Below are positions 1-64,000 of a stretch of DNA of 64,000 bases, piece after piece. The stretch spans positions 1-64,000 of the forward strand of contig LWTK01000031.1 in NCBI GenBank assembly GCA_003326205.1. Reading direction: 5' to 3'. This DNA comes from Nostoc sp. ATCC 43529. GTDB taxonomy: Bacteria > Cyanobacteriota > Cyanobacteriia > Cyanobacteriales > Nostocaceae. The first letter of the stretch is position 1. Every line of letters starts with the position of its first letter. The position numbers and the translations under genes are program-made. The notes below the pieces were generated by a model. That model saw only the letters and a program-made list of their open reading frames with translations. It ran no database searches and was not told where the DNA came from.

Positions 1-239
1 GAGGATGCTTTTTTGTTTTCACTCTTTTTGTGAATATCCCCAGACGGTGGCTTCGACGAATTAGAACTGTCTAAATCTCGACTGACTTTTAAACGCTGTA
101 TTTCTTGCTGTAGTTCTACAATGATTTCCTGTAACTCACGTATTACCTTGCTCTGCTCAATAATTATCTCTACCAGTTGTTCTTTTGATAGCTGGTTCAA
201 GCTTTCTCGGTCTAATTTTTGAGGCAGATTGTGGTTCAT
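1..239 (-). CDS. IS66-type transposase, N-terminal part (truncated by window edge)
   Basis: Read from ATG at 239 the frame stays open to the window edge and begins MNHNLPQKLDRESLNQLSKE. Residues 20-50 form a heptad-rich coiled coil (EIIIEQSKVIRELQEIIVEL). A DSSNSSKPPSGD stretch follows at about residues 56-67. The leucine-zipper-like helix followed by a NSSKPPSxD motif is characteristic of the N-terminus (DUF6444 type) of IS66 transposases in cyanobacteria. The catalytic DDE domain would lie beyond position 1, so I cannot tell whether the enzyme is intact. Confidence 0.75.
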   Translation of the reverse strand, partial: MNHNLPQKLDRESLNQLSKEQLVEIIIEQSKVIRELQEIIVELQQEIQRLKVSRDLDSSNSSKPPSGDIHKKSENKKAS

Positions 240-300
240 ATCTGTGATACTCTCCCTCAAGTGTTCCCTTTGTCAATACTCTGCTACCTGAATCCTTACA
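1..300 (-). mobile_element. IS66-family insertion sequence, one end only (continues beyond window start)
   Basis: The window opens inside an insertion sequence read on the minus strand. It carries the first 79 codons of an IS66-type transposase. The outer end is inferred at about position 300, where the minus strand starts TGTAAGGATTCAGGTAGC, an IS66-like terminal sequence as I recall the family. The neighbouring small gene stops exactly at this boundary, which supports the placement. The other end and the target duplication lie outside the window. Confidence 0.6.
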
Positions 301-568
301 AACTTTTAGAAAAGTAAGATTCACTTCCTGAACGAATGATATAAGGTTTGTCTGCCAAAATATATAAATCATTCTTTTCAACTACTTTAAACTTAGTTTC
401 AACTTTTTTATTGATTTCTATCTTTGTGATGACTCCAGTTAAAGCTCTCTCATAAATTGGGATGCGTTTTTCATCTTCAGATAACATATACCAACAATGA
501 TCGTTTTCTCTACTAACAAAGACATATTGAGGTTTTGGAATAGCTCCGAATCCTAATTTAACTTCCAT
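296..568 (-). pseudogene. Small protein cut off at its 3' end by the IS66 insertion
   Basis: Ninety residues starting MEVKLGFGAIPKPQYVFV and ending SYFSKSL. The last sense codon TTG is followed by TAA, and that TAA belongs to the inferred IS terminus (TGTAAGG). The gene therefore appears to have lost its natural stop and probably a C-terminal segment. The start is ATG at 568, with only a weak purine run upstream. I do not recognise the family firmly. It has the feel of a small plasmid- or mobile-element-associated protein conserved in filamentous cyanobacteria, but no function is claimed. It could also still make a functional shortened product. Confidence 0.45.
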
Positions 569-1390
569 ATTTTTGAGCGAGTTTTCTTAAATTAATTTGT
601 TTAGCAGCAAGCTTTCACGATTTGTACCGTTAAGCCATGAGTTCCTTTATAGATATAATTCCCTAGACAGGAATTAAATTAACATTAAGGCAACCAAAGT
701 TACGGTTTTTTTGTGCATCACTCATAACTTTTCTCAACACAAAGATGTTGAGTATTAACATTGATTTTTTAGACTTGACAATACTGAACTTTTCTGAAAA
801 TAAATATCTTAATATTTCTTAAATATTACCTAGTTATATTGATACAGCTTAGAGATTTGAAGAATTTTAGACAATAATTTGGCAATTTAATAATATTTTA
901 CAAAATCAGATTAACTTCCTCTCAAGTAGTGTTGGCTAACGAGGGAAAGGTGGGGATTTAATGGCGATCGCTAATTTCAGTCGTTTTTGCAACAGATGGC
1001 TGCATATACCTCTGTCTAACCTTGACACTGCGTCCTAATCCCCTGAAAACGCCTCCTATGTCAATCAGCTAATTCTATGAAAACCATTTATAAAAGGGAA
1101 TTTCAGCTTTTTGTATTTTGTAACTATTTTTATAAAAATAGTTGTTAAAAAACTTTTATTTAGTATTTTTAGCTTTATATAGCTTATTTAGGATAATTAA
1201 AGGCTAAATAAATCTATTTAAATTACCTAGCGCCAAATAAAAACGTTTTACAGATTCAGACCCACTTTCTTTTCTATGTAATTTGCACAATAATGACAAC
1301 CACAAGACCTCACGCATCGCCGTCTCAGGCAAGGTGAAGGCAAACGTTTGAGCCACAAGTTTGACAAGAAGCTATAAGAGGCAAACAACA
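569..1390. other. Long AT-rich leader/intergenic region upstream of chlL
   Basis: About 820 bp without a convincing gene. It contains a perfect 22-bp palindrome at 1122-1143. A 25-codon reading frame at 961-1038 (MAIANFSRFC...) sits 7-10 nt behind a strong ribosome-binding-like run (GAGGGAAAGGTGGGG, 941-955). The rest is AT-rich with no tRNA-like or terminator structure that I can see. It presumably contains the promoter and leader of chlL. Confidence 0.5.
1122..1143. promoter_or_regulatory. Perfect 22-bp palindrome upstream of chlL
   Basis: The half site AACTATTTTTA is followed directly by its exact reverse complement. It lies about 250 bp before the chlL start. It could be a dimeric-regulator site or a cruciform/hairpin. 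No known cyanobacterial regulator consensus was recognised in it. Confidence 0.35.
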
Positions 1391-2257
1391 GTGAAACTAG
1401 CAGTCTACGGAAAAGGTGGTATTGGCAAATCCACAACTAGCTGTAATATATCCGTCGCCCTAGCTAAACGTGGCAAGAAAGTGCTGCAAATTGGCTGCGA
1501 CCCAAAACATGACAGCACCTTCACCCTGACAGGGTTTTTAATTCCCACAATTATCGACACCCTTCAAGAAAAGGATTATCACTACGAAGATGTCTGGCCG
1601 GAAGACGTGATTTATAAAGGCTACGGCGGTGTTGATTGCGTAGAGGCTGGTGGGCCACCTGCGGGCGCGGGATGTGGCGGTTATGTCGTAGGTGAAACAG
1701 TAAAATTACTGAAAGAACTTAACGCCTTTGATGAATACGATGTAATTTTGTTTGACGTTCTCGGCGACGTAGTTTGCGGTGGATTTGCAGCACCACTCAA
1801 CTATGCAGATTACTGCCTGATTGTTACTGACAATGGCTTTGATGCGTTATTTGCTGCTAATCGCATTGCTGCTTCAGTCCGGGAAAAAGCACGAACTCAC
1901 CCATTGCGTTTAGCTGGGTTAATTGGCAACCGCACCTCGAAGCGCGACTTAATTGAAAAATATGTAGAAGCTGTGCCAATGCCAGTTCTAGAGGTTTTAC
2001 CTTTAATTGAAGATATCCGCGTTTCTCGCGTTAAAGGCAAAACTTTGTTTGAAATGGCAGAGCAAGATCCTTCCCTGGAGTACGTTTGCGATTACTATCT
2101 CAACATCGCCGACCAAATCTTGGCGCGTCCCGAAGGCGTTGTACCTAACGACTCACCAGATCGCGAATTGTTCTCTTTGTTGTCCGATTTTTATCTAAAT
2201 CCGGGTAAACCCCAGGTTGCTAATTCCGAAGAGGAACTAGACTTGATGATTGTATAA
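1391..2257 (+). CDS. chlL: Light-independent protochlorophyllide reductase, iron-sulfur ATPase subunit ChlL
   Basis: ChlL is the NifH-like homodimer that uses ATP to pass electrons to ChlN-ChlB, which reduce ring D of protochlorophyllide in the dark. From the GTG at 1391 the protein is 288 residues, the usual cyanobacterial length, and begins (M)[14 protein letters not shown] with the P-loop at residues 7-14. An in-frame ATG at 1361 adds ten residues foreign to the family. The GTG is preceded by AAGAGG at 1376-1381 with 9-nt spacing, so GTG is preferred. Cluster-ligand cysteines are visible in [11 protein letters not shown] and in [11 protein letters not shown]. The C-terminus EEELDLMIV is typical. 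It lies upstream of a DUF5331 gene and chlN on the same strand; chlB is not in this window. Confidence 0.97.
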
Positions 2258-2289
2258 ATCACCAAGTTCTCAGGATGGGGGACAATAAC

Positions 2290-3078
2290 ATGGCATTCTT
2301 TCACAGCTTTACAGATTCATTAAAGCAGAAGTGGTTGCAATTTTTTCAAACAAATCGGGACTGGATTACGCTGCACATGGAAGTGGAATCAGTCTACACG
2401 CCTGATGGCGGGAAGCGACCACCTTCTTACCTCATCCTGGGAGTAGTTAACGCGCTAGAACCAAAGTTAGCGCAATTGATGTTGCCCTTTGCCAAACTTA
2501 ATCCTGATGCTGATACCCTGATTGAAGTGCTGGATTTGCATTTTGACCCAGATTTTGCTCTCGGTAATCGCTTCCAAGTCACACCAGAACAAGAGAATTA
2601 TGTGCATAATGCCGTAGTTGCCATTGATGAAAGGCTTGAAGATGAAACATTGACACATTCCCATACAAATGGTTTTGAGTCGGTGGCAGTAGCTCAACAG
2701 TTCACAATGGTGGATTCCGATGATGAAAATCTGGCGTTAAGCGAGCCTGAGGAAAGTGAAAATGGCTTTGGTGATATTTCCTTATCCAATGACGAAGATT
2801 CAAAAGATGAGCCACTCCAAACCTCTAGTGTAGAAGCAGATGAGTTTGGGGAAATTACCTTCGATGCAACAACAGCTGCAATGGAAGTAAAGCTGGATGA
2901 CCAGGCACTTGAAGATAGTCCACTAGATGAGAATGCTTTTAGTGACGTGCTTTCAGATGTCTGGGGTGATGAAACATCACTGCAAAAGGCTGAAGAAAAT
3001 AATGATTTGTTAGGGGAAGAACTGCCAGCTGGCGTTTTTGATGAATCCGAAATTGCCCGTCTCTTCCCCAACGCTTAA
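2290..3078 (+). CDS. DUF5331-type protein between chlL and chlN
   Basis: A protein of about 262 residues beginning MAFFHSFTDSLKQKWLQFFQ. An in-frame ATG lies 15 nt upstream (2275), but GGGGGAC at 2277-2282 would serve as ribosome-binding site for the ATG at 2290. Residues 1-100 form a compact helical domain (LILGVVNALEPKLAQLMLPFAKLNPDA...) that I associate with DUF5331. The remainder is very acidic and low-complexity, rich in Asp, Glu and Ser, and probably disordered. It ends with a short conserved-looking tail (ESEIARLFPNA). Lying 32 bp behind chlL and before chlN, it is likely co-transcribed with the dark-reductase genes, but its role is unknown. A part in assembly or regulation of the enzyme is only a guess from position. 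Confidence 0.75.
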   Translation: MAFFHSFTDSLKQKWLQFFQTNRDWITLHMEVESVYTPDGGKRPPSYLILGVVNALEPKLAQLMLPFAKLNPDADTLIEVLDLHFDPDFALGNRFQVTPEQENYVHNAVVAIDERLEDETLTHSHTNGFESVAVAQQFTMVDSDDENLALSEPEESENGFGDISLSNDEDSKDEPLQTSSVEADEFGEITFDATTAAMEVKLDDQALEDSPLDENAFSDVLSDVWGDETSLQKAEENNDLLGEELPAGVFDESEIARLFPNA

Positions 3079-3084
3079 TTACTA

Positions 3085-3290
3085 AGTTAGGAGTTAAGAA
3101 AAGTTATGGGTTCAGAAAAGTTAGGAGTTAGGAGTTAAGAGTTAGGAGTTCAGAAAAGTTAGGAGTAATTTGAAGTTATGAGTTAAGAATTAAGAGTTAC
3201 TAATAAAAACTCCTAATTCACAACTCCTAATTCACAACTCCTAACTCCTAACTCACAACTCACAACTCCTAACTCCTAACTCCTAACTTA
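3085..3290. repeat. Heptamer repeats (GTTAGGA / TCCTAAC) forming a large inverted repeat
   Basis: The first half carries many copies of AGTTAGG/AGTTAAG units and the second half many copies of CTCCTAACT units, with a short AT spacer near 3200. The two halves are complementary and could fold as one long imperfect hairpin in the chlL-chlN transcript. Such short tandem repeats are typical of Nostoc-type genomes. Confidence 0.85.
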
Positions 3291-3301
3291 ATTACTTCTA
3301 A

Positions 3302-4735
<1,434 letters not shown>

Positions 4736-4778
4736 GATTTGGGTTTTTATTGGGCAATACTATAAAACTATGTGAGAG

Positions 4779-4807
4779 AGGCGAAAGTAAAATTTCGCCT
4801 TTTTTTT
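4779..4807 (+). terminator. Rho-independent terminator after chlN
   Basis: Perfect 8-bp stem AGGCGAAA/TTTCGCCT (4779-4786 and 4793-4800) with a 6-nt loop, followed directly by seven T. It lies 44 bp after the chlN stop and closes the chlL-DUF5331-chlN unit. Confidence 0.9.
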
Positions 4808-4905
4808 ATTTCACGCAGAGGCGCAGAGAACGCAGAGGAAGAATTGAGAATAATTGAAAGTGCTAAAATTTGTTTATTAGTGTTAGATTTTTAGTTCTAA
4901 ATATT

Positions 4906-5169
4906 ATGGAAATTAGAAAGTTGTCTCCTCAAGGAGAAGTGATTATTCCTCAGTCTTTGCGGGAAGCTCATCAATGGGAAGTGGGTCAAGAATTTATTAT
5001 TATTGATATGGGTGATGGAATTCTTTTAAAGCCTAAGAAACCTTTTCTAGAAACTAAATTAGATGATGTAGCAGGATGTTTAAAATATCAAGGTAAACCT
5101 AAAACTATTAAGGATATGGATAATGCTATTCGCCAAGGTATAGAAGAATTGTGTCATTATTGCGGTTGA
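4906..5169 (+). CDS. AbrB/MazE/SpoVT-type DNA-binding antitoxin, no partner toxin seen
   Basis: Eighty-seven residues from ATG 4906 (MEIRKLSPQGEVIIPQSLRE). A longer in-frame start at 4870 adds a hydrophobic stretch foreign to the family. Residues 1-45 match the swapped-hairpin AbrB fold, with the S/P-x-GxVxIPxxLR core and a G-D-G-I-LLKP strand. The C-terminal part (ETKLDDVAGCLKYQGKPKTIKDMDNAIRQG) is the toxin-neutralising tail typical of VapB-like antitoxins that pair with PIN toxins. No PIN-domain gene follows: the next gene is on the other strand, and the frame after the stop ends within about ten codons. It may be orphaned or act on a toxin elsewhere. Confidence 0.8.
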   Translation: MEIRKLSPQGEVIIPQSLREAHQWEVGQEFIIIDMGDGILLKPKKPFLETKLDDVAGCLKYQGKPKTIKDMDNAIRQGIEELCHYCG

Positions 5170-5226
5170 GACAAATATAAATTTTTGAATAACCGCAATA
5201 ATGGCAAAGAAGGAAAAGAAATTAAT

Positions 5227-5859
5227 TTAAATGGAAGGCTGTAAATCTAATGGTTCAGATGGAATGACATACATCAATTCTGCACCTTCAGGTTTTACCT
5301 CTGTGGATGGAGTCAATTTCAGCCAGTCATGAAAGCTAATTCCTAGTTGAGAGATTCCTTGTACTTCTGTTTGGTAAGATTCAAAACGGCGATTGGTTTC
5401 AATCATAGATTCCATGACTTCAAATACTTGGGGAAGGCGTTTATAAGCTTCTTTTTCAAATCTTCCTGTTAATGGTACACTAGCAGCAGTAGTTATCTGT
5501 AATAACTCTGGACTGATTTGCATAGGTTTTGCAATTCCTCGGATTTGATTTTCAATATTATCTAATTGCTGATTAATATTACCAAATCCTTTATCTAATC
5601 GCTGATTAACATTGCTGAATCCTTTAGCAGACACAGCTATATTTGCTCCTGAAGTTAGCAAATTTGCACCATAAACGATCAAGTTGAGTACGTTATTAGG
5701 GGAACTCTTAGGAGTTGCAGTTGTTCCTCTTAAAAATCCAAGTATTTTATTTGTTGCAGTATCGCGAATTAAGCTCCCACATAGTACATATATTCCCTTA
5801 GCTAAACCATGAGCTATATGAGGTGTAAGCGTAAAAGTAGCTTTAAGAAGTAAGCTCAT
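5227..5859 (-). CDS. Unrecognised protein, 210 residues
   Basis: Starts MSLLLKATFTLTPHIAHGLA behind GGAGAG (about 10 nt upstream). Residues 1-75 contain weakly hydrophobic stretches (NLIVYGANLLTSGANIAVSA), and residues about 80-112 carry a repeat (NVNQRLDKGFGNINQQLDNIENQI) that looks like a short amphipathic coiled coil. The rest is polar with no motif I know. There is no signal peptide. It faces the antitoxin gene tail to tail. The helical N-terminus plus QRLDxGFxNINQQLD repeat recalls small membrane-interacting proteins, but no function is assigned. Confidence 0.6.
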   Translation of the reverse strand: MSLLLKATFTLTPHIAHGLAKGIYVLCGSLIRDTATNKILGFLRGTTATPKSSPNNVLNLIVYGANLLTSGANIAVSAKGFSNVNQRLDKGFGNINQQLDNIENQIRGIAKPMQISPELLQITTAASVPLTGRFEKEAYKRLPQVFEVMESMIETNRRFESYQTEVQGISQLGISFHDWLKLTPSTEVKPEGAELMYVIPSEPLDLQPSI

Positions 5860-6093
5860 AATTCTCTCCTAGTAGATAGATAAATCTTCAGCAGTGCGAT
5901 ATATAACAAGAAGCCGCTTTGTTTTATGCAGCTAATAGGCGCGCTTTACTAAGTATTCCCAATTTGAGTTCTATTCTGTCTAATAACGATCGCTACTTTT
6001 AAAAACCCTAGAATAAAGATGGCGATCGCTCTTTTTAGAAACTATAAAATTTCCAAGTCAAAAGAGAGCGATCGCTATTTTAAATCAACTCGA

Positions 6094-6426
6094 TTAACTA
6101 ACAGCAAAATCTGTATATTTACGTACAGATGGTAACTGATAACCTAAAACAATATCCTCTTTTGGGACACCTAATTCAACCAATTCATTAGCAATTCCTA
6201 CCTCTGTTCCATCCTGCTGAATCCAGATTTTTTCATCAATAATATCTAGATGTAGAACAGGCCCGTAGATACGGTTTTGATTACGCCAACCTACATAAAC
6301 TAGTTGATAATGGTCGTGTTCTGTATCAAAAATTGTCTGTGCTTGAATGCGATTATCCCAAACAATATTCGCGTGTTGCTGAAGCAAATTTTTAATATAT
6401 TCTCTATATTTGTCTAGCGTTGCCAT
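6094..6426 (-). CDS. xisI: XisI family protein (fdxN-element excision controlling factor homologue)
   Basis: A 110-residue protein beginning MATLDKYREYIKNLLQQHAN, with the family's HYQLVYVGW, GPVLHLDI and IWIQQDGTE blocks and the C-terminal GVPKEDIVLGY. In Anabaena PCC 7120 XisI, with XisH, is needed for excision of the 55-kb fdxN element by the recombinase XisF. Its start overlaps the end of the upstream xisH by 13 nt, so the pair is probably translationally coupled. No recombinase or nif gene is nearby, so this is one of the many xisHI paralogues in such genomes; whether it takes part in any excision is unknown. Confidence 0.92.
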   Translation of the reverse strand: MATLDKYREYIKNLLQQHANIVWDNRIQAQTIFDTEHDHYQLVYVGWRNQNRIYGPVLHLDIIDEKIWIQQDGTEVGIANELVELGVPKEDIVLGYQLPSVRKYTDFAVS

Positions 6427-6830
6427 TGGACGATCGCCTCCTGTTCAATATTATAAATTAGTAAACAGAGTTGATTAGTGTTAATTACAGATTGGATAAA
6501 TGGAAGTATAAAAAACTCATTGTAAACAGTACTAGGAATGGCTAAATATAAAGTGCGATCGGCTTCTTGCTCTAGTAAAGCAATTCGGTAAATAATAAAT
6601 TGTCCTAATGCAGCATAAAGCTCTGTGATTTTTGAAGGACTCAAAAAACTTTTAATTTCAACAGCTATTTTTTGTCCTTGTCTTTCGGCTGCAATAACTT
6701 TTTCTGCTCCTAAATCAATATATAGCTCAAGAGTTCCTGCTTGGAGTGTATAAGGATCGTGAGTGATTAACCAGCCATCTTTCTCAAGTGCTGTTTTGAC
6801 AACTGTATGAAAAGCATCTTTAGCAGACAC
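6414..6830 (-). CDS. xisH: XisH family protein (fdxN-element excision controlling factor homologue)
   Basis: A 138-residue protein beginning MSAKDAFHTVVKTALEKDGW. The family is predicted to have a nuclease-like fold, and the expected elements are visible: DPYTLQ, LYIDLGAEKVIAAER and KIAVEIKSFLSPS, giving a D...E-x-K arrangement. It ends RLYNIEQEAIVQWQ-like just inside xisI, which it precedes with a 13-nt overlap. XisH and XisI are known partners. A stand-alone pair such as this is common in heterocyst-forming cyanobacteria, and its cellular role is not settled. Confidence 0.92.
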   Translation of the reverse strand: MSAKDAFHTVVKTALEKDGWLITHDPYTLQAGTLELYIDLGAEKVIAAERQGQKIAVEIKSFLSPSKITELYAALGQFIIYRIALLEQEADRTLYLAIPSTVYNEFFILPFIQSVINTNQLCLLIYNIEQEAIVQWQR

Positions 6831-6960
6831 AGGTTTAATTCCAATTTATGGCGGTGCTTGATTTAAATATTTCCATTTCAATAATATATTGACAACCTAG
6901 TGAAACTTTTTTTAACGCAATAAATAGCTTGGCACGACTAAACCTAACTCGTGATGGCCG

Positions 6961-7848
6961 TCATTTGTCACAAAGACTCATGACAACTTGCAGAAATTCC
7001 TTTAGTACAGGCGTTATATCTTCTTCGCGCCACACTATAGCCGTTTCTACTAATGGTGTTTTCTCCTCGAAACTACGATAAACTACGCCAGTTCTTTGAA
7101 GATTTTGCAATGAAGATGGCACGATCGCAATTCCCATTTCTGCTGAAACTAACCCGATAATTGTCTGCATTTGAATCGCTTCTTGAGTCACTTTCGGGCT
7201 AAAATTACCCTGCTGACAAAGGCTCACAATTTGGTCGTAAAGTCCAGAACCTAAATGCCGAGGAAACACGATCAAGTTTTGATTGACTAGCGATCGCACT
7301 GAAATTTTTTCTTGTTCAGCTAAAGGATGAGTTTCCGCCAAAGCCACAATTAAAGCTTCTTGCTGAATGCATTTTTGATTGAGTGTATTATCTTCTAAAG
7401 GTGGATGAGCAAAGCCTACATGAATGCGGCTCTCTTGTAGCGATCGTTCTTGCTCAGTTGTAGTTAATTCTTGCAAAATCAACTCAACTTCGGGAAACTG
7501 TTCTCGAAATTGTCGCAAAATTACAGGAAGCAAATTATAAGTTACCAAACTAGTAAATCCAATTCGTAATTGTCCCTTTTCACCTCTGCCAATTTTTTGA
7601 GTTAGCTCGATTGCTTTTTGGAGTTGAGCTAAAAGCTGATAAGCTTCTTGCAAAAATACTTGTCCGGCTTCCGTTAGTTGCACCTGTCGTTTGGTTTTGC
7701 GGTGAAACAGTTCTACTCCCAATTGCGCTTCTAATTGCTGAATTTGCTGGCTTAACGGCGGTTGAGCAATATGCAGTCGTTCGGCGGCTTTACTGAAATG
7801 CAGTTCTTCAGCCACAGCGATAAAGTAGCGCAGATGTCGCAATTCCAT
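6961..7848 (-). CDS. LysR-family transcriptional regulator
   Basis: About 295 residues from ATG 7848 (MELRHLRYFIAVAEELHFSK). An upstream in-frame ATG at 7872 would add eight residues outside the family pattern. Residues 1-60 form the winged helix-turn-helix (AAERLHIAQPPLSQQIQQLE), followed by the linker helix and a two-lobed effector domain starting near residue 90 (GQLRIGFTSLVTYNLLPVILRQF). It follows the four amino-acid ABC transporter genes in the same direction, so it may sense their substrate or a related metabolite. The effector is unknown. The spacer to the ATPase gene holds a GC-rich dispersed repeat. Confidence 0.93.
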   Translation of the reverse strand: MELRHLRYFIAVAEELHFSKAAERLHIAQPPLSQQIQQLEAQLGVELFHRKTKRQVQLTEAGQVFLQEAYQLLAQLQKAIELTQKIGRGEKGQLRIGFTSLVTYNLLPVILRQFREQFPEVELILQELTTTEQERSLQESRIHVGFAHPPLEDNTLNQKCIQQEALIVALAETHPLAEQEKISVRSLVNQNLIVFPRHLGSGLYDQIVSLCQQGNFSPKVTQEAIQMQTIIGLVSAEMGIAIVPSSLQNLQRTGVVYRSFEEKTPLVETAIVWREEDITPVLKEFLQVVMSLCDK

Positions 7849-7874
7849 ATAAGGCATAGAAGTGAAACGCAAAG

Positions 7875-7949
7875 GGGCGCAGAGGTAAGCGCAAGGGGGA
7901 GGCAGCGCGTTGCGGGGGTTCCCCCCGTTGTAGCGACTGCCGTCGCGCG
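7875..7949. repeat. GC-rich dispersed repeat with nested palindromes
   Basis: A sharply GC-rich block in otherwise AT-rich DNA. The palindrome CGGGGG-TTC-CCCCCG at 7913-7927 is nested inside a GCGCG...CGCGC arrangement. Blocks of this type (TTGTAGCGACTGCCGTCGC) recur in Nostoc-type genomes. It sits between the ATPase gene and the LysR gene and could form a strong RNA hairpin between them. Confidence 0.6.
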
Positions 7950-7955
7950 GAGGTT

Positions 7956-8705
7956 TTAGAGAATTTGTGATAAAAATTTGCGTGTTCTTTCTTGTTTGGG
8001 GTTGCTGAAAAATGTTTCTGGGGTAGCTGACTCGACGAGAGTACCGCTATCCATGAGGATAACTCGGTCGGCGACTTCGCGGGCAAATCCAACTTCGTGG
8101 GTGACGACTACCATTGTCATTCCATCACGGGCAAGATTTCGCATTACATCCAATACTTCCCTTACCATTTCTGGATCTAAGGCTGAGGTGGGTTCATCAA
8201 ATAACATAATTTTAGGTTGCATGGCTAAAGCACGAGCGATCGCTACGCGTTGTTGTTGTCCGCCAGATAACTGTCCTGGATATTTGTATGCTTGTTCTAA
8301 AATGCCTACTCTTTCTAATAGTTTCATGGCCGATTCTTGAGCTTGGATTTTTGGCGATCGCCGTACCCAAATTGGTGCCAAAGTAATATTTTGCAACACT
8401 GTTAAGTGTGGAAATAAATTAAACTGTTGAAATACCATTCCCACTTCTTGGCGAATTGCTTCAATATTTCGCAAGTCATGGCTCAGAGTAATACCATCAA
8501 TTTCAATTCTTCCTTGTTGGTATTCTTCTAAAGCATTGAAGGTGCGAATAAAAGTAGATTTTCCAGAACCAGAAGGCCCCATTAAAACTACAACTTCTTT
8601 ACGATTCACTGTCAAACTCACACCCTGGAGAACGTGGAATTTCCCATACCACTTGTGAACATTTTCAGCAATAATTATCGGTTTTGTTTCTGTTGATACA
8701 GACAT
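7956..8705 (-). CDS. Polar amino-acid ABC transporter, ATP-binding protein (AapP/BgtA type)
   Basis: A 249-residue nucleotide-binding subunit with Walker [10 protein letters not shown] (about residues 43-51), Q-loop [12 protein letters not shown], signature LSGGQQQR, Walker [15 protein letters not shown] and H-loop [10 protein letters not shown]. This is the GlnQ/HisP/AapP subgroup. It lies downstream of two permease genes and a binding-protein gene on the same strand, and so supplies the ATPase for that importer. In Anabaena PCC 7120 the related NatFGH system borrows the ATPase BgtA encoded elsewhere, so a linked ATPase here is a difference worth noting. Confidence 0.95.
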
Positions 8706-8872
8706 ATACCTCCGATTTTTTTTACTAAGCTAATAGAGTTATAAGCAATTATTGAGTGATTTATGTAACAGTTATTAATTTTAAGTATACCGTTATTTAT
8801 CTGCTATTAAGGCTCCGATTTTATGTTCTGAATTCTGAATTGTTCAGCAAGTTATTTTTCAAAATATTCTAA

Positions 8873-10024
8873 CTACTGATTCAACTGTTTTTCTAAACGC
8901 CTAGAAGCTAGGGACATTGAGTAACAAAATACCCAGTAAATTAATCCAATAAATAGATAAACTTCTGCATAGCGACTAAGAAATTCTGGTTGTGCCAAGA
9001 TAGAACGGGCAATACCTGTGAGTTCTATTAATCCCAACAAAGATAAAAGCGAAGTATCTTTAAATAAGCCGATAAATTGACCAACGATCGCAGGAATGAC
9101 TGCACGTAAAGCTTGAGGCAAAACAATTAATAAAACTACCAAAGCTGTGTTTAATCCTAATGCTTTGGCAGCTTCAATTTGCCCTCGTGGAATTGATTGA
9201 AGTCCACCGCGTACATTTTCTGCCATGTAAGCAGCACTAAACAAAACCAATCCAGCAATTCCTCGTAATACGCGATCTAAACGCACATCTGCTGGCAAAA
9301 ACAAGGGAAGCATTACCTGAGCAAGGAACAAAATGCCAATCAATGGAACTCCTCTAACGATTTCAATGTAGAGGATAGAAAACCAACGCACGACAGGTAA
9401 ATCACTTGTCCGTCCCAAAGCGAGTAAAACGCCAATGGGAAATGAAAGCACAATACTAACTGCTGCCATTAATAGGGTAAGTAGCAAACCATTCCACAAA
9501 TTAGTTGGTACAGATTGCAATCCAAATCCGCCGCCAATTAACCACAGAATTACAGGGAAACTTAATAACCATAACAGGGAAAGACAAGGAGTTAGTACTT
9601 CAGCAAATTTTCTTCCAATCCCAAAACCTGCAAATATTAAAACTACAATTAATAGTAACTGCAAGCGGTAGATAACATCTAGCGGTAAGATAACTAATAA
9701 AACACCGATTATAAACGTTAAAAAAGCAATTTTGCGTTTTTTTAACTGTTGCTTGCTAAAGAATACACCCCCAGTAATAGCGGTTAAAATTGCAGCGATC
9801 GCCAGCACAATCCAAGGTCGCCAATATAGCGTTTGAGGAAACCTACCAACTAAAAATAAACGTAAATTAACCTGAATTACTGCCCATTGTGCTTGAGTTG
9901 TTGCCCAAGTTATCACTCCTCGTGCTACCCAAAACAACAATACTAAACACCCAACAGTTAACAAGCTGTTGTACCAAGTACTGAATAGGTTTTTACGTAA
10001 CCAAATCAATTTGTCATTAGTCAT
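8873..10024 (-). CDS. Amino-acid ABC transporter permease (AapM/NatH type)
   Basis: A 383-residue inner-membrane protein. It has an N-terminal anchor at residues 17-35, several helices to about residue 165 (the long N-terminal extension typical of AapM), then the BPD_transp_1 domain. The EAA coupling motif is ENVRGGLQSIPRGQIEAAKALG, contacted by the ATPase. It is probably one half of the heterodimeric channel with the product of 10149-11054. The annotated ATG reads MTNDKLIW, and its first codons lie at the edge of a TCATTAG repeat array; a start slightly downstream is possible. Confidence 0.93.
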   Translation of the reverse strand: MTNDKLIWLRKNLFSTWYNSLLTVGCLVLLFWVARGVITWATTQAQWAVIQVNLRLFLVGRFPQTLYWRPWIVLAIAAILTAITGGVFFSKQQLKKRKIAFLTFIIGVLLVILPLDVIYRLQLLLIVVLIFAGFGIGRKFAEVLTPCLSLLWLLSFPVILWLIGGGFGLQSVPTNLWNGLLLTLLMAAVSIVLSFPIGVLLALGRTSDLPVVRWFSILYIEIVRGVPLIGILFLAQVMLPLFLPADVRLDRVLRGIAGLVLFSAAYMAENVRGGLQSIPRGQIEAAKALGLNTALVVLLIVLPQALRAVIPAIVGQFIGLFKDTSLLSLLGLIELTGIARSILAQPEFLSRYAEVYLFIGLIYWVFCYSMSLASRRLEKQLNQ

Positions 10025-10100
10025 TAGTCATTAGTCATTAGTCATTAGTCATTAGTCATTAGTTATTAGTCATTAGTCATTAGTCATTAGTTATTAGTCA
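10014..10100. repeat. Tandem heptamer array (TCATTAG)n
   Basis: About twelve near-perfect consecutive copies of TCATTAG, with occasional TTATTAG variants. The array fills the gap between the two permease genes and reaches into the first codons of the downstream permease (ATGACTAATGAC on the minus strand). Confidence 0.95.
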
Positions 10101-10148
10101 TTTGTTTTTCTTTACATTCCCGCGTCTTTTAATTTACCATACCTCCTC

Positions 10149-11054
10149 TCATCTCTCTTTAATTTGCACGGTGCGATTAAACAAATTCATTACTAGAGAG
10201 ATAGTCAAACTGAGAATGAGATAGGTGAGCATAATTAGTAATATTACTTCTACGGCTCTGCCGGTTTGGTTAAAAGTGGTAGAGGCGACAAAATAAATAT
10301 CAGGGTAGCCGATCGCGATCGCTAAGCTAGAATTTTTCGTTAAATTAAGATATTGGCTGGTTAAGGGCGGAATAATTACCCGCAAAGCCTGGGGAAAAAT
10401 TATCAGCCGCATCACCAACCCTGGTTTTAATCCTAGCGATCGCCCTGCTTCCCATTGTCCCTGAGATACTGATTTAATTCCACCTCGGACAATTTCGGCA
10501 ATAAACGCACCCGTGTAAAAAGTTAATCCCAACAACAAAGCTGAAAACTCTGGTGATAGAGTAAACCAAGGCAGTTCTAAACCACTTTGACTGACGCTAA
10601 TAAAACCCCAAAGGGATATTTTATTTTCTGTTTTTGGGAAACTCAGAAAAACAACAGAGTACCAAAATAATAATTGCAGCAGCAAGGGCGTATTACGGAA
10701 AATTTCCACATAAACCATTGCGATATTCCGCACTAGCCAATTGTCAGAAATTCGGGCAATTCCAGCAGCAATCCCTACAATTGTGGTGAGAAAAATTCCG
10801 GCGATCGCCACCCGCAAAGAGTTAATTAAACCCACCCATAAAGCGCGGCTATACGTATCTGTTGGTTGATAGTTAATAGGCGTTTCACCAATAACAAAAG
10901 AAGCTTGTTGCTTGAGAAAATCAAACCCAAACTGAATACCCAATTGCTGTAAATTACGGTTAAGATTTTCCCACAATATTACTACTATAACTACTGTTAA
11001 AAACACTGCAAAAAATTGCCCAATAATTCTCCAAAAACGGTAATCATTAGTCAT
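10149..11054 (-). CDS. Amino-acid ABC transporter permease (AapQ/NatG type)
   Basis: A 301-residue inner-membrane permease with helices near residues 12-30, 85-110, 115-140, 170-195 and 265-290. The EAA motif EIVRGGIKSVSQGQWEAGRSLG stands before the last helices. It is the N-terminal partner of the AapM-like permease and follows the binding-protein gene with a 44-bp gap. The first codons (MTNDYRFW) coincide with two heptamer-repeat units, so the true start could be a few codons downstream. Confidence 0.93.
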   Translation of the reverse strand: MTNDYRFWRIIGQFFAVFLTVVIVVILWENLNRNLQQLGIQFGFDFLKQQASFVIGETPINYQPTDTYSRALWVGLINSLRVAIAGIFLTTIVGIAAGIARISDNWLVRNIAMVYVEIFRNTPLLLQLLFWYSVVFLSFPKTENKISLWGFISVSQSGLELPWFTLSPEFSALLLGLTFYTGAFIAEIVRGGIKSVSQGQWEAGRSLGLKPGLVMRLIIFPQALRVIIPPLTSQYLNLTKNSSLAIAIGYPDIYFVASTTFNQTGRAVEVILLIMLTYLILSLTISLVMNLFNRTVQIKER

Positions 11055-11098
11055 TAGACATTGGTAATTAATAATTCAAACTTTACTAGTGCCCAGTC

Positions 11099-12187
11099 TT
11101 AACGGAAGGGCGGAGAATAAAGTAGTCCGCCTTTATTCCAGAGTTGGTTTTGGCTACGAGGTAGATTCAGTTTTGTTTTGGGGCCGAGGTTGCGATCGTA
11201 AATCTCACCATAGTTGCCGACGTGCCTAATTACTCGTGCTGCAAAATCATTTGTTAAGCCGAGTCCTTCACCAAGGTTGCCTTCTGTTCCTAAAAAGCGC
11301 CTAATATCTGGGTCGTTACTAGTGGCAAACTGACCGACATTCTGAGAAGTAATGCCCAACTCTTCGGCTTTTACCAAAGAATAAACCACCCACTTCAGGG
11401 TATCACTGAGCCTGGTGTCTCCTTTCGCAATTGCTGGTGCAAGGGGTTCTGAAGAAATCACTTCTTCAAGAATCACATTGTCTTCTGGTTTCGGTAGAGT
11501 TATGCGCCGAGAAACCAACGCCGAGCGATCGGCTGTGATGCCATCGCAACGCCCTTGAGCATAAGTGGCAAAGGTAACATTAACGTCTTCAAAGACAATA
11601 GGTTTATAAGTGATGCCTCTTTTTCGCATTTGGTCTGCTAAGTTCTGTTCGGTAGTAGTGCCAGTTTGAACGCAAATAGCTTTATCTTTCAAATCTGCCA
11701 AGGATTTAATATTGCTATTTTTGCGAACCATGATGCTTTGTCCGTCGTAAAAGACCACGGGTGCAAATTCTAGACCAACTGAAGTATCACGACTCAGAGT
11801 CCAGGTAGTGTTACGGCTAAGAACGTCTACTTCCCCAGTTTGCAAAGCTGTAAAACGCTCTTTGGTATTGAGATTGCGAAATTCTACTGCATCTGGTTTA
11901 TCAAACAAAGCAGCTGCCATCGCCCTGCAAATATCTACATCAATGCCGCTGTATTTCCCGTCGGTTCCCACAAAGCTGAAGCCTGGAATTTCACCGCTAA
12001 CTCCGCAAATTACCTGACCGCGGCTTTTAATACTATCCAAACGATTACGAGTTGCTGGTACTGGTGGATTACTACCTGGGCTGCTGGGTGTATTTGTTGT
12101 TTGCCCTGACCCTCCACCACAAGCAGTAATGGCAAAGATTAGGGGGGCGATCGCTACAATGAAACCTGATTTATGCATAAACTTCAT
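11099..12187 (-). CDS. Amino-acid ABC transporter periplasmic binding lipoprotein (AapJ/NatF type)
   Basis: About 362 residues from ATG 12187 (MKFMHKSGFIVAIAPLIFA); a GTG at 12196 and an ATG at 12178 are alternatives. The signal peptide ends in a lipobox, FAITAC, so the protein is probably lipid-anchored. A Pro/Ser/Asn linker follows, then the SBP_bac_3 domain (RGQVICGVSGEIPGFSFVGT... and DVDICRAMAAALFDKP). AapJ-type proteins bind a broad range of acidic and neutral L-amino acids. This is the first gene of the transporter unit 12187-7956. Confidence 0.94.
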   Translation of the reverse strand: MKFMHKSGFIVAIAPLIFAITACGGGSGQTTNTPSSPGSNPPVPATRNRLDSIKSRGQVICGVSGEIPGFSFVGTDGKYSGIDVDICRAMAAALFDKPDAVEFRNLNTKERFTALQTGEVDVLSRNTTWTLSRDTSVGLEFAPVVFYDGQSIMVRKNSNIKSLADLKDKAICVQTGTTTEQNLADQMRKRGITYKPIVFEDVNVTFATYAQGRCDGITADRSALVSRRITLPKPEDNVILEEVISSEPLAPAIAKGDTRLSDTLKWVVYSLVKAEELGITSQNVGQFATSNDPDIRRFLGTEGNLGEGLGLTNDFAARVIRHVGNYGEIYDRNLGPKTKLNLPRSQNQLWNKGGLLYSPPFR

Positions 12188-12760
12188 AGTTACCACACAA
12201 TAAAAATGTATTATTCACTACAATCATGTTATTAAAAACCATTTATTGCTTGTCATATAAAACTCTACCAGCCTCTGCGCTATATTCATTCACCTTTAAA
12301 AGCGGTAGTTGAAGTTTTCATTGATTTATTAAAAGTTTCAAATAGTTTAAGAAAATTGCTCAATTTAGCTTCAATTTTCGATTTTTATTTAAAATAGTCT
12401 CAACATCCTGATAGTAATTTGTTTATCCAACCTGGAAGATAATATTAAAATTTCACTAATAAAAATTCTATATTTTTACCTGTGTAAGAGTCGATAACAA
12501 GCAATTATCGCATCATTAATAATGAATAAAAGTTTCCCAGAAAATAATGTTCGCACGCCAGTATGAAAATCTGTTTTTCCAATCTTCAATACCCCATAAC
12601 GCCACTTGCTCTACTTGTGGAGACCCTGCGTACCCATCGCTGGCTCCCCAATGCCCCATGCCCTATTTACCATAAGTAGCCATACTAACTCAAACAACTA
12701 CCACTCGCAGGTTAAACTAGGTCTGGTAACAGCTGCTCCAGCATTCCTTATGAGGCTTTT
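12188..12760. other. Intergenic region, divergent promoters expected
   Basis: About 570 bp separate the transporter unit (minus) from the YbjN-like gene (plus). It is AT-rich, with a short copy of the dispersed sequence CCCCAATGCCCCATGCCCTA near 12646. I see no gene, terminator or recognisable operator in it. Confidence 0.5.
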
Positions 12761-13318
12761 ATGGGAGCTAACCTCAAACAAATTGCCAAGTACTTAGATA
12801 ACCTTGGTTGGGACTACCGTTTTGATGATGAAGAAGACCGCATTATAACAGGTGTGGAAGCTGATAACTTAGAAGATTTTCTAATAGTTGTTCAGTTGGA
12901 TGAAGAAGGAAAATTTTTTCGGGTATTTGCACCTCAAGTTCTGGCGGGAATTCAAGATCATCCTCACAAGGGAGCTATCCTACAGACAATGCTTGCCATT
13001 TCCTGGGAAACCAAAATGCTGCAATGGGAGTATGACCCATCCGATGGTGAAATCCGTGCCATTATTGAGTTCCCTTTGGAAGACTCAATTCTTACAGAAA
13101 AGCAATTTCACCGTTGTCTGAGTGGATTAATTCAGATTGTAGATGGCATAGCGATCCCTCGCCTGAAAGAAGTTATGGAAACAGGACTCGATCCGGGAAA
13201 TATAGAACTTGGAGAAAGACTATTACTTAGTATCCAAGAAGAAGCTCCAGGATTGCTAGATTTACTGGAGAAGGCAATGGAAGCGCGAAAAAAACGAGGA
13301 AGTTTTCCCAACGAGTGA
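12761..13318 (+). CDS. YbjN / type III secretion chaperone-like domain protein
   Basis: A 185-residue soluble protein beginning MGANLKQIAKYLDNLGWDYRFD. The alternating pattern GWDYRFDDEEDRIITGVEADNLEDFLIVVQLDEEGKFFRVFAP and the helical stretch KGAILQTMLAISWETKMLQWEYD match the alpha-beta fold shared by YbjN and Tir-type chaperones. The C-terminus is charged (EARKKRGSFPNE). Such proteins are widespread in cyanobacteria with no settled role; no secretion system is encoded nearby, so a secretion function is not implied. It lies 77 bp before the DUF3318 gene. Confidence 0.75.
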   Translation: MGANLKQIAKYLDNLGWDYRFDDEEDRIITGVEADNLEDFLIVVQLDEEGKFFRVFAPQVLAGIQDHPHKGAILQTMLAISWETKMLQWEYDPSDGEIRAIIEFPLEDSILTEKQFHRCLSGLIQIVDGIAIPRLKEVMETGLDPGNIELGERLLLSIQEEAPGLLDLLEKAMEARKKRGSFPNE

Positions 13319-13395
13319 GACGGATCGTTACTGAAATAGCTATACTCCAAAGTGATACCCTCACTATATACTGAAATTTTCTGGGGCTGGATATT

Positions 13396-14040
13396 ATGAC
13401 ATCCTATGCAACCTCCTCTGCTAAAGCGGAAATGAGTGAACTCCGGCGGTTGAAAGGCTTACTACCGCCAGAATTGCAGAGCTGGGTCACGGTAGAAGGC
13501 ACCACTGAGGTCAATCCACCCCTGATCCGCTGCGAAGAAATTGGTAAAGACCAGGTAGAAATTCAAATTGACTTGGTGAAATGGGACACCCTCGCAATGG
13601 ATCAGCGTAATCTGCTGTTCTGGCATGAAGTTGCTCGCGTTCAAAACGACACAATTCCCAAAGATGGCTGGGAAATGGCAGCACTAGCTATCGGTTTAGG
13701 TGGCGCTGTCGGTGAATTGTGGGTACAAGATGGATTGCTTTTGGTGTTAGCTTTAGCGCTGTGTGGCGTGTCAGGCTGGCGATTGTATCAAAAGAACAAT
13801 GGGGAAAAGCAACTAAAAGAACTGCTCAATGCTGATGAAAAAGCGATCGCCTTGGCAACTCGTTTTGGTTATACCCTCCCCAACGCCTACAAAAGTCTTG
13901 GTAGCGCCTTGAAAACCCTGATTGATAACACTCCTAGCAAGCGTCAACGCTCTAAATACGAAGCAAGGCTCTCTGCCCTCAAACGCAGTGCCAATAAAGC
14001 AAAAGCTAAGTCCAGAACGATGGACGAAAGCGCACTGTAG
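13396..14040 (+). CDS. DUF3318 membrane protein
   Basis: A 214-residue cyanobacterial protein beginning MTSYATSSAKAEMSELRRLK. Residues 20-80 form a soluble domain (LLPPELQSWVTVEGTTEVNPPLIR), followed by FWHEVARVQND and two adjacent membrane helices at about residues 95-108 and 111-130 (MAALAIGLGGAVGELW, GLLLVLALALCGVSGW). The C-terminus is basic and helical (RSKYEARLSALKRSANKAKAK). The layout fits DUF3318. The conserved FWHE stretch superficially resembles a peptidase motif but lacks HExxH. Function unknown. Confidence 0.85.
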   Translation: MTSYATSSAKAEMSELRRLKGLLPPELQSWVTVEGTTEVNPPLIRCEEIGKDQVEIQIDLVKWDTLAMDQRNLLFWHEVARVQNDTIPKDGWEMAALAIGLGGAVGELWVQDGLLLVLALALCGVSGWRLYQKNNGEKQLKELLNADEKAIALATRFGYTLPNAYKSLGSALKTLIDNTPSKRQRSKYEARLSALKRSANKAKAKSRTMDESAL

Positions 14041-14057
14041 CAACCAGAAAGTAGGTT

Positions 14058-14076
14058 GGGTGGGCGATACCCACCC
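14058..14076. repeat. Short hairpin in a dispersed GTAGGTTGGGTGGG repeat
   Basis: Stem GGGTGGG/CCCACCC with a 5-nt loop, 18 bp after the DUF3318 stop. It is a typical end-of-gene interspersed repeat of these genomes. There is no T-run on the plus strand, so it is not a classical terminator. Confidence 0.5.
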
Positions 14077-14274
14077 CAAAAAATCAATAGTTAATTTAAA
14101 ATCTAAATCCAAAATCTTTTAGCTTCAATTAAGCTGCTTTTTGATAGCTAGCAGCTTTATCGATGGACAAAAGCTTAATAAAGATTAATATATTTTTTTA
14201 GCTAATAAAATTTCATATAAATTTATTTTAACTTTCACGAAATCTTTAGTAATACGTAAATGTAGCAGCAACTT

Positions 14275-15072
14275 TTACAGTTGATTGAGCATTTTATGTG
14301 TCTGGGGTATTACCCGCACTTGTTTGAGAGACTGTTTCATCAGAGCTTGCCACATCAAAACTCGATCTGGTGTAGGGGCAAGTACAGGTATTGAAGAAAA
14401 TTGTTCAGACTCTGCTAAAGGCGTAACAGGTTGTAAAAATACTGGTATATCTGGACTGATATCTGCCACCAATAAAGCTGAACGCTCCAATTCAGCAGGA
14501 TCTGTGTTTTGAGACACAATTATCTTGACAAAAACATTTAAATATGAATCGTGACATAATTGGAGAGATTTTGCGTGTTCTTGCCAATGACTTTCGCCGC
14601 TAACACTGGGCAATTTGAAATCCATTCCTACAGAGTCTAAGTAGGGGAGAATCATTGCCAATTGTTCTGGGTGGTGTCCGCCTGTTTCTAAATATATAGG
14701 TAGGCCAGTTATGTCTCGCACTTTGGGTAGAAACTGAGTTAAAAATGGAGCATGAAGAAGTGGTTCGCCCCCAGTTAAGCTAATGCTATCGTGTAAGGAA
14801 GGTAAATTTTGCCTTTCCACCCATTCGATTAGTATGGGTAATGGGACAGGATTAGAGTAAATTTCAAAGTCGCGCAATCCAGGCGATCGCTCTATCCGGC
14901 AACTAACAGGTGCATTCCAAGTGTGGGCACTATCACAAAAGTGACAGCGCAAATCACACAAAGCAAAGCGAACAAAAATCTGACGAGTCCCTACATTCAG
15001 TCCTTCCCCTTGAATGGCAGAGAAGACCTCAACCAGGCGTGCGGTAGGTGTAACCGTAGTTTTAGCAATCAT
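14275..15072 (-). CDS. queE: 7-carboxy-7-deazaguanine synthase (radical SAM)
   Basis: QueE converts 6-carboxytetrahydropterin to 7-carboxy-7-deazaguanine in queuosine and 7-deazapurine synthesis. From ATG 15072 (MIAKTTVTPTARLVEVFSAI) the protein has 265 residues; GGATGAA just upstream supports this start over an ATG at 15096. The radical-SAM cluster motif is CDLRCHFC (C39, C43, C46), preceded by the substrate-binding IQGEG at residues 20-24. SLTGGEPLLH supplies the SAM-binding GGEP. No other queuosine gene is adjacent. Confidence 0.93.
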   Translation of the reverse strand: MIAKTTVTPTARLVEVFSAIQGEGLNVGTRQIFVRFALCDLRCHFCDSAHTWNAPVSCRIERSPGLRDFEIYSNPVPLPILIEWVERQNLPSLHDSISLTGGEPLLHAPFLTQFLPKVRDITGLPIYLETGGHHPEQLAMILPYLDSVGMDFKLPSVSGESHWQEHAKSLQLCHDSYLNVFVKIIVSQNTDPAELERSALLVADISPDIPVFLQPVTPLAESEQFSSIPVLAPTPDRVLMWQALMKQSLKQVRVIPQTHKMLNQL

Positions 15073-15254
15073 TTCATCCAAGCAACGCGATCGCATTGCG
15101 TCGGCACAACAGGAAGAATATTTTTTAGCTTCTTGTTCTATTGTGAATCGTCGCTGGCGATTGACAATCTGAGAAAGAGCAAATAGTAATTAGTCCTGAT
15201 TACGGTTAAGTAATTTTCAAAGGACAAAATAATGTTTGGCAGATTACATTATAC

Positions 15255-16304
15255 ATGGCAACGAAAGTGCAGAGCTTCATGACTAGCCAACCGACAGAGG
15301 TCGATTTTCCAGTTCATTCCCTAAACGACACGGTTATAGTGCAGGTTCCCACACGGTTGAGCGTGTTGGAGGCTTTAAGCTTTAAGCAAACCTGCCAAGG
15401 CTTAATCCAACCCAATTCATATCTCAAGCAAATTATCATTGACTTTCACCAAACTACTTTTATGGATAGTAGTGGTTTAGGTGCTTTGGTCAGTAATTTT
15501 AAATACGCCCAGGCTAAAGGTATTGCATTAAGATTGCGGAATGTAACACCTCAAGTGATGGCAGTTTTAAAACTCACAGGGTTGGATCAAGTTTTTCCCT
15601 TAGAACCTGTAGACAATGGGTCGCTAATAGAACGACAAGAGCCAATAGATAATCGCAAGACAACTTCTCGTCAAGTCGAGCAGTTACCTAAGACTCATCC
15701 TTCTGTGGCATCTTGGATGAAACGGTTCTTAGATATTATAGGGTCAATCGTTGGCTTATTAATTACAGGAGTTTTGTGTATTCCCATTGCGATCGCTATT
15801 CAAATTAACGATCCTGGCCCCATTTTCTTTAGTCAAACCCGCTGCGGTTGGATGGGAAAACGGTTTAAAATTTGGAAATTCCGTTCTATGTGTGTGGATG
15901 CGGAAGCAAAAAAATCTCAAGTTAAAAACCAAGTGCAAGGTGCATTTTTCAAGAACGAAAATGACCCCAGAATTACCAAGGTAGGACGTTTTTTACGGCG
16001 AACTAGTCTTGACGAACTACCTCAGTTTTGGAACGTCCTTAAAGGAGAAATGAGTTTAGTCGGTACCAGACCACCCACACCCGACGAAGTGGAACGTTAC
16101 GAAGTACCAGAGTGGCAACGTTTAGATGTCAAACCCGGCATGACTGGCGAATGGCAAGTAAATGGACGGTCTACAGTCCGGAGTTTTGAAGATGTAATTC
16201 GCCTAGATTTGCAGTATCAAAAAAATTGGAGTTTGGTGTACGATTTAAAGCTAATTTTCAAAACTATAGCGATTCTGTTTAATAGAAACAGTGGTGCTGT
16301 TTAG
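15255..16304 (+). CDS. Fusion of a STAS (anti-sigma-antagonist-like) domain with a bacterial sugar-phosphate transferase
   Basis: A 349-residue protein. Residues about 20-115 form a STAS domain with the MDSSGLGAL loop, where the Ser after Asp is the phosphorylation site of SpoIIAA-like antagonists. After a polar linker and a transmembrane helix (about residues 155-180, IIGSIVGLLITGVLCIPIAIAI) comes a complete bacterial sugar transferase (PF02397) domain: DPGPIFFSQTRCG, FKIWKFRSM, ENDPRITKVGRFLRRTSLDELPQFWNV, GTRPPTP and DVKPGMTGEWQV. That domain starts exopolysaccharide repeat units by moving a hexose-1-phosphate to undecaprenyl phosphate at the cytoplasmic face of the membrane. The STAS domain suggests control by a serine kinase/phosphatase switch (inference). 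Confidence 0.9.
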   Translation: MATKVQSFMTSQPTEVDFPVHSLNDTVIVQVPTRLSVLEALSFKQTCQGLIQPNSYLKQIIIDFHQTTFMDSSGLGALVSNFKYAQAKGIALRLRNVTPQVMAVLKLTGLDQVFPLEPVDNGSLIERQEPIDNRKTTSRQVEQLPKTHPSVASWMKRFLDIIGSIVGLLITGVLCIPIAIAIQINDPGPIFFSQTRCGWMGKRFKIWKFRSMCVDAEAKKSQVKNQVQGAFFKNENDPRITKVGRFLRRTSLDELPQFWNVLKGEMSLVGTRPPTPDEVERYEVPEWQRLDVKPGMTGEWQVNGRSTVRSFEDVIRLDLQYQKNWSLVYDLKLIFKTIAILFNRNSGAV

Positions 16305-16365
16305 CTAACTACCCTTATTTACAATTTTTTGCTAACTCGCAACTCTAACGATAATTGTTAAATAC

Positions 16366-16398
16366 ACCCAAGCTCAAAATGAGCTTGGGTAAATTTTT
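16366..16398 (+). terminator. Rho-independent terminator after the STAS-sugar transferase gene
   Basis: Perfect 11-bp stem ACCCAAGCTCA/TGAGCTTGGGT (16366-16376 and 16380-16390) with a 3-nt loop, followed by AAATTTTT. It lies 62 bp after the stop codon. Confidence 0.85.
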
Positions 16399-16665
16399 AA
16401 GTTTACTTATCTGAGATTTTAGATTCAACACAGTTCAGTTAAGCATTTTTTTCTTTTCTTTCTCTCTTATCTCTGTGCCCTCAGCGCCTCTGTGGTTCGT
16501 GAAAAAATTAGTGTCAGAACTCACAGAGAAATCGAACCGCAGAGGACGCAGAGAAATGAGACTTTCAGAAAGTTCTGCCGTAAGCCCTAAAGATGTAAGG
16601 TTCTAAATTTTGAATCATTCAATCCAAAATCCAAAATCTAAAATTCGCTCATCCTCTGCGTGAGA
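16399..16665. other. Intergenic region with dispersed repeats
   Basis: Contains CGCCTCTGTGGTTCGTGAAAA and AACCGCAGAGGACGCAGAG blocks (about 16480-16555), which are complementary to one another and belong to a dispersed repeat type of these genomes. An A/T-rich tail of AATCCAAAAT units follows. No gene is seen. Confidence 0.5.
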
Positions 16666-18120
16666 TTATCCCGCCGCCTTTTGAACACCAACTACTTCAA
16701 CTTGCTGCACTTCTGGCAATAAACGCTTCACGCCTTGCTTCACAAACCCCTGCAAAAAGGCAATTTGCTGATTTTGCCCAAAGACCTTTTGCAAAGTTTC
16801 TCGCAATTTCTCCAAATTCAAATTAGTTCCAGAGTCTGTTGCTATTTCTTGTTGTTGGAAATATTCAACTAAACTTAATCCAGCGACTCTGGTCAGATAA
16901 GCTGCACTTACTCCCTGTACTAAGCCACCAGCAACAAAGGTAACAGCATTACTTTTGAGAACAGTACCAACAGCCTTGGTAGAAAGTTCAACTAAACCGA
17001 GTTTCAGCATCAAGCTTCCCATTGTTCCGGCTACGGTTTGTGCCTGTTCTAGGGAAAATTTCTGCTGATAGATGTTGCCCAAATCCATTACCATCTGAGC
17101 ATTAATGGCCGCAGTTGCCAGAATATCAAGGGCTGGTACTGGGTTAGCAAAAGCAGCAGCGGCAGCTATCCATTGATATTGTTCAATAATTGGGGTGGCG
17201 CGATCGCATCTGATTCCATTGAGCCAGTTTTTCGCTTCAGCTTGCAACAATCTGGCTTTCCTGATAGTAGTTACCCAAACTAGCCGTTGTTTTTGCTGTG
17301 TCAAAATTTCACTAAACTGCTGGGTTAATTGCTGGATATCTGGTGCTGGCTGTTCCATCCACTCTTGCACAGAACCATCAGCCTCATGCTTTCGCACTTT
17401 GACGGGTATGGGAGAGGCCGCAGTTGCAACTACATTTCCTAGCATCCGCTGTTTTAATGACAGTAAGACGCTAGCGCGTTCATCGGCTAAATACTGGTCT
17501 TGTTTGTTAAAAACCAGCATTGCAGGCTGATTTGCTGCTTTTAGCTGCTGTAAAGTTTGAAATTCTGTATCTGTCAAATCACCGTTTGTCAAGAACAGCA
17601 CAAAATCAGATTTTGCCACTTCTGCTAAAACAGCTGCATCTGAATTCTCACCTGCTTCTCTAAACAAAGCTGCTGTCTCTTGTAGAGAAAGATTTTCTGC
17701 CTGTAGATTTTTTGCTAAGACTTGAATTAAAGTGCTTTTACCGACAGATTTACCACCAGTCACAGCCACTTTAATTTCTTGCCTGTCTAATTCCCACCAC
17801 AATTGGGCAACTTGTTCTCTCAGAGTTTCTAATGCCCTATGGTTTTCTGCTTCTTGTGCCAGTTGGTTAATTACAGCTTCAGCAATAGAAATCGCACTTT
17901 CCACAGTCGCCCGATCTACAAGCATACTATCTAGCTGTTCTAAACCATGTTTTGGGCGATTTTTTTGGAATAACCACAAACCACCGCCAACAGCTAAGGT
18001 ACTCAATAAACCAAACTCACCCACCTGCATTATTGAATGATGCCAACTTTGTAACATCCACAGAGAAAAGGACAGTCCCAATCCTCCCACTAAAATTGGT
18101 CGCTGCAACTTCACAACCAT
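16666..18120 (-). CDS. Membrane-associated Era-like GTPase with DUF697 domain
   Basis: A 484-residue protein. Two N-terminal membrane helices (about residues 8-27 and 36-51) are followed by a helical segment and a TRAFAC-type GTPase domain: P-loop GGKSVGKST at residues 122-130 and a G4 motif NKQD near residue 205. The usual DxxG switch is not obvious (KSDFVLFLTNGDLTD is in its place). The C-terminal DUF697 region (about 320-430) has hydrophobic helices rich in Ala and Gly (PVPALDILATAAINAQMVMDLG...GTMGSLMLKLG). Such YcjF/Era-like proteins are found in cyanobacteria and plastids. The role is unknown; membrane remodelling or transport is a guess. Confidence 0.85.
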   Translation of the reverse strand: MVVKLQRPILVGGLGLSFSLWMLQSWHHSIMQVGEFGLLSTLAVGGGLWLFQKNRPKHGLEQLDSMLVDRATVESAISIAEAVINQLAQEAENHRALETLREQVAQLWWELDRQEIKVAVTGGKSVGKSTLIQVLAKNLQAENLSLQETAALFREAGENSDAAVLAEVAKSDFVLFLTNGDLTDTEFQTLQQLKAANQPAMLVFNKQDQYLADERASVLLSLKQRMLGNVVATAASPIPVKVRKHEADGSVQEWMEQPAPDIQQLTQQFSEILTQQKQRLVWVTTIRKARLLQAEAKNWLNGIRCDRATPIIEQYQWIAAAAAFANPVPALDILATAAINAQMVMDLGNIYQQKFSLEQAQTVAGTMGSLMLKLGLVELSTKAVGTVLKSNAVTFVAGGLVQGVSAAYLTRVAGLSLVEYFQQQEIATDSGTNLNLEKLRETLQKVFGQNQQIAFLQGFVKQGVKRLLPEVQQVEVVGVQKAAG

Positions 18121-18162
18121 GACTCTCCGCGCTTTTTGGATGGCTATTTCTTCCAGAATAGA

Positions 18163-18645
18163 TTAAAAACCTGCTTCTTTGAGTTGAACAGGCGATCGAA
18201 CACAATTTTCTTTACTTAAAGATGCTTGTGAGATTAACTCCCAAGCCTCACGATATTGTGCAGAACGAGGCTTACGTTGTCGTTTTTCAGCCTCAACAAG
18301 GTGTACTTCGCTTCCATAACCTATGAACACATCTACGGGAAAAACATAGAATAGGTCAAGTTTTTCTATATACACCAGGGCAAAATCAAAGTCTGATAGT
18401 TGATATGGTTCTCGAACCATCAGCCGCCGATTTGTTTTGGTGCGTCGATTATCTACAACGTAATTGCCAGAAGGCACATCCAACCAAGCGTATTTGACTT
18501 GGATTTTTATGAGAGTTCCCTCTACATCAAATGCCAGATCATAAGGCAATCTATCACCAAAAGGTTTTAAAACTCCCCAACCGCGCTTTAAAGCATGAAG
18601 AACAGCAGCTGATTCTGCTATGTCTCCTCTAAGCTTTGTATCCAT
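18163..18645 (-). CDS. PD-(D/E)XK homing endonuclease of the I-Ssp6803I type
   Basis: A 160-residue protein beginning MDTKLRGDIAESAAVLHALK. The pattern GD-x-AE (E11), GDRLPYDLAF (D36) and IKIQVKYAW (Q49, K51) is the PD-(D/E)XK variant with Gln in place of the second acidic residue. It matches the group I intron endonuclease I-Ssp6803I, which cuts intron-free initiator tRNA genes at the anticodon loop. The start lies 90 bp beyond the 3' end of the intron-split initiator tRNA gene at 18736-19057 and beyond its terminator, so the enzyme is encoded outside the intron. The short C-terminal tail (SLSKENCVRSPVQLKEAGF) looks less conserved. Enzyme type is strongly supported; target site is inferred from the neighbour. 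Confidence 0.85.
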   Translation of the reverse strand: MDTKLRGDIAESAAVLHALKRGWGVLKPFGDRLPYDLAFDVEGTLIKIQVKYAWLDVPSGNYVVDNRRTKTNRRLMVREPYQLSDFDFALVYIEKLDLFYVFPVDVFIGYGSEVHLVEAEKRQRKPRSAQYREAWELISQASLSKENCVRSPVQLKEAGF

Positions 18646-18680
18646 TAGTCAGATGAAAACGAAGTAGCTGACAATCACCA

Positions 18681-18720
18681 TAAAACAAAACCCTGTAATC
18701 TTTTTGGAAAACAGGGCTTT
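18681..18720 (-). terminator. Terminator of the initiator tRNA gene
   Basis: Read on the minus strand: CCCTGT, a 14-nt loop, ACAGGG, then TTTTGTTTTA. It lies 15 bp beyond the encoded CCA end of the tRNA and separates it from the endonuclease gene. Confidence 0.75.
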
Positions 18721-18735
18721 GCTATATGTTCAATT

Positions 18736-19057
18736 TGGTGGCGGGAAGTGGATTTGAACCACTGACCTTCGGGTTATGCTTACCAACTACAACTTTCGTT
18801 GCCCAGAGTCAACTGGTTTGTGGTCTGGACTGTCCCTTCACCCTCGGCCTTACCATTAGGGTGTCTGCCTTCCAGTCTCTACACCTTCTCCATTTCTGGA
18901 GCTTGGTTCGGGATTACCGCGCTATTGGCTTCCCCGACTTTGACAGATAAACACACATAAGTTTCTTTATGTGCCGCCCAAAGCAAACCTAACTAATAAG
19001 CGTCTAGTTAACTTTGCCAGTTGAGCCCGACGAGCTACCAGGCTGCTCTATCCCGCG
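18736..19057 (-). tRNA. Initiator tRNA-fMet (CAU), split by a group I intron
   Basis: Minus strand. The 5' exon is 19057-19024 (CGCGGGATAGAGC...GTCGGGCT) and the 3' exon 18778-18736 (CATAACCCGAAGG...). The joined tRNA is 77 nt including an encoded CCA. The anticodon loop is CTCATAA with anticodon CAT. Initiator features are visible: three consecutive G-C pairs next to the anticodon loop (GGG/CCC), an unpaired first base (C1 opposite C72), and A11-U24 in the D stem (GAGC/GCTC). The T arm reads AGTGG-TTCAAAT-CCACT. The intron interrupts the anticodon loop after U33. Confidence 0.95.
18779..19023 (-). ncRNA. Self-splicing group I intron in the tRNA-fMet anticodon loop
   Basis: A 245-nt intron inferred from the exon boundaries. 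Cutting after U33 and before C34 gives a 5' exon ending in U and an intron ending in G, the group I rule. Conserved core elements are readable on the minus strand: GCGCGGTAATCCCGAACCAAGC (split here: GCGCGGTAATCCC, then GAACCAAGC) resembles the P/Q (P4) region, GTAGAGACTGGA the R element, and AAGGGACAGTCCAGACC the S element of P7. It contains no reading frame for an endonuclease; that gene lies downstream of the tRNA. Related introns are known in the initiator tRNA of Synechocystis PCC 6803 and some other cyanobacteria. Confidence 0.9.
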
Positions 19058-19103
19058 TCGCTCTTGACTTTTCTAGTCTAACTTAAAGTCAAGAGTTTGG
19101 CAA

Positions 19104-20057
19104 CTACAAAAACGATAATTCTCCAATTACTTCTAAACGCTTGTATTTTCCTAAGGTGACAAACTTTTCACTAAGACTTTCGGCGGCGCTGGGACTAATC
19201 CAACCCATCTGTTGGAGTAAGTGAATGGCAACGGCGTGTTTTGCTCGTTTTGCTCCATCCATAACTTTAATTGCTAATCCCATGCCTTCACCGAGTCTAC
19301 CAATGCATTGCACTCCTTCAGCCCCAGATTTGCTCACCAGTTCCCCTGGAGTTAAACGCATCAGTTCCGTATCAAATTCTCCATCCCCTGCTACCATTGC
19401 TGGGTGATGAGTCATGGCACGGACAATACGCTCCATATCCAAGTTACTACTAGAGGCTAATAGGGCATACAAAGAGGCCATTTGACCGAGTTGCATCAAA
19501 TAAGTTGGTGCGCCGCAGTCATCATGGGCGCTGATAAATTCCTCTGCTGGCATTCGTAGCAATTCTGCTACTTTCCCCAAAATCAACTGCTGTATTGGGT
19601 GTTTGCGTTCCAAGTAGTTATTTAAAGGCCAATGGCGTTGCTGACAAACAGCTAGCATCCCGGCATGTTTCCCAGAGCAATTGTATTCCAGAGGACTGCG
19701 CTTGCCTTCAGGAATCGGACACTGGAGTACAGTGGGGTCAAGATCCGCCCGCCAAAGGATGTTAAATACCTGTCTGACTTGCTCTATTGTCCCTTTATGG
19801 GAACTGGTGATGATTGCTAAATCGCGATCGCTGAGGTCATAGCGTTCCAGCGTACCTGTAGTGGTGACTGCGAGTGCCTGAAATGGTTTGAGTGCTGAAC
19901 GAATAAAGGCAGCAGTTTCAGAGTTTCCGGCCACGGTTAAAACCCGTCCGCGTTCGTCGCATACAACAGCCTGGACTATATGCTTGGATTCAATGATACC
20001 TTCACGCAGCAACCGGACTTCCAGTGCTGTGGCTTGAGTTCGTTTTCCCATTGTCAT
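19104..20057 (-). CDS. L-asparaginase II family enzyme (Rhizobium etli type)
   Basis: A 317-residue asparaginase of the PF06089 family, which hydrolyses L-asparagine to aspartate and ammonia and is unrelated to the E. coli enzymes. Visible motifs are TSSHKGT (S85, S86, H87), YNCSGKHAGM (C127, K130) and HDDCGAPTY (C181). The Cys-x2-Lys and later Cys spacing (3, then 51 residues) equals that of the Zn-binding C135/K138/C189 of the R. etli enzyme as I recall it. Start is ATG 20057 or 20051. It lies downstream of rsfS and the CGLD27 gene on the same strand, after a spacer with heptamer repeats. Confidence 0.92.
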   Translation of the reverse strand: MTMGKRTQATALEVRLLREGIIESKHIVQAVVCDERGRVLTVAGNSETAAFIRSALKPFQALAVTTTGTLERYDLSDRDLAIITSSHKGTIEQVRQVFNILWRADLDPTVLQCPIPEGKRSPLEYNCSGKHAGMLAVCQQRHWPLNNYLERKHPIQQLILGKVAELLRMPAEEFISAHDDCGAPTYLMQLGQMASLYALLASSSNLDMERIVRAMTHHPAMVAGDGEFDTELMRLTPGELVSKSGAEGVQCIGRLGEGMGLAIKVMDGAKRAKHAVAIHLLQQMGWISPSAAESLSEKFVTLGKYKRLEVIGELSFL

Positions 20058-20082
20058 GGGTTTATTTTTATCACTTTTTTAT

Positions 20083-20119
20083 TATTAGTCATTGGTCATT
20101 AGTCATTAGTCATTGGTCA
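20083..20119. repeat. Heptamer repeats (TCATTAG/TCATTGG)
   Basis: About five consecutive units, followed by copies of the dispersed unit CCCAATGCCCAATGCCCAAT at 20130-20156. They fill the gap between the asparaginase and CGLD27 genes. Confidence 0.8.
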
Positions 20120-20162
20120 ATACCGTATGCCCCATGCCCAATGCCCAATGCCCAATCACGGT

Positions 20163-20663
20163 TTACAACAAATGCCAAACTATAGTACCAATAACGAACA
20201 TTCCCGCCAAGCCAGCAAAGGTAAATTGCAACCGCCGTAGGATAGGTTTAATTTCGTATGCCACAATTAAGCGATCGCGATTGAGGACTTCTTGTGGTTT
20301 TGTCCAGGTTTGACCGTCGTACCAGCCTGACTCTTCATAGAATACTGTGCCAGAACAAAGGCGATCGCACACGTAAAACCAGCCTAAATACAACCTTACC
20401 ACCGCCAGCAGTACGCCAATGCTTGCCCCTCCTGCACCACAGAGAATAAAATGGGCAAAATACTTTTGTGGGGGAAAACTTGCTGCTGCCACAGGGCCTG
20501 CGACTAACCAAGATAAACCCCAAATCCAAAGTATTTTCGTGATATACTTCCGCCAATGTAAAGTGCTATCACGAAACAACCAGGAACCTTTTAACTCTTC
20601 GTATTCATTGAGCGGTTGTTGGTCTGCGGGAACTGGGCAATTTGAAACTGAAGACCTAATCAT
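20163..20663 (-). CDS. CGLD27 family (DUF1230) membrane protein
   Basis: A 166-residue protein of the family conserved in cyanobacteria, green plants and diatoms. It starts MIRSSVSNCPVPADQQPLNEYEELKGSWLF; the CPVPxxQxPxNEYxxLxxSWxF block is diagnostic. Three or four membrane helices follow (about 42-62, 70-93, 145-165). It ends near KPILRRLQFTFAGLAG. The start overlaps the rsfS stop by 4 nt, so the two are translationally coupled. Plant members are chloroplast proteins linked to iron or high-light physiology; the bacterial role is not established. Confidence 0.9.
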   Translation of the reverse strand: MIRSSVSNCPVPADQQPLNEYEELKGSWLFRDSTLHWRKYITKILWIWGLSWLVAGPVAAASFPPQKYFAHFILCGAGGASIGVLLAVVRLYLGWFYVCDRLCSGTVFYEESGWYDGQTWTKPQEVLNRDRLIVAYEIKPILRRLQFTFAGLAGMFVIGTIVWHLL

Positions 20664-21118
20664 GTTGGCTTACCCCCACCCTCATCAGATTCTGGAAGGG
20701 AAATGCGTTCTGCATGAATCCAGAACGCTTCTAAATTATAAAACTCCCGTTCCTTGGGCATCATGATGTGAACGATGACTTCACCGTAGTCTTGTAGTAC
20801 CCAACTCCCCTCGGCTTTTCCTTCTGTCCTCAAGGGGCGTCGCTGCAACTCGGTTTCGACTTTTTCTTCAATTGCTTGAGCGATCGCCCTGACCTGTACC
20901 CTAGAATAACCAGTCATCATCACAAAATAATCTGCTAGGTAAGATACGTCTGCTACTCTGAGCAATAAAATATCACCAGCTTTGCGATCTGATGCAGCTT
21001 CAGCAATTATCGCAGCTAATTTTTGGCTTGCTTCTTCTATTTGGGTGGGGTTTCTCAGCACACTCTTTGTTAGTGGGACAGATTGTAATGGGAAATTTCC
21101 TTGGAAATAATCAGTCAT
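20660..21118 (-). CDS. rsfS: Ribosome silencing factor RsfS
   Basis: A 152-residue protein of the RsfS/YbeB/Iojap family, which binds ribosomal protein L14 and blocks joining of the subunits under starvation. The core from about residue 30 shows AAIIAEAASDRKAGDILLLRVADVSYLADYFVMMTG, then VRAIAQAIEEKVE, EGKAEGSWVLQDYGEVIVHIM and FYNLEAFW. The N-terminal 25 residues and the Gly/Glu tail are variable in the family. It overlaps the next gene by 4 nt. Confidence 0.95.
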   Translation of the reverse strand: MTDYFQGNFPLQSVPLTKSVLRNPTQIEEASQKLAAIIAEAASDRKAGDILLLRVADVSYLADYFVMMTGYSRVQVRAIAQAIEEKVETELQRRPLRTEGKAEGSWVLQDYGEVIVHIMMPKEREFYNLEAFWIHAERISLPESDEGGGKPT

Positions 21119-21608
21119 TAAACCTCAGGTGCTTTCTTCCTTTTGAAACAATTGTTTACATTTACTTAACAAGTAACAAACAATCGATCTGAAAATGTGT
21201 CAATGGGTTTTTTTGAATACTAACAAAAAAATAGGTCTCTATGGACGCTAGCTTGAAAAAGTAGTAGGGAATGGGGAGTATGGACTAGCGACTGGGAAGA
21301 AATATTTTCATACCCCCGTTGTGTAATTTATTGCATGACCGTCTAGCCTGAGAATCCGAATTAAAAATTAGGATGCGATTAGTTCTCGCCTTCATAGGAG
21401 TATTACGAATCTTGCTTTGCAGCACAGCTCGTTCATCGCATTAATTTTGCAGGCTTTAAAATTTTCGGTGTTTTCGTTTCAGCTTTAAACTCTCAAAACT
21501 AATGGGACAAACCACTAGACTTTAGGCCATGTATTAAAACTTACGATACAAGAGAACGCACTCATGCCCGCTCTCCCAAAAGTCTGATTAGCCTGAATTT
21601 ACTATTTT

Positions 21609-21645
21609 GTGTTTGGGGATACCAAGCACCTTTATTACTTTTTAG
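21609..21645 (+). terminator. Plus-strand terminator-like hairpin without an upstream gene
   Basis: GTGTTTGG/CCAAGCAC pair over 8 bp (one G-U) around a 5-nt loop, followed by CTTTATTACTTTTTAG. Confidence 0.5.
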
Positions 21646-21660
21646 ATAAAAAATTTATAT

Positions 21661-21702
21661 TCCCACGGTTTGAATTGAATGAAGTGAAGCCGTGGGATTT
21701 TT
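21661..21702 (+). terminator. Hairpin TCCCACGG...CCGTGGGA with T-run
   Basis: An 8-bp perfect stem (21661-21668 and 21690-21697), 21-nt loop and TTTTTG tail. It could be a terminator, or the end hairpin of an IS200/IS605-type element, which often carries a CCCACGG stem in these genomes. Confidence 0.5.
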
Positions 21703-21930
21703 GATTCAATACCAATGCAGCTAAAAAATTGCTTGTGTACTGAAATTACTAAGTAGTAATTTGATGCAGTTAACTTCTCTGTGATTAATATTTTGACATC
21801 AACCCTACAGGAGGTGCAAATACAGCGGATTTCAGCTTGGTTAAGTACAAATCATAACTTCCAAAGCTATGATTACAGCCTGTTTTACTTCTGAATTCTG
21901 CTGTATGCAACGTAACTCCACTGTCGTAGA

Positions 21931-23202
21931 TTACACTTCTTGTTTGGTAACTATTGTTGAGTGAATTGCTCTCCGATTTGCGATTAATGAGTAACACAAC
22001 GACTCATACTGATTTAAAGCTTGGTCAAAAGCATACTGCTCAACGGCATATTGCCGACTTTTATAACCCAAAGTTTTAACTTTTTCAGGGTTTTGATACA
22101 AGTCTAAAATTGCCATTGCTAAAGCTTGGGGATCTTCTGGAGGAACGATAACTCCACCACCACTTTGCCTGATAGCCCTTGCTGCCGTACCGTTATCAGG
22201 GACAGAGGCAACTAAAGCCCGTCCGCTAGCAAGTAGCACCTGAATTTTTGACGGCATATTGAAGGAGATAACATTTTTCTTTTGCACCACTAAACCAACA
22301 TCCGCAGCCGCCAACATTTCTGGTAAATTTTTGCGGGGTTGAAATGGCAGTAACAAAACATTATCTGCACCACAGTCTAAACATTCCTGTTGCAGTCGCT
22401 GTAAACCTTTTGCCTCCCCAACAATGACAAAGGCAATATCTGAAATGTGGCGCAACACAGAAGCAGCTTTGACAACGCTTTCTAAGCCTTGGGTGAGGGC
22501 AATGTTACCAGAATAAAGTACTACAAATTTACCATTTAGGTTGTGGGTTGTGCGGAAAGGGTTATTTTCTTGAGGTAAAGGGCGAATAAAATTGACATCA
22601 ACCCAGTTAGGAATTTGCACAATTTTGTCAGCTTCTACGCCCTTAGATCGTAAATTTTCCACAAATCCATCGGCGATGACGCTAATTTTACTGGCACTGT
22701 GGTAGGCAAATTTTTCCAATAATGTAAACACTTGGATAAGCAATTTATTTTTAAGTAAACCTACGTGAACAGCTGCTTCTGGTAATATATCTTGTAGATT
22801 TAAGATTACAGGGCAAGCACGTAACCATCCTAAAAGAGCAACTGGTACACAGCTTGGTAGGGATGGTGAGGTGGAAAGGATAACATCTGGACGCCAACCC
22901 ATTAGGGCTGGTACAAAACTAGTGACAACAAAACTAGCATCTAGCAAGACTCGATCTAGTAAATTGGGTTGTGGACGAATCCAAACATAACTACGTTGGA
23001 TTTCAACGCCATTTTTGTATTCTGTGACATACCACTTGCCCCGATATTCCTGGTAAATTTGACGTTCAGGGTAGTTAGGCATGGCGGTAACTACGCGCAC
23101 TTGGTGTCCCCGCTTTACTAGTCCCTCTGCTAATTCAGTCATTAGTGGGGCAATACCAATTGGTTCTGGGTGATAGTTGTATGAGTAAATTAAAATTCGC
23201 AT
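21931..23202 (-). CDS. WcaI-like family 4 glycosyltransferase
   Basis: A 423-residue GT-B glycosyltransferase. The N-terminal domain begins MRILIYSYNYHPEPIGIAPL, followed by GHQVRVVTAMPNYPE, the start pattern of colanic-acid WcaI-type enzymes. Other blocks are DVILSTSPSLPSCVPVALL, NLQDILPEAAVHVG, VIPNWVDVNFI-like (IPNWVDVNFIRP) and the nucleotide-sugar region VVLYSGNIALTQGLE...SGGGVIVPPEDPQALA. It probably adds a sugar in exopolysaccharide or lipopolysaccharide synthesis. It stands alone, with non-coding DNA on both sides. Confidence 0.9.
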   Translation of the reverse strand: MRILIYSYNYHPEPIGIAPLMTELAEGLVKRGHQVRVVTAMPNYPERQIYQEYRGKWYVTEYKNGVEIQRSYVWIRPQPNLLDRVLLDASFVVTSFVPALMGWRPDVILSTSPSLPSCVPVALLGWLRACPVILNLQDILPEAAVHVGLLKNKLLIQVFTLLEKFAYHSASKISVIADGFVENLRSKGVEADKIVQIPNWVDVNFIRPLPQENNPFRTTHNLNGKFVVLYSGNIALTQGLESVVKAASVLRHISDIAFVIVGEAKGLQRLQQECLDCGADNVLLLPFQPRKNLPEMLAAADVGLVVQKKNVISFNMPSKIQVLLASGRALVASVPDNGTAARAIRQSGGGVIVPPEDPQALAMAILDLYQNPEKVKTLGYKSRQYAVEQYAFDQALNQYESLCYSLIANRRAIHSTIVTKQEV

Positions 23203-23488
23203 AGAAAATTAGTCTGAAGTACCCCGGTTGTTTATTTAATGACAAAACTTGTCTTAAATATCTCTGGGAGCTTGGAAACTCCCATATTTAATTGTGGCTT
23301 CAGAGTGTTTTTATGTCAGGGATTTTCCTTAAAGATTGAGTAAACTTTTATATTTAATTCTTAGAAGTTAGGAGAATAATTTTTACCCTTTAATAGAGGA
23401 TTTCAAGTGTTTACTTATGACTGGTACGTAAGTAAAAACCCTCAATTTTATAATATTAGTATAAATATTTCACAATAATAGTGACTCA

Positions 23489-24667
23489 ATGAGCGATCGC
23501 CCTTGTATTTTCTCTTTTTTTGCTGGTTCAGGTTTCCTAGATTTGGGTTTTGAAACCAGTGGTTTTAACATTGTTTATGTGAATGAAATTTTTTCCCCAT
23601 TTATGGCAGCATACCGCTATTCACGGCAGGTTCTTAATCTAGGGTTGCCGGAATACGGATATCATGACGGTGAAGCAGGAGACGTAAGTAAACTTACCCA
23701 AGATTCACAAGCACAACGCATTTACGAGTTAGTCAAAGACTGCCGTAAATTTAATGATATCGTTGGCTTTATTGGTGGGCCTCCCTGTCCTGATTTTTCC
23801 ATTGGTGGAAAAAATAGAGGACATTTGGGAGATCATGGCAAACTCTCAGCTTCCTATATGGAATTAATTTGTCAAAATCTACCAGATTTCTTTTTATTTG
23901 AGAATGTTAAGGGTTTGTGGAAGACGAAAAAACATCGTTTATTTTTTGAATTGCTGAAGCAACGATTACAACAAGCAGGATATATATTAACAGAGCGCTT
24001 AATTAATTCTCTTGAATATGGTGTACCTCAAGATAGAGAAAGAATTATTTTGATTGGATTTCAAAATAATTTTTTCAAGGATATGGGAAGAGAATTTAAT
24101 AGGCAAGAGTTACTAAATGAAGATGTTTTTCCTTGGAGAAATTACATTTTATACGAGCGAAAAAATGTTTTTGCTTATCCCTGGCCTAAATGCAATTTAT
24201 TCAAAGAAAATTCTATAATGCCTTGTCCTGGTGAGATTCCTCAAGAATTAACAGTTGAATACTGGTTTAGAAAAAATAATGTCCTCAGGCATCCCAATGC
24301 TAAATATTACTTTCAACCAAGAGCAGGTATTACAAAATTTGCTGTTGTTGATGAAGGAGATGATTCTAAAAAATCTTTCAAGCGTCTTCACAGATGGCGT
24401 TATTCTCCAACAGCTTGTTATGGTAATAATGAAGTACATTTACATCCTTATAAAGTCCGAAGAATTTCTGTAGCAGAAGCTTTAGCCATCCAGTCTTTGC
24501 CTGCAAATTTTGTACTTCCAGAGAATATGTCACTGACAAATATGTTTAAAACTATTGGTAACGGTGTACCATATTTGGCATCGAAGGCGTTAGCCCAAAC
24601 TATTATTAAATTCTTAATAAGTGGACTGATAAATACTGTTGATATTCCTCACCTTACTGGCACTTAA
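23489..24667 (+). CDS. DNA (cytosine-5) methyltransferase, orphan
   Basis: A 392-residue C5 methyltransferase. Motif I is IFSFFAGSGFLDLGFE (about 7-22), motif IV GGPPCPDFS with catalytic Cys100, motif VI FENV, motif VIII QDRERIILIG and motif X GNGVPYLASKALAQ near the C-terminus. The target-recognition region is about 215-310. No restriction endonuclease, Vsr or HNH gene is adjacent, so it is a solitary methyltransferase; the target sequence cannot be read from the protein. The coding sequence is visibly more AT-rich than deoC and recO downstream, hinting at acquisition. The ATG overlaps a HIP1 site (ATGAGCGATCGC). Confidence 0.93.
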   Translation: MSDRPCIFSFFAGSGFLDLGFETSGFNIVYVNEIFSPFMAAYRYSRQVLNLGLPEYGYHDGEAGDVSKLTQDSQAQRIYELVKDCRKFNDIVGFIGGPPCPDFSIGGKNRGHLGDHGKLSASYMELICQNLPDFFLFENVKGLWKTKKHRLFFELLKQRLQQAGYILTERLINSLEYGVPQDRERIILIGFQNNFFKDMGREFNRQELLNEDVFPWRNYILYERKNVFAYPWPKCNLFKENSIMPCPGEIPQELTVEYWFRKNNVLRHPNAKYYFQPRAGITKFAVVDEGDDSKKSFKRLHRWRYSPTACYGNNEVHLHPYKVRRISVAEALAIQSLPANFVLPENMSLTNMFKTIGNGVPYLASKALAQTIIKFLISGLINTVDIPHLTGT

Positions 24668-24839
24668 TGTCAACTTAAATACTTGCATTAATTATGTGAG
24701 ATCTGCACAGCTAATATCCTAGATTAAGTAAGCAGTTTATTTTCAGGATAAACTCGTAATAAATTGTGGTTTAATATATATATAAGAAATGTTTTAATTT
24801 TTTATAAACTTTAATAATCAATCACTGGCAGAAGAGACG

Positions 24840-25520
24840 ATGGCAGCAGACTATCCAGACATTGATATTGCGCCATTTATTGAGCACGCCCTATTAACGC
24901 CAACGGCTACTCCAGAGCAAGTTGAGCAATGGTGTGAAGAAGCATACAGATTTAATTTTGCAGCAGTTTGCCTGTACCCTGCCTATGTAAAGCAAGCAGT
25001 TGAACTCCTCCACGGTAAGAACCCAAAAGTCTCTACGGTGATTGGCTTTCCGGCTGGTGCGACAACTTCAACGGTCAAGTTGTATGAGGCTCAAGAAGCG
25101 GTGGAAAGTGGGGCTACTGAGTTAGATGTGGTAATCAACTTGGGTTGGTTGAAAGCTGGCAAAACGGAACAAGTGCATCGTGAGATTGCCGAAATTTGCG
25201 AGGAGACTGGACAAACTGTGAAGGTAATTTTGGAAACTAACCTTTTGACAGATGCGGAAAAAAAAATAGCTGCTGAAATCTCTATGGATGCGGGAGCAAG
25301 TTTCTTAAAAACCAGCACTGGTTGGAATGGTGGTGCCACAGTCGCAGATGTGCGACTTTTGAAGGAATTAGCAAAAGAAAGGGTGGGAATTAAAGCTTCA
25401 GGTGGTATCCGTACTGTCAACCAAGCTCTAGACTTAATCGTAGCGGGTGCTACTAGATTAGGAACATCTCGTGGTATCGATTTGATCCGCCAGCGCGATA
25501 ACCTGGAAAAGGGTAAATAG
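24840..25520 (+). CDS. deoC: Deoxyribose-phosphate aldolase
   Basis: A 226-residue class I aldolase that cleaves 2-deoxyribose-5-phosphate to glyceraldehyde-3-phosphate and acetaldehyde. The Schiff-base lysine is K157 in FLKTSTGW. Supporting residues are D96 (ELDVVINLG) and K185 (GIKASGGI). [11 protein letters not shown] and [11 protein letters not shown] are also conserved. A ribosome-binding site AGAAGAGAC precedes the ATG. recO follows after a repeat-filled 124-bp gap. Confidence 0.97.
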
Positions 25521-25583
25521 TCATTTGTCCTTTGTCTTTTATCGTCTGTCATTTGTCCTTTGTCCTTCGTCCTTATGTTTATT

Positions 25584-25645
25584 TACTAATGACCAATGAC
25601 TAATGACCAATGACCAATGACCAATGACCAATGACCAATGACTAA
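25584..25645. repeat. Heptamer repeats (CTAATGA/CCAATGA) abutting the recO start
   Basis: About nine consecutive units, the last of which (ACTAATGAGTAGA) contains the recO start codon. Translation of recO therefore begins inside the repeat. Confidence 0.9.
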
Positions 25646-26550
25646 TGAGTAGAACCTACAAAGCAACCGGAATTAATCTTAAAACCCAGGCGCTCGGAGA
25701 ATCGGATAAAATAGTGACAATTTTGACACCAGAATTCGGTCTAGTTCGAGCAGTGGCTCCAGGGGCACGCAAGCATAACTCCAGCTTGGGCGGTAGGAGC
25801 GGTATGTTCGTTGTTAATGAACTATTGATTGCCAAGGGGCGATCGCTTGATAAAATTACCCAAGCACAGACGTTAAAAACTTATCCAGGTCTAGCTAAAG
25901 ATTTGGGAAAATTAGCTGCAAGTCAGTATTTAGCAGAAATAGTATTGTGTCAAGCTTTGAGCGAACAACCCCAAGAAGAACTTTATGAGTTATTCAACGA
26001 ACATCTCCATCGATTAGAGGTGTTACCTAGTGGAAATACATCTGGTGTTTTGGCTCATCTGGCTCATGGGGTGTTTCACCTTTTAGCCTTAGCAGGACTG
26101 ACGCCGCAAGTCCAAATTTGTTGTTTGTCTGGACGACCCCTGACGCCAGACTTTACAGACCCCAACTGGCAAGTAGGATTTAGCAGCCCTGCGGGTGGAA
26201 CGGTTTGTTTAGAAGCTTGGAAAAGTTTGCGAACAGATGCAAAGATGGGGAGATGGAAAGATGGGGGAGAAATAACCAATGCCCCATCCCCTATACCCAA
26301 CGTCCAAACAGTTGTTGTCCATCAGCAAGAAATACCCGTGATTTCCAGTCGTCCTGGTGCAATGGAACTAGCTCTGCTTCAACATCTATCGCAACCAGAG
26401 ATCGTACAAATTGATGGCGCTAGAGATATTAACTGGTTATCTGTTGAGCAGATTTTACGCCAGTATGCTCAGTATCAATTAAGCCGCCCTATTCGCTCTG
26501 CTACCTTGATCGACTCTTATTTTGCTGCCAACCATGATGCAATCGTCTGA
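25645..26550 (+). CDS. recO: DNA repair protein RecO
   Basis: A 301-residue RecFOR-pathway protein that loads RecA by displacing SSB. The OB-fold N-terminus is visible: [39 protein letters not shown]. The helical and zinc-like region follows ([28 protein letters not shown]). Only part of the usual Cys set is present. Residues about 200-222 ([20 protein letters not shown]...) look foreign: the DNA there is a copy of the dispersed GATGGGGAGATGG...CCAATGCCCCAT repeat found in spacers elsewhere in the window. It has evidently been inserted in frame. Confidence 0.95.
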
Positions 26551-28192
26551 TTTGGATACAAAAATCCTACCTTTATCACCAAGCCTGATTAAAAAACAGA
26601 ATAGGGCATCAGACCATACAGTAACTAATCATCTGAGTGCCGTCTCTAAGTCTACACCTCATCAAATCAATGGCCAAGAAATGTCCCCAAAAGACGTTTC
26701 TCAAAGCGAGTCAAGTTGGACAGAGGAAACATCAAAAACTCATGTTCCAAGTCAATCAGAAGCAGCAAACCAAGGCCAATTAACTAATGGTCAGGCTGAT
26801 CAAAATAATGATAGCGGTAATGGGCTAGACCTACGAAATGGGAAGAATTTACCAGTAAACATTATTCCAGAAACAGAACCGCCGAAATTAGATGAGGCTG
26901 GATCGGAAGATGGAAAACAGCAGGGGTTTGTGCCAGTTTTAAAAAACTTTAATTTCCTGGCTCTTTGGGGCGGTCAAGTTTTTTGCCAACTAGCAGATAA
27001 AGTTTATTTGGTGTTAATGATTGCTTTGATTAATACTCAGTTTCAGGCTGGAAATCAGAGCATTAGTGGATGGGTATCAGCTTTAATGATGGCTTTTACT
27101 ATTCCAGCAGTATTATTTGGTTCTGTCGCAGGTGTGTTTGTAGATCGGTGGTCGAAGAAGGCTGTGCTGGTGGCTACGAATGTTTGGCGCGGTATCCTAG
27201 TTTTGTTAATTCCCTTTCTGTTGTGGTTGACTCATGATTGGAGACCCATAGGAGTTTTACCAGTAGGTTTTTTAATCATCCTAGCTGTGACTTTTTTAGT
27301 TTCCACGCTGACGCAGTTTTTTGCCCCAGCCGAACAAGCAGCAATTCCTTTAGTAGTAGAAGAACAGCATTTACTCTCGGCTAATTCGCTTTACACAACA
27401 ACGATGATGGCATCGGTAATCGTTGGGTTTGCCGTTGGGGAACCGTTGTTAGCGATCGCGGATAGACTTTGGTTGCAGTTTAGTGGTAGTAATGGTTTGG
27501 GGAAAGAACTTTTGGTAGGTGGCAGTTATGCGATCGCTGGAATCATTTTGTTTCTGCTGAAAACTAACGAAAAACCTCACGCACCCGAAACCGAATTTCC
27601 TCACGTATTCTCTGATTTGCGAGATGGTCTATCCTACCTCCAAGCAAATCATCGCGTCCGTAATGCTTTACTCCAGCTAATTATCTTGTTTTCTATCTTC
27701 GCAGCTTTAACTGTTTTAGCTGTTCGGATGGCAGAAATAATTCCCAATATGAAAGCCTCCCAATTCGGCTTTTTACTTGCAGCAGGTGGTGTTGGCATTG
27801 CAGCCGGAGCAACAATTCTCGGTCAATTTGGTCAACGCTTCTCCTATACACAACTAAGCCTGTGCGGTTGTTTTGGTATGGCAGCCTCGCTGATTGGTAT
27901 TTCTGTGTTTACAACACATTTGTGGATAGTTTTGTTACTGATTACCTTGTTAGGTATTTTTGGCGCACTAGTTGGCATTCCCATGCAAACTGCGATTCAA
28001 ACAGAAACACCTCCAGAAATGCGTGGTAAAGTTTTTGGTTTACAAAACAATGTAATTAACATTGCTCTGTCTTTACCTTTGGCATTAGCTGGTGTAGCAG
28101 AAACTTTTGTAGGCTTACAGGTAGTTTTTTTCGGATTAGCAGCGATCGCTTTTTCAGGAGGAATATTAACCTGGTATAACTCACATCAGTAG
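26534..28192 (+). CDS. Major facilitator superfamily transporter with long N-terminal tail
   Basis: About 552 residues. ATG codons at 26534 and 26537 both overlap the recO end, so the genes are coupled; no clear ribosome-binding site is seen. Residues 1-120 are polar, Ser/Gln/Asn-rich and probably disordered. The MFS domain starts at [20 protein letters not shown] with about 12 helices; the loop [14 protein letters not shown] is the conserved motif A and [14 protein letters not shown] a C-terminal-half signature. The MFS_3/EntS-like pattern suggests a drug or siderophore exporter, but the substrate is unknown. Confidence 0.88.
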
Positions 28193-28540
28193 TTATTAAC
28201 AGGAGCTATTATTCATTACCTTGAAATAATTACTAATTTACTTAAAAATTTTGTGTTCGTGTTAAACTAAGGCCAGTCAAAATTTATCGCATACTTGCCG
28301 CATATTAATCTGAGCATTAGCCAGAATAAGTTGTTTAAATATAACAAATGAACAACTTATTAGTAAAATCAAGAAAGCCATAAATTCATAAGTTTAATTA
28401 GCTAAAAAAATAGCTTTTTAAACTAATTTTTGGCATATATTTTCTAAAAAAGAAAACCAGCAAGTATAACACGATAAAAGCAACAAAGGACGCAAAATTA
28501 ATCAATACATTAAACCCGCTTTTTTACAGCCAAATAAAGA
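28193..28540. other. AT-rich intergenic region
   Basis: About 350 bp of AT-rich DNA between the MFS gene and the glycosyltransferase. A short self-complementary stretch (TAGCTAAAAAAATAGCTTTTTA) lies near 28400. No gene or clear regulatory site is seen. Confidence 0.4.
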
Positions 28541-29689
28541 ATGCGTATAGCCTGGATTGGAAAAAAATCGCCCTTTTGCGGTAATGTTACCTACAGTCGA
28601 GAAATCACAAATGCCTTGCTAGACAAGGGGCATCAAGTTAGCTTTCTCCACTTCGCGCAAGAAGAATCAGAACCTGATAATTGGCCAAATCTCCAAGAGG
28701 TTCCCCTACCTTTTATTTATAAATCCCAGGTTTACACAATCCCTACTTTTAAAGCGACTAAAGTATTAACCGAGTCGCTGCGGAAAATTAAGCCAGATGT
28801 TGTACATGCTTCTTTAACCCTATCTCCTCTGGACTTTGTTCTACCCGAAATCTGTGAGGAATTGAAGTTACCTTTAATTGCTACTTTTCACACACCATTT
28901 GCTGGCAAGGGAGCAAAACTAATATCAGGAACACAGCTTTTGGCTTATCAACTCTACGCACCTTTTTTAGTTAACTACGATCGCGTGATTGTATTTTCCC
29001 AAATTCAGCGGGAATTATTAGCACGTATGGGTGTAAGAGAAGAAAATATTGCGATAATCCCGAACGGTGTTGATACCATAAAGTATTCTCCAGGAGCTTC
29101 TAGAGTCAAAGCCGAATTTCAAGCCGAACGCTTGTTTGTTTATCAAGGTAGAATAGCACCAGAGAAAAATGTGGAAGCCCTCCTGAGAGCTTGGAAGCAG
29201 TCGCCAATGGAGGCTAATAGCAAGCTGTTAATTGTTGGCGATGGGCCTTTGAAGTCTTCTTTAGAGCCGTTTTATGGTTGGGAATACGGGATTATTTGGT
29301 TAGGATTTGTTGCTGATGAAAATCGGCGGATTGAAATTTTGCGAGGCGCGGATGTATTTATTTTGCCTTCATTGGTAGAGGGACTATCTTTGTCTTTGTT
29401 AGAAGCAATGTCATGTGGGATAGCTTGTTTGGCTACAGATGTTGGTGCAGATGGAGAAGTATTAGAAAAGGGAGCAGGTATAGTTATTAATACTAAAACA
29501 GTGCGATCGCAATTGCGAACTCTTTTACCAGTGTTACAAGACCATTCAGAATTAACAACGCTACTGGGGCAAAAAGCTAGACAGCGTGTATTAGACCGCT
29601 ATACCCTCAGCAAGAATGTGACTCTGCTGGAAGAACTTTATAAAGAAGTTTTAACACAGCGACCTTTACCGCTCAGTCGTAGAGCTTAG
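28541..29689 (+). CDS. Family 4 glycosyltransferase
   Basis: A 382-residue GT-B enzyme beginning MRIAWIGKKSPFCGNVTYSRE. The acceptor domain contains DVVHASLTLSPLDF and IATFHTPFAGKG. The donor domain begins FVYQGRIAPEKNVEALLRAW and contains the E-x7-E region LPSLVEGLSLSLLEAMSCG, which binds the nucleotide sugar. It most resembles PimB/MgtA-like glycosyltransferases acting on lipids or cell-envelope glycans; the donor and acceptor are unknown. It is transcribed alone, with a decayed DUF29 gene downstream. Confidence 0.9.
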   Translation: MRIAWIGKKSPFCGNVTYSREITNALLDKGHQVSFLHFAQEESEPDNWPNLQEVPLPFIYKSQVYTIPTFKATKVLTESLRKIKPDVVHASLTLSPLDFVLPEICEELKLPLIATFHTPFAGKGAKLISGTQLLAYQLYAPFLVNYDRVIVFSQIQRELLARMGVREENIAIIPNGVDTIKYSPGASRVKAEFQAERLFVYQGRIAPEKNVEALLRAWKQSPMEANSKLLIVGDGPLKSSLEPFYGWEYGIIWLGFVADENRRIEILRGADVFILPSLVEGLSLSLLEAMSCGIACLATDVGADGEVLEKGAGIVINTKTVRSQLRTLLPVLQDHSELTTLLGQKARQRVLDRYTLSKNVTLLEELYKEVLTQRPLPLSRRA

Positions 29690-29759
29690 GAAAAGGAAAA
29701 AAGTGCAATCTTATTTTTTGGCTCATCATTGTTGTGTAGACACACCTTTTCTTCATTAG

Positions 29760-30014
29760 TCATTACTACTTTATCAATATTGTGATGTAGAAAAGACAAG
29801 AAATGCTAATCATTGGGCTGCGGAAATTGTTAGTTTTCGTAATCAAATCAATGAAGATTTAAGTGCCAATTTACGCAACCATTTGGAGGATAATTTCAGC
29901 ATAATTTACAGTAATGCATTAGATTATGTTAAAGCTAAAACAAAGCTGACCAATTTACCTGAATTATGTGGTTATAGCTTAGAGGAAATTTTGGACAAAG
30001 ATTGGTTACCTTAA
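29760..30014 (+). pseudogene. Remnant of a DUF29 gene (C-terminal part only)
   Basis: An open frame without a start codon runs from just after a TAG at 29757 to TAA at 30012-30014. It reads ...LLYQYCDVEKTRNANHWAAE, then NLPELCGYSLEEILDKDWLP at the end. The H-W-AAEIVSFR segment and the LPxxCxYSLEEILDxxWLP terminus are those of DUF29 proteins, whose intact relative is at 39490-39954. The N-terminal half (DxxxW...LL) is missing. The break falls at a TCATTAG heptamer (29753-29760), suggesting deletion at the repeat. Confidence 0.75.
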
Positions 30015-30053
30015 TCTTGAACTTTAATTATTTGCGCGAAACATATTCATTTT

Positions 30054-30860
30054 TCAATTATCCACTAAAGGCCATCCCAAAGCTGTTGGCTGTTGATAAA
30101 CTCGCTTCAAAGTATTCACATCTCTAACAGAAATACGCAACGGTTTACGAACTTGGGAAAAGTATAAAGCATCAGTTTGTAGCTGACTATGACCCCAAAT
30201 TCCTAAAGCGTGTCCGAGTTCGTGGCGGGCTGCTGCTTGGATATACTCGCCTGTTTGACTGGGACTTAGCAAGATGGTGAAGCGGTGGGATAAAACATTA
30301 TTGTTAGTGTATAACTCGTAAGTAGTTTGTGCCGATCGCGCGCGGGGTATATTACTACCTGGAGAAATTTGTAGAGGTGGTGCTTTTCGCATAATCGTAA
30401 TATCAGCAACTTCTGGCTGTTGGACTAGCGTCAAAGGCAAATAAGTATTCCATTCCTGCACAGCTTCTGAGACGCTTTTCACCCATGCTTGAGCTTGTTT
30501 TTCGCTAACGGCTTTTGGTGTTTCTATATAAACTTTAATAGGAAATTGCGACCAAATTAAATAACCAACTTGAGTTTTTGTAACTTGGGAAAAGTAGTCG
30601 CCACTGTTGGTGTTATCTTGCCACTGTGCGAGTGTGGGCGGTAAGGGATGAGGTTTTAAGGTCATGGGAGATGAGGAGATGGGGAGATGGCCCGAAACAA
30701 TAACTGATGCCCCATACCCAATGCTCCATGTCCAATGCCCCAGGTTAGTAAAAATAAGTAGCAGCCCTGTGCCAATACTTAAGCCAAGAACTGCTAATAA
30801 TCTCTGTCTAATTAAATTTTTGGGGGTTTTAGGTATTAGGTATTGCGTTTTCTTACTCAT
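30054..30860 (-). CDS. Matrixin-like (M10) zinc metalloprotease
   Basis: A 268-residue protein. The N-terminal hydrophobic helix (about residues 21-40, LLAVLGLSIGTGLLLIFTNL) serves as anchor or signal. The catalytic motif HELGHALGIWGH (HExxHxxGxxH) lies near residue 213 with the downstream matrixin Met-turn region poorly conserved. Residues about 40-70 (GHWTWSIGYGASVIVSGHLP) are encoded by a copy of a dispersed intergenic repeat (30664-30745), so the linker after the anchor is repeat-derived. Substrate unknown; probably acts outside the cytoplasmic membrane. Confidence 0.88.
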   Translation of the reverse strand: MSKKTQYLIPKTPKNLIRQRLLAVLGLSIGTGLLLIFTNLGHWTWSIGYGASVIVSGHLPISSSPMTLKPHPLPPTLAQWQDNTNSGDYFSQVTKTQVGYLIWSQFPIKVYIETPKAVSEKQAQAWVKSVSEAVQEWNTYLPLTLVQQPEVADITIMRKAPPLQISPGSNIPRARSAQTTYELYTNNNVLSHRFTILLSPSQTGEYIQAAARHELGHALGIWGHSQLQTDALYFSQVRKPLRISVRDVNTLKRVYQQPTALGWPLVDN

Positions 30861-30878
30861 TTCCCCCTTACCCCATCT

Positions 30879-31112
30879 TTATTTAGGCAGCCAACCAGCA
30901 CTTAAAACTACTGTTAAACCGAGAAAAATGACTGTTAACGCCCAAGTAACTCGGTTCAAAGTGTTTTCTGCACTTTTAGTGCTGCTAAATAGCTGAGCTT
31001 GTCCACCAATGGCTCCAATACCATCACCTTTGGGGCTATGCAGCAAAACTAAGATAATTAGACCAGTGGCGGAAAAAGCCCAAATGCCTTGCACGATATT
31101 AGTAACTGTCAT
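30879..31112 (-). CDS. secG: Preprotein translocase subunit SecG
   Basis: A 77-residue membrane protein with two helices (about residues 8-25 and 53-74) and the conserved loop HSPKGDGIGAIGGQAQLFSS. SecG assists SecYE in protein export; secY is in the ribosomal cluster at 48698-50008. It lies between gpmI and the protease gene on the same strand. Confidence 0.95.
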   Translation of the reverse strand: MTVTNIVQGIWAFSATGLIILVLLHSPKGDGIGAIGGQAQLFSSTKSAENTLNRVTWALTVIFLGLTVVLSAGWLPK

Positions 31113-31147
31113 GGTAGCAATCTCATTTATAACAAGTTTTAAAAAAG

Positions 31148-31248
31148 AGGAGTTAGGAGTTAGGAGTTAAGAGTTAGGAGTTAGGAAAGTCTGAATTGAT
31201 TGCTCTTTACTATTAACTCCTCACTCTTAACTCTTCACTTTTAACTCT
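31148..31248. repeat. Heptamer repeats (GTTAGGA / TTAACTC) with inverted halves
   Basis: GAGTTAGGAGTTAGGAGTTA units in the first half, ACTCTTAACTCTTCACTT units in the second, complementary to each other. They fill the gpmI-secG spacer and could act as a hairpin between the two genes. Confidence 0.85.
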
Positions 31249-31249
31249 T

Positions 31250-32848
31250 TTACAAGCCTACTTGCACCGGGGTGCGAGTGCGTTGCAGGTCATATTCTGC
31301 CGTTTTCAGCAGCGATCGCCCTGTCATTTCTGGTGGTTGAGGCAGCTGTAAAATCTCTAGAATGGTGGGGGCGATGTCGGCTAGCTTGCCATCGCTTCGC
31401 AGTTCGACATTTGTACCATATCCAGGGATTTTGACTTTTTCTCCTTCCACGAGTATAAAGGGAACTGGGTTAGTTGTGTGAGCTGTCCAGGGATTACCCT
31501 CTTCATCTAGCATATACTCGGCGTTGCCATGATCGGCAGTAATAAGTGTTGTGCCGCCGGCTTTGCTAACGCTTTCTAGTAAGCGTCCCAAACAGCGATC
31601 AACTGTTTCAATGGCTGTAATGGTGGCTTCGATCTGACCAGTATGCCCTACCATGTCTGGGTTGGCATAATTAATTACAACTAAAGAATATAAACCCTTT
31701 TGAATGGCAGCGATCGCTACGTCTGTAACTGCTGCTGCTGACATCGCTGGGGCGTGGTCGTAGGTCGCTACCATTGGACTACTGACTAATTCCCGGTCTT
31801 CGCCAGGAAAAGGTTCCTCCAAACCCCCATTAAAGAAATACGTGACGTGGGCGTATTTTTCGGTTTCGGCGGTGCGGAGTTGCTTGAGATTGTGATTGGC
31901 TATCACTTGTCCCAGAATATTATTCAGGTTCTGCGGCTCAAAAACCACAGCCACGGGTAAGTCTGGGTCGTATTGGGTAAACGTGACAAAAGACAGCGGT
32001 TTGATTTGCTGTCTTTCAAAGCCTGTAAAATCAGGGCTGACAAAGGCTTGAGTCAGTTGTCTGGCGCGGTCGGGGCGGAAGTTGAAAAATATCACTCCAT
32101 CCCCTGCTTCTATCGCACCAGGAGCAATTCTAACGGGGTTGACAAATTCATCTTTTATCCCTTCGGCGTAAGATGCTTGCAAGATTTCTACAGCCTTACG
32201 GTTATCAGCCACTGCATTTTGTGTCATAACATCGTAGGCGCGTTTTACACGATCCCAGCGGCGATCGCGATCCATCGCGTAGTAGCGACCGCTGAGGGTG
32301 ACTATGCGCCCAATTCCTATGCGGTCTATGTAATCTTGTAGCATGGCGATCGCTTTTACACCCTCCGTTGGGGCGGTGTCACGACCATCGGTAATTGCGT
32401 GGATACAAACTTCTGAAATTCGCTGCTCTTTAGCTAAGTCAAGTAGTCCAAACAGATGGGTGATATGGGAATGTACCCCTCCCTCAGAACAAAGCCCTAC
32501 TAGATGCAGCTTGCCATTGCGAGAGCGAACTTCCTGGCAAATTTTGACAAGTGCTGGGTTTGAGGTAATAGAACCATCTTCGACCGCATCAGAGATACGT
32601 ACCAGTTCTTGCGGTACCACTCGCCCAGCACCAATGTTCAAATGGCCAACTTCTGAGTTGCCCATTTGACCATCTGGCAACCCTACGGCTTTCCCTGATG
32701 TGTGGATGAGGGTATGCGGGTAAGCTGCCCATAAACTGTCCACAATCGGAGTTTTAGCAGCAACAATAGCGTTTCCTCGCGTCTGCTCGCAGTAGCCCCA
32801 TCCGTCTAAAATGACTAGCACCACAGGAGCAACAGGTGCTTTGGTCAT
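31250..32848 (-). CDS. gpmI: Cofactor-independent phosphoglycerate mutase
   Basis: A 532-residue alkaline-phosphatase-fold enzyme interconverting 3- and 2-phosphoglycerate with two Mn ions. Visible: D15 in VILDGWG, the catalytic serine S65 in GNSEVGHLNIG, HAITDGRDTAP, FFNFRPDRARQL, and the late metal-binding set NYANPDMVGHTG and ITADHGNAE. Length is normal for cyanobacteria. The ATG is 532 codons from the stop with no good alternative. Confidence 0.98.
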   Translation of the reverse strand: MTKAPVAPVVLVILDGWGYCEQTRGNAIVAAKTPIVDSLWAAYPHTLIHTSGKAVGLPDGQMGNSEVGHLNIGAGRVVPQELVRISDAVEDGSITSNPALVKICQEVRSRNGKLHLVGLCSEGGVHSHITHLFGLLDLAKEQRISEVCIHAITDGRDTAPTEGVKAIAMLQDYIDRIGIGRIVTLSGRYYAMDRDRRWDRVKRAYDVMTQNAVADNRKAVEILQASYAEGIKDEFVNPVRIAPGAIEAGDGVIFFNFRPDRARQLTQAFVSPDFTGFERQQIKPLSFVTFTQYDPDLPVAVVFEPQNLNNILGQVIANHNLKQLRTAETEKYAHVTYFFNGGLEEPFPGEDRELVSSPMVATYDHAPAMSAAAVTDVAIAAIQKGLYSLVVINYANPDMVGHTGQIEATITAIETVDRCLGRLLESVSKAGGTTLITADHGNAEYMLDEEGNPWTAHTTNPVPFILVEGEKVKIPGYGTNVELRSDGKLADIAPTILEILQLPQPPEMTGRSLLKTAEYDLQRTRTPVQVGL

Positions 32849-33372
32849 AGTAAAATTGCCCTTTACTTTTTGTAATACCCGAATGATACCATTGCTAATC
32901 GCTGCCGCAAGTGAATTTCTGCTTATTAACTTCTTTTATGAACGACTTGCAGCTTTTTGAGACATTTTTTAAATATTAGTAATTTTTCTATGATGTTTTT
33001 GGTCTTGAATAATTAGTGATTATTTAGTAGCCTGTCATGCATTTAAGTTGCATATCAAGTTGTGAGGTTGTTCATTGTACTTTGCCATTTGTTGGTAGTA
33101 ACCGATAACTCAATGATTGATGAACAATAACAGTATTGGTAAAAAATGCAATATTTAGGCGTGTTAGTTTGATTAACATTTTCAGCAACCCACCAAGCAA
33201 CTCACCAGTTATTAGCTGTATTTTAAATACTTAAATTTAGAGAAGAGTCAACAGTTATCAGTAACATTGATAATTGGTAACTGATAACTGTAGGACAAAG
33301 TAGTTGTTAACCACACAGAAAACTGACAAATGATAACCGTTGAGCTTTACTAGTAAGCTATTTTCCAGTTGA
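32849..33372. other. Intergenic region with one inverted repeat
   Basis: About 520 bp between gpmI and the ABC-F gene. ACAGTTATCAGT (33251-33262) and ACTGATAACTGT (33280-33291) form a perfect 12-bp hairpin downstream of the ABC-F gene. The block recurs in shortened form nearby and is probably an interspersed repeat. No gene is seen. Confidence 0.5.
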
Positions 33373-35067
33373 TCATTTTCTTTTGGAGGCAGCTTTGGCA
33401 GCCTTGGCAGCTTTTTTAGCAGCTTTCTCGGCTTCTATTGCAGCTAACTTTGCTTGTTCTTTTTCTTCGGCAATTTTTTGGAGATAGTAATGATAATCTC
33501 CTAAATAAACACGGAATTCTCCATCCCGAATCTCAACAATTTTGTTGGCTACTTGAGAGATAAAGTAGCGGTCATGGGATACAACAATTGCCGTACCATC
33601 ATAATTTTGCAGGGCTTCTTCCAGCATTTCTTTAGCTGGAATGTCTAGGTGATTTGTCGGTTCATCCAAGATTAATAAGTTTGCGGGACGTAAAAGCATT
33701 TTTGCCAATGCCAAACGAGCTTTTTCTCCCCCGCTTAATGCGCCAACTGCCTTAAATACTGTGTCACCACTAAATAAAAACCGTCCTAAAAGTGTGCGGA
33801 CTTCTTCATTTTTCCAATCTGGAACTTCATCATGGATTGTTTCCATGACAGTTTTCTTCAAGTCCAAAGCTTCAGCTTGATTTTGTTCAAAGTAACCAGG
33901 AATAACATTATGATCGCCTAATTGAATAGTACCTTCTGTAGGTTGTTCCATACCCATAATTAGGCGCAGAAGTGTAGATTTGCCAGCACCGTTGGGACCG
34001 AGAAAAGCAATGCGATCGCCTCTTTCAATTAAGAGATTCGCTCCCAAAAACAAAATTTTATCATCATAGATATGAGTAAAATCTTTAATGCTCACGACTT
34101 CGCGTCCGCTGCGAGGTGCGGGAGGAAAGCGAAAATGTAGAGTTCTCACTCCAGCTATAGGTGCTTCGATGCGCTCAATTTTTTCCAGTTGCTTTTCCCG
34201 GCTTTTTGCCTGGGTACTGCGGGTAGCACTGGCGCGAAATCGATCGACAAAAACTTGTTGTTTTTCTAATTCTTTCTGCTGGCGTTCGTAAGCACTCAGT
34301 TGTGCTGATTGATTTTCGGCTTTCTGTTCCAGATATGCAGAATAGTTGCCGAGGTAAGTTGTAGAAACACCGCGTTCGGTTTCCACAATTTGGGTGCACA
34401 GACGGTCAAGAAATTCCCGGTCATGGGAAACTATTACCATCGGAGTAATTAGTCCCTTAAGATAATTTTCCAGCCACTCAATGGTTTCTAAATCCAGATG
34501 GTTAGTTGGTTCGTCCAGCAGTAATAAGTCAGGTTTTTGCAGCAGTATTTTACCCAAACTCATCCGCATTTGCCAGCCGCCACTAAAAGCACTGACAAGG
34601 CGATCGCCATCTTCTACTCCAAATCCCATTTCTGGTAAGATTTTCCCAATGCGTGCGTCTAAGCCATAGCCATCCAAAGCTTCAAATTGTCGCTGTAAAC
34701 GATCCAATTTGTTGATTAGCCGTTCGAGTTCCTCTGGAGTAGCGGTTTCCATCTCGCGTTGTACTTCCGCTAGAGATAACTGTACTTGGTTGGCTTCTTT
34801 AAAAACTGTCCAAAATTCTTCTCTAACGGTGCGCGTGGGGTCTACTTCAAACTCTTGGTTGAGGTAAGCTATGTGTAAGCTGGCAGGACGAATGATTTCC
34901 CCAGCCGTGGGTTCCATTTCCCCAGTGATAATTTTGAGTTGGGTAGATTTTCCAGCACCGTTGACACCGACTAAGCCAATGCGATCGCCTGGTTTAACTT
35001 CCCAGTTGATATCTTTGAGAACTTCGCCTGTAGGATAAATTTTACTAATATGTTCGAGTCGCAGCAT
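33373..35067 (-). CDS. ABC-F family ATPase
   Basis: A 564-residue protein with two ATP-binding cassettes and no membrane segment: Walker A GVNGAGKST and GPNGAGKST, signatures FSGGWQMR and LSGGEKAR, Walker B LLLLDEPTNHLD and LLILDEPTNHLD. The 70-residue linker between domains (SAYERQQKELEKQQVFVDRF...) is the ribosome-contacting P-site-tRNA motif. The Ala/Lys-rich tail (KAAKKAAKAAKAASKRK) is low-complexity. ABC-F proteins relieve stalled or drug-bound ribosomes; this one is closest by eye to the Uup/YheS-like type rather than a known resistance factor. Confidence 0.93.
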   Translation of the reverse strand: MLRLEHISKIYPTGEVLKDINWEVKPGDRIGLVGVNGAGKSTQLKIITGEMEPTAGEIIRPASLHIAYLNQEFEVDPTRTVREEFWTVFKEANQVQLSLAEVQREMETATPEELERLINKLDRLQRQFEALDGYGLDARIGKILPEMGFGVEDGDRLVSAFSGGWQMRMSLGKILLQKPDLLLLDEPTNHLDLETIEWLENYLKGLITPMVIVSHDREFLDRLCTQIVETERGVSTTYLGNYSAYLEQKAENQSAQLSAYERQQKELEKQQVFVDRFRASATRSTQAKSREKQLEKIERIEAPIAGVRTLHFRFPPAPRSGREVVSIKDFTHIYDDKILFLGANLLIERGDRIAFLGPNGAGKSTLLRLIMGMEQPTEGTIQLGDHNVIPGYFEQNQAEALDLKKTVMETIHDEVPDWKNEEVRTLLGRFLFSGDTVFKAVGALSGGEKARLALAKMLLRPANLLILDEPTNHLDIPAKEMLEEALQNYDGTAIVVSHDRYFISQVANKIVEIRDGEFRVYLGDYHYYLQKIAEEKEQAKLAAIEAEKAAKKAAKAAKAASKRK

Positions 35068-35222
35068 TAAGTTTCTCTCAGGTAGGGAGTGGGTGATTGA
35101 GGACGAAGTACTAACACCGCTTCCAATATTAACAAAAATTAACTATGAATTCGTTGCGATCGAGTTTGGACGGGCGCAAACAAAGTTTACCTTTACTCAC
35201 GCATAAAACTTATGCATCCCTC

Positions 35223-35575
35223 TTAAGGCTGATTTTGTGTTACTTGTCTAACTTCTTCGACACTCAAATCTAATGCTTCTGCTACTTGTTCTACAGTTAA
35301 CCCTGCTGCCAACATTGCTGGTACTGCTTTCAGTTTCCCTTGAACCTTACCTTGTTCAATGCCTTGTTCAACACCTTCCTGAAAGGCTTCCTGATAAAAT
35401 CTGGTTTGCTTTAACTCGCTTAAGCCAAACATTTCCTCCATCTCCTCCCTACTCATTGCAGGAAATTTGTAAGCCAATATAGTCTCTATAAATTGTAATA
35501 ATTGCTGCTGTTTTGGTGGTCAGCTTATTTCTGACTTGGTTCTGTCTATCAACACCCTTGCTTGTGCGATCGCTA
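35223..35575 (-). pseudogene. Remnant of an Rpn/DUF2887-type nuclease-transposase gene
   Basis: The last 84 codons from TTG 35477 read LAYKFPAMSREEMEEMFGLS, then LKQTRFYQEAFQEGVEQGIEQGKVQGK and a degenerate HTH-like tail. This is the conserved C-terminus of the Rpn/DUF2887 family, with its E-x3-G repeats. The same frame continues upstream through PPKQQQLLQFIETI to an in-frame TGA (35520-35522). Beyond it ARVLIDRTKSEIS still matches the family. The catalytic PD-(D/E)XK part is absent, so the gene is decayed. Confidence 0.75.
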
Positions 35576-35625
35576 TGATGTCTGTTTTCACAATTTTATA
35601 TCAATTGAATATTTTGATTTGCTGT

Positions 35626-36123
35626 TCAGATGCTACTTTCTTTTTCCGAACCATATCGCACTTCTAGTAACCGTTCTTTTGCTATTCCTAATATTCGTGA
35701 AAGTGGTGCTAATAAACTATCATCAAATGCTTCTCCAGCATAAATATTATTTAGTTCAGTGGGGGATAGTTTAAAAGTATCGCAGAATTTAGCAAACTCT
35801 TGATTACCGAGGTCAAGTTCCTTTTGGCGATCGCGCAATAAAAGAGCGATCGCCCTAGTTCCATATTTGGGACGTTCGCTACTTTTGATATATCTTTGAA
35901 TTAAATAATTTACTTTATTCGTGTCGCCACCCATTTTTTTGATTAAATCAGTGCAAGCTTGTTTAAGTGCTTTTTTAAATACTTCTTCATCATTCAAAAA
36001 ACTAATTATTTCGCTGGCATATTCTTGTTTAAAAAAACCAACTAAATTGCCTTGATGGTAAATTGGTATATAAGCATTGTTCGTTTCAACTTGCCAGTCT
36101 AAAGGCTCATTGCGTAGCGACAT
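35626..36123 (-). CDS. Unrecognised protein, 165 residues
   Basis: Starts MSLRNEPLDWQVETNNAYIP behind AAAGGGGT. The N-terminal 60 residues look like a small beta domain (YIPIYHQGNLVGFFKQEYASEIISFLNDEE). The C-terminal half (LGNQEFAKFCDTFKLSPTELNNIYAGEAFDDSLLAPLSRILGI) has the helix spacing of a HTH_3-like DNA-binding or regulator domain. It lies between a decayed Rpn gene and the AT-rich GTPase-nuclease cassette on the opposite strand, so a regulatory link to that cassette is possible but unproven. Confidence 0.55.
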   Translation of the reverse strand: MSLRNEPLDWQVETNNAYIPIYHQGNLVGFFKQEYASEIISFLNDEEVFKKALKQACTDLIKKMGGDTNKVNYLIQRYIKSSERPKYGTRAIALLLRDRQKELDLGNQEFAKFCDTFKLSPTELNNIYAGEAFDDSLLAPLSRILGIAKERLLEVRYGSEKESSI

Positions 36124-36577
36124 AGATACCCCTTTAAATCATTTAAGATTTCACCATTTTAAAACCATTTTTTATTACCTGCCAGTGGTTATATTTTAGT
36201 CAGATATCTAAAAACATCAATTGTTAAAACAAGTGCCATTTGCCGCCAGAAGCACAGGTTATTTGAAAGCATTTCACTTTTTCAAATCGCCCACAATACT
36301 TACCACTGCCTGACAAACAAAGCCTTATCCACGCGGCTATATCTAAGTAATTCCGCGCTGATGGACTATATTTGTGTGGCTATAATTGAAATTATTTAAG
36401 TATTTATACTATAATTTTGAGCTAAAGTAAAATTAGCGATCGCCTTGCTCATCGCCAAGTAGCTAAAGTTTTACCAGAGAAGGGATTGGTAGTGTTACGA
36501 GGCTGTTGTTAGATATTCAACCATAATGGGCATACTGTAAATATCAAGTAAGTAGGCATTGAAACAGGGTAAACAGT
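36124..36577. other. Intergenic region upstream of the GTPase-nuclease cassette
   Basis: About 450 bp. A HIP1 site stands at 36437. A frame fragment HRQVAKVLPEKGLVVLRG (near 36450-36508) may be a gene remnant. No clear promoter motif is recognised; the plus-strand cassette begins at 36578 after CAGGGTAAACAGT. Confidence 0.4.
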
Positions 36578-38614
36578 ATGTTGACGATAACATGGCAAGA
36601 AGAGATTGCATCCTTAAAACAAGATTTGAAGAAGGAAATTAAAAAAATATCAGGTAAATCTGAAATTAATATACCTAATCATATTTGCATAAATAACCTG
36701 AAATCCAAGTTAGAGCGATTAGATGAAATAGAGAAAATTCTTAGTATAGAAAAATATAAAATTGCTTTTATAGGTACTATTGGTCAAGGAAAGACCACAG
36801 CTATTTGTCATCTTTTTAACTTAATAAGCGATTTCAATGTTTCCAAAACTATTGCTAATAAGTCTAGAAACGTAATCGAAACCAAAGAGTTGCTATCAAC
36901 CGGAGGAGGTAGAACTACTATATGTGAAGTAATTATCAAAGCTGCGGAAAAAACTTACATAGAGATAGAGCCTTATTCAGTTGATGAGATGGAAAATCTT
37001 ATTTTTGAATTCTGCGACTATATTGCAGATAAATATAAAGACAATCCTCAAGCAGATCAGAAGATAATTATTTCTAAAGAAGTTGAAAGAGCTATTAGGA
37101 ATATTACAGAAATGAAGTCACGGTATCAAACAATTTCTGAGGGTGATAAAAAGAAAACTGAAATAGATGTAGCTCAGGAAGAATTTGAAAAATTAGGATT
37201 AGATGAATTCAAAAAACTTGCTTTGAATAATGCAAGACTGGAATCTAGAACTACGAATAAGATTGAATTTGATAATAAAAAGAAGGAGCAAGAATGGATA
37301 AAAAATACTTTCGCTGCTATTAATAATGTTGAGTTTAAGGAGTTCGCTATCCCCAGAAAAATATATCTTTATGTGAGCTATGATGTTTTATCTGGATCAA
37401 ACTTGTCTCAGTTCGATTCCGTTGTTGATACTAAAGGACTTGATGAAAATCCAATTCGTAAAGACTTACAGAAATATATTGAGAATCAGGATACGATCTG
37501 TCTTTTTGTAACTCCTTTTAATGCTGCTCCTGAAGCTAATATTAGTAAATTAATAGGTTATCATCTTGCATCTAAATCTAAAGATTTTCATCATAGATTT
37601 ATAACTTTGGTATTACCTAAAAAAAATGAACCTGAAAAAGTGAATGAATGCGACGGAGATTATGATATAGGAATTCAAATCAGAAAAAAAGAAATTCACT
37701 CTACATTCAGGAATTCAAATTTAGAATTTTTCTCAGAAAATATTTTGTTCTATGATGCTTTGAGGTACTACCGTGATGATATAGTCAAGCTCAATACTGA
37801 TATTTACAGTAAAGAAGATGTACAGGCAGATAAAGATGATTTTATCAAAGCTGTAGCCGATGTAGTAGAACGTAGGCAAAATATTTTATTAGATGAAATA
37901 AAAAATATCCGAGCAAGCTTTACGAGAATAAAAAATGGTGATGCTTTGACAGGTTCAGAAATCAAGGCGATTGAAAATGCTATTCAGAAAATAAAAGATT
38001 TAGAGGATTTGAGTAAAAGAGTACAAAGTTTTCTTTATCAAGACAAAGGTCGAGATAAAGGTTTTGTTACTAAATATATTGAATACTATCATAATGTTTA
38101 TCCAGCATGGAATACTAAACACGCTATTCATAGCAACTTTGGTTACTATGAACTAAGGAATATAGATATCTATTACGATATGAGAGTTTTTGCTGAGGGA
38201 ATAGATGAAGATGAAATGTTAAAGAAGTTTACTAAGCAACCAAAACAGGAATTAGAAAATATTCTGAATGACCTAACATTTGCAAATGAATCTTTAAAAA
38301 CATTTATCCCTGAATTAGTTATACAATTTAACTCATTGTATGATGATTTTATCAGTAAAGTAGGAAAAGCAATTGAAGATCAAGCTAAGACAAAATTATT
38401 ACCTCGAAGCGAAGATTCTAAATTTTGGGAGGCTCTGATTAAGGAAAAAGGTAAGGTAAGACCTCGAGGTGAAACCTATACAGATAATGTATGTCAGACC
38501 TTGAAGCGTGAACTTGAAAAGGAGCAAAGCTTAAATACATTTTTAGAGACTCAAGCAGTAAAGCATTGGAAAAAATTAGTTGTTAAAATATTAAACTTTT
38601 TTGGAGAAATATAG
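36578..38614 (+). CDS. Large dynamin-like P-loop GTPase, first gene of an AT-rich two-gene cassette
   Basis: A 678-residue protein. Residues 1-60 form a helical lead. The GTPase core has P-loop GTIGQGKTT (66-74), a switch-I-like TGGGRTT (108-114) and G3 motif DTKGLD (284-289). A long charged insertion (about 135-250) separates G2 from G3, and no clean NKxD is present (LVLPKKNEPEKVNE stands in its place). The C-terminal 300 residues are helical and highly charged, suiting a dynamin stalk or coiled coil, and end in KHWKKLVVKILNFFGEI, which could bind membrane. Codon use is far more AT-rich than in surrounding genes. It lies 93 bp before a nuclease gene. I know no named family for it. Confidence 0.8.
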   Translation: MLTITWQEEIASLKQDLKKEIKKISGKSEINIPNHICINNLKSKLERLDEIEKILSIEKYKIAFIGTIGQGKTTAICHLFNLISDFNVSKTIANKSRNVIETKELLSTGGGRTTICEVIIKAAEKTYIEIEPYSVDEMENLIFEFCDYIADKYKDNPQADQKIIISKEVERAIRNITEMKSRYQTISEGDKKKTEIDVAQEEFEKLGLDEFKKLALNNARLESRTTNKIEFDNKKKEQEWIKNTFAAINNVEFKEFAIPRKIYLYVSYDVLSGSNLSQFDSVVDTKGLDENPIRKDLQKYIENQDTICLFVTPFNAAPEANISKLIGYHLASKSKDFHHRFITLVLPKKNEPEKVNECDGDYDIGIQIRKKEIHSTFRNSNLEFFSENILFYDALRYYRDDIVKLNTDIYSKEDVQADKDDFIKAVADVVERRQNILLDEIKNIRASFTRIKNGDALTGSEIKAIENAIQKIKDLEDLSKRVQSFLYQDKGRDKGFVTKYIEYYHNVYPAWNTKHAIHSNFGYYELRNIDIYYDMRVFAEGIDEDEMLKKFTKQPKQELENILNDLTFANESLKTFIPELVIQFNSLYDDFISKVGKAIEDQAKTKLLPRSEDSKFWEALIKEKGKVRPRGETYTDNVCQTLKRELEKEQSLNTFLETQAVKHWKKLVVKILNFFGEI

Positions 38615-38707
38615 GTAAAAATAAATTTTAAATTGCATGATAAATACAAAGGGACGTAGCAAAATTGCATCCCTACAATCATTTTTAAACTAAATTATTT
38701 CTTAATT

Positions 38708-39436
38708 ATGACTAGTTTAAATGAAGAAATATCAATAAAACTAAATATATATAAGAGAAACTATGCAGAATACACAAAGTGTTTGATTAGAGGAAGGGAA
38801 ATTGTTATTGATGGAAGACCAGAAGAAAAAGTTAGACAAATTTTTATATACTTTCTAGTAAATGAAAGTGGTTTATTTCCGAATGAAATTGACATCAAAG
38901 TTGAATCTAATAATCATGATATAGAATTATATAGAACCGTCAAAAATAAAAATTTTAAACCCTATCAACCTCCTTTGATGATTGTGGAAGTGAAGCGAGA
39001 AGAAGAAGATTTACAGAATCATGAGAATCAAATTCAAAGATACCTAAAAAAATCTTGTTCAGAAATAGGTGTTTTATATAATTATCATGAAATTATTGCA
39101 TATACAAAGAAAGACAAAGTATTTACGAATAATTATCTAAATAGTATTGAGGATATACCATCTTTAATCTTACAAAGTTCTAATATATTAGAGAAGGACA
39201 TCCTAGAATTTGAAAAAGCTGTTAATGGAAGTTTTAAGAGCTTTATTTATCTTATTAATAAATATGGTAAGTATAAACTGAATACAATAATTTTTAGACT
39301 TAAAGGTGAACAATTACCTATATCAGGCACTTTCTTTGAATTTCAAGATAATAAGGTAAACTATTTTAAAAATGGTAAAAATTGGCAAAGCTTTAATTAC
39401 CAAGATTTTGAAAGGTTAATTTCTATTACTTATTGA
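38708..39436 (+). CDS. PD-(D/E)XK nuclease resembling the HsdR N-terminal domain, partner of the GTPase
   Basis: A 242-residue protein. GRPEEKVRQIFIYFLVNESG (residues 36-55), D71 in HDIELY and EVK (94-96) in PPLMIVEVKREE form a PD-(D/E)XK active site. NQIQRYLKKS (107-116) gives the QxxxY motif typical of type I restriction HsdR N-terminal nuclease domains. No helicase or methyltransferase is attached or adjacent, so it is not a restriction system in the usual sense. The C-terminal 100 residues are unlike anything I recognise. Same AT-rich composition and strand as the GTPase gene, so the two probably form one transferable unit. Confidence 0.78.
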   Translation: MTSLNEEISIKLNIYKRNYAEYTKCLIRGREIVIDGRPEEKVRQIFIYFLVNESGLFPNEIDIKVESNNHDIELYRTVKNKNFKPYQPPLMIVEVKREEEDLQNHENQIQRYLKKSCSEIGVLYNYHEIIAYTKKDKVFTNNYLNSIEDIPSLILQSSNILEKDILEFEKAVNGSFKSFIYLINKYGKYKLNTIIFRLKGEQLPISGTFFEFQDNKVNYFKNGKNWQSFNYQDFERLISITY

Positions 39437-39489
39437 CAAACTATAACGCGTCTTCAAATAACAAACGATCGTCAGAAAAATTGCAGGAA

Positions 39490-39954
39490 TTATCCTTCCC
39501 AGTCTTGACGAGTATCGCATAGAAAATTTTCCGCGATCGCATCATCAAATAAATAAGGGCAAGACTCTGGAAAAGTTCGTAATGGTAAGTTAGTTTCTCG
39601 TAGCGCCAAATCAACTCCAGCTTCAAACCCATCTAACAAAGCTTCTTCTATTCGAGACTTTAAGCTAGGGTTCTGCCGCAAATGCCTGTGGATGGCACGA
39701 CGCTGTTCTCGAATCGTTAAAAACCAACTGCGAGAGCGTTGTTCGGGTTGATATTCCCACTTCAAGAGATGACCGAGTAATACACTCAGACAGCTCACTA
39801 GCTCCCGATACTCGTGTCTGCCCAAAGCTTGAATTTCCTCTTGCAGGTGTCGCCAGTCTAGTTCCGTAACTAGCTTCTGCTCTAACGCTTTAGCCTGCTG
39901 CTGTGTCCAGCCATAGAAGTCTTGGTCATACAAATCAGGTTTGTCCATATCCAT
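39490..39954 (-). CDS. DUF29 family protein
   Basis: About 154 residues from ATG 39954 (MDMDKPDLYDQDFYGWTQQQ). The diagnostic features are YDQDFYGWTQQQAKAL, LDWRHLQEEIQALGR, a central HLLKWEYQPEQRSRSW and a C-terminal LPLRTFPESCPYLFDDAI. DUF29 proteins are small cyanobacterial and proteobacterial proteins of unknown function, often in many copies; a decayed copy is at 29760-30014. The last residues (ENFLCDTRQDWEG) deviate from the usual W-L/W-F-P end. Confidence 0.9.
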   Translation of the reverse strand: MDMDKPDLYDQDFYGWTQQQAKALEQKLVTELDWRHLQEEIQALGRHEYRELVSCLSVLLGHLLKWEYQPEQRSRSWFLTIREQRRAIHRHLRQNPSLKSRIEEALLDGFEAGVDLALRETNLPLRTFPESCPYLFDDAIAENFLCDTRQDWEG

Positions 39955-40062
39955 ATAAATGAATCTTGACAGCAAGAAACCACAAGCTAATTTAACAAGG
40001 GGGATCTAAATCCTTCACTGGTTACATTCAGAATTCAGAATTCTGAATTTCTGAACAAATAT

Positions 40063-40425
40063 TCAACTGGCTTTTGCTTCGTCGCCTGACGCTTCAGCCA
40101 CAGCAGCAAACCTATCCGCCGCAGCCTGAACGATTTGAGCCACTTGGCTAAGAGGCATGTGCTGTATTTGTCTGAGAATCAAACTTAAATCTGAGGTTTC
40201 TTGTATTGGCTTGCCATCCAAGCAACTAAGTAACTCTTGGAGTGTGTAACCCGCTCTCGCTGCGATTTTTGCCAAATATTCTGTGTCTGGCACATTTACA
40301 CCCTTTTCCCACAACTGAACAGCAGTAGCAGAAACTCCCAAAAGCTTGCCAAAAGCTCGCTGGCTCATGGAACCACGAGCTAGTTTGATGATTTCAATCA
40401 GTTTTTCTCTGCTTTCGATGTTCAC
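40063..40425 (-). CDS. XRE-family HTH DNA-binding protein
   Basis: A 120-residue protein. Residues about 5-65 form an HTH_3 domain (GSMSQRAFGKLLGVSATAVQLWEKGVNVPDTEYLAKIAARAGY). An Ala-rich helical C-terminus (SQVAQIVQAAADRFAAVAEASGD) may serve dimerisation. No toxin gene is adjacent. It could regulate neighbouring genes or itself. Confidence 0.85.
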   Translation of the reverse strand: MNIESREKLIEIIKLARGSMSQRAFGKLLGVSATAVQLWEKGVNVPDTEYLAKIAARAGYTLQELLSCLDGKPIQETSDLSLILRQIQHMPLSQVAQIVQAAADRFAAVAEASGDEAKAS

Positions 40426-40616
40426 TGCTTGTGTAGCTAGTCAACTGCATTTATTAGTTTAGTGAGAAACTCTAAAATTTTGATTTTATATTGACAAGTT
40501 TAATTGTTAATGATAATTTAAATAAACATTGTAAATAAGCAACGTTAATTTCAATTATAGACTATAGACGCTGCTACGTTATTTGGCATTGTTGCCAATC
40601 AGATAAAAGGTGCATC

Positions 40617-41066
40617 ATGTTTTCCAAGCCACGCCAAATAAAAAAATATCGCCGTAAAGGTCGAAATTTCATAGCCGCTAATAAAATTAAACCAGAGCAG
40701 TGGCAAATTTCAAACCGTGAAGCAAAACAAGCTCTCAAAACCAAAGGCTATCAGATTAAGCAAATCAAGAAAATTCACTGTCTGAAGCATCAGGTGTGTA
40801 TCTCTTACTGGGATACGGCAGGTAACATCTGTAGTAGCTTTTTCAGCTACCGGATTTTTGGGCGTTGGCAACAAGAAGTAGAAAATTTAATTTATACTTG
40901 CGAAACACTGAAGGAATGGGCAAAGGTAAATTACGTTATGAAATACGAACTTGCTTATTATAGCTATCCCAGTGAAATTGAAGATGCACTTTGCGCTGCA
41001 TTAGAAAACCGCTTGCATGTGTTAAAAGGAACATTGCAACAAGCGGTTTATCAGAAGTTTTACTAA
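40617..41066 (+). CDS. Unrecognised basic protein, 149 residues
   Basis: Begins MFSKPRQIKKYRRKGRNFIA. The first 45 residues are strongly basic. A Cys/Trp-containing middle (HCLKHQVCISYWDTAGNICSSFFSYRIFGRWQQE) follows, then a helical C-terminus. A ribosome-binding-like AAAGGTG precedes the ATG. It runs into the end of prfA tail to tail with a 6-bp gap. The basic N-terminus hints at nucleic-acid binding, but no family is recognised. Confidence 0.55.
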   Translation: MFSKPRQIKKYRRKGRNFIAANKIKPEQWQISNREAKQALKTKGYQIKQIKKIHCLKHQVCISYWDTAGNICSSFFSYRIFGRWQQEVENLIYTCETLKEWAKVNYVMKYELAYYSYPSEIEDALCAALENRLHVLKGTLQQAVYQKFY

Positions 41067-41072
41067 TAAAAA

Positions 41073-42170
41073 TTAATTAGCGCTAGCAGTTGCTAATTCA
41101 GCTAGACGTTCCTGTTGGTCTTGGGAGATGCAAGATTGGATAATAGTCTCCAAATCGCCTTCCAAGACTGGATTAAGAGAATAGTTTTGACCTAAACGGT
41201 GGTCGGTAACGCGGTTGTCTTTATAATTGTAAGTGCGAATTTTTTCCGATCGCGATCCCGTTCCAACTTGCGATCGCCGCATGGAAGTTACAGCTTCTTG
41301 TTGTTCGCGTAACTTCATTTCATACAACTTCGCCCGCAAAATTTGCATCGCTCGTTCTTTGTTTTGCAACTGGCTGCGTTCTTCCGTACAGAAAATGCGA
41401 ATTCCTGTAGGTTTGTGCATCAAGTCAACGGCTGTTTCCACCTTGTTGACGTTTTGTCCGCCAGCACCGCCAGAACGAGCCGTGGTCATTTCAATATCTT
41501 TCGGGTCAATGTGAATTTCCACATCATCGACTTCTGGCATAATTGCCACTGTAGCAGTAGAAGTGTGAACACGTCCGCCTGCTTCTGTCAAGGGCACCCG
41601 CTGTACGCGATGCACTCCAGCTTCAAACTTTAGCTGACTGTAAACGTCGTCACCTTTAATTTCCAGAATCACTTCTTTCCAGCCACCCATTTCTCCCAAA
41701 GATTCGCTCACTAGAGAAACTTTCCAACCTTGAGTTTGGGCGTAGCGAGTGTACATCCGCATCAAATCGCCAGCCCAAATACTGGCTTCATCACCACCTG
41801 TACCAGCGCGAATTTCCAACATGATATTCTTTTCATCATTGGGGTCACGTGGTAGCAGTAAGACTTTCAAGCGACTCTCTAAGTATTCTATTTTTTCCTC
41901 AAGTTCATCTACTTCCAGTGCTGCCATTTCTTGCAACTCTGGGTCACTGGCAGATTCTTTGTAAACCTGACGCGCTCCTGTCAAGTCTTCTTGGGCTATC
42001 TTCCAAGTTTCATAGGTATTAACTACCTCTTCCAAAGAAGAACGAGACTTAGCAATTTGTTGATACTCATCAGGGTTGCTAGCGGTATCGGGGTCGCCAA
42101 GACGACGCGTTAATTCATTAAAGGTTTGTTCAACGGATTTTAGTTTTTCCAGTAAGTATGTTTCAGCCAT
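41073..42170 (-). CDS. prfA: Peptide chain release factor 1
   Basis: A 365-residue RF1, reading UAA and UAG stop codons. The catalytic GGQ is in [18 protein letters not shown]. Domain 1 helices ([20 protein letters not shown]) and the [19 protein letters not shown] segment are typical. It is the last gene of the ribosomal cluster on the minus strand, 105 bp after rpmE; the gap has a CGACCC/GGGTCG hairpin without a T-run. Confidence 0.97.
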
Positions 42171-42275
42171 GACGAGTGCGATCGCTCCTTAAAAAAATAA
42201 CAAATTGGCTCGAGCATATAAATGACAATCGACCCCGAAAAATGCAGGGTCGTCGTTAACAGCAGAGCCAACCCG

Positions 42276-42515
42276 CTACTTTTTCTTTTTGGTGCCGGAG
42301 CTTTGTTCGCTGGACATACCGTATTTGCGGAGGAACCGCTCAACTCTACCTTCGGTGTCGATAATCTTCTGAGTACCAGTGTAAAATGGGTGATTTCCAG
42401 ACCAAACATCTACGTGTAATTCTGGCTTGGTGGAGCCAACGGTCATCACAACTTGACCGTTACAGTAGACTTTAGCGTCTGGATACCACTTGGGGTGAAT
42501 ATCAGATTTAGCCAT
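42276..42515 (-). CDS. rpmE: 50S ribosomal protein L31
   Basis: A 79-residue L31 (MAKSDIHPKWYPDAKVYCNG). Only one cysteine (C18) is present, so this is the zinc-free (C-minus) form. VDVWSGNHPFYTGTQK is the family signature. The C-terminus is Lys-rich (SSEQSSGTKKKK). Confidence 0.96.
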   Translation of the reverse strand: MAKSDIHPKWYPDAKVYCNGQVVMTVGSTKPELHVDVWSGNHPFYTGTQKIIDTEGRVERFLRKYGMSSEQSSGTKKKK

Positions 42516-42660
42516 TGTTCCTTTTGTGGTGAATCTATAAGAATTATAACTTTTCGGTTTGAATTAGGACTAGAGACTGGGGATTAGGGACTGGGAAAGA
42601 GAAAAAAACTGACTTACTTTTTCTAATACCCAATGCCCTGTTTGGCCAATGGCCCATATC

Positions 42661-43077
42661 CTAACGTTTAGAGTACTGAGGTGCTTTCCGGGCTTTGTGT
42701 AAACCATATTTTTTCCGCTCTTTTGCCCGCGGATCGCGAGTTAGATAACCTTCGGTTTTCAAAGGTGGGCGGTTGTCTGGGTCTAGTTGGCACAAAGCAC
42801 GAGCAACTCCCAAGCGGACAGAATCAGCCTGTCCGGTCAAGCCGCCGCCTTCTGCTTTTACCAAAATGTCATATTCATTTTCTAGTCCCAAAGTTTCCAA
42901 AGGTGCTTTGATGACTCCCAGGTAATTGGCATTAAATTGGAAATACAAGTCTCCATCTTTACCATTGACAGTCAGTTTACCAGTACCTGGAACCAGGCGT
43001 ACTCTTGCTACTGCGGACTTTCGACGACCAGTACCCCAGTACACGGCGCGGCCGCTATTGGTGTCTACTGCTACCAT
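42661..43077 (-). CDS. rpsI: 30S ribosomal protein S9
   Basis: A 138-residue S9 with [22 protein letters not shown] and the invariant C-terminal tail KAPQYSKR that contacts P-site tRNA. Its ATG overlaps the rplM stop by 1 nt, as expected for the rplM-rpsI pair. Confidence 0.98.
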
Positions 43078-43538
43078 TAACTTTCTTCTCCAGGAATTGT
43101 ACTAATTTTTAGTTCTTTGGGTTTTTGAGCTTCGTGGGGATGAGTTGGCCCAGCGTAAACTTTCAGCTTGGTGAATAGCTGCTTACCCAAGCTATTTTTG
43201 GGTAGCATACCTTTGACAGCGTGTTCTAAAATCCGCTCTGGCAGGCGCTGTTGCAGCTTAGCAAAGGTTTCGGTTTTCATCCCACCGGGACGGCCAGAAT
43301 GGCGACGGTACACTTTTTGAGTGCGCTTTTTGCCTGTGACTGCTACTTTCTCAGCATTAACAACGATTACGAAATCACCTGTATCTAAGTGTGGTGTAAA
43401 TTCGGGTTTGTTTTTGCCTCTGAGGATTTGAGCGATTTCACTAGCGAGGCGTCCGAGGCGTTTATCGGTGGCATCTACTACGTACCACTCACGCTCAAGG
43501 GATGCTTGAGGAGGAAGGTATGTTTTAACTATTGTCAT
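43077..43538 (-). CDS. rplM: 50S ribosomal protein L13
   Basis: A 153-residue L13 with [31 protein letters not shown] and [12 protein letters not shown], all family signatures. It leads the rplM-rpsI pair within the cluster. The 161-bp spacer upstream has heptamer and TTTGTC repeats. Confidence 0.98.
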
Positions 43539-43699
43539 TTGTTATTTTTCCTTGTCCTTTGTCTTCTCTTACAAAGTTCTGTACCCTGGGGGATGGCAAA
43601 GCAATCGTCAAAAGCCGACGCACCCTGCCTTAAGCAAGCTACAGGCTTTGCGCTTTGTCATTTGTCCTTTGTAATTTGTCAGTCGTCCTTTGTTATTCA

Positions 43700-44548
43700 C
43701 TAATGACTAATGACTAATGACTCTTGACCAATGACCAACTTTGGCAGGGTATCGTACCAAATCTCTTTTGGAAAGGGAAAATCTGGGTAGCCTACTCGCA
43801 ACAAGCACAAACCTTGAGCTGGTGCGGCGTGTTTGACTTCTTGGCGGCGTTCCTCTTTCCAGAGTTCGGTGAAGTTGGAAAGTGTACGTTCTCCAGAACC
43901 TACTTGTACCAACATTCCTACCAACAGCCTTACCATGCCATATAAAAATCCATCTGCCTGTATTTCAATATGGATAAATGGCCCACTGCGACGACACTCT
44001 GCTGCTTGTACCTCTACCCAGGAATGCGATCGCTTTGAGCCTGCACGATGAAAAGCAGCTAAGTGATGCTTTCCCAACAGAGGTTTGAGGGCAGCTTGGA
44101 TTAATGATTCATCCAGGGGTGCATAATAATAATGCCAACTGAAGGGTTTCACGAACAAGTTAAGTCGATCTTCAGTGTATATTGTGTAGCGATACCGCCG
44201 ATAGGCTGCACTAAAGCGGGCGTGCCAACGGCAGTCTACACCAGCTGAAGCCCTGATTAATATATCTGGTGGCAGATAGCTGTTGAGAATTGTTGCCCAC
44301 TTGTGAGCGGGAATTAAACCTGTTGCTTCAAAATGGGCGACTTGAGCAGCAGCATGTACACCGGCATCGGTTCGTCCAGCGCCGTGTAATGTTACATGAT
44401 GTCCCAGAATAGTAGCGATCGCTTTTTCGATCTCTTCCTGGACTGTACGCTGGTTCTTTTGCCTTTGCCAGCCATGAAAATGAGTGCCCAGGTATTGGAT
44501 TACCAAGGCTACTCGCTGAGTTTGTGTAGGCTGGTGGCTTTCTAACAT
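43700..44548 (-). CDS. truA: tRNA pseudouridine(38-40) synthase TruA
   Basis: A 282-residue enzyme making pseudouridine in the anticodon arm. The catalytic aspartate is D61 in GAGRTDAGVHA; FHGWQRQ, YRYTIY and FLYGMVRLLVG are conserved. The last residues (LVIGQESLVISH) and the stop codon are encoded by TCATTAG/TCATTGG repeat units, so the natural C-terminus has been replaced or extended by the repeat. Confidence 0.97.
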   Translation of the reverse strand: MLESHQPTQTQRVALVIQYLGTHFHGWQRQKNQRTVQEEIEKAIATILGHHVTLHGAGRTDAGVHAAAQVAHFEATGLIPAHKWATILNSYLPPDILIRASAGVDCRWHARFSAAYRRYRYTIYTEDRLNLFVKPFSWHYYYAPLDESLIQAALKPLLGKHHLAAFHRAGSKRSHSWVEVQAAECRRSGPFIHIEIQADGFLYGMVRLLVGMLVQVGSGERTLSNFTELWKEERRQEVKHAAPAQGLCLLRVGYPDFPFPKEIWYDTLPKLVIGQESLVISH

Positions 44549-44591
44549 ACAGATTTTGTCCTTGTCTTGTGTCCTTTGTCCTTTGTCTTTG

Positions 44592-44637
44592 GCTAATGAC
44601 CAATGACTAATGACTAATGACCAATGACTAATGACTT
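44592..44637. repeat. Heptamer repeats (CTAATGA/CCAATGA) between truA and rplQ
   Basis: Six consecutive units reaching the rplQ stop codon. Similar short arrays fill the spacers at 43704-43740, 50599-50627, 51255-51291, 52263-52299, 55110-55143, 56444-56487 and 58822-58876 of the ribosomal cluster. Confidence 0.9.
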
Positions 44638-44986
44638 AAACCAACTCAAGTATTGCCATCTCGGCATTATCACCACGACGCGGTACGGTATGGATGATAC
44701 GGGTATAACCGCCTTGGCGATTACCATACCGAGTGGGAGCTTGTTCAAACAGAGCATGAACTAAGGCTTTGTCAAAGATGTAGCCAAGGGCTTCCCGACG
44801 TGCTGCCAAGGAGCCGTTTTTGGCTAGGGTAATCATTTTATCTACTTCACTGCGTACAACTTTAGCGCGAACTAAAGTGGTGGTGATTTTACCATAACGG
44901 ATCAGCTCGGTGGTGAGCGATCGCAATAAAGCGCGGCGCTGGTCTGCTGGTTTACTAAGTTGTTTGACGCGACAACGGTGACGCAT
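44636..44986 (-). CDS. rplQ: 50S ribosomal protein L17
   Basis: A 116-residue L17 from ATG 44986 ([20 protein letters not shown]), the usual cyanobacterial length. An upstream in-frame ATG at 45124 adds 46 residues with no family similarity and is rejected. [28 protein letters not shown] is the signature. It follows rpoA as in the alpha operon of many bacteria. Confidence 0.97.
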
Positions 44987-45035
44987 AATTAAGCACTTAT
45001 GAACTACAAACGGTTTCCATATCATGTCCGCCGAC

Positions 45036-45104
45036 TTACTTATCAAAAAAACTCTCCGCGTCTTTGCGTTTTTGCATCGCCGTGTCTGTTTCCGTGATAA
45101 GTAA
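45036..45104. repeat. Inverted repeat in the rpoA-rplQ spacer
   Basis: TTACTTATCA (45036-45045) and TGATAAGTAA (45095-45104) are perfect reverse complements, enclosing a CTCTCCGCGTCTTTGCGTTT dispersed-repeat block. It is MITE-like in form and lies wholly between the two genes. Confidence 0.55.
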
Positions 45105-45124
45105 TCAACCAGACTCGATATCAC

Positions 45125-46072
45125 TTAAGGGTGTTTAGAGCCTCTTTCTTGGGGCAAGGTGATGCCCAAGCGACGCTGCAAAGCTTCTACGACCTCTTCT
45201 GCTGACTTTTGACCAAAGTTTTTAATTTCTAGGAGGTCTTCTTGGGTATAATCCAACAAGTCGGCTACAGAATTCACTTGTGCCCGTTTGAGACAGTTAT
45301 ACGCCCGTACAGAAAGTTGCAGCTCTTCGATGGGAATCTGAGCTGTTGGGTCTTCTGAAATTTCCGAACCTGTATCTGTTGGTTCTAGGGAAATGTCTTT
45401 CAACGGGTTGAATAAATCTACCAAGATTCCAGCAGCAGAGGATAGTGCTTCTTGGGGAGATATACTGCCATTTGTCCAAACTTCCAACAACAGTCGGTCT
45501 TTGGTAATTGAGCCATCCCCACGAGCTTCTTCGACACTATAATTTACTTTTCGCACTGGCATAAATACTGAGTCGATTTGGAGAAAGTCCAACGATGTCG
45601 CTTCCTCACGTCCTCGCTCTACCGTGCGATAGCCTTTACCTCTCTCGATCCGAAATTCCATTTCCAGCTTTCCACCCTCGGCGATAGTAGCTACATACTG
45701 AGTCGGATCGATGACTTCTACTTCACTAGGTAAATCAAAATGTGCCGCAGTAATTGTTGCTGGCCCATTAACGAGTAATCTACCAATTTGGGGTTGCGAG
45801 GAATAGTTTTTCAGGATAACTTCCTTCATTCTCATGAGGATTTCCAGCACGTCTTCCCGCACGCCAGGGACTGTAGCAAACTCATGTGAAACGCCTGCAA
45901 TCCGCACTGCTGTAACTGCCGTACCCTCTAGATTTGACAGTAAAACCCGCCGCAGTGCGTTGCCAACCGTTGTTCCTTGACCGCGTTCTAGAGGTTCCAA
46001 AACAAATTTACTGTAATGGTTGCGGCTTTCTTCTGTATTAGACTCTACACATTCAATTTGAAACTGCGCCAC
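45125..46072 (-). CDS. rpoA: RNA polymerase alpha subunit
   Basis: A 315-residue alpha subunit. The N-terminal dimerisation domain includes LEPLERGQGTTVGNALRRVLLS. The C-terminal domain (from about residue 240) with its helix-hairpin-helix KNFGQKSAEEVVEALQRR contacts DNA upstream elements and activators. It is separated from rpsK by an unusually long 449-bp spacer. Confidence 0.98.
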   Translation of the reverse strand: MAQFQIECVESNTEESRNHYSKFVLEPLERGQGTTVGNALRRVLLSNLEGTAVTAVRIAGVSHEFATVPGVREDVLEILMRMKEVILKNYSSQPQIGRLLVNGPATITAAHFDLPSEVEVIDPTQYVATIAEGGKLEMEFRIERGKGYRTVERGREEATSLDFLQIDSVFMPVRKVNYSVEEARGDGSITKDRLLLEVWTNGSISPQEALSSAAGILVDLFNPLKDISLEPTDTGSEISEDPTAQIPIEELQLSVRAYNCLKRAQVNSVADLLDYTQEDLLEIKNFGQKSAEEVVEALQRRLGITLPQERGSKHP

Positions 46073-46521
46073 GGATTAGCCTCCCTTTTTTAAGGTGCTG
46101 CTAGCAGACAAATCTATTGCCTCCCGAATTGAGTGTCAATTTTTGATTTTGGATTTTTGATTTTGGACTGTGCTTTTTCGCTTCATTTCCCCAGCATTCT
46201 GGCCGGAACAAATCTCAAAGATCCTCGATGTGCTAGGCTACGCTATCATCAACTTAAGATGCAGGAAGTCTCTACCTTTATTCGGGATTAATCTAAAATC
46301 GCAAATCTCAAATCCAAAATTGATTAATAATATTTTGGGTTGACCGAAGTTTAACAGCTTTCACTGTGGGAAAATCTGACGCCCTTCTGGTAGCCCAAGC
46401 CGTCCAAAGTTTCAGCCTTAATTCAATGCAGTTTCGACACTAGACGCCCAAGCGTTCAAAAGCAACTAACTGACTTTACTTTGGCTGCAACTTATCGTCT
46501 TCACAATCCAAGTTTTAACGA
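46073..46521. other. Long spacer inside the alpha operon (rpsK-rpoA)
   Basis: Contains GATTTTGGATTTTTGATTTT and AAATCTCAAATCCAAAATTG repeats at about 46136-46170 and 46293-46322. They are complementary and could fold the intervening 130 nt into a stem. No gene is seen. The spacer is large for this operon and probably holds an inserted repeat element or an internal promoter. Confidence 0.5.
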
Positions 46522-46917
46522 TTAAACTCTACGGCGCTTGGGCGGACGGCAACCATTGTGAGGAATTGGGGTAATATCCCGAATCAGTGTAATTTCCAGT
46601 CCTGCTCCTTGAAGTGCGCGGATAGCCGTTTCTCTACCTGCTCCAGGTCCACTGACCATTACCTCAATTTGGCGCATACCTTGATCGATGGCTCGGCGAG
46701 CTGCACTTTCAGCTGCGGTTTGCGCTGCAAAGGGAGTTCCCTTTTTTGCTCCCTTAAAGCCGCTAGAACCAGCACTAGCCCAGGAGATAACATCTCCATT
46801 TTGATCGGTAATGGTGACAATGCTATTGTTGAAAGTAGACTGGATGTACGCCATCCCATTGGGGACGTTCCGTTTCTGCTTTTTGCTCCCGGTTTTTTTG
46901 GTTGGTTGTCTGGCCAT
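46522..46917 (-). CDS. rpsK: 30S ribosomal protein S11
   Basis: A 131-residue S11 with [34 protein letters not shown] and the C-terminus [15 protein letters not shown]. It follows rpsM by 58 bp. Confidence 0.98.
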
Positions 46918-46975
46918 ACTTGTTTAGTTGGTTTAAGGTAAAACTTGCTCTGTTTAGCAAGCGTTGTCAAATTAT

Positions 46976-47356
46976 TTATTTCCCTGGTGCCTTCTTCTTC
47001 CCAGCCACTGTCTGTCTTCTGCCTCGACGGGTTCTAGCGTTGGTGCGAGTTCTTTGACCTCTGACTGGCAAGCCCATACGATGACGACGACCTCTGTAGG
47101 TGCCGATGTCAACTAATCGCTTGATGTTCATCGACTCCCAGCGGCGCAAGTCCCCTTCAACTTCATAGTTGGTTTCTATTTCTGCTCGCAGTTTCGCTAC
47201 ATCGCTGTCACTCAACTCTTTAACGCGGGTGTCTGGATTGACACCTGTAGTCGCTAGAATTTCTTGCGATCGCGATAACCCTATTCCGTAAATGTAAGTC
47301 AGACCAATCTCGACGCGCTTATCACGTGGAAGGTCTACTCCGGCTATACGTGCCAC
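46976..47356 (-). CDS. rpsM: 30S ribosomal protein S13
   Basis: A 126-residue S13 with [30 protein letters not shown] and the basic C-terminus [20 protein letters not shown] that touches P-site tRNA. Confidence 0.98.
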
Positions 47357-47474
47357 AATGAAGTCTCCCTATTGTTGTCGCAATTACTAGTAGTTAGAAA
47401 AACGCGAGCTTTCGCGTCTTTTCGTTTTCATGAAGATTATGCGTTTTGCAACAGTACTCTGTTGATTTAGAGTT

Positions 47475-47588
47475 TTATCCTTGACGTTGCTTATGTTTGG
47501 GGTTAACGCAAATCACCATAACGCGACCACGGCGTTTGATCACGTTACACTTTTCACAGATTTTCTTGACTGAGGCTCTAACTTTCAT
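47475..47588 (-). CDS. rpmJ: 50S ribosomal protein L36
   Basis: A 37-residue protein, [20 protein letters not shown] and onward, ending HKQRQG. The zinc ligands C11, C14, C27 and H32 are all present. It lies between infA and rpsM as in other cyanobacteria. Confidence 0.97.
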
Positions 47589-47706
47589 GCCTTTTTTACT
47601 TTGACTCCAAATATTAAATTATAACATTTATTGGGGAATTATTCAGCTAAGTTGACTATTAAATAGTCAAAAACATGGTTTTATGGTAATATTCTCTACA
47701 TAAGAT

Positions 47707-47931
47707 TTACTTCTTTCTCAGTCGGTAGGTGATTCTGCCCTTAGTCAAGTCGTAGGGAGTTAGTTCTACCTTGACGCGATCGCCAGGCAAAATCTTAATA
47801 TAGTTACGGCGAATCTTGCCGGAAATGTGTGCCAACACGTTAAAGCCATTGTCCAAGTCAACGCGAAACATCGCATTAGGCAAAGACTCTGTAACCGTGC
47901 CTTCCATTTCAATCAAATCTTGTTTAGACAA
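47707..47931 (-). CDS. infA: Translation initiation factor IF-1
   Basis: A 74-residue S1-type OB-fold protein ([20 protein letters not shown]...[20 protein letters not shown]) that sits in the ribosomal A site during initiation. Its place between adk and rpmJ is standard. A 212-bp spacer to adk may hold an internal promoter. Confidence 0.98.
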
Positions 47932-48143
47932 TTTATTTTTTCCTCAACTCAACAATCTCCTGTTCGTTTGCAGCACTTCATCTGCAAACGAACACATTTT
48001 GATAAATATATCAACACTTTCTTAATATATTTTAGCTAAAATTGTTCAACTTCCTGATTTGATGGGGAATACGGAATGGGGCATTGGGCATTGGTTATTA
48101 ATTTTTCACCCTTGTCCCCTTGTCTACCTCATCCCCCTCATTC

Positions 48144-48695
48144 TTAAGCGATTATCTTTTGCAGCTCGTCAGTGACTTCTTCTTGGGACTGGTTGCCATT
48201 GACTGTTAGGAGCTTTTGGCGATCGCGGTAATAATCTATTAAAGGTGCAGTTTCAGCACGGTAAACTTCTAAACGACGACGAATCACTTCTTCGCTGTCA
48301 TCTTTTCGTCCTCGTGCGAGTAAACGCCCTACTACTACCTCATCTGGGACTTCCAGGCTGACTACTTTTTCACCAGACTGGTCTAGCTGTTCAAGTAATT
48401 CCTCAAGAAAAACTGCTTGCTTAACAGTCCGAGGAAAACCATCGAGAATCCAACCATGCTTGGCATCTGACTGACTCAGCCTTTCTTGTACCATTTCCTG
48501 TACTAGAATGTCTGGGACTAGTTCCCCTTTATCCATATAACTTTGAGCTTTTATGCCCAAGTGGGTTTGTTTCGATAATGCTTCGCGCAATATGTCACCC
48601 GTAGAAACATGGGGAACTTGCCGATGGTCAGCTAATGTCTTAGCTTGTGTTCCTTTACCAGCTCCAGGCGGCCCCAAGAAGATTAGTCGCGTCAC
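48144..48695 (-). CDS. adk: Adenylate kinase
   Basis: A 183-residue short-type adenylate kinase (2 ADP to ATP + AMP). The P-loop is FLGPPGAGKGTQ; HVSTGDILR and LDGFPRTVKQ are the AMP site; RGRKDDSEEVIRRRLEVY is the reduced LID. It follows secY by 2 bp, so the two are coupled. Confidence 0.97.
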   Translation of the reverse strand: MTRLIFLGPPGAGKGTQAKTLADHRQVPHVSTGDILREALSKQTHLGIKAQSYMDKGELVPDILVQEMVQERLSQSDAKHGWILDGFPRTVKQAVFLEELLEQLDQSGEKVVSLEVPDEVVVGRLLARGRKDDSEEVIRRRLEVYRAETAPLIDYYRDRQKLLTVNGNQSQEEVTDELQKIIA

Positions 48696-48697
48696 TA

Positions 48698-50008
48698 TTA
48701 TTTCACCATTCCTTCATAGCGCTGAGAGATGACATAAGTTTGGACTTGTTTGGCTGTCTCAATTGCCACACCAACCAAAATTAACAAAGACGTAGCGCCT
48801 ATTCCCTGGAAAGTTTTTACATTCAAAGCGCTTTCCACTGCGGTGGGAATAATAGCAACAAAGCCTAAAAAGATCGCACCCAAAAAAGTGAGTCGGTTAG
48901 AAACGCGTTCGATATACTCGCTAGTTGCTTTGCCGGGACGAATTCCAGGAATACTAGAACCCATTTTCTTCAAGTTCTGGGCTACATCTACTGGGTTGAG
49001 AATTAATGAAGAATAGAAGTAGCTGAAGAATACGATGGAAACCATGTATACCAAAGCATAGACCCAGGAACTAGAACCGCTTGGACTCAAATAAGTGTTA
49101 ACAATATTCGCCAATTCAGCATTTTTAGTAAAATTGGCGATCAGCAGTGGCAAACTGAGGATGGCAGCAGCAAAAATAATTGGCATTACACCGCCTTGAT
49201 TTAGGCGTAGGGGCAGATAGCTGCGTTGCTCTGCCAAAACTCGCCGACCTACTTGACGACGAGCTGAAATAATTGGGATGCGACGCATTCCTTCTTGCAC
49301 AACCACAATACCAACAATTGTTGCCAGGAACACTAAGATTAACACGATCACGCGACCTACAGTTTCCCGACCACCGACTTGCACCAAATCGATGGTATCG
49401 CCTAATGCTTTTGGTAATGATGCCACAATGTTGACAAAAATCAACAATGATGCGCCATTACCGATCCCCCGTTCTGTAATCAGTTCCGATGCCCACATAA
49501 CGAACATGGAACCAGCAGTCAGGGCGATTGCAGTTTCAGCTACAAACACTGGGCCTGGGTTTAAGGCAAACTGCTGCAAGAATAATGCCGAAAAAGCTGT
49601 ACTTTGAATAATTGCCCACCCCAAGGATACATAGCGGGTAATTTGGGATATTTTTCGCCGGCCTGCTTCACCTTCATTTTTCTGTAAATTTTCTAAAGAT
49701 GGAATTGCAGCGGTGAGCAATTGGATGATAATGGACGCATTGATAAAGGGCAAAATTCCTAAAGCAAAGACTCCTAAAGTCGAGAGTCCTCGCCCAGAAA
49801 ATATATCCAACAAACCAAATATGGCGTTATTGCCTGATATGGCTGCGGCAAACCTATCCCTATCAATCCCTGGTACTGGCAAAAAAATGCCTAAGCGAAC
49901 CAAAATTAAAATACCGACAGTGACAAGCAGCCTACCTCTAAGCCCGGCTGCTTGTGCCATCTGCATAAAAGTTTCTTGAGCCGTTGGGGCTTTGTCTCGA
50001 CTGATCAT
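48698..50008 (-). CDS. secY: Preprotein translocase subunit SecY
   Basis: A 436-residue channel subunit with ten membrane helices. It starts MISRDKAPTAQETFMQMAQAAG; GIFLPVPGIDRDRFA, GILPFINASIIIQLL (plug region follows) and SELITERGIGNGASLLI are conserved. The cytoplasmic loops binding SecA and ribosomes are intact (ARRQVGRRVLAEQRSYLPLR). Confidence 0.98.
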   Translation of the reverse strand: MISRDKAPTAQETFMQMAQAAGLRGRLLVTVGILILVRLGIFLPVPGIDRDRFAAAISGNNAIFGLLDIFSGRGLSTLGVFALGILPFINASIIIQLLTAAIPSLENLQKNEGEAGRRKISQITRYVSLGWAIIQSTAFSALFLQQFALNPGPVFVAETAIALTAGSMFVMWASELITERGIGNGASLLIFVNIVASLPKALGDTIDLVQVGGRETVGRVIVLILVFLATIVGIVVVQEGMRRIPIISARRQVGRRVLAEQRSYLPLRLNQGGVMPIIFAAAILSLPLLIANFTKNAELANIVNTYLSPSGSSSWVYALVYMVSIVFFSYFYSSLILNPVDVAQNLKKMGSSIPGIRPGKATSEYIERVSNRLTFLGAIFLGFVAIIPTAVESALNVKTFQGIGATSLLILVGVAIETAKQVQTYVISQRYEGMVK

Positions 50009-50082
50009 AGAGTGCTACCTTTAGTGTGAACCAGGCGCTGGCTGCGAGTTGGCTTGCATCTAAGTGCCCTATTCCGGCTCAC

Positions 50083-50526
50083 TCATACGACTTCACAACT
50101 CCCACCAGCTGCCTCAATTTTGCTGCGAGCTGTACCTGTGAAAGCTGCCGCTTGTACCTTGAGCGCAACGCTCAATTCCCCGTTACCCAAAATTTTCAAT
50201 GGGCCTTTAGCACCAGTGATAATACCTGCTGCTTGTAATGAGGTCAAAGTTACTTCGGTATTAGCGGGAAGGGAGGCTAGCTTCTCTACATTAATCGTAG
50301 TGTAAATCTTGCGATTCACAATGGGAAAGCCCTTGAGTTTTGGTAAGCGGCGGTACAATGGCTGTTGACCACCTTCAAAACCTGGTCTTGTACCACTACC
50401 AGAGCGGGATTTTTGACCCCGCATACCTAGACCAGCACTAGCACCTTGACCGGCAGAAATACCCCTACCTACGCGGCGGCGGCGTTTCTTTGAGCCTTTT
50501 TGTGGCTTAACATCGTTGAGTCTCAT
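50083..50526 (-). CDS. rplO: 50S ribosomal protein L15
   Basis: A 147-residue L15 with [25 protein letters not shown](split: [16 protein letters not shown]), [20 protein letters not shown] and a globular C-terminal domain. rpmD (L30), which precedes L15 in many bacteria, is absent, as is normal in cyanobacteria. Confidence 0.97.
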
Positions 50527-50626
50527 AAGCTAAAACTGCCATTTGTCGTTGGTGTGATGTCATTTGTCGTTTGTCATTTGTCCTTTGTTATTCACTCATG
50601 ACTAATGACTAATGACTGATGACTAA

Positions 50627-51154
50627 TTAGATGTAGAGATTTTCAATAGGAATACCGCGATCTTCGGCAACTTCAGAAAGAGTACGCAGTGTAGACAAAG
50701 CGTTGACTGCGGCTCTAGCATTGTTGAGTGGATTATTGGAGCCAAGTTGCTTAGCTAGAACGTTGCGAACTCCTGCCAATTCCAATACTGTACGCACAGC
50801 ACCACCAGCAATTACACCAGTACCAGGTGCGGCTGGACGCATAATTACTTTTGCACCGCCACCGACACCATCAATGGGATGGGGGATGGAGTTGGATTTG
50901 GTTATTGGAATATCAATGAGGTGTTTTTTGCCGTCGGCTACACCTTTTTTCACTGCTCCAATTACATCTGAAGCTTTGCCTACTCCGACACCAACTTGAC
51001 CGCGTTCGTTACCAACGACAACGATTGCCCGGAAGCTAAGTTTTTTACCGCCTTTGACGACCTTACTCACCCGTCGGATCTGAATTACCCGCTCTTGCCA
51101 AGTGGTTTCTTCTTTTTTGGCACGCTTGGTTCTACCTTTACGCTCTGTTGCCAT
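50627..51154 (-). CDS. rpsE: 30S ribosomal protein S5
   Basis: A 175-residue S5 from ATG 51154 ([20 protein letters not shown]); an ATG two codons upstream is possible. The double-stranded-RNA-binding fold [20 protein letters not shown] and the signature [15 protein letters not shown] are present. TCATTAG-type repeats flank it on both sides. Confidence 0.97.
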
Positions 51155-51290
51155 AATCAATGTTCTCTTAGTGTCATTTGTCAGTTGTCAAAAGTCAGTT
51201 GTCATTTGTCCTACCCTTCGGGAAGCCGCCCTCAGGGCGTCTATGTCATTTGTCCAATGAGTAATGACTAATGACTAATGACCAATGACT

Positions 51291-51653
51291 TTAGAAATCT
51301 AAACCGGCTTCGCGGGCTGCGTCAGCTAGTGCTTTGACACGACCATGATATAGGTTGCCACCGCGATCGAAGACTACTTTGGTGATCCCTTTTTCTAGCG
51401 ATCGCACTGCTATCAACTTACCAACTTGTACAGATGCATCACGGTTAGCGCCTGAAGCTAAGCTTGATTTCAACTCTGGTTCTACAGTTGATGCTGCCAC
51501 TATGGTGTGATGCTGTGTATCATCAATTACCTGGGCATAAATATGCTCATTAGAACGAAATACTGCTAAACGTGGGCGTTCTGGGGAGCCAATAACCCTG
51601 CCACGAACGCGTCGATGGCGACGCTGTTTTGATTCTCTACGAGTAAGTTTCAT
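51291..51653 (-). CDS. rplR: 50S ribosomal protein L18
   Basis: A 120-residue 5S-rRNA-binding L18 with [34 protein letters not shown] and the C-terminal [20 protein letters not shown]. It follows rplF by 2 bp. Confidence 0.98.
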
Positions 51654-51655
51654 TT

Positions 51656-52204
51656 TTACTTCTTACCACTCTTACCAGTCTTACCAGCTTTACGTCTTAC
51701 CACTTCACCGGCATAGCGGATACCTTTGCCTTTGTAGGGTTCTGGTGCGCGAACGGCACGAATTTTAGCTGCTGTGTTGCCGACAATTTCTTTGTCGTAG
51801 CCGCTAACGATGACGTTAGTAGTTCCTTCTACTGCAAACTGAACTCCTTCTGGTGGTTCAATTTGCACCTGATGGCTGTAACCCATATTCAAAACTAGGT
51901 TACGTCCTTGAACTTGTGCCCGGTAACCAACCCCTTGAATTTCCAAACGGCGTTGAAAACCTTGGGAAACTCCCTCTACCATGTTGGCAACTAAAGTACG
52001 GCTTAAGCCGTGTAATTGCCTGGAAGTACGGGTATCATCTCGACGAGTTACTTGTAATACTTCTCCCTCTTGGGAGACTATAACGTTAGCAGGTAAATTG
52101 CGAGAAAGTTCTCCTTTAGGGCCTTTCACCACAACCTTAGTGCCATCGATCGCCACTTGTACTTTGGCGGGAATAGTAATTGGACGTTTACCAATACGAG
52201 ACAT
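51656..52204 (-). CDS. rplF: 50S ribosomal protein L6
   Basis: A 182-residue L6 of two similar domains ([38 protein letters not shown]) and the signature [22 protein letters not shown]. It precedes rplR with almost no gap. Confidence 0.98.
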
Positions 52205-52297
52205 GACTTTTTGTCCTTTGTTATCTGTCCTTTGTTATTTGTCCTTTGTACTTTGTCTTTTGCTAATGACAAATGACTAATGACAAATGACTAATGA

Positions 52298-52699
52298 CTA
52301 CCAAACGTAGCAAAGTACTTCGCCACCCAAGTTCTGACGCCGCGCTTCACGGTCAGTCATAATGCCACTGGATGTGGAAATAATGGCGATGCCGATGCCG
52401 CCTAGTACCCTTGGTAATTCTTTTCTATTGGAGTAAACACGCAAACCAGGCTTACTGACTCGCTTGAGGGCGGTGATCAGAGGTTGACGATTTTTACCCT
52501 TATATTTCAGGGAAATCACCAGGTTGCGTTTTACTTCATCTCCTGCTTCTTCATATTCACCAATAAAACCTTCTTCTCGCAGCACTTTAGCAATACTACG
52601 GGTCATTTTTGTAGCTGGCACTTGTGTAGTTTGATGCCGCGCCAGGTTGGCATTGCGGATGCGCGTCAGCATATCTGCAATTGTGTCGTTAGCCGCCAT
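52298..52699 (-). CDS. rpsH: 30S ribosomal protein S8
   Basis: A 133-residue S8 ([20 protein letters not shown]) with the C-terminal signature [20 protein letters not shown]. rpsN (S14) is absent between rplE and rpsH, as usual in cyanobacteria. Confidence 0.98.
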
Positions 52700-52719
52700 C
52701 GTTCCCTCTATAGATGAAC

Positions 52720-53268
52720 TTATTGATCGCGAAAGGGCATTCCTAATTCTTTAAGTAAGGCGCGACCCTCTTCGTCGTTTTTCGCTGTGGTGATGATGGA
52801 AATATCCAAACCACGGATTTGATCGATGCTATCGTACTCGACCTCTGGAAAAATTAGCTGTTCTCTGACACCCAGAGTATAGTTTCCACGTCCGTCAAAG
52901 CTTTTAGGGCTGACGCCGCGAAAATCACGAATTCTGGGCAGTGACAGGCTAACGAGTCGATCGAGAAAGGCATACATTCTCTCGCCTCTCAGGGTCACCA
53001 TAATACCCACAGGCATACCTTGACGAATTTTAAAGCCAGCGATCGCTTTTTTCGCCCGCGTCACTACTGGTTTTTGACCAGTAATCGTCGCAATTTCGTT
53101 GATAGATGCTTCCAGCGCCTTCGCGTTTTGAGCCGCTTCTCCCAAACCCCGGTTAACAGTAATTTTTACCAACTTTGGTACTTGATGAACGTTGGTAAAT
53201 TGAAACTGGGAAGTCAGTTTGGGAACGATTGTCTCGTGATATAACGTTTTGAGTCTTGTTGTCGCCAT
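52720..53268 (-). CDS. rplE: 50S ribosomal protein L5
   Basis: A 182-residue 5S-RNA-binding L5 with [36 protein letters not shown] and [20 protein letters not shown]. Confidence 0.98.
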
Positions 53269-53377
53269 AGTTTTTTGTCCTGATATCCCTGGGCTTGGTC
53301 AGGGAAAAAAGTTATGAGTTATCAGTTATGAGTTGTGAGTTAAATTTAATTCCTAACTCTTAATTCTTAACTTCTAA

Positions 53378-53731
53378 CTATTTATCTAGAATTTCACCAG
53401 TTTTCTTGAGCTTTCTGACTTTTTTGCCTTCTGGTGTAAAGGTGTAACAAACACGACTGGCAACGTTTTGCTTAGTGGAATAAAGCATAACGTTAGAGCT
53501 ATGAATGGGGAATTCTTGGGTGACAATCCGCCCTGATTCTCCTTCTTGCTGGGGTTTAACGTGCTTAGTTTTAATATTGACACCTTTGACGACAACTTTA
53601 CTCAGTTGGGGAAGTGCTTGGATAATTTCACCAACTTTTCCTTTGTCTTTACCAGCAATTACTTGTACGGTGTCGCCAGTTTTGACGTGCATTTTGTGGA
53701 ATACTTTGGGCGTACCCTGTTTGGCTGCCAT
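53378..53731 (-). CDS. rplX: 50S ribosomal protein L24
   Basis: A 117-residue L24 with the KOW motif [20 protein letters not shown] and a Lys-rich C-terminus. The start ATG overlaps the rplN stop by 1 nt. A heptamer-containing 109-bp spacer separates it from rplE. Confidence 0.97.
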
Positions 53732-54099
53732 TAGAGCACCTCCGGAGCCAGAGAAACAATTTTGGTAAAGTTTTTATCGCGGAGTTCCCTAGCAACTGGG
53801 CCAAAAACCCGTGTGCCTCTGGGATTACCGTCTTTGTTAATAATTACAGCGGCGTTATCATCAAAACGAATGCTCATACCGCTATCACGATTTACGGCTT
53901 TACGAGTACGGACAATTACTGCTTCCACAACATCAGACTTTTTTACAGCCATATTGGGTGTAGCATCTTTGACAACAGCAATAATCTTATCGCCAATAAA
54001 ACCATAACGGCGGTTACCTCCGCCCAATACGCGGATGCACATTAGTTTTCTAGCACCGCTATTATCAGCGACATTTAAATAAGTCTGGGGTTGAATCAC
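53731..54099 (-). CDS. rplN: 50S ribosomal protein L14
   Basis: A 122-residue L14 ([20 protein letters not shown]) with [20 protein letters not shown]. It is the binding partner of RsfS, whose gene is at 20660-21118. Confidence 0.98.
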
Positions 54100-54146
54100 G
54101 ATTTTACTCCCTTGTAATGTTGTTAGTTTTCTAACAACTATGAGGT

Positions 54147-54395
54147 TTAAGTAGGTTTGACGTTCAGGATTTCTGTGATTTTCCAGCGCTTGGTTTTACT
54201 CAGGGGTCTTGTTTCCTGAATGCGGACGCGATCGCCCACTTTACACTGATTTTCTTCGTCGTGAACTTTATAGCGCTGGGTGTTGACTACAATCTTTCCG
54301 TACTTAGGATGAGGAGCGCGGTTTTCTACGGCGACTACCACCGTTTTTTGCATTTTGTCGCTCACTACCAAGCCAACTCGCTCTTTGACTGCCAT
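54147..54395 (-). CDS. rpsQ: 30S ribosomal protein S17
   Basis: An 82-residue OB-fold S17 with [19 protein letters not shown] and [20 protein letters not shown]. The gap to rpmC is 6 bp. Confidence 0.97.
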
Positions 54396-54401
54396 AATCT
54401 C

Positions 54402-54632
54402 CTACTCTTCTTGTGCTTGCGGCGTTTGATTTGCTGCCCGTTTGCGTTCTCCCTCCACCGTCAGCAATTGCGCTAGGCGGTGCTTAGCATGGCGGAACTG
54501 GTGGGGCTTGTCTAGCTGTCTTGTGGCTTTTTGCAAGCGCAACTGAAACAGTTGTCTTTTAACAGCAAGAATTTCCTCAGAAAGTTTATCGTCGCTTAAT
54601 TCTCTTGCTTCTGAAATTTTGGGAAGAGGCAT
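54402..54632 (-). CDS. rpmC: 50S ribosomal protein L29
   Basis: A 76-residue helical L29 (KISEARELSDDKLSEEILAV; LFQLRLQKATRQLDKPHQFR). It lies 3 bp after rplP. Confidence 0.96.
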   Translation of the reverse strand: MPLPKISEARELSDDKLSEEILAVKRQLFQLRLQKATRQLDKPHQFRHAKHRLAQLLTVEGERKRAANQTPQAQEE

Positions 54633-54635
54633 GAC

Positions 54636-55061
54636 CTACTCCTGCTCCTGTGGTTGAGAGCGCACAATAAATTTGGTTTTGATTGGCAGCTTATATGCAG
54701 CCAAGCGCATGGCTTCACGGGCGATTTCTTCCGATACGCCAGCAATTTCAAACATAATCCGGCCTGGCTTCACTACAGCTACCCAAAACTCTGGCGAACC
54801 CTTACCCGAACCCATCCGGGTTTCCGCAGGACGCATGGTTACAGGCTTATCAGGGAAAATCCGAATCCAGATTTGTCCACCCCGGCGAATATAACGAGTC
54901 ATTGCCCGCCGAGAAGCTTCTATTTGCCGAGAGGTAATCCAAGCAGGTTCTTGAGCTTGGAGTGCAAAATCACCGAAGTTAAGGGTACTGCCACGGCTGG
55001 CTAGTCCTTCCATCCGTCCGCGCTGTTGTTTGCGGAATTTAGTTCTTCTAGGACTTAACAT
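54636..55061 (-). CDS. rplP: 50S ribosomal protein L16
   Basis: A 141-residue L16 with [40 protein letters not shown] and [19 protein letters not shown], all signatures. Confidence 0.98.
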
Positions 55062-55076
55062 GGTTTGTCACTTGTC

Positions 55077-55144
55077 ATTGGTCATTTGTCATTGGTCATT
55101 TGTCATCTGTCATTTACTAATGACTAATGACTAATGACTAATGA
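55077..55144. repeat. Heptamer and TCATTTG repeats between rplP and rpsC
   Basis: Units of TTGTCATTGGTCATT on one side and ACTAATGACTAATGA on the other fill nearly all of the 87-bp spacer. Confidence 0.85.
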
Positions 55145-55148
55145 CGAT

Positions 55149-55934
55149 TTATCCTTCATTTGAACGATCTTCAAATTGTTGACGACGGCGTTGTTGTTGA
55201 CGACGACGGGGTTCGCGATCGCGATCGCGATCGCCCCGATCGCCCCGATCGCGAGCGGCGGGTGGTGGTGCAGTTTCTTCCTGTCCAGGGATAATTTCTC
55301 CCTTAAACACCCATACTTTGATGCCCAAAATGCCGTAAATGGTTTTCGCGGTGCAATAAGAGTAGTCAATGTCAGCCCGTAATGTATGTAGAGGTACTCT
55401 ACCTTCACGAGTCCACTCTGTCCGAGCAATTTCAGCACCGTTGAGCCGACCACTGACTTGGATTTTAATACCTTGGACGCCAGCGCGTTGGGCACGCTGA
55501 ATCGCTTGTCGCACTACCCGACGGAAGGAAACACGGCGTTCTAATTGTTGAGCGATGTATTCGGCAATCAGGTAGGCATCGGCATCAACTCGTTGCACTT
55601 CAACTACGTTAATGCGAATTTGGCGATTACTACCCAATAGTCCTTGGAGTCCAGTACGCAAGGATTCAATACCTTGTCCACCGCGACCCACTACTACCCC
55701 TGGTCTAGCTGTACGTACTTCTAAGTCGATTTGGTCGGCTTTGCGCTCAATCCGCACTTCGGAAATTCCGGCGTTGTTTTGAGCGAGTCTACCGAGCTTT
55801 TGTTCTATGTATGTACGGAGTTTATGGTCTTCTTGTAAAAGTTCTGGATAACGATCCGGAACTGCAAACCAACGGGATTGATGTTCTTGTGTAATACCCA
55901 GACGAAAACCGACTGGATGAATTTTCTGTCCCAC
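55149..55934 (-). CDS. rpsC: 30S ribosomal protein S3 with an expanded Arg/Asp-rich tail
   Basis: A 261-residue S3. The N-terminal KH domain is present ([20 protein letters not shown] with the GxxG loop), then the C-terminal domain [20 protein letters not shown] and [14 protein letters not shown]. After residue about 226 comes a tail of [14 protein letters not shown] and Arg/Gln runs. The tail DNA is made of overlapping HIP1-like CGATCG units (about 55213-55253), so the extension seems to have grown by repeat expansion. Confidence 0.97.
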
Positions 55935-55966
55935 GAATGCTTCCTCTAAAATTTCTGACTAAATCG

Positions 55967-56323
55967 TTATTTTTCTGGAGCTGCTCCAACGGCGACAGTA
56001 ATATGACACGTCGGCTTGCGGATTTGGTAAGCTCGACCTTGTGCCCTTGGCTGGAATCGTTTCAGGACAGGCCCTTGGTCGGCATAAGCCTGAGTAATTA
56101 TTAGTTGAGTCCGATCTAAACCAGCATTGTGTTCGGCATTAGCAGCAGCGCTTCTGAGAACCTTCAATATAGGTTCAGTAGCGCGATAGGGCATGAATTC
56201 CAGAATGATTAGCGCTTCTCTATAGGATCGCCCCCGAATTTGATCGAGTACGCGACGCACTTTCAAGGGAGAAATGCGTATAAAACGGGCGATCGCTTTC
56301 ACTTCAGTAGTATCAGTAGCCAT
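55967..56323 (-). CDS. rplV: 50S ribosomal protein L22
   Basis: A 118-residue L22 from ATG 56323 ([20 protein letters not shown]). An ATG seven codons upstream (56344, MAKMEKI) is in frame but not typical of cyanobacterial L22. The tunnel-lining loop [20 protein letters not shown] is complete. Confidence 0.96.
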
Positions 56324-56485
56324 AATTTTCTCCATTTTTGCCATTTGTCTTCTGTCCTTTCTTACAAAGTTCTGATCTAAGGAAGCCTTAGCTCAGACTT
56401 TGCGCTTTGTCATTGCCTTTTGCCCTTTGTCCTTTATGGAGAACTAATGACTAATGACCAATGACTAATGACTAATGACTAATGA

Positions 56486-56764
56486 CTACCTACCTGATTT
56501 TTTGTCACTTTTTCCATGACCCCTGTAGGTGCGTGTTGGGGCAAATTCACCCAACTTGTGTCCTACCATTTGTTCGTTTACAAATACTGGAACGTGTTGG
56601 CGTCCGTTATGAACAGCTATGGTATGACCAACCATTACAGGCAAAATTGTCGAAGCTCGTGACCAAGTTTTAATAACTTCTTTTCTGTTATTGTCGTTGA
56701 GCTTTTCAATTTTCTTAAGGAGATGATCCGCAACGAAGGGACCTTTTTTTAGAGAACGACCCAT
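56486..56764 (-). CDS. rpsS: 30S ribosomal protein S19
   Basis: A 92-residue S19 ([20 protein letters not shown]) with [20 protein letters not shown] and [16 protein letters not shown]. The stop abuts a TCATTAG array that fills the spacer to rplV. Confidence 0.98.
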
Positions 56765-56891
56765 AGTTCAATTTTGGATTTTAGATTTCGGAATTAGAAT
56801 TTAGAAGTGAGGAGTTAGGAGTGAGTAGTTAGGAGTTAGATTTTACTCTCAACTTATAACTAATAACTCATAACTCATAACTCCTAGCTCC

Positions 56892-57755
56892 TTAAGATTC
56901 ACGACCACCGCGACCGCGTTTAGAAGACTTACGGCGGCGACGCACAATATATTTGCTGCTGAGTTTCTTGGGATTACGTGTCTTGGCACCCAAAGTTGGT
57001 TTACCCCAAGGTGTTACAGGGCCAGATCTACCGATAGGCGCCCTACCTTCACCACCACCATGTGGGTGATCCACTGGGTTCATGACGCTACCTCTGACCT
57101 TAGGACGGCGACCTTTCCAACGGTTTCGCCCTGCTTTACCTGCGCTCAGGTTTCTGGCGTCGGTGTTACCTACTTGCCCAATGGTGGCGTAGCACTCGCG
57201 GCGAATCAAGCGGACTTCTCCTGAAGGCAACTTGAGAGTTACATAATTACCTTCTTTTGCCACTACTTGAGCGCTAGCACCAGCCGCACGCACAATTTGA
57301 CCGCCTTTGTTAGGAGTCAGTTCTACGTTGTGAACGCTAGTACCCAAGGGAATATTCGATAGTGGTAGGGCATTTCCATCTTCAAAGGGAGCTTCAGGAC
57401 CAGCAATAATTGTTGTCCCAACTTTCAAGCCATTCGGCTGGATAATGTAGCGTTTTTCGCCATCTTCGTATTGCAACAAGGCAATCCGAGCATTACGGTT
57501 AGGATCGTATTCGATCGCTATAACTTGTGCAGGAATATTACGTTTATCCCTTTTAAAATCGATAATCCGGTAAAGCCGTTTGTGTCCGCCACCCCGGCGA
57601 CGACTGGTTATCCGCCCTTGATTATTCCGACCTTTGGCACGGTGTACGGATTTGGTTAGAGATTTCTCTGGCTCAGTTTTGGTGATTTCTGAAAAGTCAG
57701 AAATCGTAACTTGGCGAGTGCTGGGGGTATAAGGGCGATAAGAACGAGTACCCAT
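56892..57755 (-). CDS. rplB: 50S ribosomal protein L2
   Basis: A 287-residue L2 from ATG 57755 ([20 protein letters not shown]), the family's usual length. An ATG 32 codons upstream gives a tail without similarity and is rejected. The essential histidine region [20 protein letters not shown] and [19 protein letters not shown] are present. Confidence 0.97.
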
Positions 57756-57879
57756 ATTTTTAAGTGCTGACGTGCTGTTAGCGGTAGCGGGGCGTTTAGC
57801 CCATACTGAGTTTTCGGTTTTGAGCGCTGAGTTTTGAGTGTACAAACTCATAACTCATAACTTCTAACTTTTAACTTTT

Positions 57880-58194
57880 TTAGACATCCGGGAATAGAAC
57901 TTGTCTAATCTTCTCTACATCCCCTGGTGCGACGGTAACAATGGCTCGCTTATATAGGGGTTTAAAACCGACAAATTTCCCAACACGACGTTTTTTACGT
58001 GGCGGTACTGCGGTGTTGACTTTTACAACCTTGACTTGAAATAAATCTTCGATCGCAGCCTTGATTTCTGGCTTAGACGCTTTTGGAGTTACTTCAAAGG
58101 TGTATTTATTCTGTTCCATTAGGATCGTCGCTTTCTCGGTCACAATTGGGCGACGCACTAAGTCGGCTAGGTCACGGGGGTCAAAGCTAGGCAC
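57880..58194 (-). CDS. rplW: 50S ribosomal protein L23
   Basis: A 104-residue L23 at the tunnel exit, with [20 protein letters not shown] and a basic loop [20 protein letters not shown]. Its start overlaps the rplD end by 8 nt, so translation is coupled. Confidence 0.97.
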
Positions 58195-58819
58195 TGTAGA
58201 CCTCCTGAATTTTTTCTAGGGCTGATGTTGTAAGCACAATCTTGTCAGCGTGCAGTAAATCGTAAACATTTAACTGGTCGGCTGCAATTACCTTTAAGTT
58301 TTCGATGTTGCGGGCTGACAAATAAACGTTTTCTGGAAATTCAGACAATATTAATAGTGTCTTATTTTCTGGTTCTGCTCCCCAACGAGCCAATGCTGCT
58401 ACCAAATCTTTGGTTTTTGGACGCGATAGCTGTTCGCTAAATTCTTCGACCACAATCAAATCATCAAGGCGTCCGATGAATGCTGTCCGCAGCGCTAAAC
58501 GCCTCTCTTTGCGGTTCATCTTCAGGTTGAAGTCTCTGGGTTTGGGCCCAAAGATTACACCACCACCACGCCATAGGGGTGAACGAATCGAGCCAGCACG
58601 AGCGCGACCAGTACCTTTTTGCCGCCAAGGCTTGCGTCCGCCGCCTCTAACTTCCGAACGAGTTTTTGTACTGGCTGTTCCTTGACGAGCGTTGTTTAAT
58701 TGCCGTACTAAAGCACGGTGTACAATATGAGACGCCGTTTCCTCTTTGGCAACTCGCAACTCAAAGCTCGTCTGGCCGACTTGTTCTCCTTGCCAATTTT
58801 TAACTACACTTTCAACCAT
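58187..58819 (-). CDS. rplD: 50S ribosomal protein L4
   Basis: A 210-residue L4 with the tunnel loop [24 protein letters not shown] (split: [28 protein letters not shown]) and [19 protein letters not shown]. In E. coli L4 controls its own operon; no such leader is recognised here. Confidence 0.97.
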
Positions 58820-58821
58820 TT

Positions 58822-58876
58822 TTAGTCCTTAGTCATTAGTCATTAGTCATTAGTCGTTAGTCATTAGTCATTAGTC
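58822..58876. repeat. Heptamer array (TCATTAG) between rplC and rplD
   Basis: About seven units of AGTCATT fill most of the 88-bp spacer. Confidence 0.9.
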
Positions 58877-58907
58877 CAAATGTTGACCTTTGACTTTTGG
58901 CTAGTGA

Positions 58908-59543
58908 CTACTTACCAACTTGCTTTGCAGGTACAACACTGACTAGAGCGCCTGGTTTACCAGGAATGGCTCCTTTTATTAGCAATAAGTTGCGTTCTGG
59001 GTCTACTCGTACTACAGTCAGCTTGCGAATTGTGACGCGGCTACCGCCTAAGCGCCCTGCCATCCGCTTACCTGGATAGACACGACCGGGTGTAGTACCA
59101 GCACCAATGGAACCAGGCGCTCTATGGTTTTTAGAACCGTGTGACATCGGCCCACGACCAAAGTTGTTGCGCTTCTGGTTGCCTGCAAAGCCCCGACCGA
59201 TACTTGTACCGATTACGTCTACAATTTGACCTGCACTAAAAATATCTGCTTTAATCTGTTGACCTAAAGCATAATCGCTAGAGCTATCAGTGTGATACTC
59301 ATTTAAATGACGCAATGCTGGGGCAGATGATTTAGCTAGATGACCCAACAGTGGTTTGTTTAGGGCCTTTGGTTTAACTTCGGCATAACCGACTTGAATG
59401 GCGGCGTAACCATCGGTTTGTTTTGTTTTAACTTGTGTAACAGTGCATGGCCCTGCTTGGATAACGGTGACAGGAATGGCTACTCCTGCCTCGTCAAATA
59501 TTTGGGTCATGCCCAGCTTGGTGCCGAGAATACCTACAGACAC
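58908..59543 (-). CDS. rplC: 50S ribosomal protein L3
   Basis: A 211-residue L3 ([20 protein letters not shown]) with [20 protein letters not shown] and [21 protein letters not shown]. It is the first gene of the S10-like cluster here; rpsJ (S10) is absent, as it lies with tufA in cyanobacteria. A good AGAAAGGAG site precedes the ATG. Confidence 0.98.
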
Positions 59544-60506
59544 AGTAACTGGTTCTCCTTTCTACTTGCTGACCTTGGAATCCGACTCTAGAGGACACGC
59601 TTTGTACGCGTCAATTTAGGCTACAGCCTGGGAAATTTGGAATGGTTTTAACCCCTCCAAATACTTTGGGACACAACAAACCGTGTCCGTACTGCTTGGC
59701 GAATCTGTTTAGCTTCACTGACTAGACCGCCAGAACAGCCACAAGTCTCTTCCCATCGGGAAGGAGTAACTTCTGGAATCAATGCAAGGCGCTACAGCTT
59801 TTAGCTGCGTGCAGCAATGCTTTTATCCAAGCAATTGCTGTGGCACTTTTCGCAGGCAGCGTTGCCGCTGGGTTTTCGATTTGTATCCGCCCAAAGGACG
59901 GCTTCCCTGAGGTTGGCGACTGCCTTTTGCAGTTGGACTTAAGCGGCTTTACCACTCAGTATCCATTAACTGAGCCAGTATTACTGAATCAGTTTCTAGT
60001 TTGCTAAACACCTTAAACAAAAGTTTAAGACTTTGCCTCTTACTTAGAGGCTTACGACTCAATTTAGTCTGAAGCTGAGGATTGGCTTTGCTTCTTCCTT
60101 CACAAGCTCCAATGTTAACCTAAAAGCTTTATTAGTTTACCAGCCTATGAACAATCTAAGTTAAATTATCATCTTGAAATTGACCGATCAGCCTTTGATG
60201 CTAACAATATTTCAGAATGACATAAGTTTGGCAAGCTAATTTGCACGTTTGGTCACAATCTAATAATATAAATCATTTATTGATGATTGTCCACTAATTT
60301 TTTTTGGAGTGGGTAAGATTTGGAAATGGGGAGCAGAGGAGGCGGAGGGCGCAGAGGGGCAAATAATAAATCATTGATTCAGTCAACAGTTAACTGTCAA
60401 CGGTCAGCAGTCAATACCCAATGCCCAATTCTCAAAAAAATGCTTTATCTATCGGTTCACGGTCAATAATAGAGATATCTAAGTGGGATAAGACAACAAT
60501 CAATCT
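59544..60506. other. Unexplained hairpin-rich region upstream of the ribosomal cluster
   Basis: About 960 bp between rplC (minus) and ndhN (plus). It holds at least five perfect hairpins: GGACAC/GTGTCC (59669-59688), CTTCCC/GGGAAG (59749-59763), CAGCG/CGCTG (59867-59880), ACTGC/GCAGT (59919-59933), CTTAAAC/GTTTAAG (60012-60029) and GCCTCT/AGAGGC (60035-60051), and is richer in GC at 59690-59960 than most spacers. No protein family is recognised in any frame, although minus-strand fragments such as RWEETCGCSGGLVSEAKQIR are open. It may be a structured leader RNA of the ribosomal operon or the remains of a mobile element. The part from 60140 to 60506 is AT-rich with ndhN's promoter. Confidence 0.4.
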
Positions 60507-60983
60507 ATGGCACTAATTACCACTGGCAACGCTTTAATCCGGGATCTGGAAAAATTTGGCGCTCTTGGAGTGTATGTACCTCTGGAAGGAGGTTATGAAG
60601 GTCGCTATCAGCGCCGACTTCGTGCGGCTGGCTATACTACGCTGCACATTACTGCTAGAGGACTGGGCGACGTAGCTGCCTATCTCACAAGAGTTCATGG
60701 AGTTAGACCTCCTCATCTGGGCAAAAAAAGTACTGGTAGCGGTGCAGCGGTAGGTTATGTATACTATGCTCCACCAATTCTTGATACTCATTTAGAACAG
60801 CTACCACCAAAGTCAAAGGGGCTGGTGTTGTGGATTATTGAAGGAAATATTCTTTCCGATCAGGAAATCGAATATTTAGCCAATTTGCCTAAGCTAGAAC
60901 CACGGGTGAAAGTAGTCATTGAAAGAGGTGGCGATCGCACTTTCCGTTGGACTTCTCTAGAAAAGACTCTGTTAGCTAGTTAG
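60507..60983 (+). CDS. ndhN: NAD(P)H-quinone oxidoreductase subunit N
   Basis: A 158-residue subunit of cyanobacterial/plastid NDH-1 (MALITTGNALIRDLEKFGAL; VYVPLEGGYEGRYQRRLRAA; KSKGLVLWIIEGNILSDQEI). It belongs to the hydrophilic connecting part of the complex that takes electrons from ferredoxin to plastoquinone in cyclic flow and respiration. It is monocistronic, divergent from the ribosomal cluster. Confidence 0.96.
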   Translation: MALITTGNALIRDLEKFGALGVYVPLEGGYEGRYQRRLRAAGYTTLHITARGLGDVAAYLTRVHGVRPPHLGKKSTGSGAAVGYVYYAPPILDTHLEQLPPKSKGLVLWIIEGNILSDQEIEYLANLPKLEPRVKVVIERGGDRTFRWTSLEKTLLAS

Positions 60984-61050
60984 CAGTTACAAAAGAAAAG
61001 TTAGGAGTCAGGAGTGAGGAGTGAAAAATTTCTAACTCCTAACTCCTAAC

Positions 61051-61542
61051 TCATAACTCTATCAACATTTCAATAGTGCTGATCCGAAAGCCGCAGGATG
61101 CAAACAAGCGCCGCGAAGCTTCGTTTGCATTTGCTGTATCTAGCCTAATTTGCTTAACGCCCATTTGAGAAAAGCGTTCCACAGCTTGCATTACCATTTG
61201 TCGCGCAATTCCATTTTTTCGATATTCTGCTTCAACCCAAATATCATGGATAAAAGCAAATTCTTTTAACCGATAAATTGGGATTTCTTGCTCAATAGTC
61301 GCCACTAAAAATCCTACAAGTTGGCTTTGGTTTTCGGATACCAAAAATACACTGCGTAGGTTGGAAGCTTCGGCAAAGCCATCGCTATTTGCCAACCGCG
61401 TTAACCATTTTTCATAGCGCTGTTCTGGATGCGTTAGAAAACCGTATTTGGCAGAATCCCAAGATTCATGCAAAGCACAAATTTTGGCAACCATTGGTAA
61501 AACTGCGGGTACGTCAGCTGGCGAAGCCGGGCGAATTAGCAT
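61051..61542 (-). CDS. GNAT-family N-acetyltransferase
   Basis: A 163-residue protein (MLIRPASPADVPAVLPMVAK). The acetyl-CoA site is DIWVEAEYRKNGIARQMVMQ (R-x-x-G-x-A) and the C-terminal RLDTANANEASRRLFASCGF is also typical. Substrate unknown. Confidence 0.93.
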   Translation of the reverse strand: MLIRPASPADVPAVLPMVAKICALHESWDSAKYGFLTHPEQRYEKWLTRLANSDGFAEASNLRSVFLVSENQSQLVGFLVATIEQEIPIYRLKEFAFIHDIWVEAEYRKNGIARQMVMQAVERFSQMGVKQIRLDTANANEASRRLFASCGFRISTIEMLIEL

Positions 61543-61612
61543 AATACAATTTTGTATTTTAGATTGGGAATTGTTTTGGTCTATCTAGATTTTGTCAACC
61601 TATCTAAAGTGT

Positions 61613-62440
61613 CTAATCCTGTTGGCGAGCAAACTTATAACCACCCCAAAGAGAAAGAGCGATCGCGGCTACTAACAAAATCGGTATGCTATACCAAGGA
61701 AACTGGGACAAGGGTAAATGAGCAGCTGCACGCAGTCCGATGCTGGCGTAGGTTAGTGGTAATAAATAAACTATAAATTTTAGGGCTGCTGGTAATGTAC
61801 TAGGGTCAAAGAAGGTCGCTCCTAAAAAAGACATGGGGATAATTATAAAGTTGTTGTAGAGTCCGACTGATTCGAGCGATCGCACACTCAACCCAACAAT
61901 CACCCCCAACCCGGCGAATACAGCACAATTGAGTACAACTAAAGCGAGAAATAGGGGATTCAGAAAATTCCAGTTTCCAGTTAACAGTACCGCTACTAAA
62001 ATCACCGAACCCGATGTCATCAACCCCCGCACTACTCCCGCCAACATTTTGCCGATGTGTAATGCTAACGGATGTATGGGAGTTAACAATAATTCCTCGA
62101 AAGTTTTGCTAAATAATCTATCTCCACAAATGGAAAATGTTGTTCCACCAAAGCTAATGGTCATTGACGATAGCGCCACCATCCCTGGTAATATAAATTC
62201 TAAATAGTTGTCATAGTTACCACTAATTGCTGAGCCGGGTTTGATGGAACTACCCAAACCTAAGCCAAAAGCTAAAATATATATCAGTGGAGATATTAAC
62301 CCTGATGCAGCAACTTGCACAACTCTAACACGTAAATCTAGCCAATCTCCCCAAAAAATAGTTAGACTATCAGCTAGGAGAATTTGAAATTGCGAAGTTT
62401 TTAACCTCTTGCCCGATAGTAACGCTCTTTGAAATTTCAC
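61613..62440 (-). CDS. ABC-2 type transporter permease
   Basis: A 275-residue membrane protein with six predicted helices (about 35-60, 85-105, 128-150, 157-180, 190-205, 245-265) and the ABC-2 pattern DYLEFILPGMVALSSM-like (DNYLEFILPGMVALSSMTIS) followed by R-L-FSKTFEELLLTP. This type works with a separate ATPase to export polysaccharide, lipid or a drug. No ATPase gene is adjacent here, so its partner is encoded elsewhere. Confidence 0.9.
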   Translation of the reverse strand: MKFQRALLSGKRLKTSQFQILLADSLTIFWGDWLDLRVRVVQVAASGLISPLIYILAFGLGLGSSIKPGSAISGNYDNYLEFILPGMVALSSMTISFGGTTFSICGDRLFSKTFEELLLTPIHPLALHIGKMLAGVVRGLMTSGSVILVAVLLTGNWNFLNPLFLALVVLNCAVFAGLGVIVGLSVRSLESVGLYNNFIIIPMSFLGATFFDPSTLPAALKFIVYLLPLTYASIGLRAAAHLPLSQFPWYSIPILLVAAIALSLWGGYKFARQQD

Positions 62441-62927
62441 TTGTTTTTAGTTAGGTATTGAAATTGTATTCAAAGTTAATTTACATTGTTTTATACATCA
62501 AATACTAGGGGTAATACTTCTCGGTTAAGGGGAAAAGGGGAAAGGGGAAAGGGAAAGAAAAACCTTTCACCCTTAGCCTTTACCCTTTTCCCCAAACCGG
62601 ATTACGAGTGAAAAATACTTAAGCTAGAAGTATTGATACTAGGGGTAATAAAAATATCTGTAACTAAAAATTTGTAATGAAAATTGCTAATAAAAAATTC
62701 ATTAATTCTAAAATAGCTAATATTACTAGCTAGTTAATACAAATGGGAACTGTCAGCAACTAAAGTTGAAATTAGATTCAAAAATTTAAATAATTTGCTA
62801 TTTTTGTGATTTAACAAGAAAATTGCCACAAACTCCCAGACAATTACAGTTAAAACTAGGCATACTGAAAGAGGTAGAAAATTTTAGACTACTCCTGCTA
62901 AATTGACGTGAAGGTGATTAAGCAACA
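62441..62927. other. Intergenic region containing a MITE-like repeat
   Basis: About 490 bp between the permease (minus) and DUF3172 (plus) genes. Positions 62502-62650 hold an inverted-repeat element (listed separately). The remainder is AT-rich without a gene. Confidence 0.5.
62502..62650. repeat. MITE-like element flanked by 15-bp direct repeats
   Basis: The sequence ATACTAGGGGTAATA occurs at 62502-62516 and again at 62636-62650. Just inside, AATACTTCT (62513-62521) and AGAAGTATT (62626-62634) are inverted. The interior has GGGGAAAAGGGGAAAGGGGA and its complement CCCTTTTCCCC, giving a long stem. This has the form of a small inserted hairpin element. Confidence 0.6.
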
Positions 62928-63467
62928 ATGAGACGTAAATCAACTGGTAGATCGGCTACTACTTCTAAACCCTCTAATATCCAATCTTCGATGTTTAACC
63001 TCTTCACTATTGCAATTATGGGAGGGGTCTTGATTTTGGGAATTGGGATTGGCATTGCTTTTAGTTCTACGACCACATTGGCGCCATCAAATGTAGCTTC
63101 TCGTGAATTCATTGATACCAAAGCACCGAACCCTGAGATCTGCGTGCAGTATGGAGCCAGTGCTATGGTGATGGACGCTAGACTGTTCGTGACTCTCAAC
63201 CCTTTCAATGTCTATGTTTCTCAGCCGAGTATGCGTCCTGGATGTGTTATTCGACAAAATAACTGGGCAATTTTAGAACAGCGTCGGCTGGTGACATCCG
63301 ATCAGGTAAGAGATTGTAAGAATCGCTTAAATACCTTTGGTTTTACAGGTAATTTAGATAGTGATAACCCTGATATTAGATGCATATATCAGAATGAAGC
63401 TGCTCAAAACTTCTTCACAGCTCAACCAGGAGCAGTTGGAACCCCCCAGGAAACGGATAGATTTTAG
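62928..63467 (+). CDS. DUF3172 membrane-anchored protein
   Basis: A 179-residue protein conserved in cyanobacteria and plants. Basic N-terminus (MRRKSTGRSATTSKPSNI), a membrane helix at about residues 24-48 (FTIAIMGGVLILGIGIGIAFS), then a conserved domain with NPEICVQYGASAMVMDARLF and VSQPSMRPGCVIRQNNWAIL. Four cysteines occur in the domain. Function unknown. It ends with QPGAVGTPQETDRF. Confidence 0.9.
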   Translation: MRRKSTGRSATTSKPSNIQSSMFNLFTIAIMGGVLILGIGIGIAFSSTTTLAPSNVASREFIDTKAPNPEICVQYGASAMVMDARLFVTLNPFNVYVSQPSMRPGCVIRQNNWAILEQRRLVTSDQVRDCKNRLNTFGFTGNLDSDNPDIRCIYQNEAAQNFFTAQPGAVGTPQETDRF

Positions 63468-63580
63468 GATTTGGGCATAGGCCAAACAGGGGGCGTTGAC
63501 TGTTGACTGTTCGCTGTTGACTGAGAAGTTTATTGTTCTCCCCTCTGTGCCCTTCTACTCTCCATCCTCCACTCCCTAAT

Positions 63581-64000
63581 CTACCTACTTTTAGGAAGGG
63601 GTTGGCCAAACTCAATGATTTGAGGATTGCCAAGATTGGGGGCTGTTGGGACTGGAAATTCAGACACTCCGAAAGTAGGAATGCTATTCAATGTACCGGA
63701 TTGATTTGGGAAAGAAGGCGGAGGAAGAATAAAATTGGGTTGTTGAGGGGGTGCATTGGGAGTTAAGGGAGGTACAGTTACAAAGGGTTGATTTGAGTTA
63801 GGAATATTTGTTGAGGGCAGCTGACTCGATATGGGAGGAATTGTGAGTAAGGGCGGTTGTGAGCTAGGAGTCAGTACGGGTAAGTTATTAGGCGATTGTA
63901 AGTTAGTAGTAGTTACGGGTGATTTAGTAGGCGGTTTTTGAGGTGGTTTTTTGGGTGAAGTTGCTGAGTTTGCTGGTTTTACGGCAGTACTTTTACCAGA
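63581..64000 (-). CDS. Proline-rich C-terminal part of an unidentified protein (cut by window edge)
   Basis: The minus-strand frame is open from the window edge at 64000 to TAG at 63581-63583 (139 codons). It is Pro/Ser/Thr/Asn/Gln-rich (KKPPQKPPTKSPVTTTNLQS; PPQQPNFILPPPSFPNQ) with repeated S-x-P and P-P units and ends FGQPLPKSR. It looks like a disordered cell-surface or periplasmic linker. The functional domain lies outside the window, so no function is given. Confidence 0.6.
   Translation of the reverse strand, partial: SGKSTAVKPANSATSPKKPPQKPPTKSPVTTTNLQSPNNLPVLTPSSQPPLLTIPPISSQLPSTNIPNSNQPFVTVPPLTPNAPPQQPNFILPPPSFPNQSGTLNSIPTFGVSEFPVPTAPNLGNPQIIEFGQPLPKSR

Follow-up and report, generated by a model that had tools for sequence, protein, structure and literature searches.

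What does an AT-rich pair of genes, one for a P-loop protein and one for a small restriction-type nuclease, do in a cyanobacterial chromosome? The pair lies in the 64,000-nucleotide stretch of Nostoc sp. ATCC 43529 DNA analysed here (contig LWTK01000031.1; hereafter the window), and an earlier note made from the sequence alone had suggested an anti-phage or plasmid-restricting module. Searches of the open-access literature turned up no account of the pair. With a probability of roughly 0.6, we propose that the two genes form a mobile module for defence against invading phage or plasmid DNA. The large dynamin-like protein would detect some sign of invasion and act as a nucleotide switch, its nucleotide binding and self-assembly would recruit or license the PD-(D/E)XK nuclease, and the licensed nuclease would cut the nucleic acid of the invader. 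What the earlier note said of the pair itself is supported by our analysis, while the defence role, the order from sensor via switch to nuclease, the use of GTP instead of ATP, and DNA instead of RNA as target are what we infer. The features of the locus are as follows:

35626..36123, minus strand: gene of 165 aa bounding the slot on the left, outside the system
36200..39474, no strand: presence/absence unit, i.e., a block missing in sister genomes, where other cargo is possible
36500..36577, plus strand: conserved leader directly ahead of the GTPase gene, probably the pair's promoter or 5' region
36578..38614, plus strand: P-loop NTPase of 678 aa, probably dynamin-like (open reading frame, Pfam, alignment, profile comparison)
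38651..38673, plus strand: intercistronic hairpin between the GTPase and nuclease genes (covariation alignment)
38708..39436, plus strand: PD-(D/E)XK nuclease of the HSDR_N_2 type, 242 aa, with a conserved C-terminal region (PF13588, invariant columns)
39490..39975, minus strand: gene bounding the slot on the right (DUF29), outside the system

The gene pair and its chromosomal slot

Both open reading frames are intact and adjacent, with the coordinates and strand given in the earlier note, and the GTPase gene is present in one copy in the source genome. Their AT bias, also remarked on before, is evident from a GC content of 0.29 (29%) compared to 0.42 (42%) in the rest of the window, with values of 0.31 or less in 12 of 612 sliding 2859-bp windows. 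No helicase or methylase had been seen with the nuclease, and the open reading frames from 31000 to 44000, all of which were read and seven of which were scanned, include no HsdM, HsdS, or HsdR helicase. The "decayed mobile genes" reported at 35223-35575, however, turn out to be a DUF2887 (Rpn-like) gene in shortened form, which belongs to the chromosomal backbone, is also found in 8/9 fetched sister regions, and is therefore uninformative on the mobility of the pair. This rules out a cassette that arrived together with decayed mobile genes, and the argument for defence that had been built on them falls.

The slot that holds the pair is common to ten named loci. Across 30 sister loci it contains the pair in nine (intact or broken), remnants of the pair in two, a remnant plus an acyltransferase in two, a HEPN protein in three, a DUF4336 protein in three, a 154-160-aa open reading frame or its broken copy in five, and a Type IIG restriction-modification (RM) enzyme in one (PADLOC E 0), while five are empty. 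The pair is present or absent as one block. No target-site duplication was apparent by eye in four empty alleles; these contain different sequence of about 120-165 bp, and in some of them the edges also occur in other cargo alleles, so that insertion and deletion are indistinguishable.

Two noncoding elements accompany the genes. The leader block is largely invariant in the window and seven other loci, and promoter consensus sites are not in excess within it. Between the genes, a hairpin stem of seven pairs is formed in 96.0% of 174 cells across 25 sequences (slid controls: 35-69%), with two-sided changes at four pairs among related cyanobacteria, though it is weak in the window sequence alone (z -0.63). 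This count leaves out an outer pair that fails in 11/25 rows and an inner pair that fails in two, and the alignment covers 25 of 30 distinct spacers (without the short or unrelated ones of L019, L023, L024, and L026 and that of L032, a near-duplicate of L002). Paired changes hence keep the hairpin in related cyanobacteria. It was not flagged by a terminator scan, and we rejected it as a terminator; near the pair, Rfam gave no match at the gathering score.

A probably dynamin-like P-loop protein and an HsdR-type nuclease

The motifs on which the earlier note had based a GTPase are present in the large protein, i.e., G1 at residues 66-74, a G2-like patch at 108-117, and the G3 motif DTKG at 284-287. 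In an alignment of 30 family members (18 of the 120 GTPases listed plus 12 locus proteins, without L023 and broken GTPases) with identity down to 23%, residues G66, G69, G71-H78 of the P-loop, G111, T113, T114, D284, T285, and G287 are invariant; the P-loop is looser in a branch of the family fused to a helix-turn-helix (HTH) domain. The protein is a putative GTPase, as the G4 motif [NT]KxD has no conserved column in the 30 sequences, occurring in at most 4/30 at any one place.

The label "dynamin-like" finds moderate support. A family profile of 30 members matched a profile of six dynamins from the same genome at 82% over G1-G2, which became 95.5% with 35 members. Single dynamins matched the family profile above 25% in one of ten cases (82.9%, 199 columns) and below 25% in the other nine, and an ABC-F control reached 85.6%, though over its P-loop alone (36 columns). 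Against this label, Dynamin_N hit the window protein at E 0.33 and 11.4 bits, below the 27-bit cut-off, and the conserved G4 is missing. No curated Pfam or NCBIfam cut-off was reached by the window GTPase, PADLOC gave no match, and the sole GTPase matches below E 0.01 among solved structures were FtsY/SRP-receptor P-loops. Over the 30 family members, AAA_22 matches 21 (best 2.2e-6) compared to four for Dynamin_N (best 1.1e-4), AAA matches nine (best 0.0062), and the PADLOC LeoBC model matches six (best 2e-5). Given these weak AAA matches in other members, the AAA+ class is not closed for the family.

The 242-aa protein matches HSDR_N_2 (PF13588; E 3e-9, 37.4 bits, cut-off 25) and has the D...ExK and QxxxY sequence motifs of HsdR N-type PD-(D/E)XK nucleases. 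Its active-site residues D71, E94, K96, Q108, and Y112 do not vary among 25 sequences with identity down to 24%, and neither do E39, E40, R43, Q44, and E66. The motif assignment of the earlier note is thus borne out among homologues. Solved structures gave no nuclease match below E 0.36 by single sequence and none at E ≤ 10 by profile.

A nucleotide-hydrolysing partner next to a PD-(D/E)XK nuclease could also mean restriction in the manner of McrBC, with the NTPase translocating along DNA as a motor and so powering the cleavage of modified DNA by the nuclease. The AAA_22 matches in the family would fit such a motor, and so would the genes for DUF262 (GmrS-type) proteins that directly follow sister GTPases on Sphingopyxis and Sphingobium plasmids, a protein type linked to modification-dependent restriction in PMC4619093. 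We nevertheless consider this very improbable, as DTKG and the G1-G2 profile match moderately favour a dynamin-like protein over AAA+ and the window proteins carry no McrB, DUF3578, or DUF2357 family.

Linkage, decay, and carriage of the family

The nuclease gene comes after the GTPase gene at 29 of the 44 named loci, with four phyla represented (Cyanobacteriota, Pseudomonadota, Bacteroidota, and Planctomycetota), i.e., the pair recurs in unrelated genomes. Within 217 genomes of the window's family Nostocaceae, each of the 35 full-length nucleases is separated by 90-174 bp from a GTPase piece, and 27/27 intact close-type GTPases come with an open nuclease frame. The trees of both proteins mirror each other with a rho of 0.94 over 23 rows (one from the window, one from a plasmid, and 21 from the 29 paired loci) and 0.89 over the 18 closest rows, in each case with 0/999 permutations as high; broken, partial, or near-duplicate loci were left out (L016, L020, L021, L027, L028, L032, L034, and L035). 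GTPase and nuclease are therefore an evolutionary unit. This unit has also been found far from cyanobacteria, e.g., as a Contendobacter pair with a GC content of 0.31 (31%) within flanks of 0.65 (65%), and such foreign GC in a distant phylum fits transfer of the pair. In both trees it groups with a Phormidium/Pseudanabaena pair at a support of 98-99, although long branches call for caution here.

Could the pair instead serve DNA metabolism, be it repair, plasmid stability, or addiction, as a selfish or housekeeping unit without any role against invaders? Ten named loci share one slot, neighbours elsewhere are mostly ordinary, and dN/dS is low compared to six chosen loci (0.23-0.29 for the GTPase, 0.15-0.24 for the nuclease), i.e., purifying selection acts on both genes. 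However, the GTPase matches no curated family and is patchy, with a match or remnant in 45/217 genomes of the window's family and 8/386 sampled genomes of its phylum, which does not look like a housekeeping family. Patchy presence, frequent decay, other slot cargo including an RM enzyme, foreign GC in a distant phylum, and carriage of the family on cassettes and plasmids fit accessory conflict genes better, and we regard the housekeeping explanation as distinctly unlikely.

The GTPase also occurs without the nuclease (L029-L031, L036-L038, L040-L042, and L044 as well as G094 and G191), including alone in integron-like cassettes and several plasmid forms, so the nuclease may be optional. Eight of 35 full nuclease frames have a broken GTPase next to them, and the reverse, a broken nuclease next to an intact close-type GTPase, was not seen. 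At the length ratio of the two genes, this asymmetry (8 to 0) does not reach significance (0.737^8 = 0.09); the nuclease alone is probably tame. These observations would be expected if the GTPase, as the component that all family members share, were a membrane- or filament-acting effector of abortive infection or a toxin-like system, with the nuclease as accessory or control and triggered cells dying or stalling. In line with this, the bacterial dynamin-like protein DynA is described as delaying phage lysis in B. subtilis (PMC8844932). Yet the GTPase has no hydrophobic segment (top 19-residue Kyte-Doolittle mean 1.03, a measure that amphipathic paddles would escape), and in the HSDR_N branch the nuclease is no spare part because its active site is invariant and it co-evolves with the GTPase. 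We therefore judge an abortive effector to be rather unlikely.

The wider context of the family bears on the proposed defence module. Sister GTPases were found on plasmids, on a phage-like contig, and in integron-like cassettes, and individual ones are directly followed by genes for Septu PtuA, Type I HsdR, or, on an IMG/VR contig, HsdM, while another has a GajA-like gene two genes ahead of it. This carriage, these neighbours, and the presence of a Type IIG RM enzyme in place of the pair at one slot locus may be read as supporting defence. In raw counts, known defence genes comprise the RM enzyme at 1/30 slot loci and part of the plasmid branch; no defence family recurs among the matches listed for 106 neighbours (of 121 candidates), taken from 23 loci at other sites than the window's slot. 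In these matches, transporters are the commonest Pfam families and each PADLOC family found is one protein only. Neither GTPase form matched any of 50,697 phage records, the single window protein had no match in IMG/VR (two matches per profile, three different contigs in all), and the Citrobacter gene of the family had none in E. coli genomes.

More broadly, and with somewhat less than even confidence, the locus might belong to an unnamed family of nucleotide-switched immune proteins in which a dynamin-like core acts alone or with interchangeable executors (free HsdR-N nucleases, DUF262 proteins, or Type I RM parts) and which would spread across four or more phyla as cargo of a chromosomal slot, as phage-like cargo, on plasmids, and within integron-like cassettes. 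If true, this would explain the role of a conserved family that is annotated as "hypothetical protein" or "helix-turn-helix regulator". Screens for enrichment in defence islands could miss such systems because most pairs seen here adjoin ordinary genes.

Comparison with known systems

McrBC likewise consists of two genes for a nucleotide-hydrolysing protein and a PD-(D/E)XK nuclease without need for a methylase. McrB, however, is an AAA+ protein with a DNA-binding N-domain and the NxxD signature as a defining feature (PMC11090510), whereas the window encodes a probably dynamin-like P-loop protein with DTKG and no such domains. Searches of Pfam, NCBIfam, and PADLOC with this protein gave neither McrB nor an AAA family at E ≤ 1, and its partner matches HSDR_N_2, not the McrC-type DUF2357. 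Membership in McrBC was thus rejected for the window proteins, in keeping with the earlier note's view of a likeness in logic only.

Bacterial dynamin-like proteins (DynA, BDLP, LeoA/LeoBC) probably share the G1-G3 layout, but the window protein passes neither LeoBC nor Dynamin_N, lacks a conserved G4 and a hydrophobic segment, and is partnered by a nuclease, not a second dynamin. The LeoABC dynamin-like system is known as Eleos; the window has a single dynamin-like gene and no LeoA/LeoBC match in PADLOC. The small protein corresponds to the N-terminal nuclease domain of Type I HsdR, but the pair has no helicase, methylase, or specificity subunit, and the partner is a GTPase-like protein. DUF262 of GmrSD-type systems, next to sister GTPases on two plasmids, is absent from the window pair. 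Gabija and Septu are NTPase-plus-nuclease defence pairs as well, with ATPases of the ABC/OLD type, and PtuA and GajA-like controls align to the window-family protein over at most 25 columns. The NTPase-plus-nuclease defence modules known to us rely on motors of the AAA+, ABC/OLD, or helicase kind, and to our knowledge no described bacterial restriction system has a dynamin-type switch that licenses a restriction-type nuclease. If our reading is true, the pair would be such a system, and it would join the two fields of membrane-type GTPases and restriction.

The gene pair and its joint inheritance

Both genes were found intact on the + strand of the window, exactly where the earlier note had placed them, with a 93-base spacer separating their ORFs.

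36578-38614, + strand: GTPase ORF, 678 aa, intact
38651-38673: hairpin stem between the GTPase and nuclease genes, with paired changes across 25 distinct spacers
38708-39436, + strand: nuclease ORF, 242 aa, intact

Their AT bias was likewise borne out (GC content of 0.29 for the pair vs 0.42 for the remainder of the 64-kb window). The GTPase gene is present as a single copy in the 8.46-Mb genome, and its closest named relatives are encoded by Nostoc and other Nostocaceae.

Searches yielded 374 proteins matching the GTPase at E ≤ 1e-3 (7998 candidates scored) and 101 matching the nuclease (514 candidates scored). The nuclease lies directly downstream of the GTPase in 29 of 44 loci from named genomes (gap of -10 to +178 bp; one decayed locus of Nostoc sp. 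S4, L028, is counted among them), including Nostocales, Spirulina, Pseudanabaena, Candidatus Contendobacter (Pseudomonadota), a Chitinophagaceae MAG (Bacteroidota), and a Planctomycetaceae MAG with a split GTPase, so the pairing proposed from the window recurs in unrelated genomes. At locus L033 the nuclease survives only as a remnant, and at L025 the contig stops within the GTPase. Of the 217 genomes examined in the window's family, 45 contain the GTPase, as a match or a remnant, and 59 give some match to the nuclease, whatever its quality, many of these being fragments or HsdR_N proteins of other kinds. A GTPase piece stands at a distance of 90-174 bp from every one of the 35 full-length nucleases in these genomes and, when the two gene searches are read jointly, an intact close-type GTPase is accompanied by the nuclease in 27 of 27 genomes. 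Open distant-type GTPases occur with no nuclease match in two genomes (G094 and G191), and three more (G039, G137, and G148) have open frames of 708-720 aa with only a partial GTPase match. In a sample of the phylum, 8 of 386 genomes showed a GTPase-family match.

The trees of the two proteins mirror each other over 23 rows (Spearman 0.94, 0 of 999 permutations) and over the 18 closest rows (Spearman 0.89, 0 of 999 permutations), and the pair is one unit. Within the window's clade the nuclease joins loci L005 and L006 and the GTPase does not, so some recombination at the level of single genes is likely. A broken GTPase stands beside eight of the 35 full-length nucleases (G084, G119, G120, G122, G127, G140, G143, and G150), and no broken nuclease was found beside an intact close-type GTPase in genomes of the window's family. 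Since the two genes differ 2.8-fold in length, such an asymmetry would arise by chance in about 9 of 100 cases; it hints at a nuclease that does no harm by itself and a GTPase that is the costly partner. Nostoc sp. S4 carries three GTPase-family copies, i.e., the decayed one at the window's site (L028), an intact pair elsewhere (L008), and a broken distant relative (L031).

The stem between the two genes is paired in 96.0% of 174 cells from the 25 distinct spacers, with two-sided changes in four of seven pairs, and sliding the partners lowers pairing to 35-69%. Of 500 shuffles, a control inflated by relatedness and applied to a stem defined from these very sequences, 0 reached the observed pairing, 10 the observed count of pairs changed on both sides, and 21 that of pair types. 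Folded singly, the window's spacer gives a weak z of -0.63, with -1.22 for the spacer of L008 and -3.70 for that of L012. A strong but unrelated hairpin (-3.12) occupies this position in Contendobacter. The pattern has only one more match in the genome, and a terminator scan did not flag it. The hairpin may set the ratio of GTPase to nuclease.

Mobility and neighbourhoods

The pair is mobile. The 44 loci fall by common flanks into at most 28 groups, as short contigs may stand alone, and one group of ten is the window's own site, a slot bounded by two genes:

35626-36123: left boundary gene, 165 aa
36124-39489: slot of the window's genus, between the 165-aa and DUF29 genes
39490-39975: right boundary gene, DUF29

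The left boundary gene is present in 43 of 53 genomes, and we compared 30 of its loci, scanning one example of each cargo type for domains and assigning the rest by DNA similarity. The slot holds the pair, intact or broken, in nine loci, remnants of it in two, and a remnant with an acyltransferase in two; it is empty in five, and otherwise carries an ORF of 154-160 aa, whole or broken (five), a DUF4336 protein (three), an AT-rich HEPN protein (three), or an MmeI-like Type IIG restriction-modification (RM) enzyme (one; PADLOC E 0). The block absent from sister genomes spans approximately 36200 to 39474; no target duplication is visible by eye in the empty alleles, some of which share edge sequence with alleles carrying other cargo, so either gain or loss of the block may underlie the difference. 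The HEPN protein of sister locus L145 (1807-2868; 353 aa; PF05168, 2.4e-9) alternates with the pair and has no PADLOC match at 1e-5; its gene may itself serve in defence. For the 165-aa boundary protein, PADLOC gave a match to the C-terminal portion of a retron model (RT_I-B, E 4.2e-5).

In Contendobacter the pair has a GC content of 0.31 between flanks of 0.65 and groups with the Phormidium/Pseudanabaena pair in both trees (support 98-99, subject to a long-branch warning). The frame of the upstream gene at this locus (L023, 7865-11968) is open through into the GTPase, giving 1367 aa, perhaps by fusion or as an effect of insertion. On a Pseudanabaena plasmid the two genes adjoin without a gap, close to a MazF and an Rpn gene.

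The earlier note had suggested looking for the pair in defence islands, and here the picture is divided. A mostly HTH-annotated GTPase branch is found on plasmids; among 20 matching records, 17 span 80% or more of the query. We inspected 14 of the 20 records, 12 with usable annotation, and give raw counts: five have an HSDR_N nuclease or defence-type gene nearby (among them the Pseudanabaena plasmid with its HSDR_N partner), in two a HipA toxin gene lies upstream, and five (Citrobacter, Roseomonas, Rhizobium 248, Mesorhizobium amorphae, and R. leguminosarum Ta9k) have no clear partner. DUF262 is the next gene after the GTPase on Sphingopyxis and Sphingobium plasmids, Septu PtuA adjoins it in Agrobacterium 1D1108 (3.7e-165), and a GajA-like gene lies two genes upstream in Aminobacter (3.1e-49). 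Elsewhere, HsdR (E 0) comes after the GTPase in Shewanella, and HsdM (2e-179) adjoins it on an IMG/VR contig that also carries tail-like genes; the GTPase had no match in phage records. Among 106 proteins encoded near 23 loci that lie elsewhere than in the window's slot, however, transporters are the commonest Pfam families and each of the first 25 PADLOC families has at most one protein, the listed matches including a Type II RM set, SoFic, a BrxH/DpdJ-like helicase, and a reverse transcriptase. These data count against a simple defence-island account of the pair.

Five closely alike gammaproteobacterial GTPases (Alishewanella, two Nitrincola, Marinobacterium, and one MAG; L036, L037, L038, L041, and L042) are solitary. 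Their 5' junctions are alike, and all five end in an attC-like tail of one kind before unrelated genes begin; this tail also stands behind other genes, e.g., beside an SMR efflux gene on an Enterobacter plasmid. By these features the five resemble integron cassettes. Genes for phage defence are frequent cargo of integrons. In the main rival to a nuclease-based mechanism, the dynamin-like protein would itself be the effector and the nuclease a helper in one branch, as in the delay of lysis by DynA (PMC8844932).

Class and conservation of the two proteins

The call of an HsdR N-type nuclease was confirmed by PF13588 (HSDR_N_2; E 3e-9, 37.4 bits, cut-off 25). In 25 nucleases of four phyla, with identity down to 24%, E39, E40, R43, Q44, E66, D71, E94, K96, Q108, and Y112 are invariant, and the active-site motif noticed in the window is thus kept throughout. 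In 30 GTPases with identity down to 23%, the invariant residues are G66, G69, G71-H78, G111, T113, T114, E117, D284, T285, and G287, with a less strict P-loop in the HTH-fused plasmid branch. Against six chosen loci, dN/dS ranges from 0.23 to 0.29 (GTPase) and from 0.15 to 0.24 (nuclease); together with the kept active sites, these low values indicate purifying selection on both genes.

No curated family of Pfam or NCBIfam reaches its cut-off on the window's GTPase, which has no PADLOC hit either, and its dynamin-like nature is backed in part. Dynamin_N reaches only E 0.33 on this protein and matches four of 30 family members scanned singly (best 1.1e-4), compared to 21 for AAA_22 (best 2.2e-6) and six for the PADLOC LeoBC model (best 2e-5). 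Against a profile of dynamins from the same genome, family profiles of 30 and 35 members scored 82% over 105 columns and 95.5% over 72 columns, both covering G1 and G2. With ten single dynamins, one reached 82.9% over 199 columns and the other nine stayed below 25%; among the controls, ABC-F scored 85.6% over 36 columns of its P-loop, and none of PtuA, GajA-like, HsdR, MmeI, and PGAM exceeded 7%. Solved structures matched below E 0.01 were FtsY/SRP-receptor P-loops only, the family alignment has no conserved [NT]KxD G4 motif, and the GTPase shows no membrane-crossing hydrophobic segment (maximum 1.03). Taking profiles, motifs, and structure searches together, we therefore call the large protein probably a dynamin-like P-loop NTPase, with GTP as its likely substrate. 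The nine misses lower the dynamin claim about as much as the 95.5% match raises it.

Proposed mechanism and relation to known systems

Linkage, co-evolution, intact active sites, and mobility of the pair are established by these comparisons. Most likely, invasion would cause nucleotide-dependent assembly of the large protein, and the assembled protein would then license the nuclease; the trigger, the target, the use of guanine nucleotides, and the formation of a complex are what we infer.

Tests of the window's genes and proteins led us to reject Type I RM and LeoABC for the pair, and GmrSD (PMC4619093) was rejected as well. McrBC was also rejected: McrB is an AAA+ protein with NxxD (PMC11090510), whereas the window's proteins match neither McrB nor McrC families. 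The open-access literature yielded no description of a GTPase-nuclease pair, and the words "GTPase" and "dynamin" are both absent from the main text on DefensePredictor (PMC13092281). Modules joining an NTPase and a nuclease are already known, and we therefore rank the pair as a variant of them, with a fair chance that the GTPase family is more than that.
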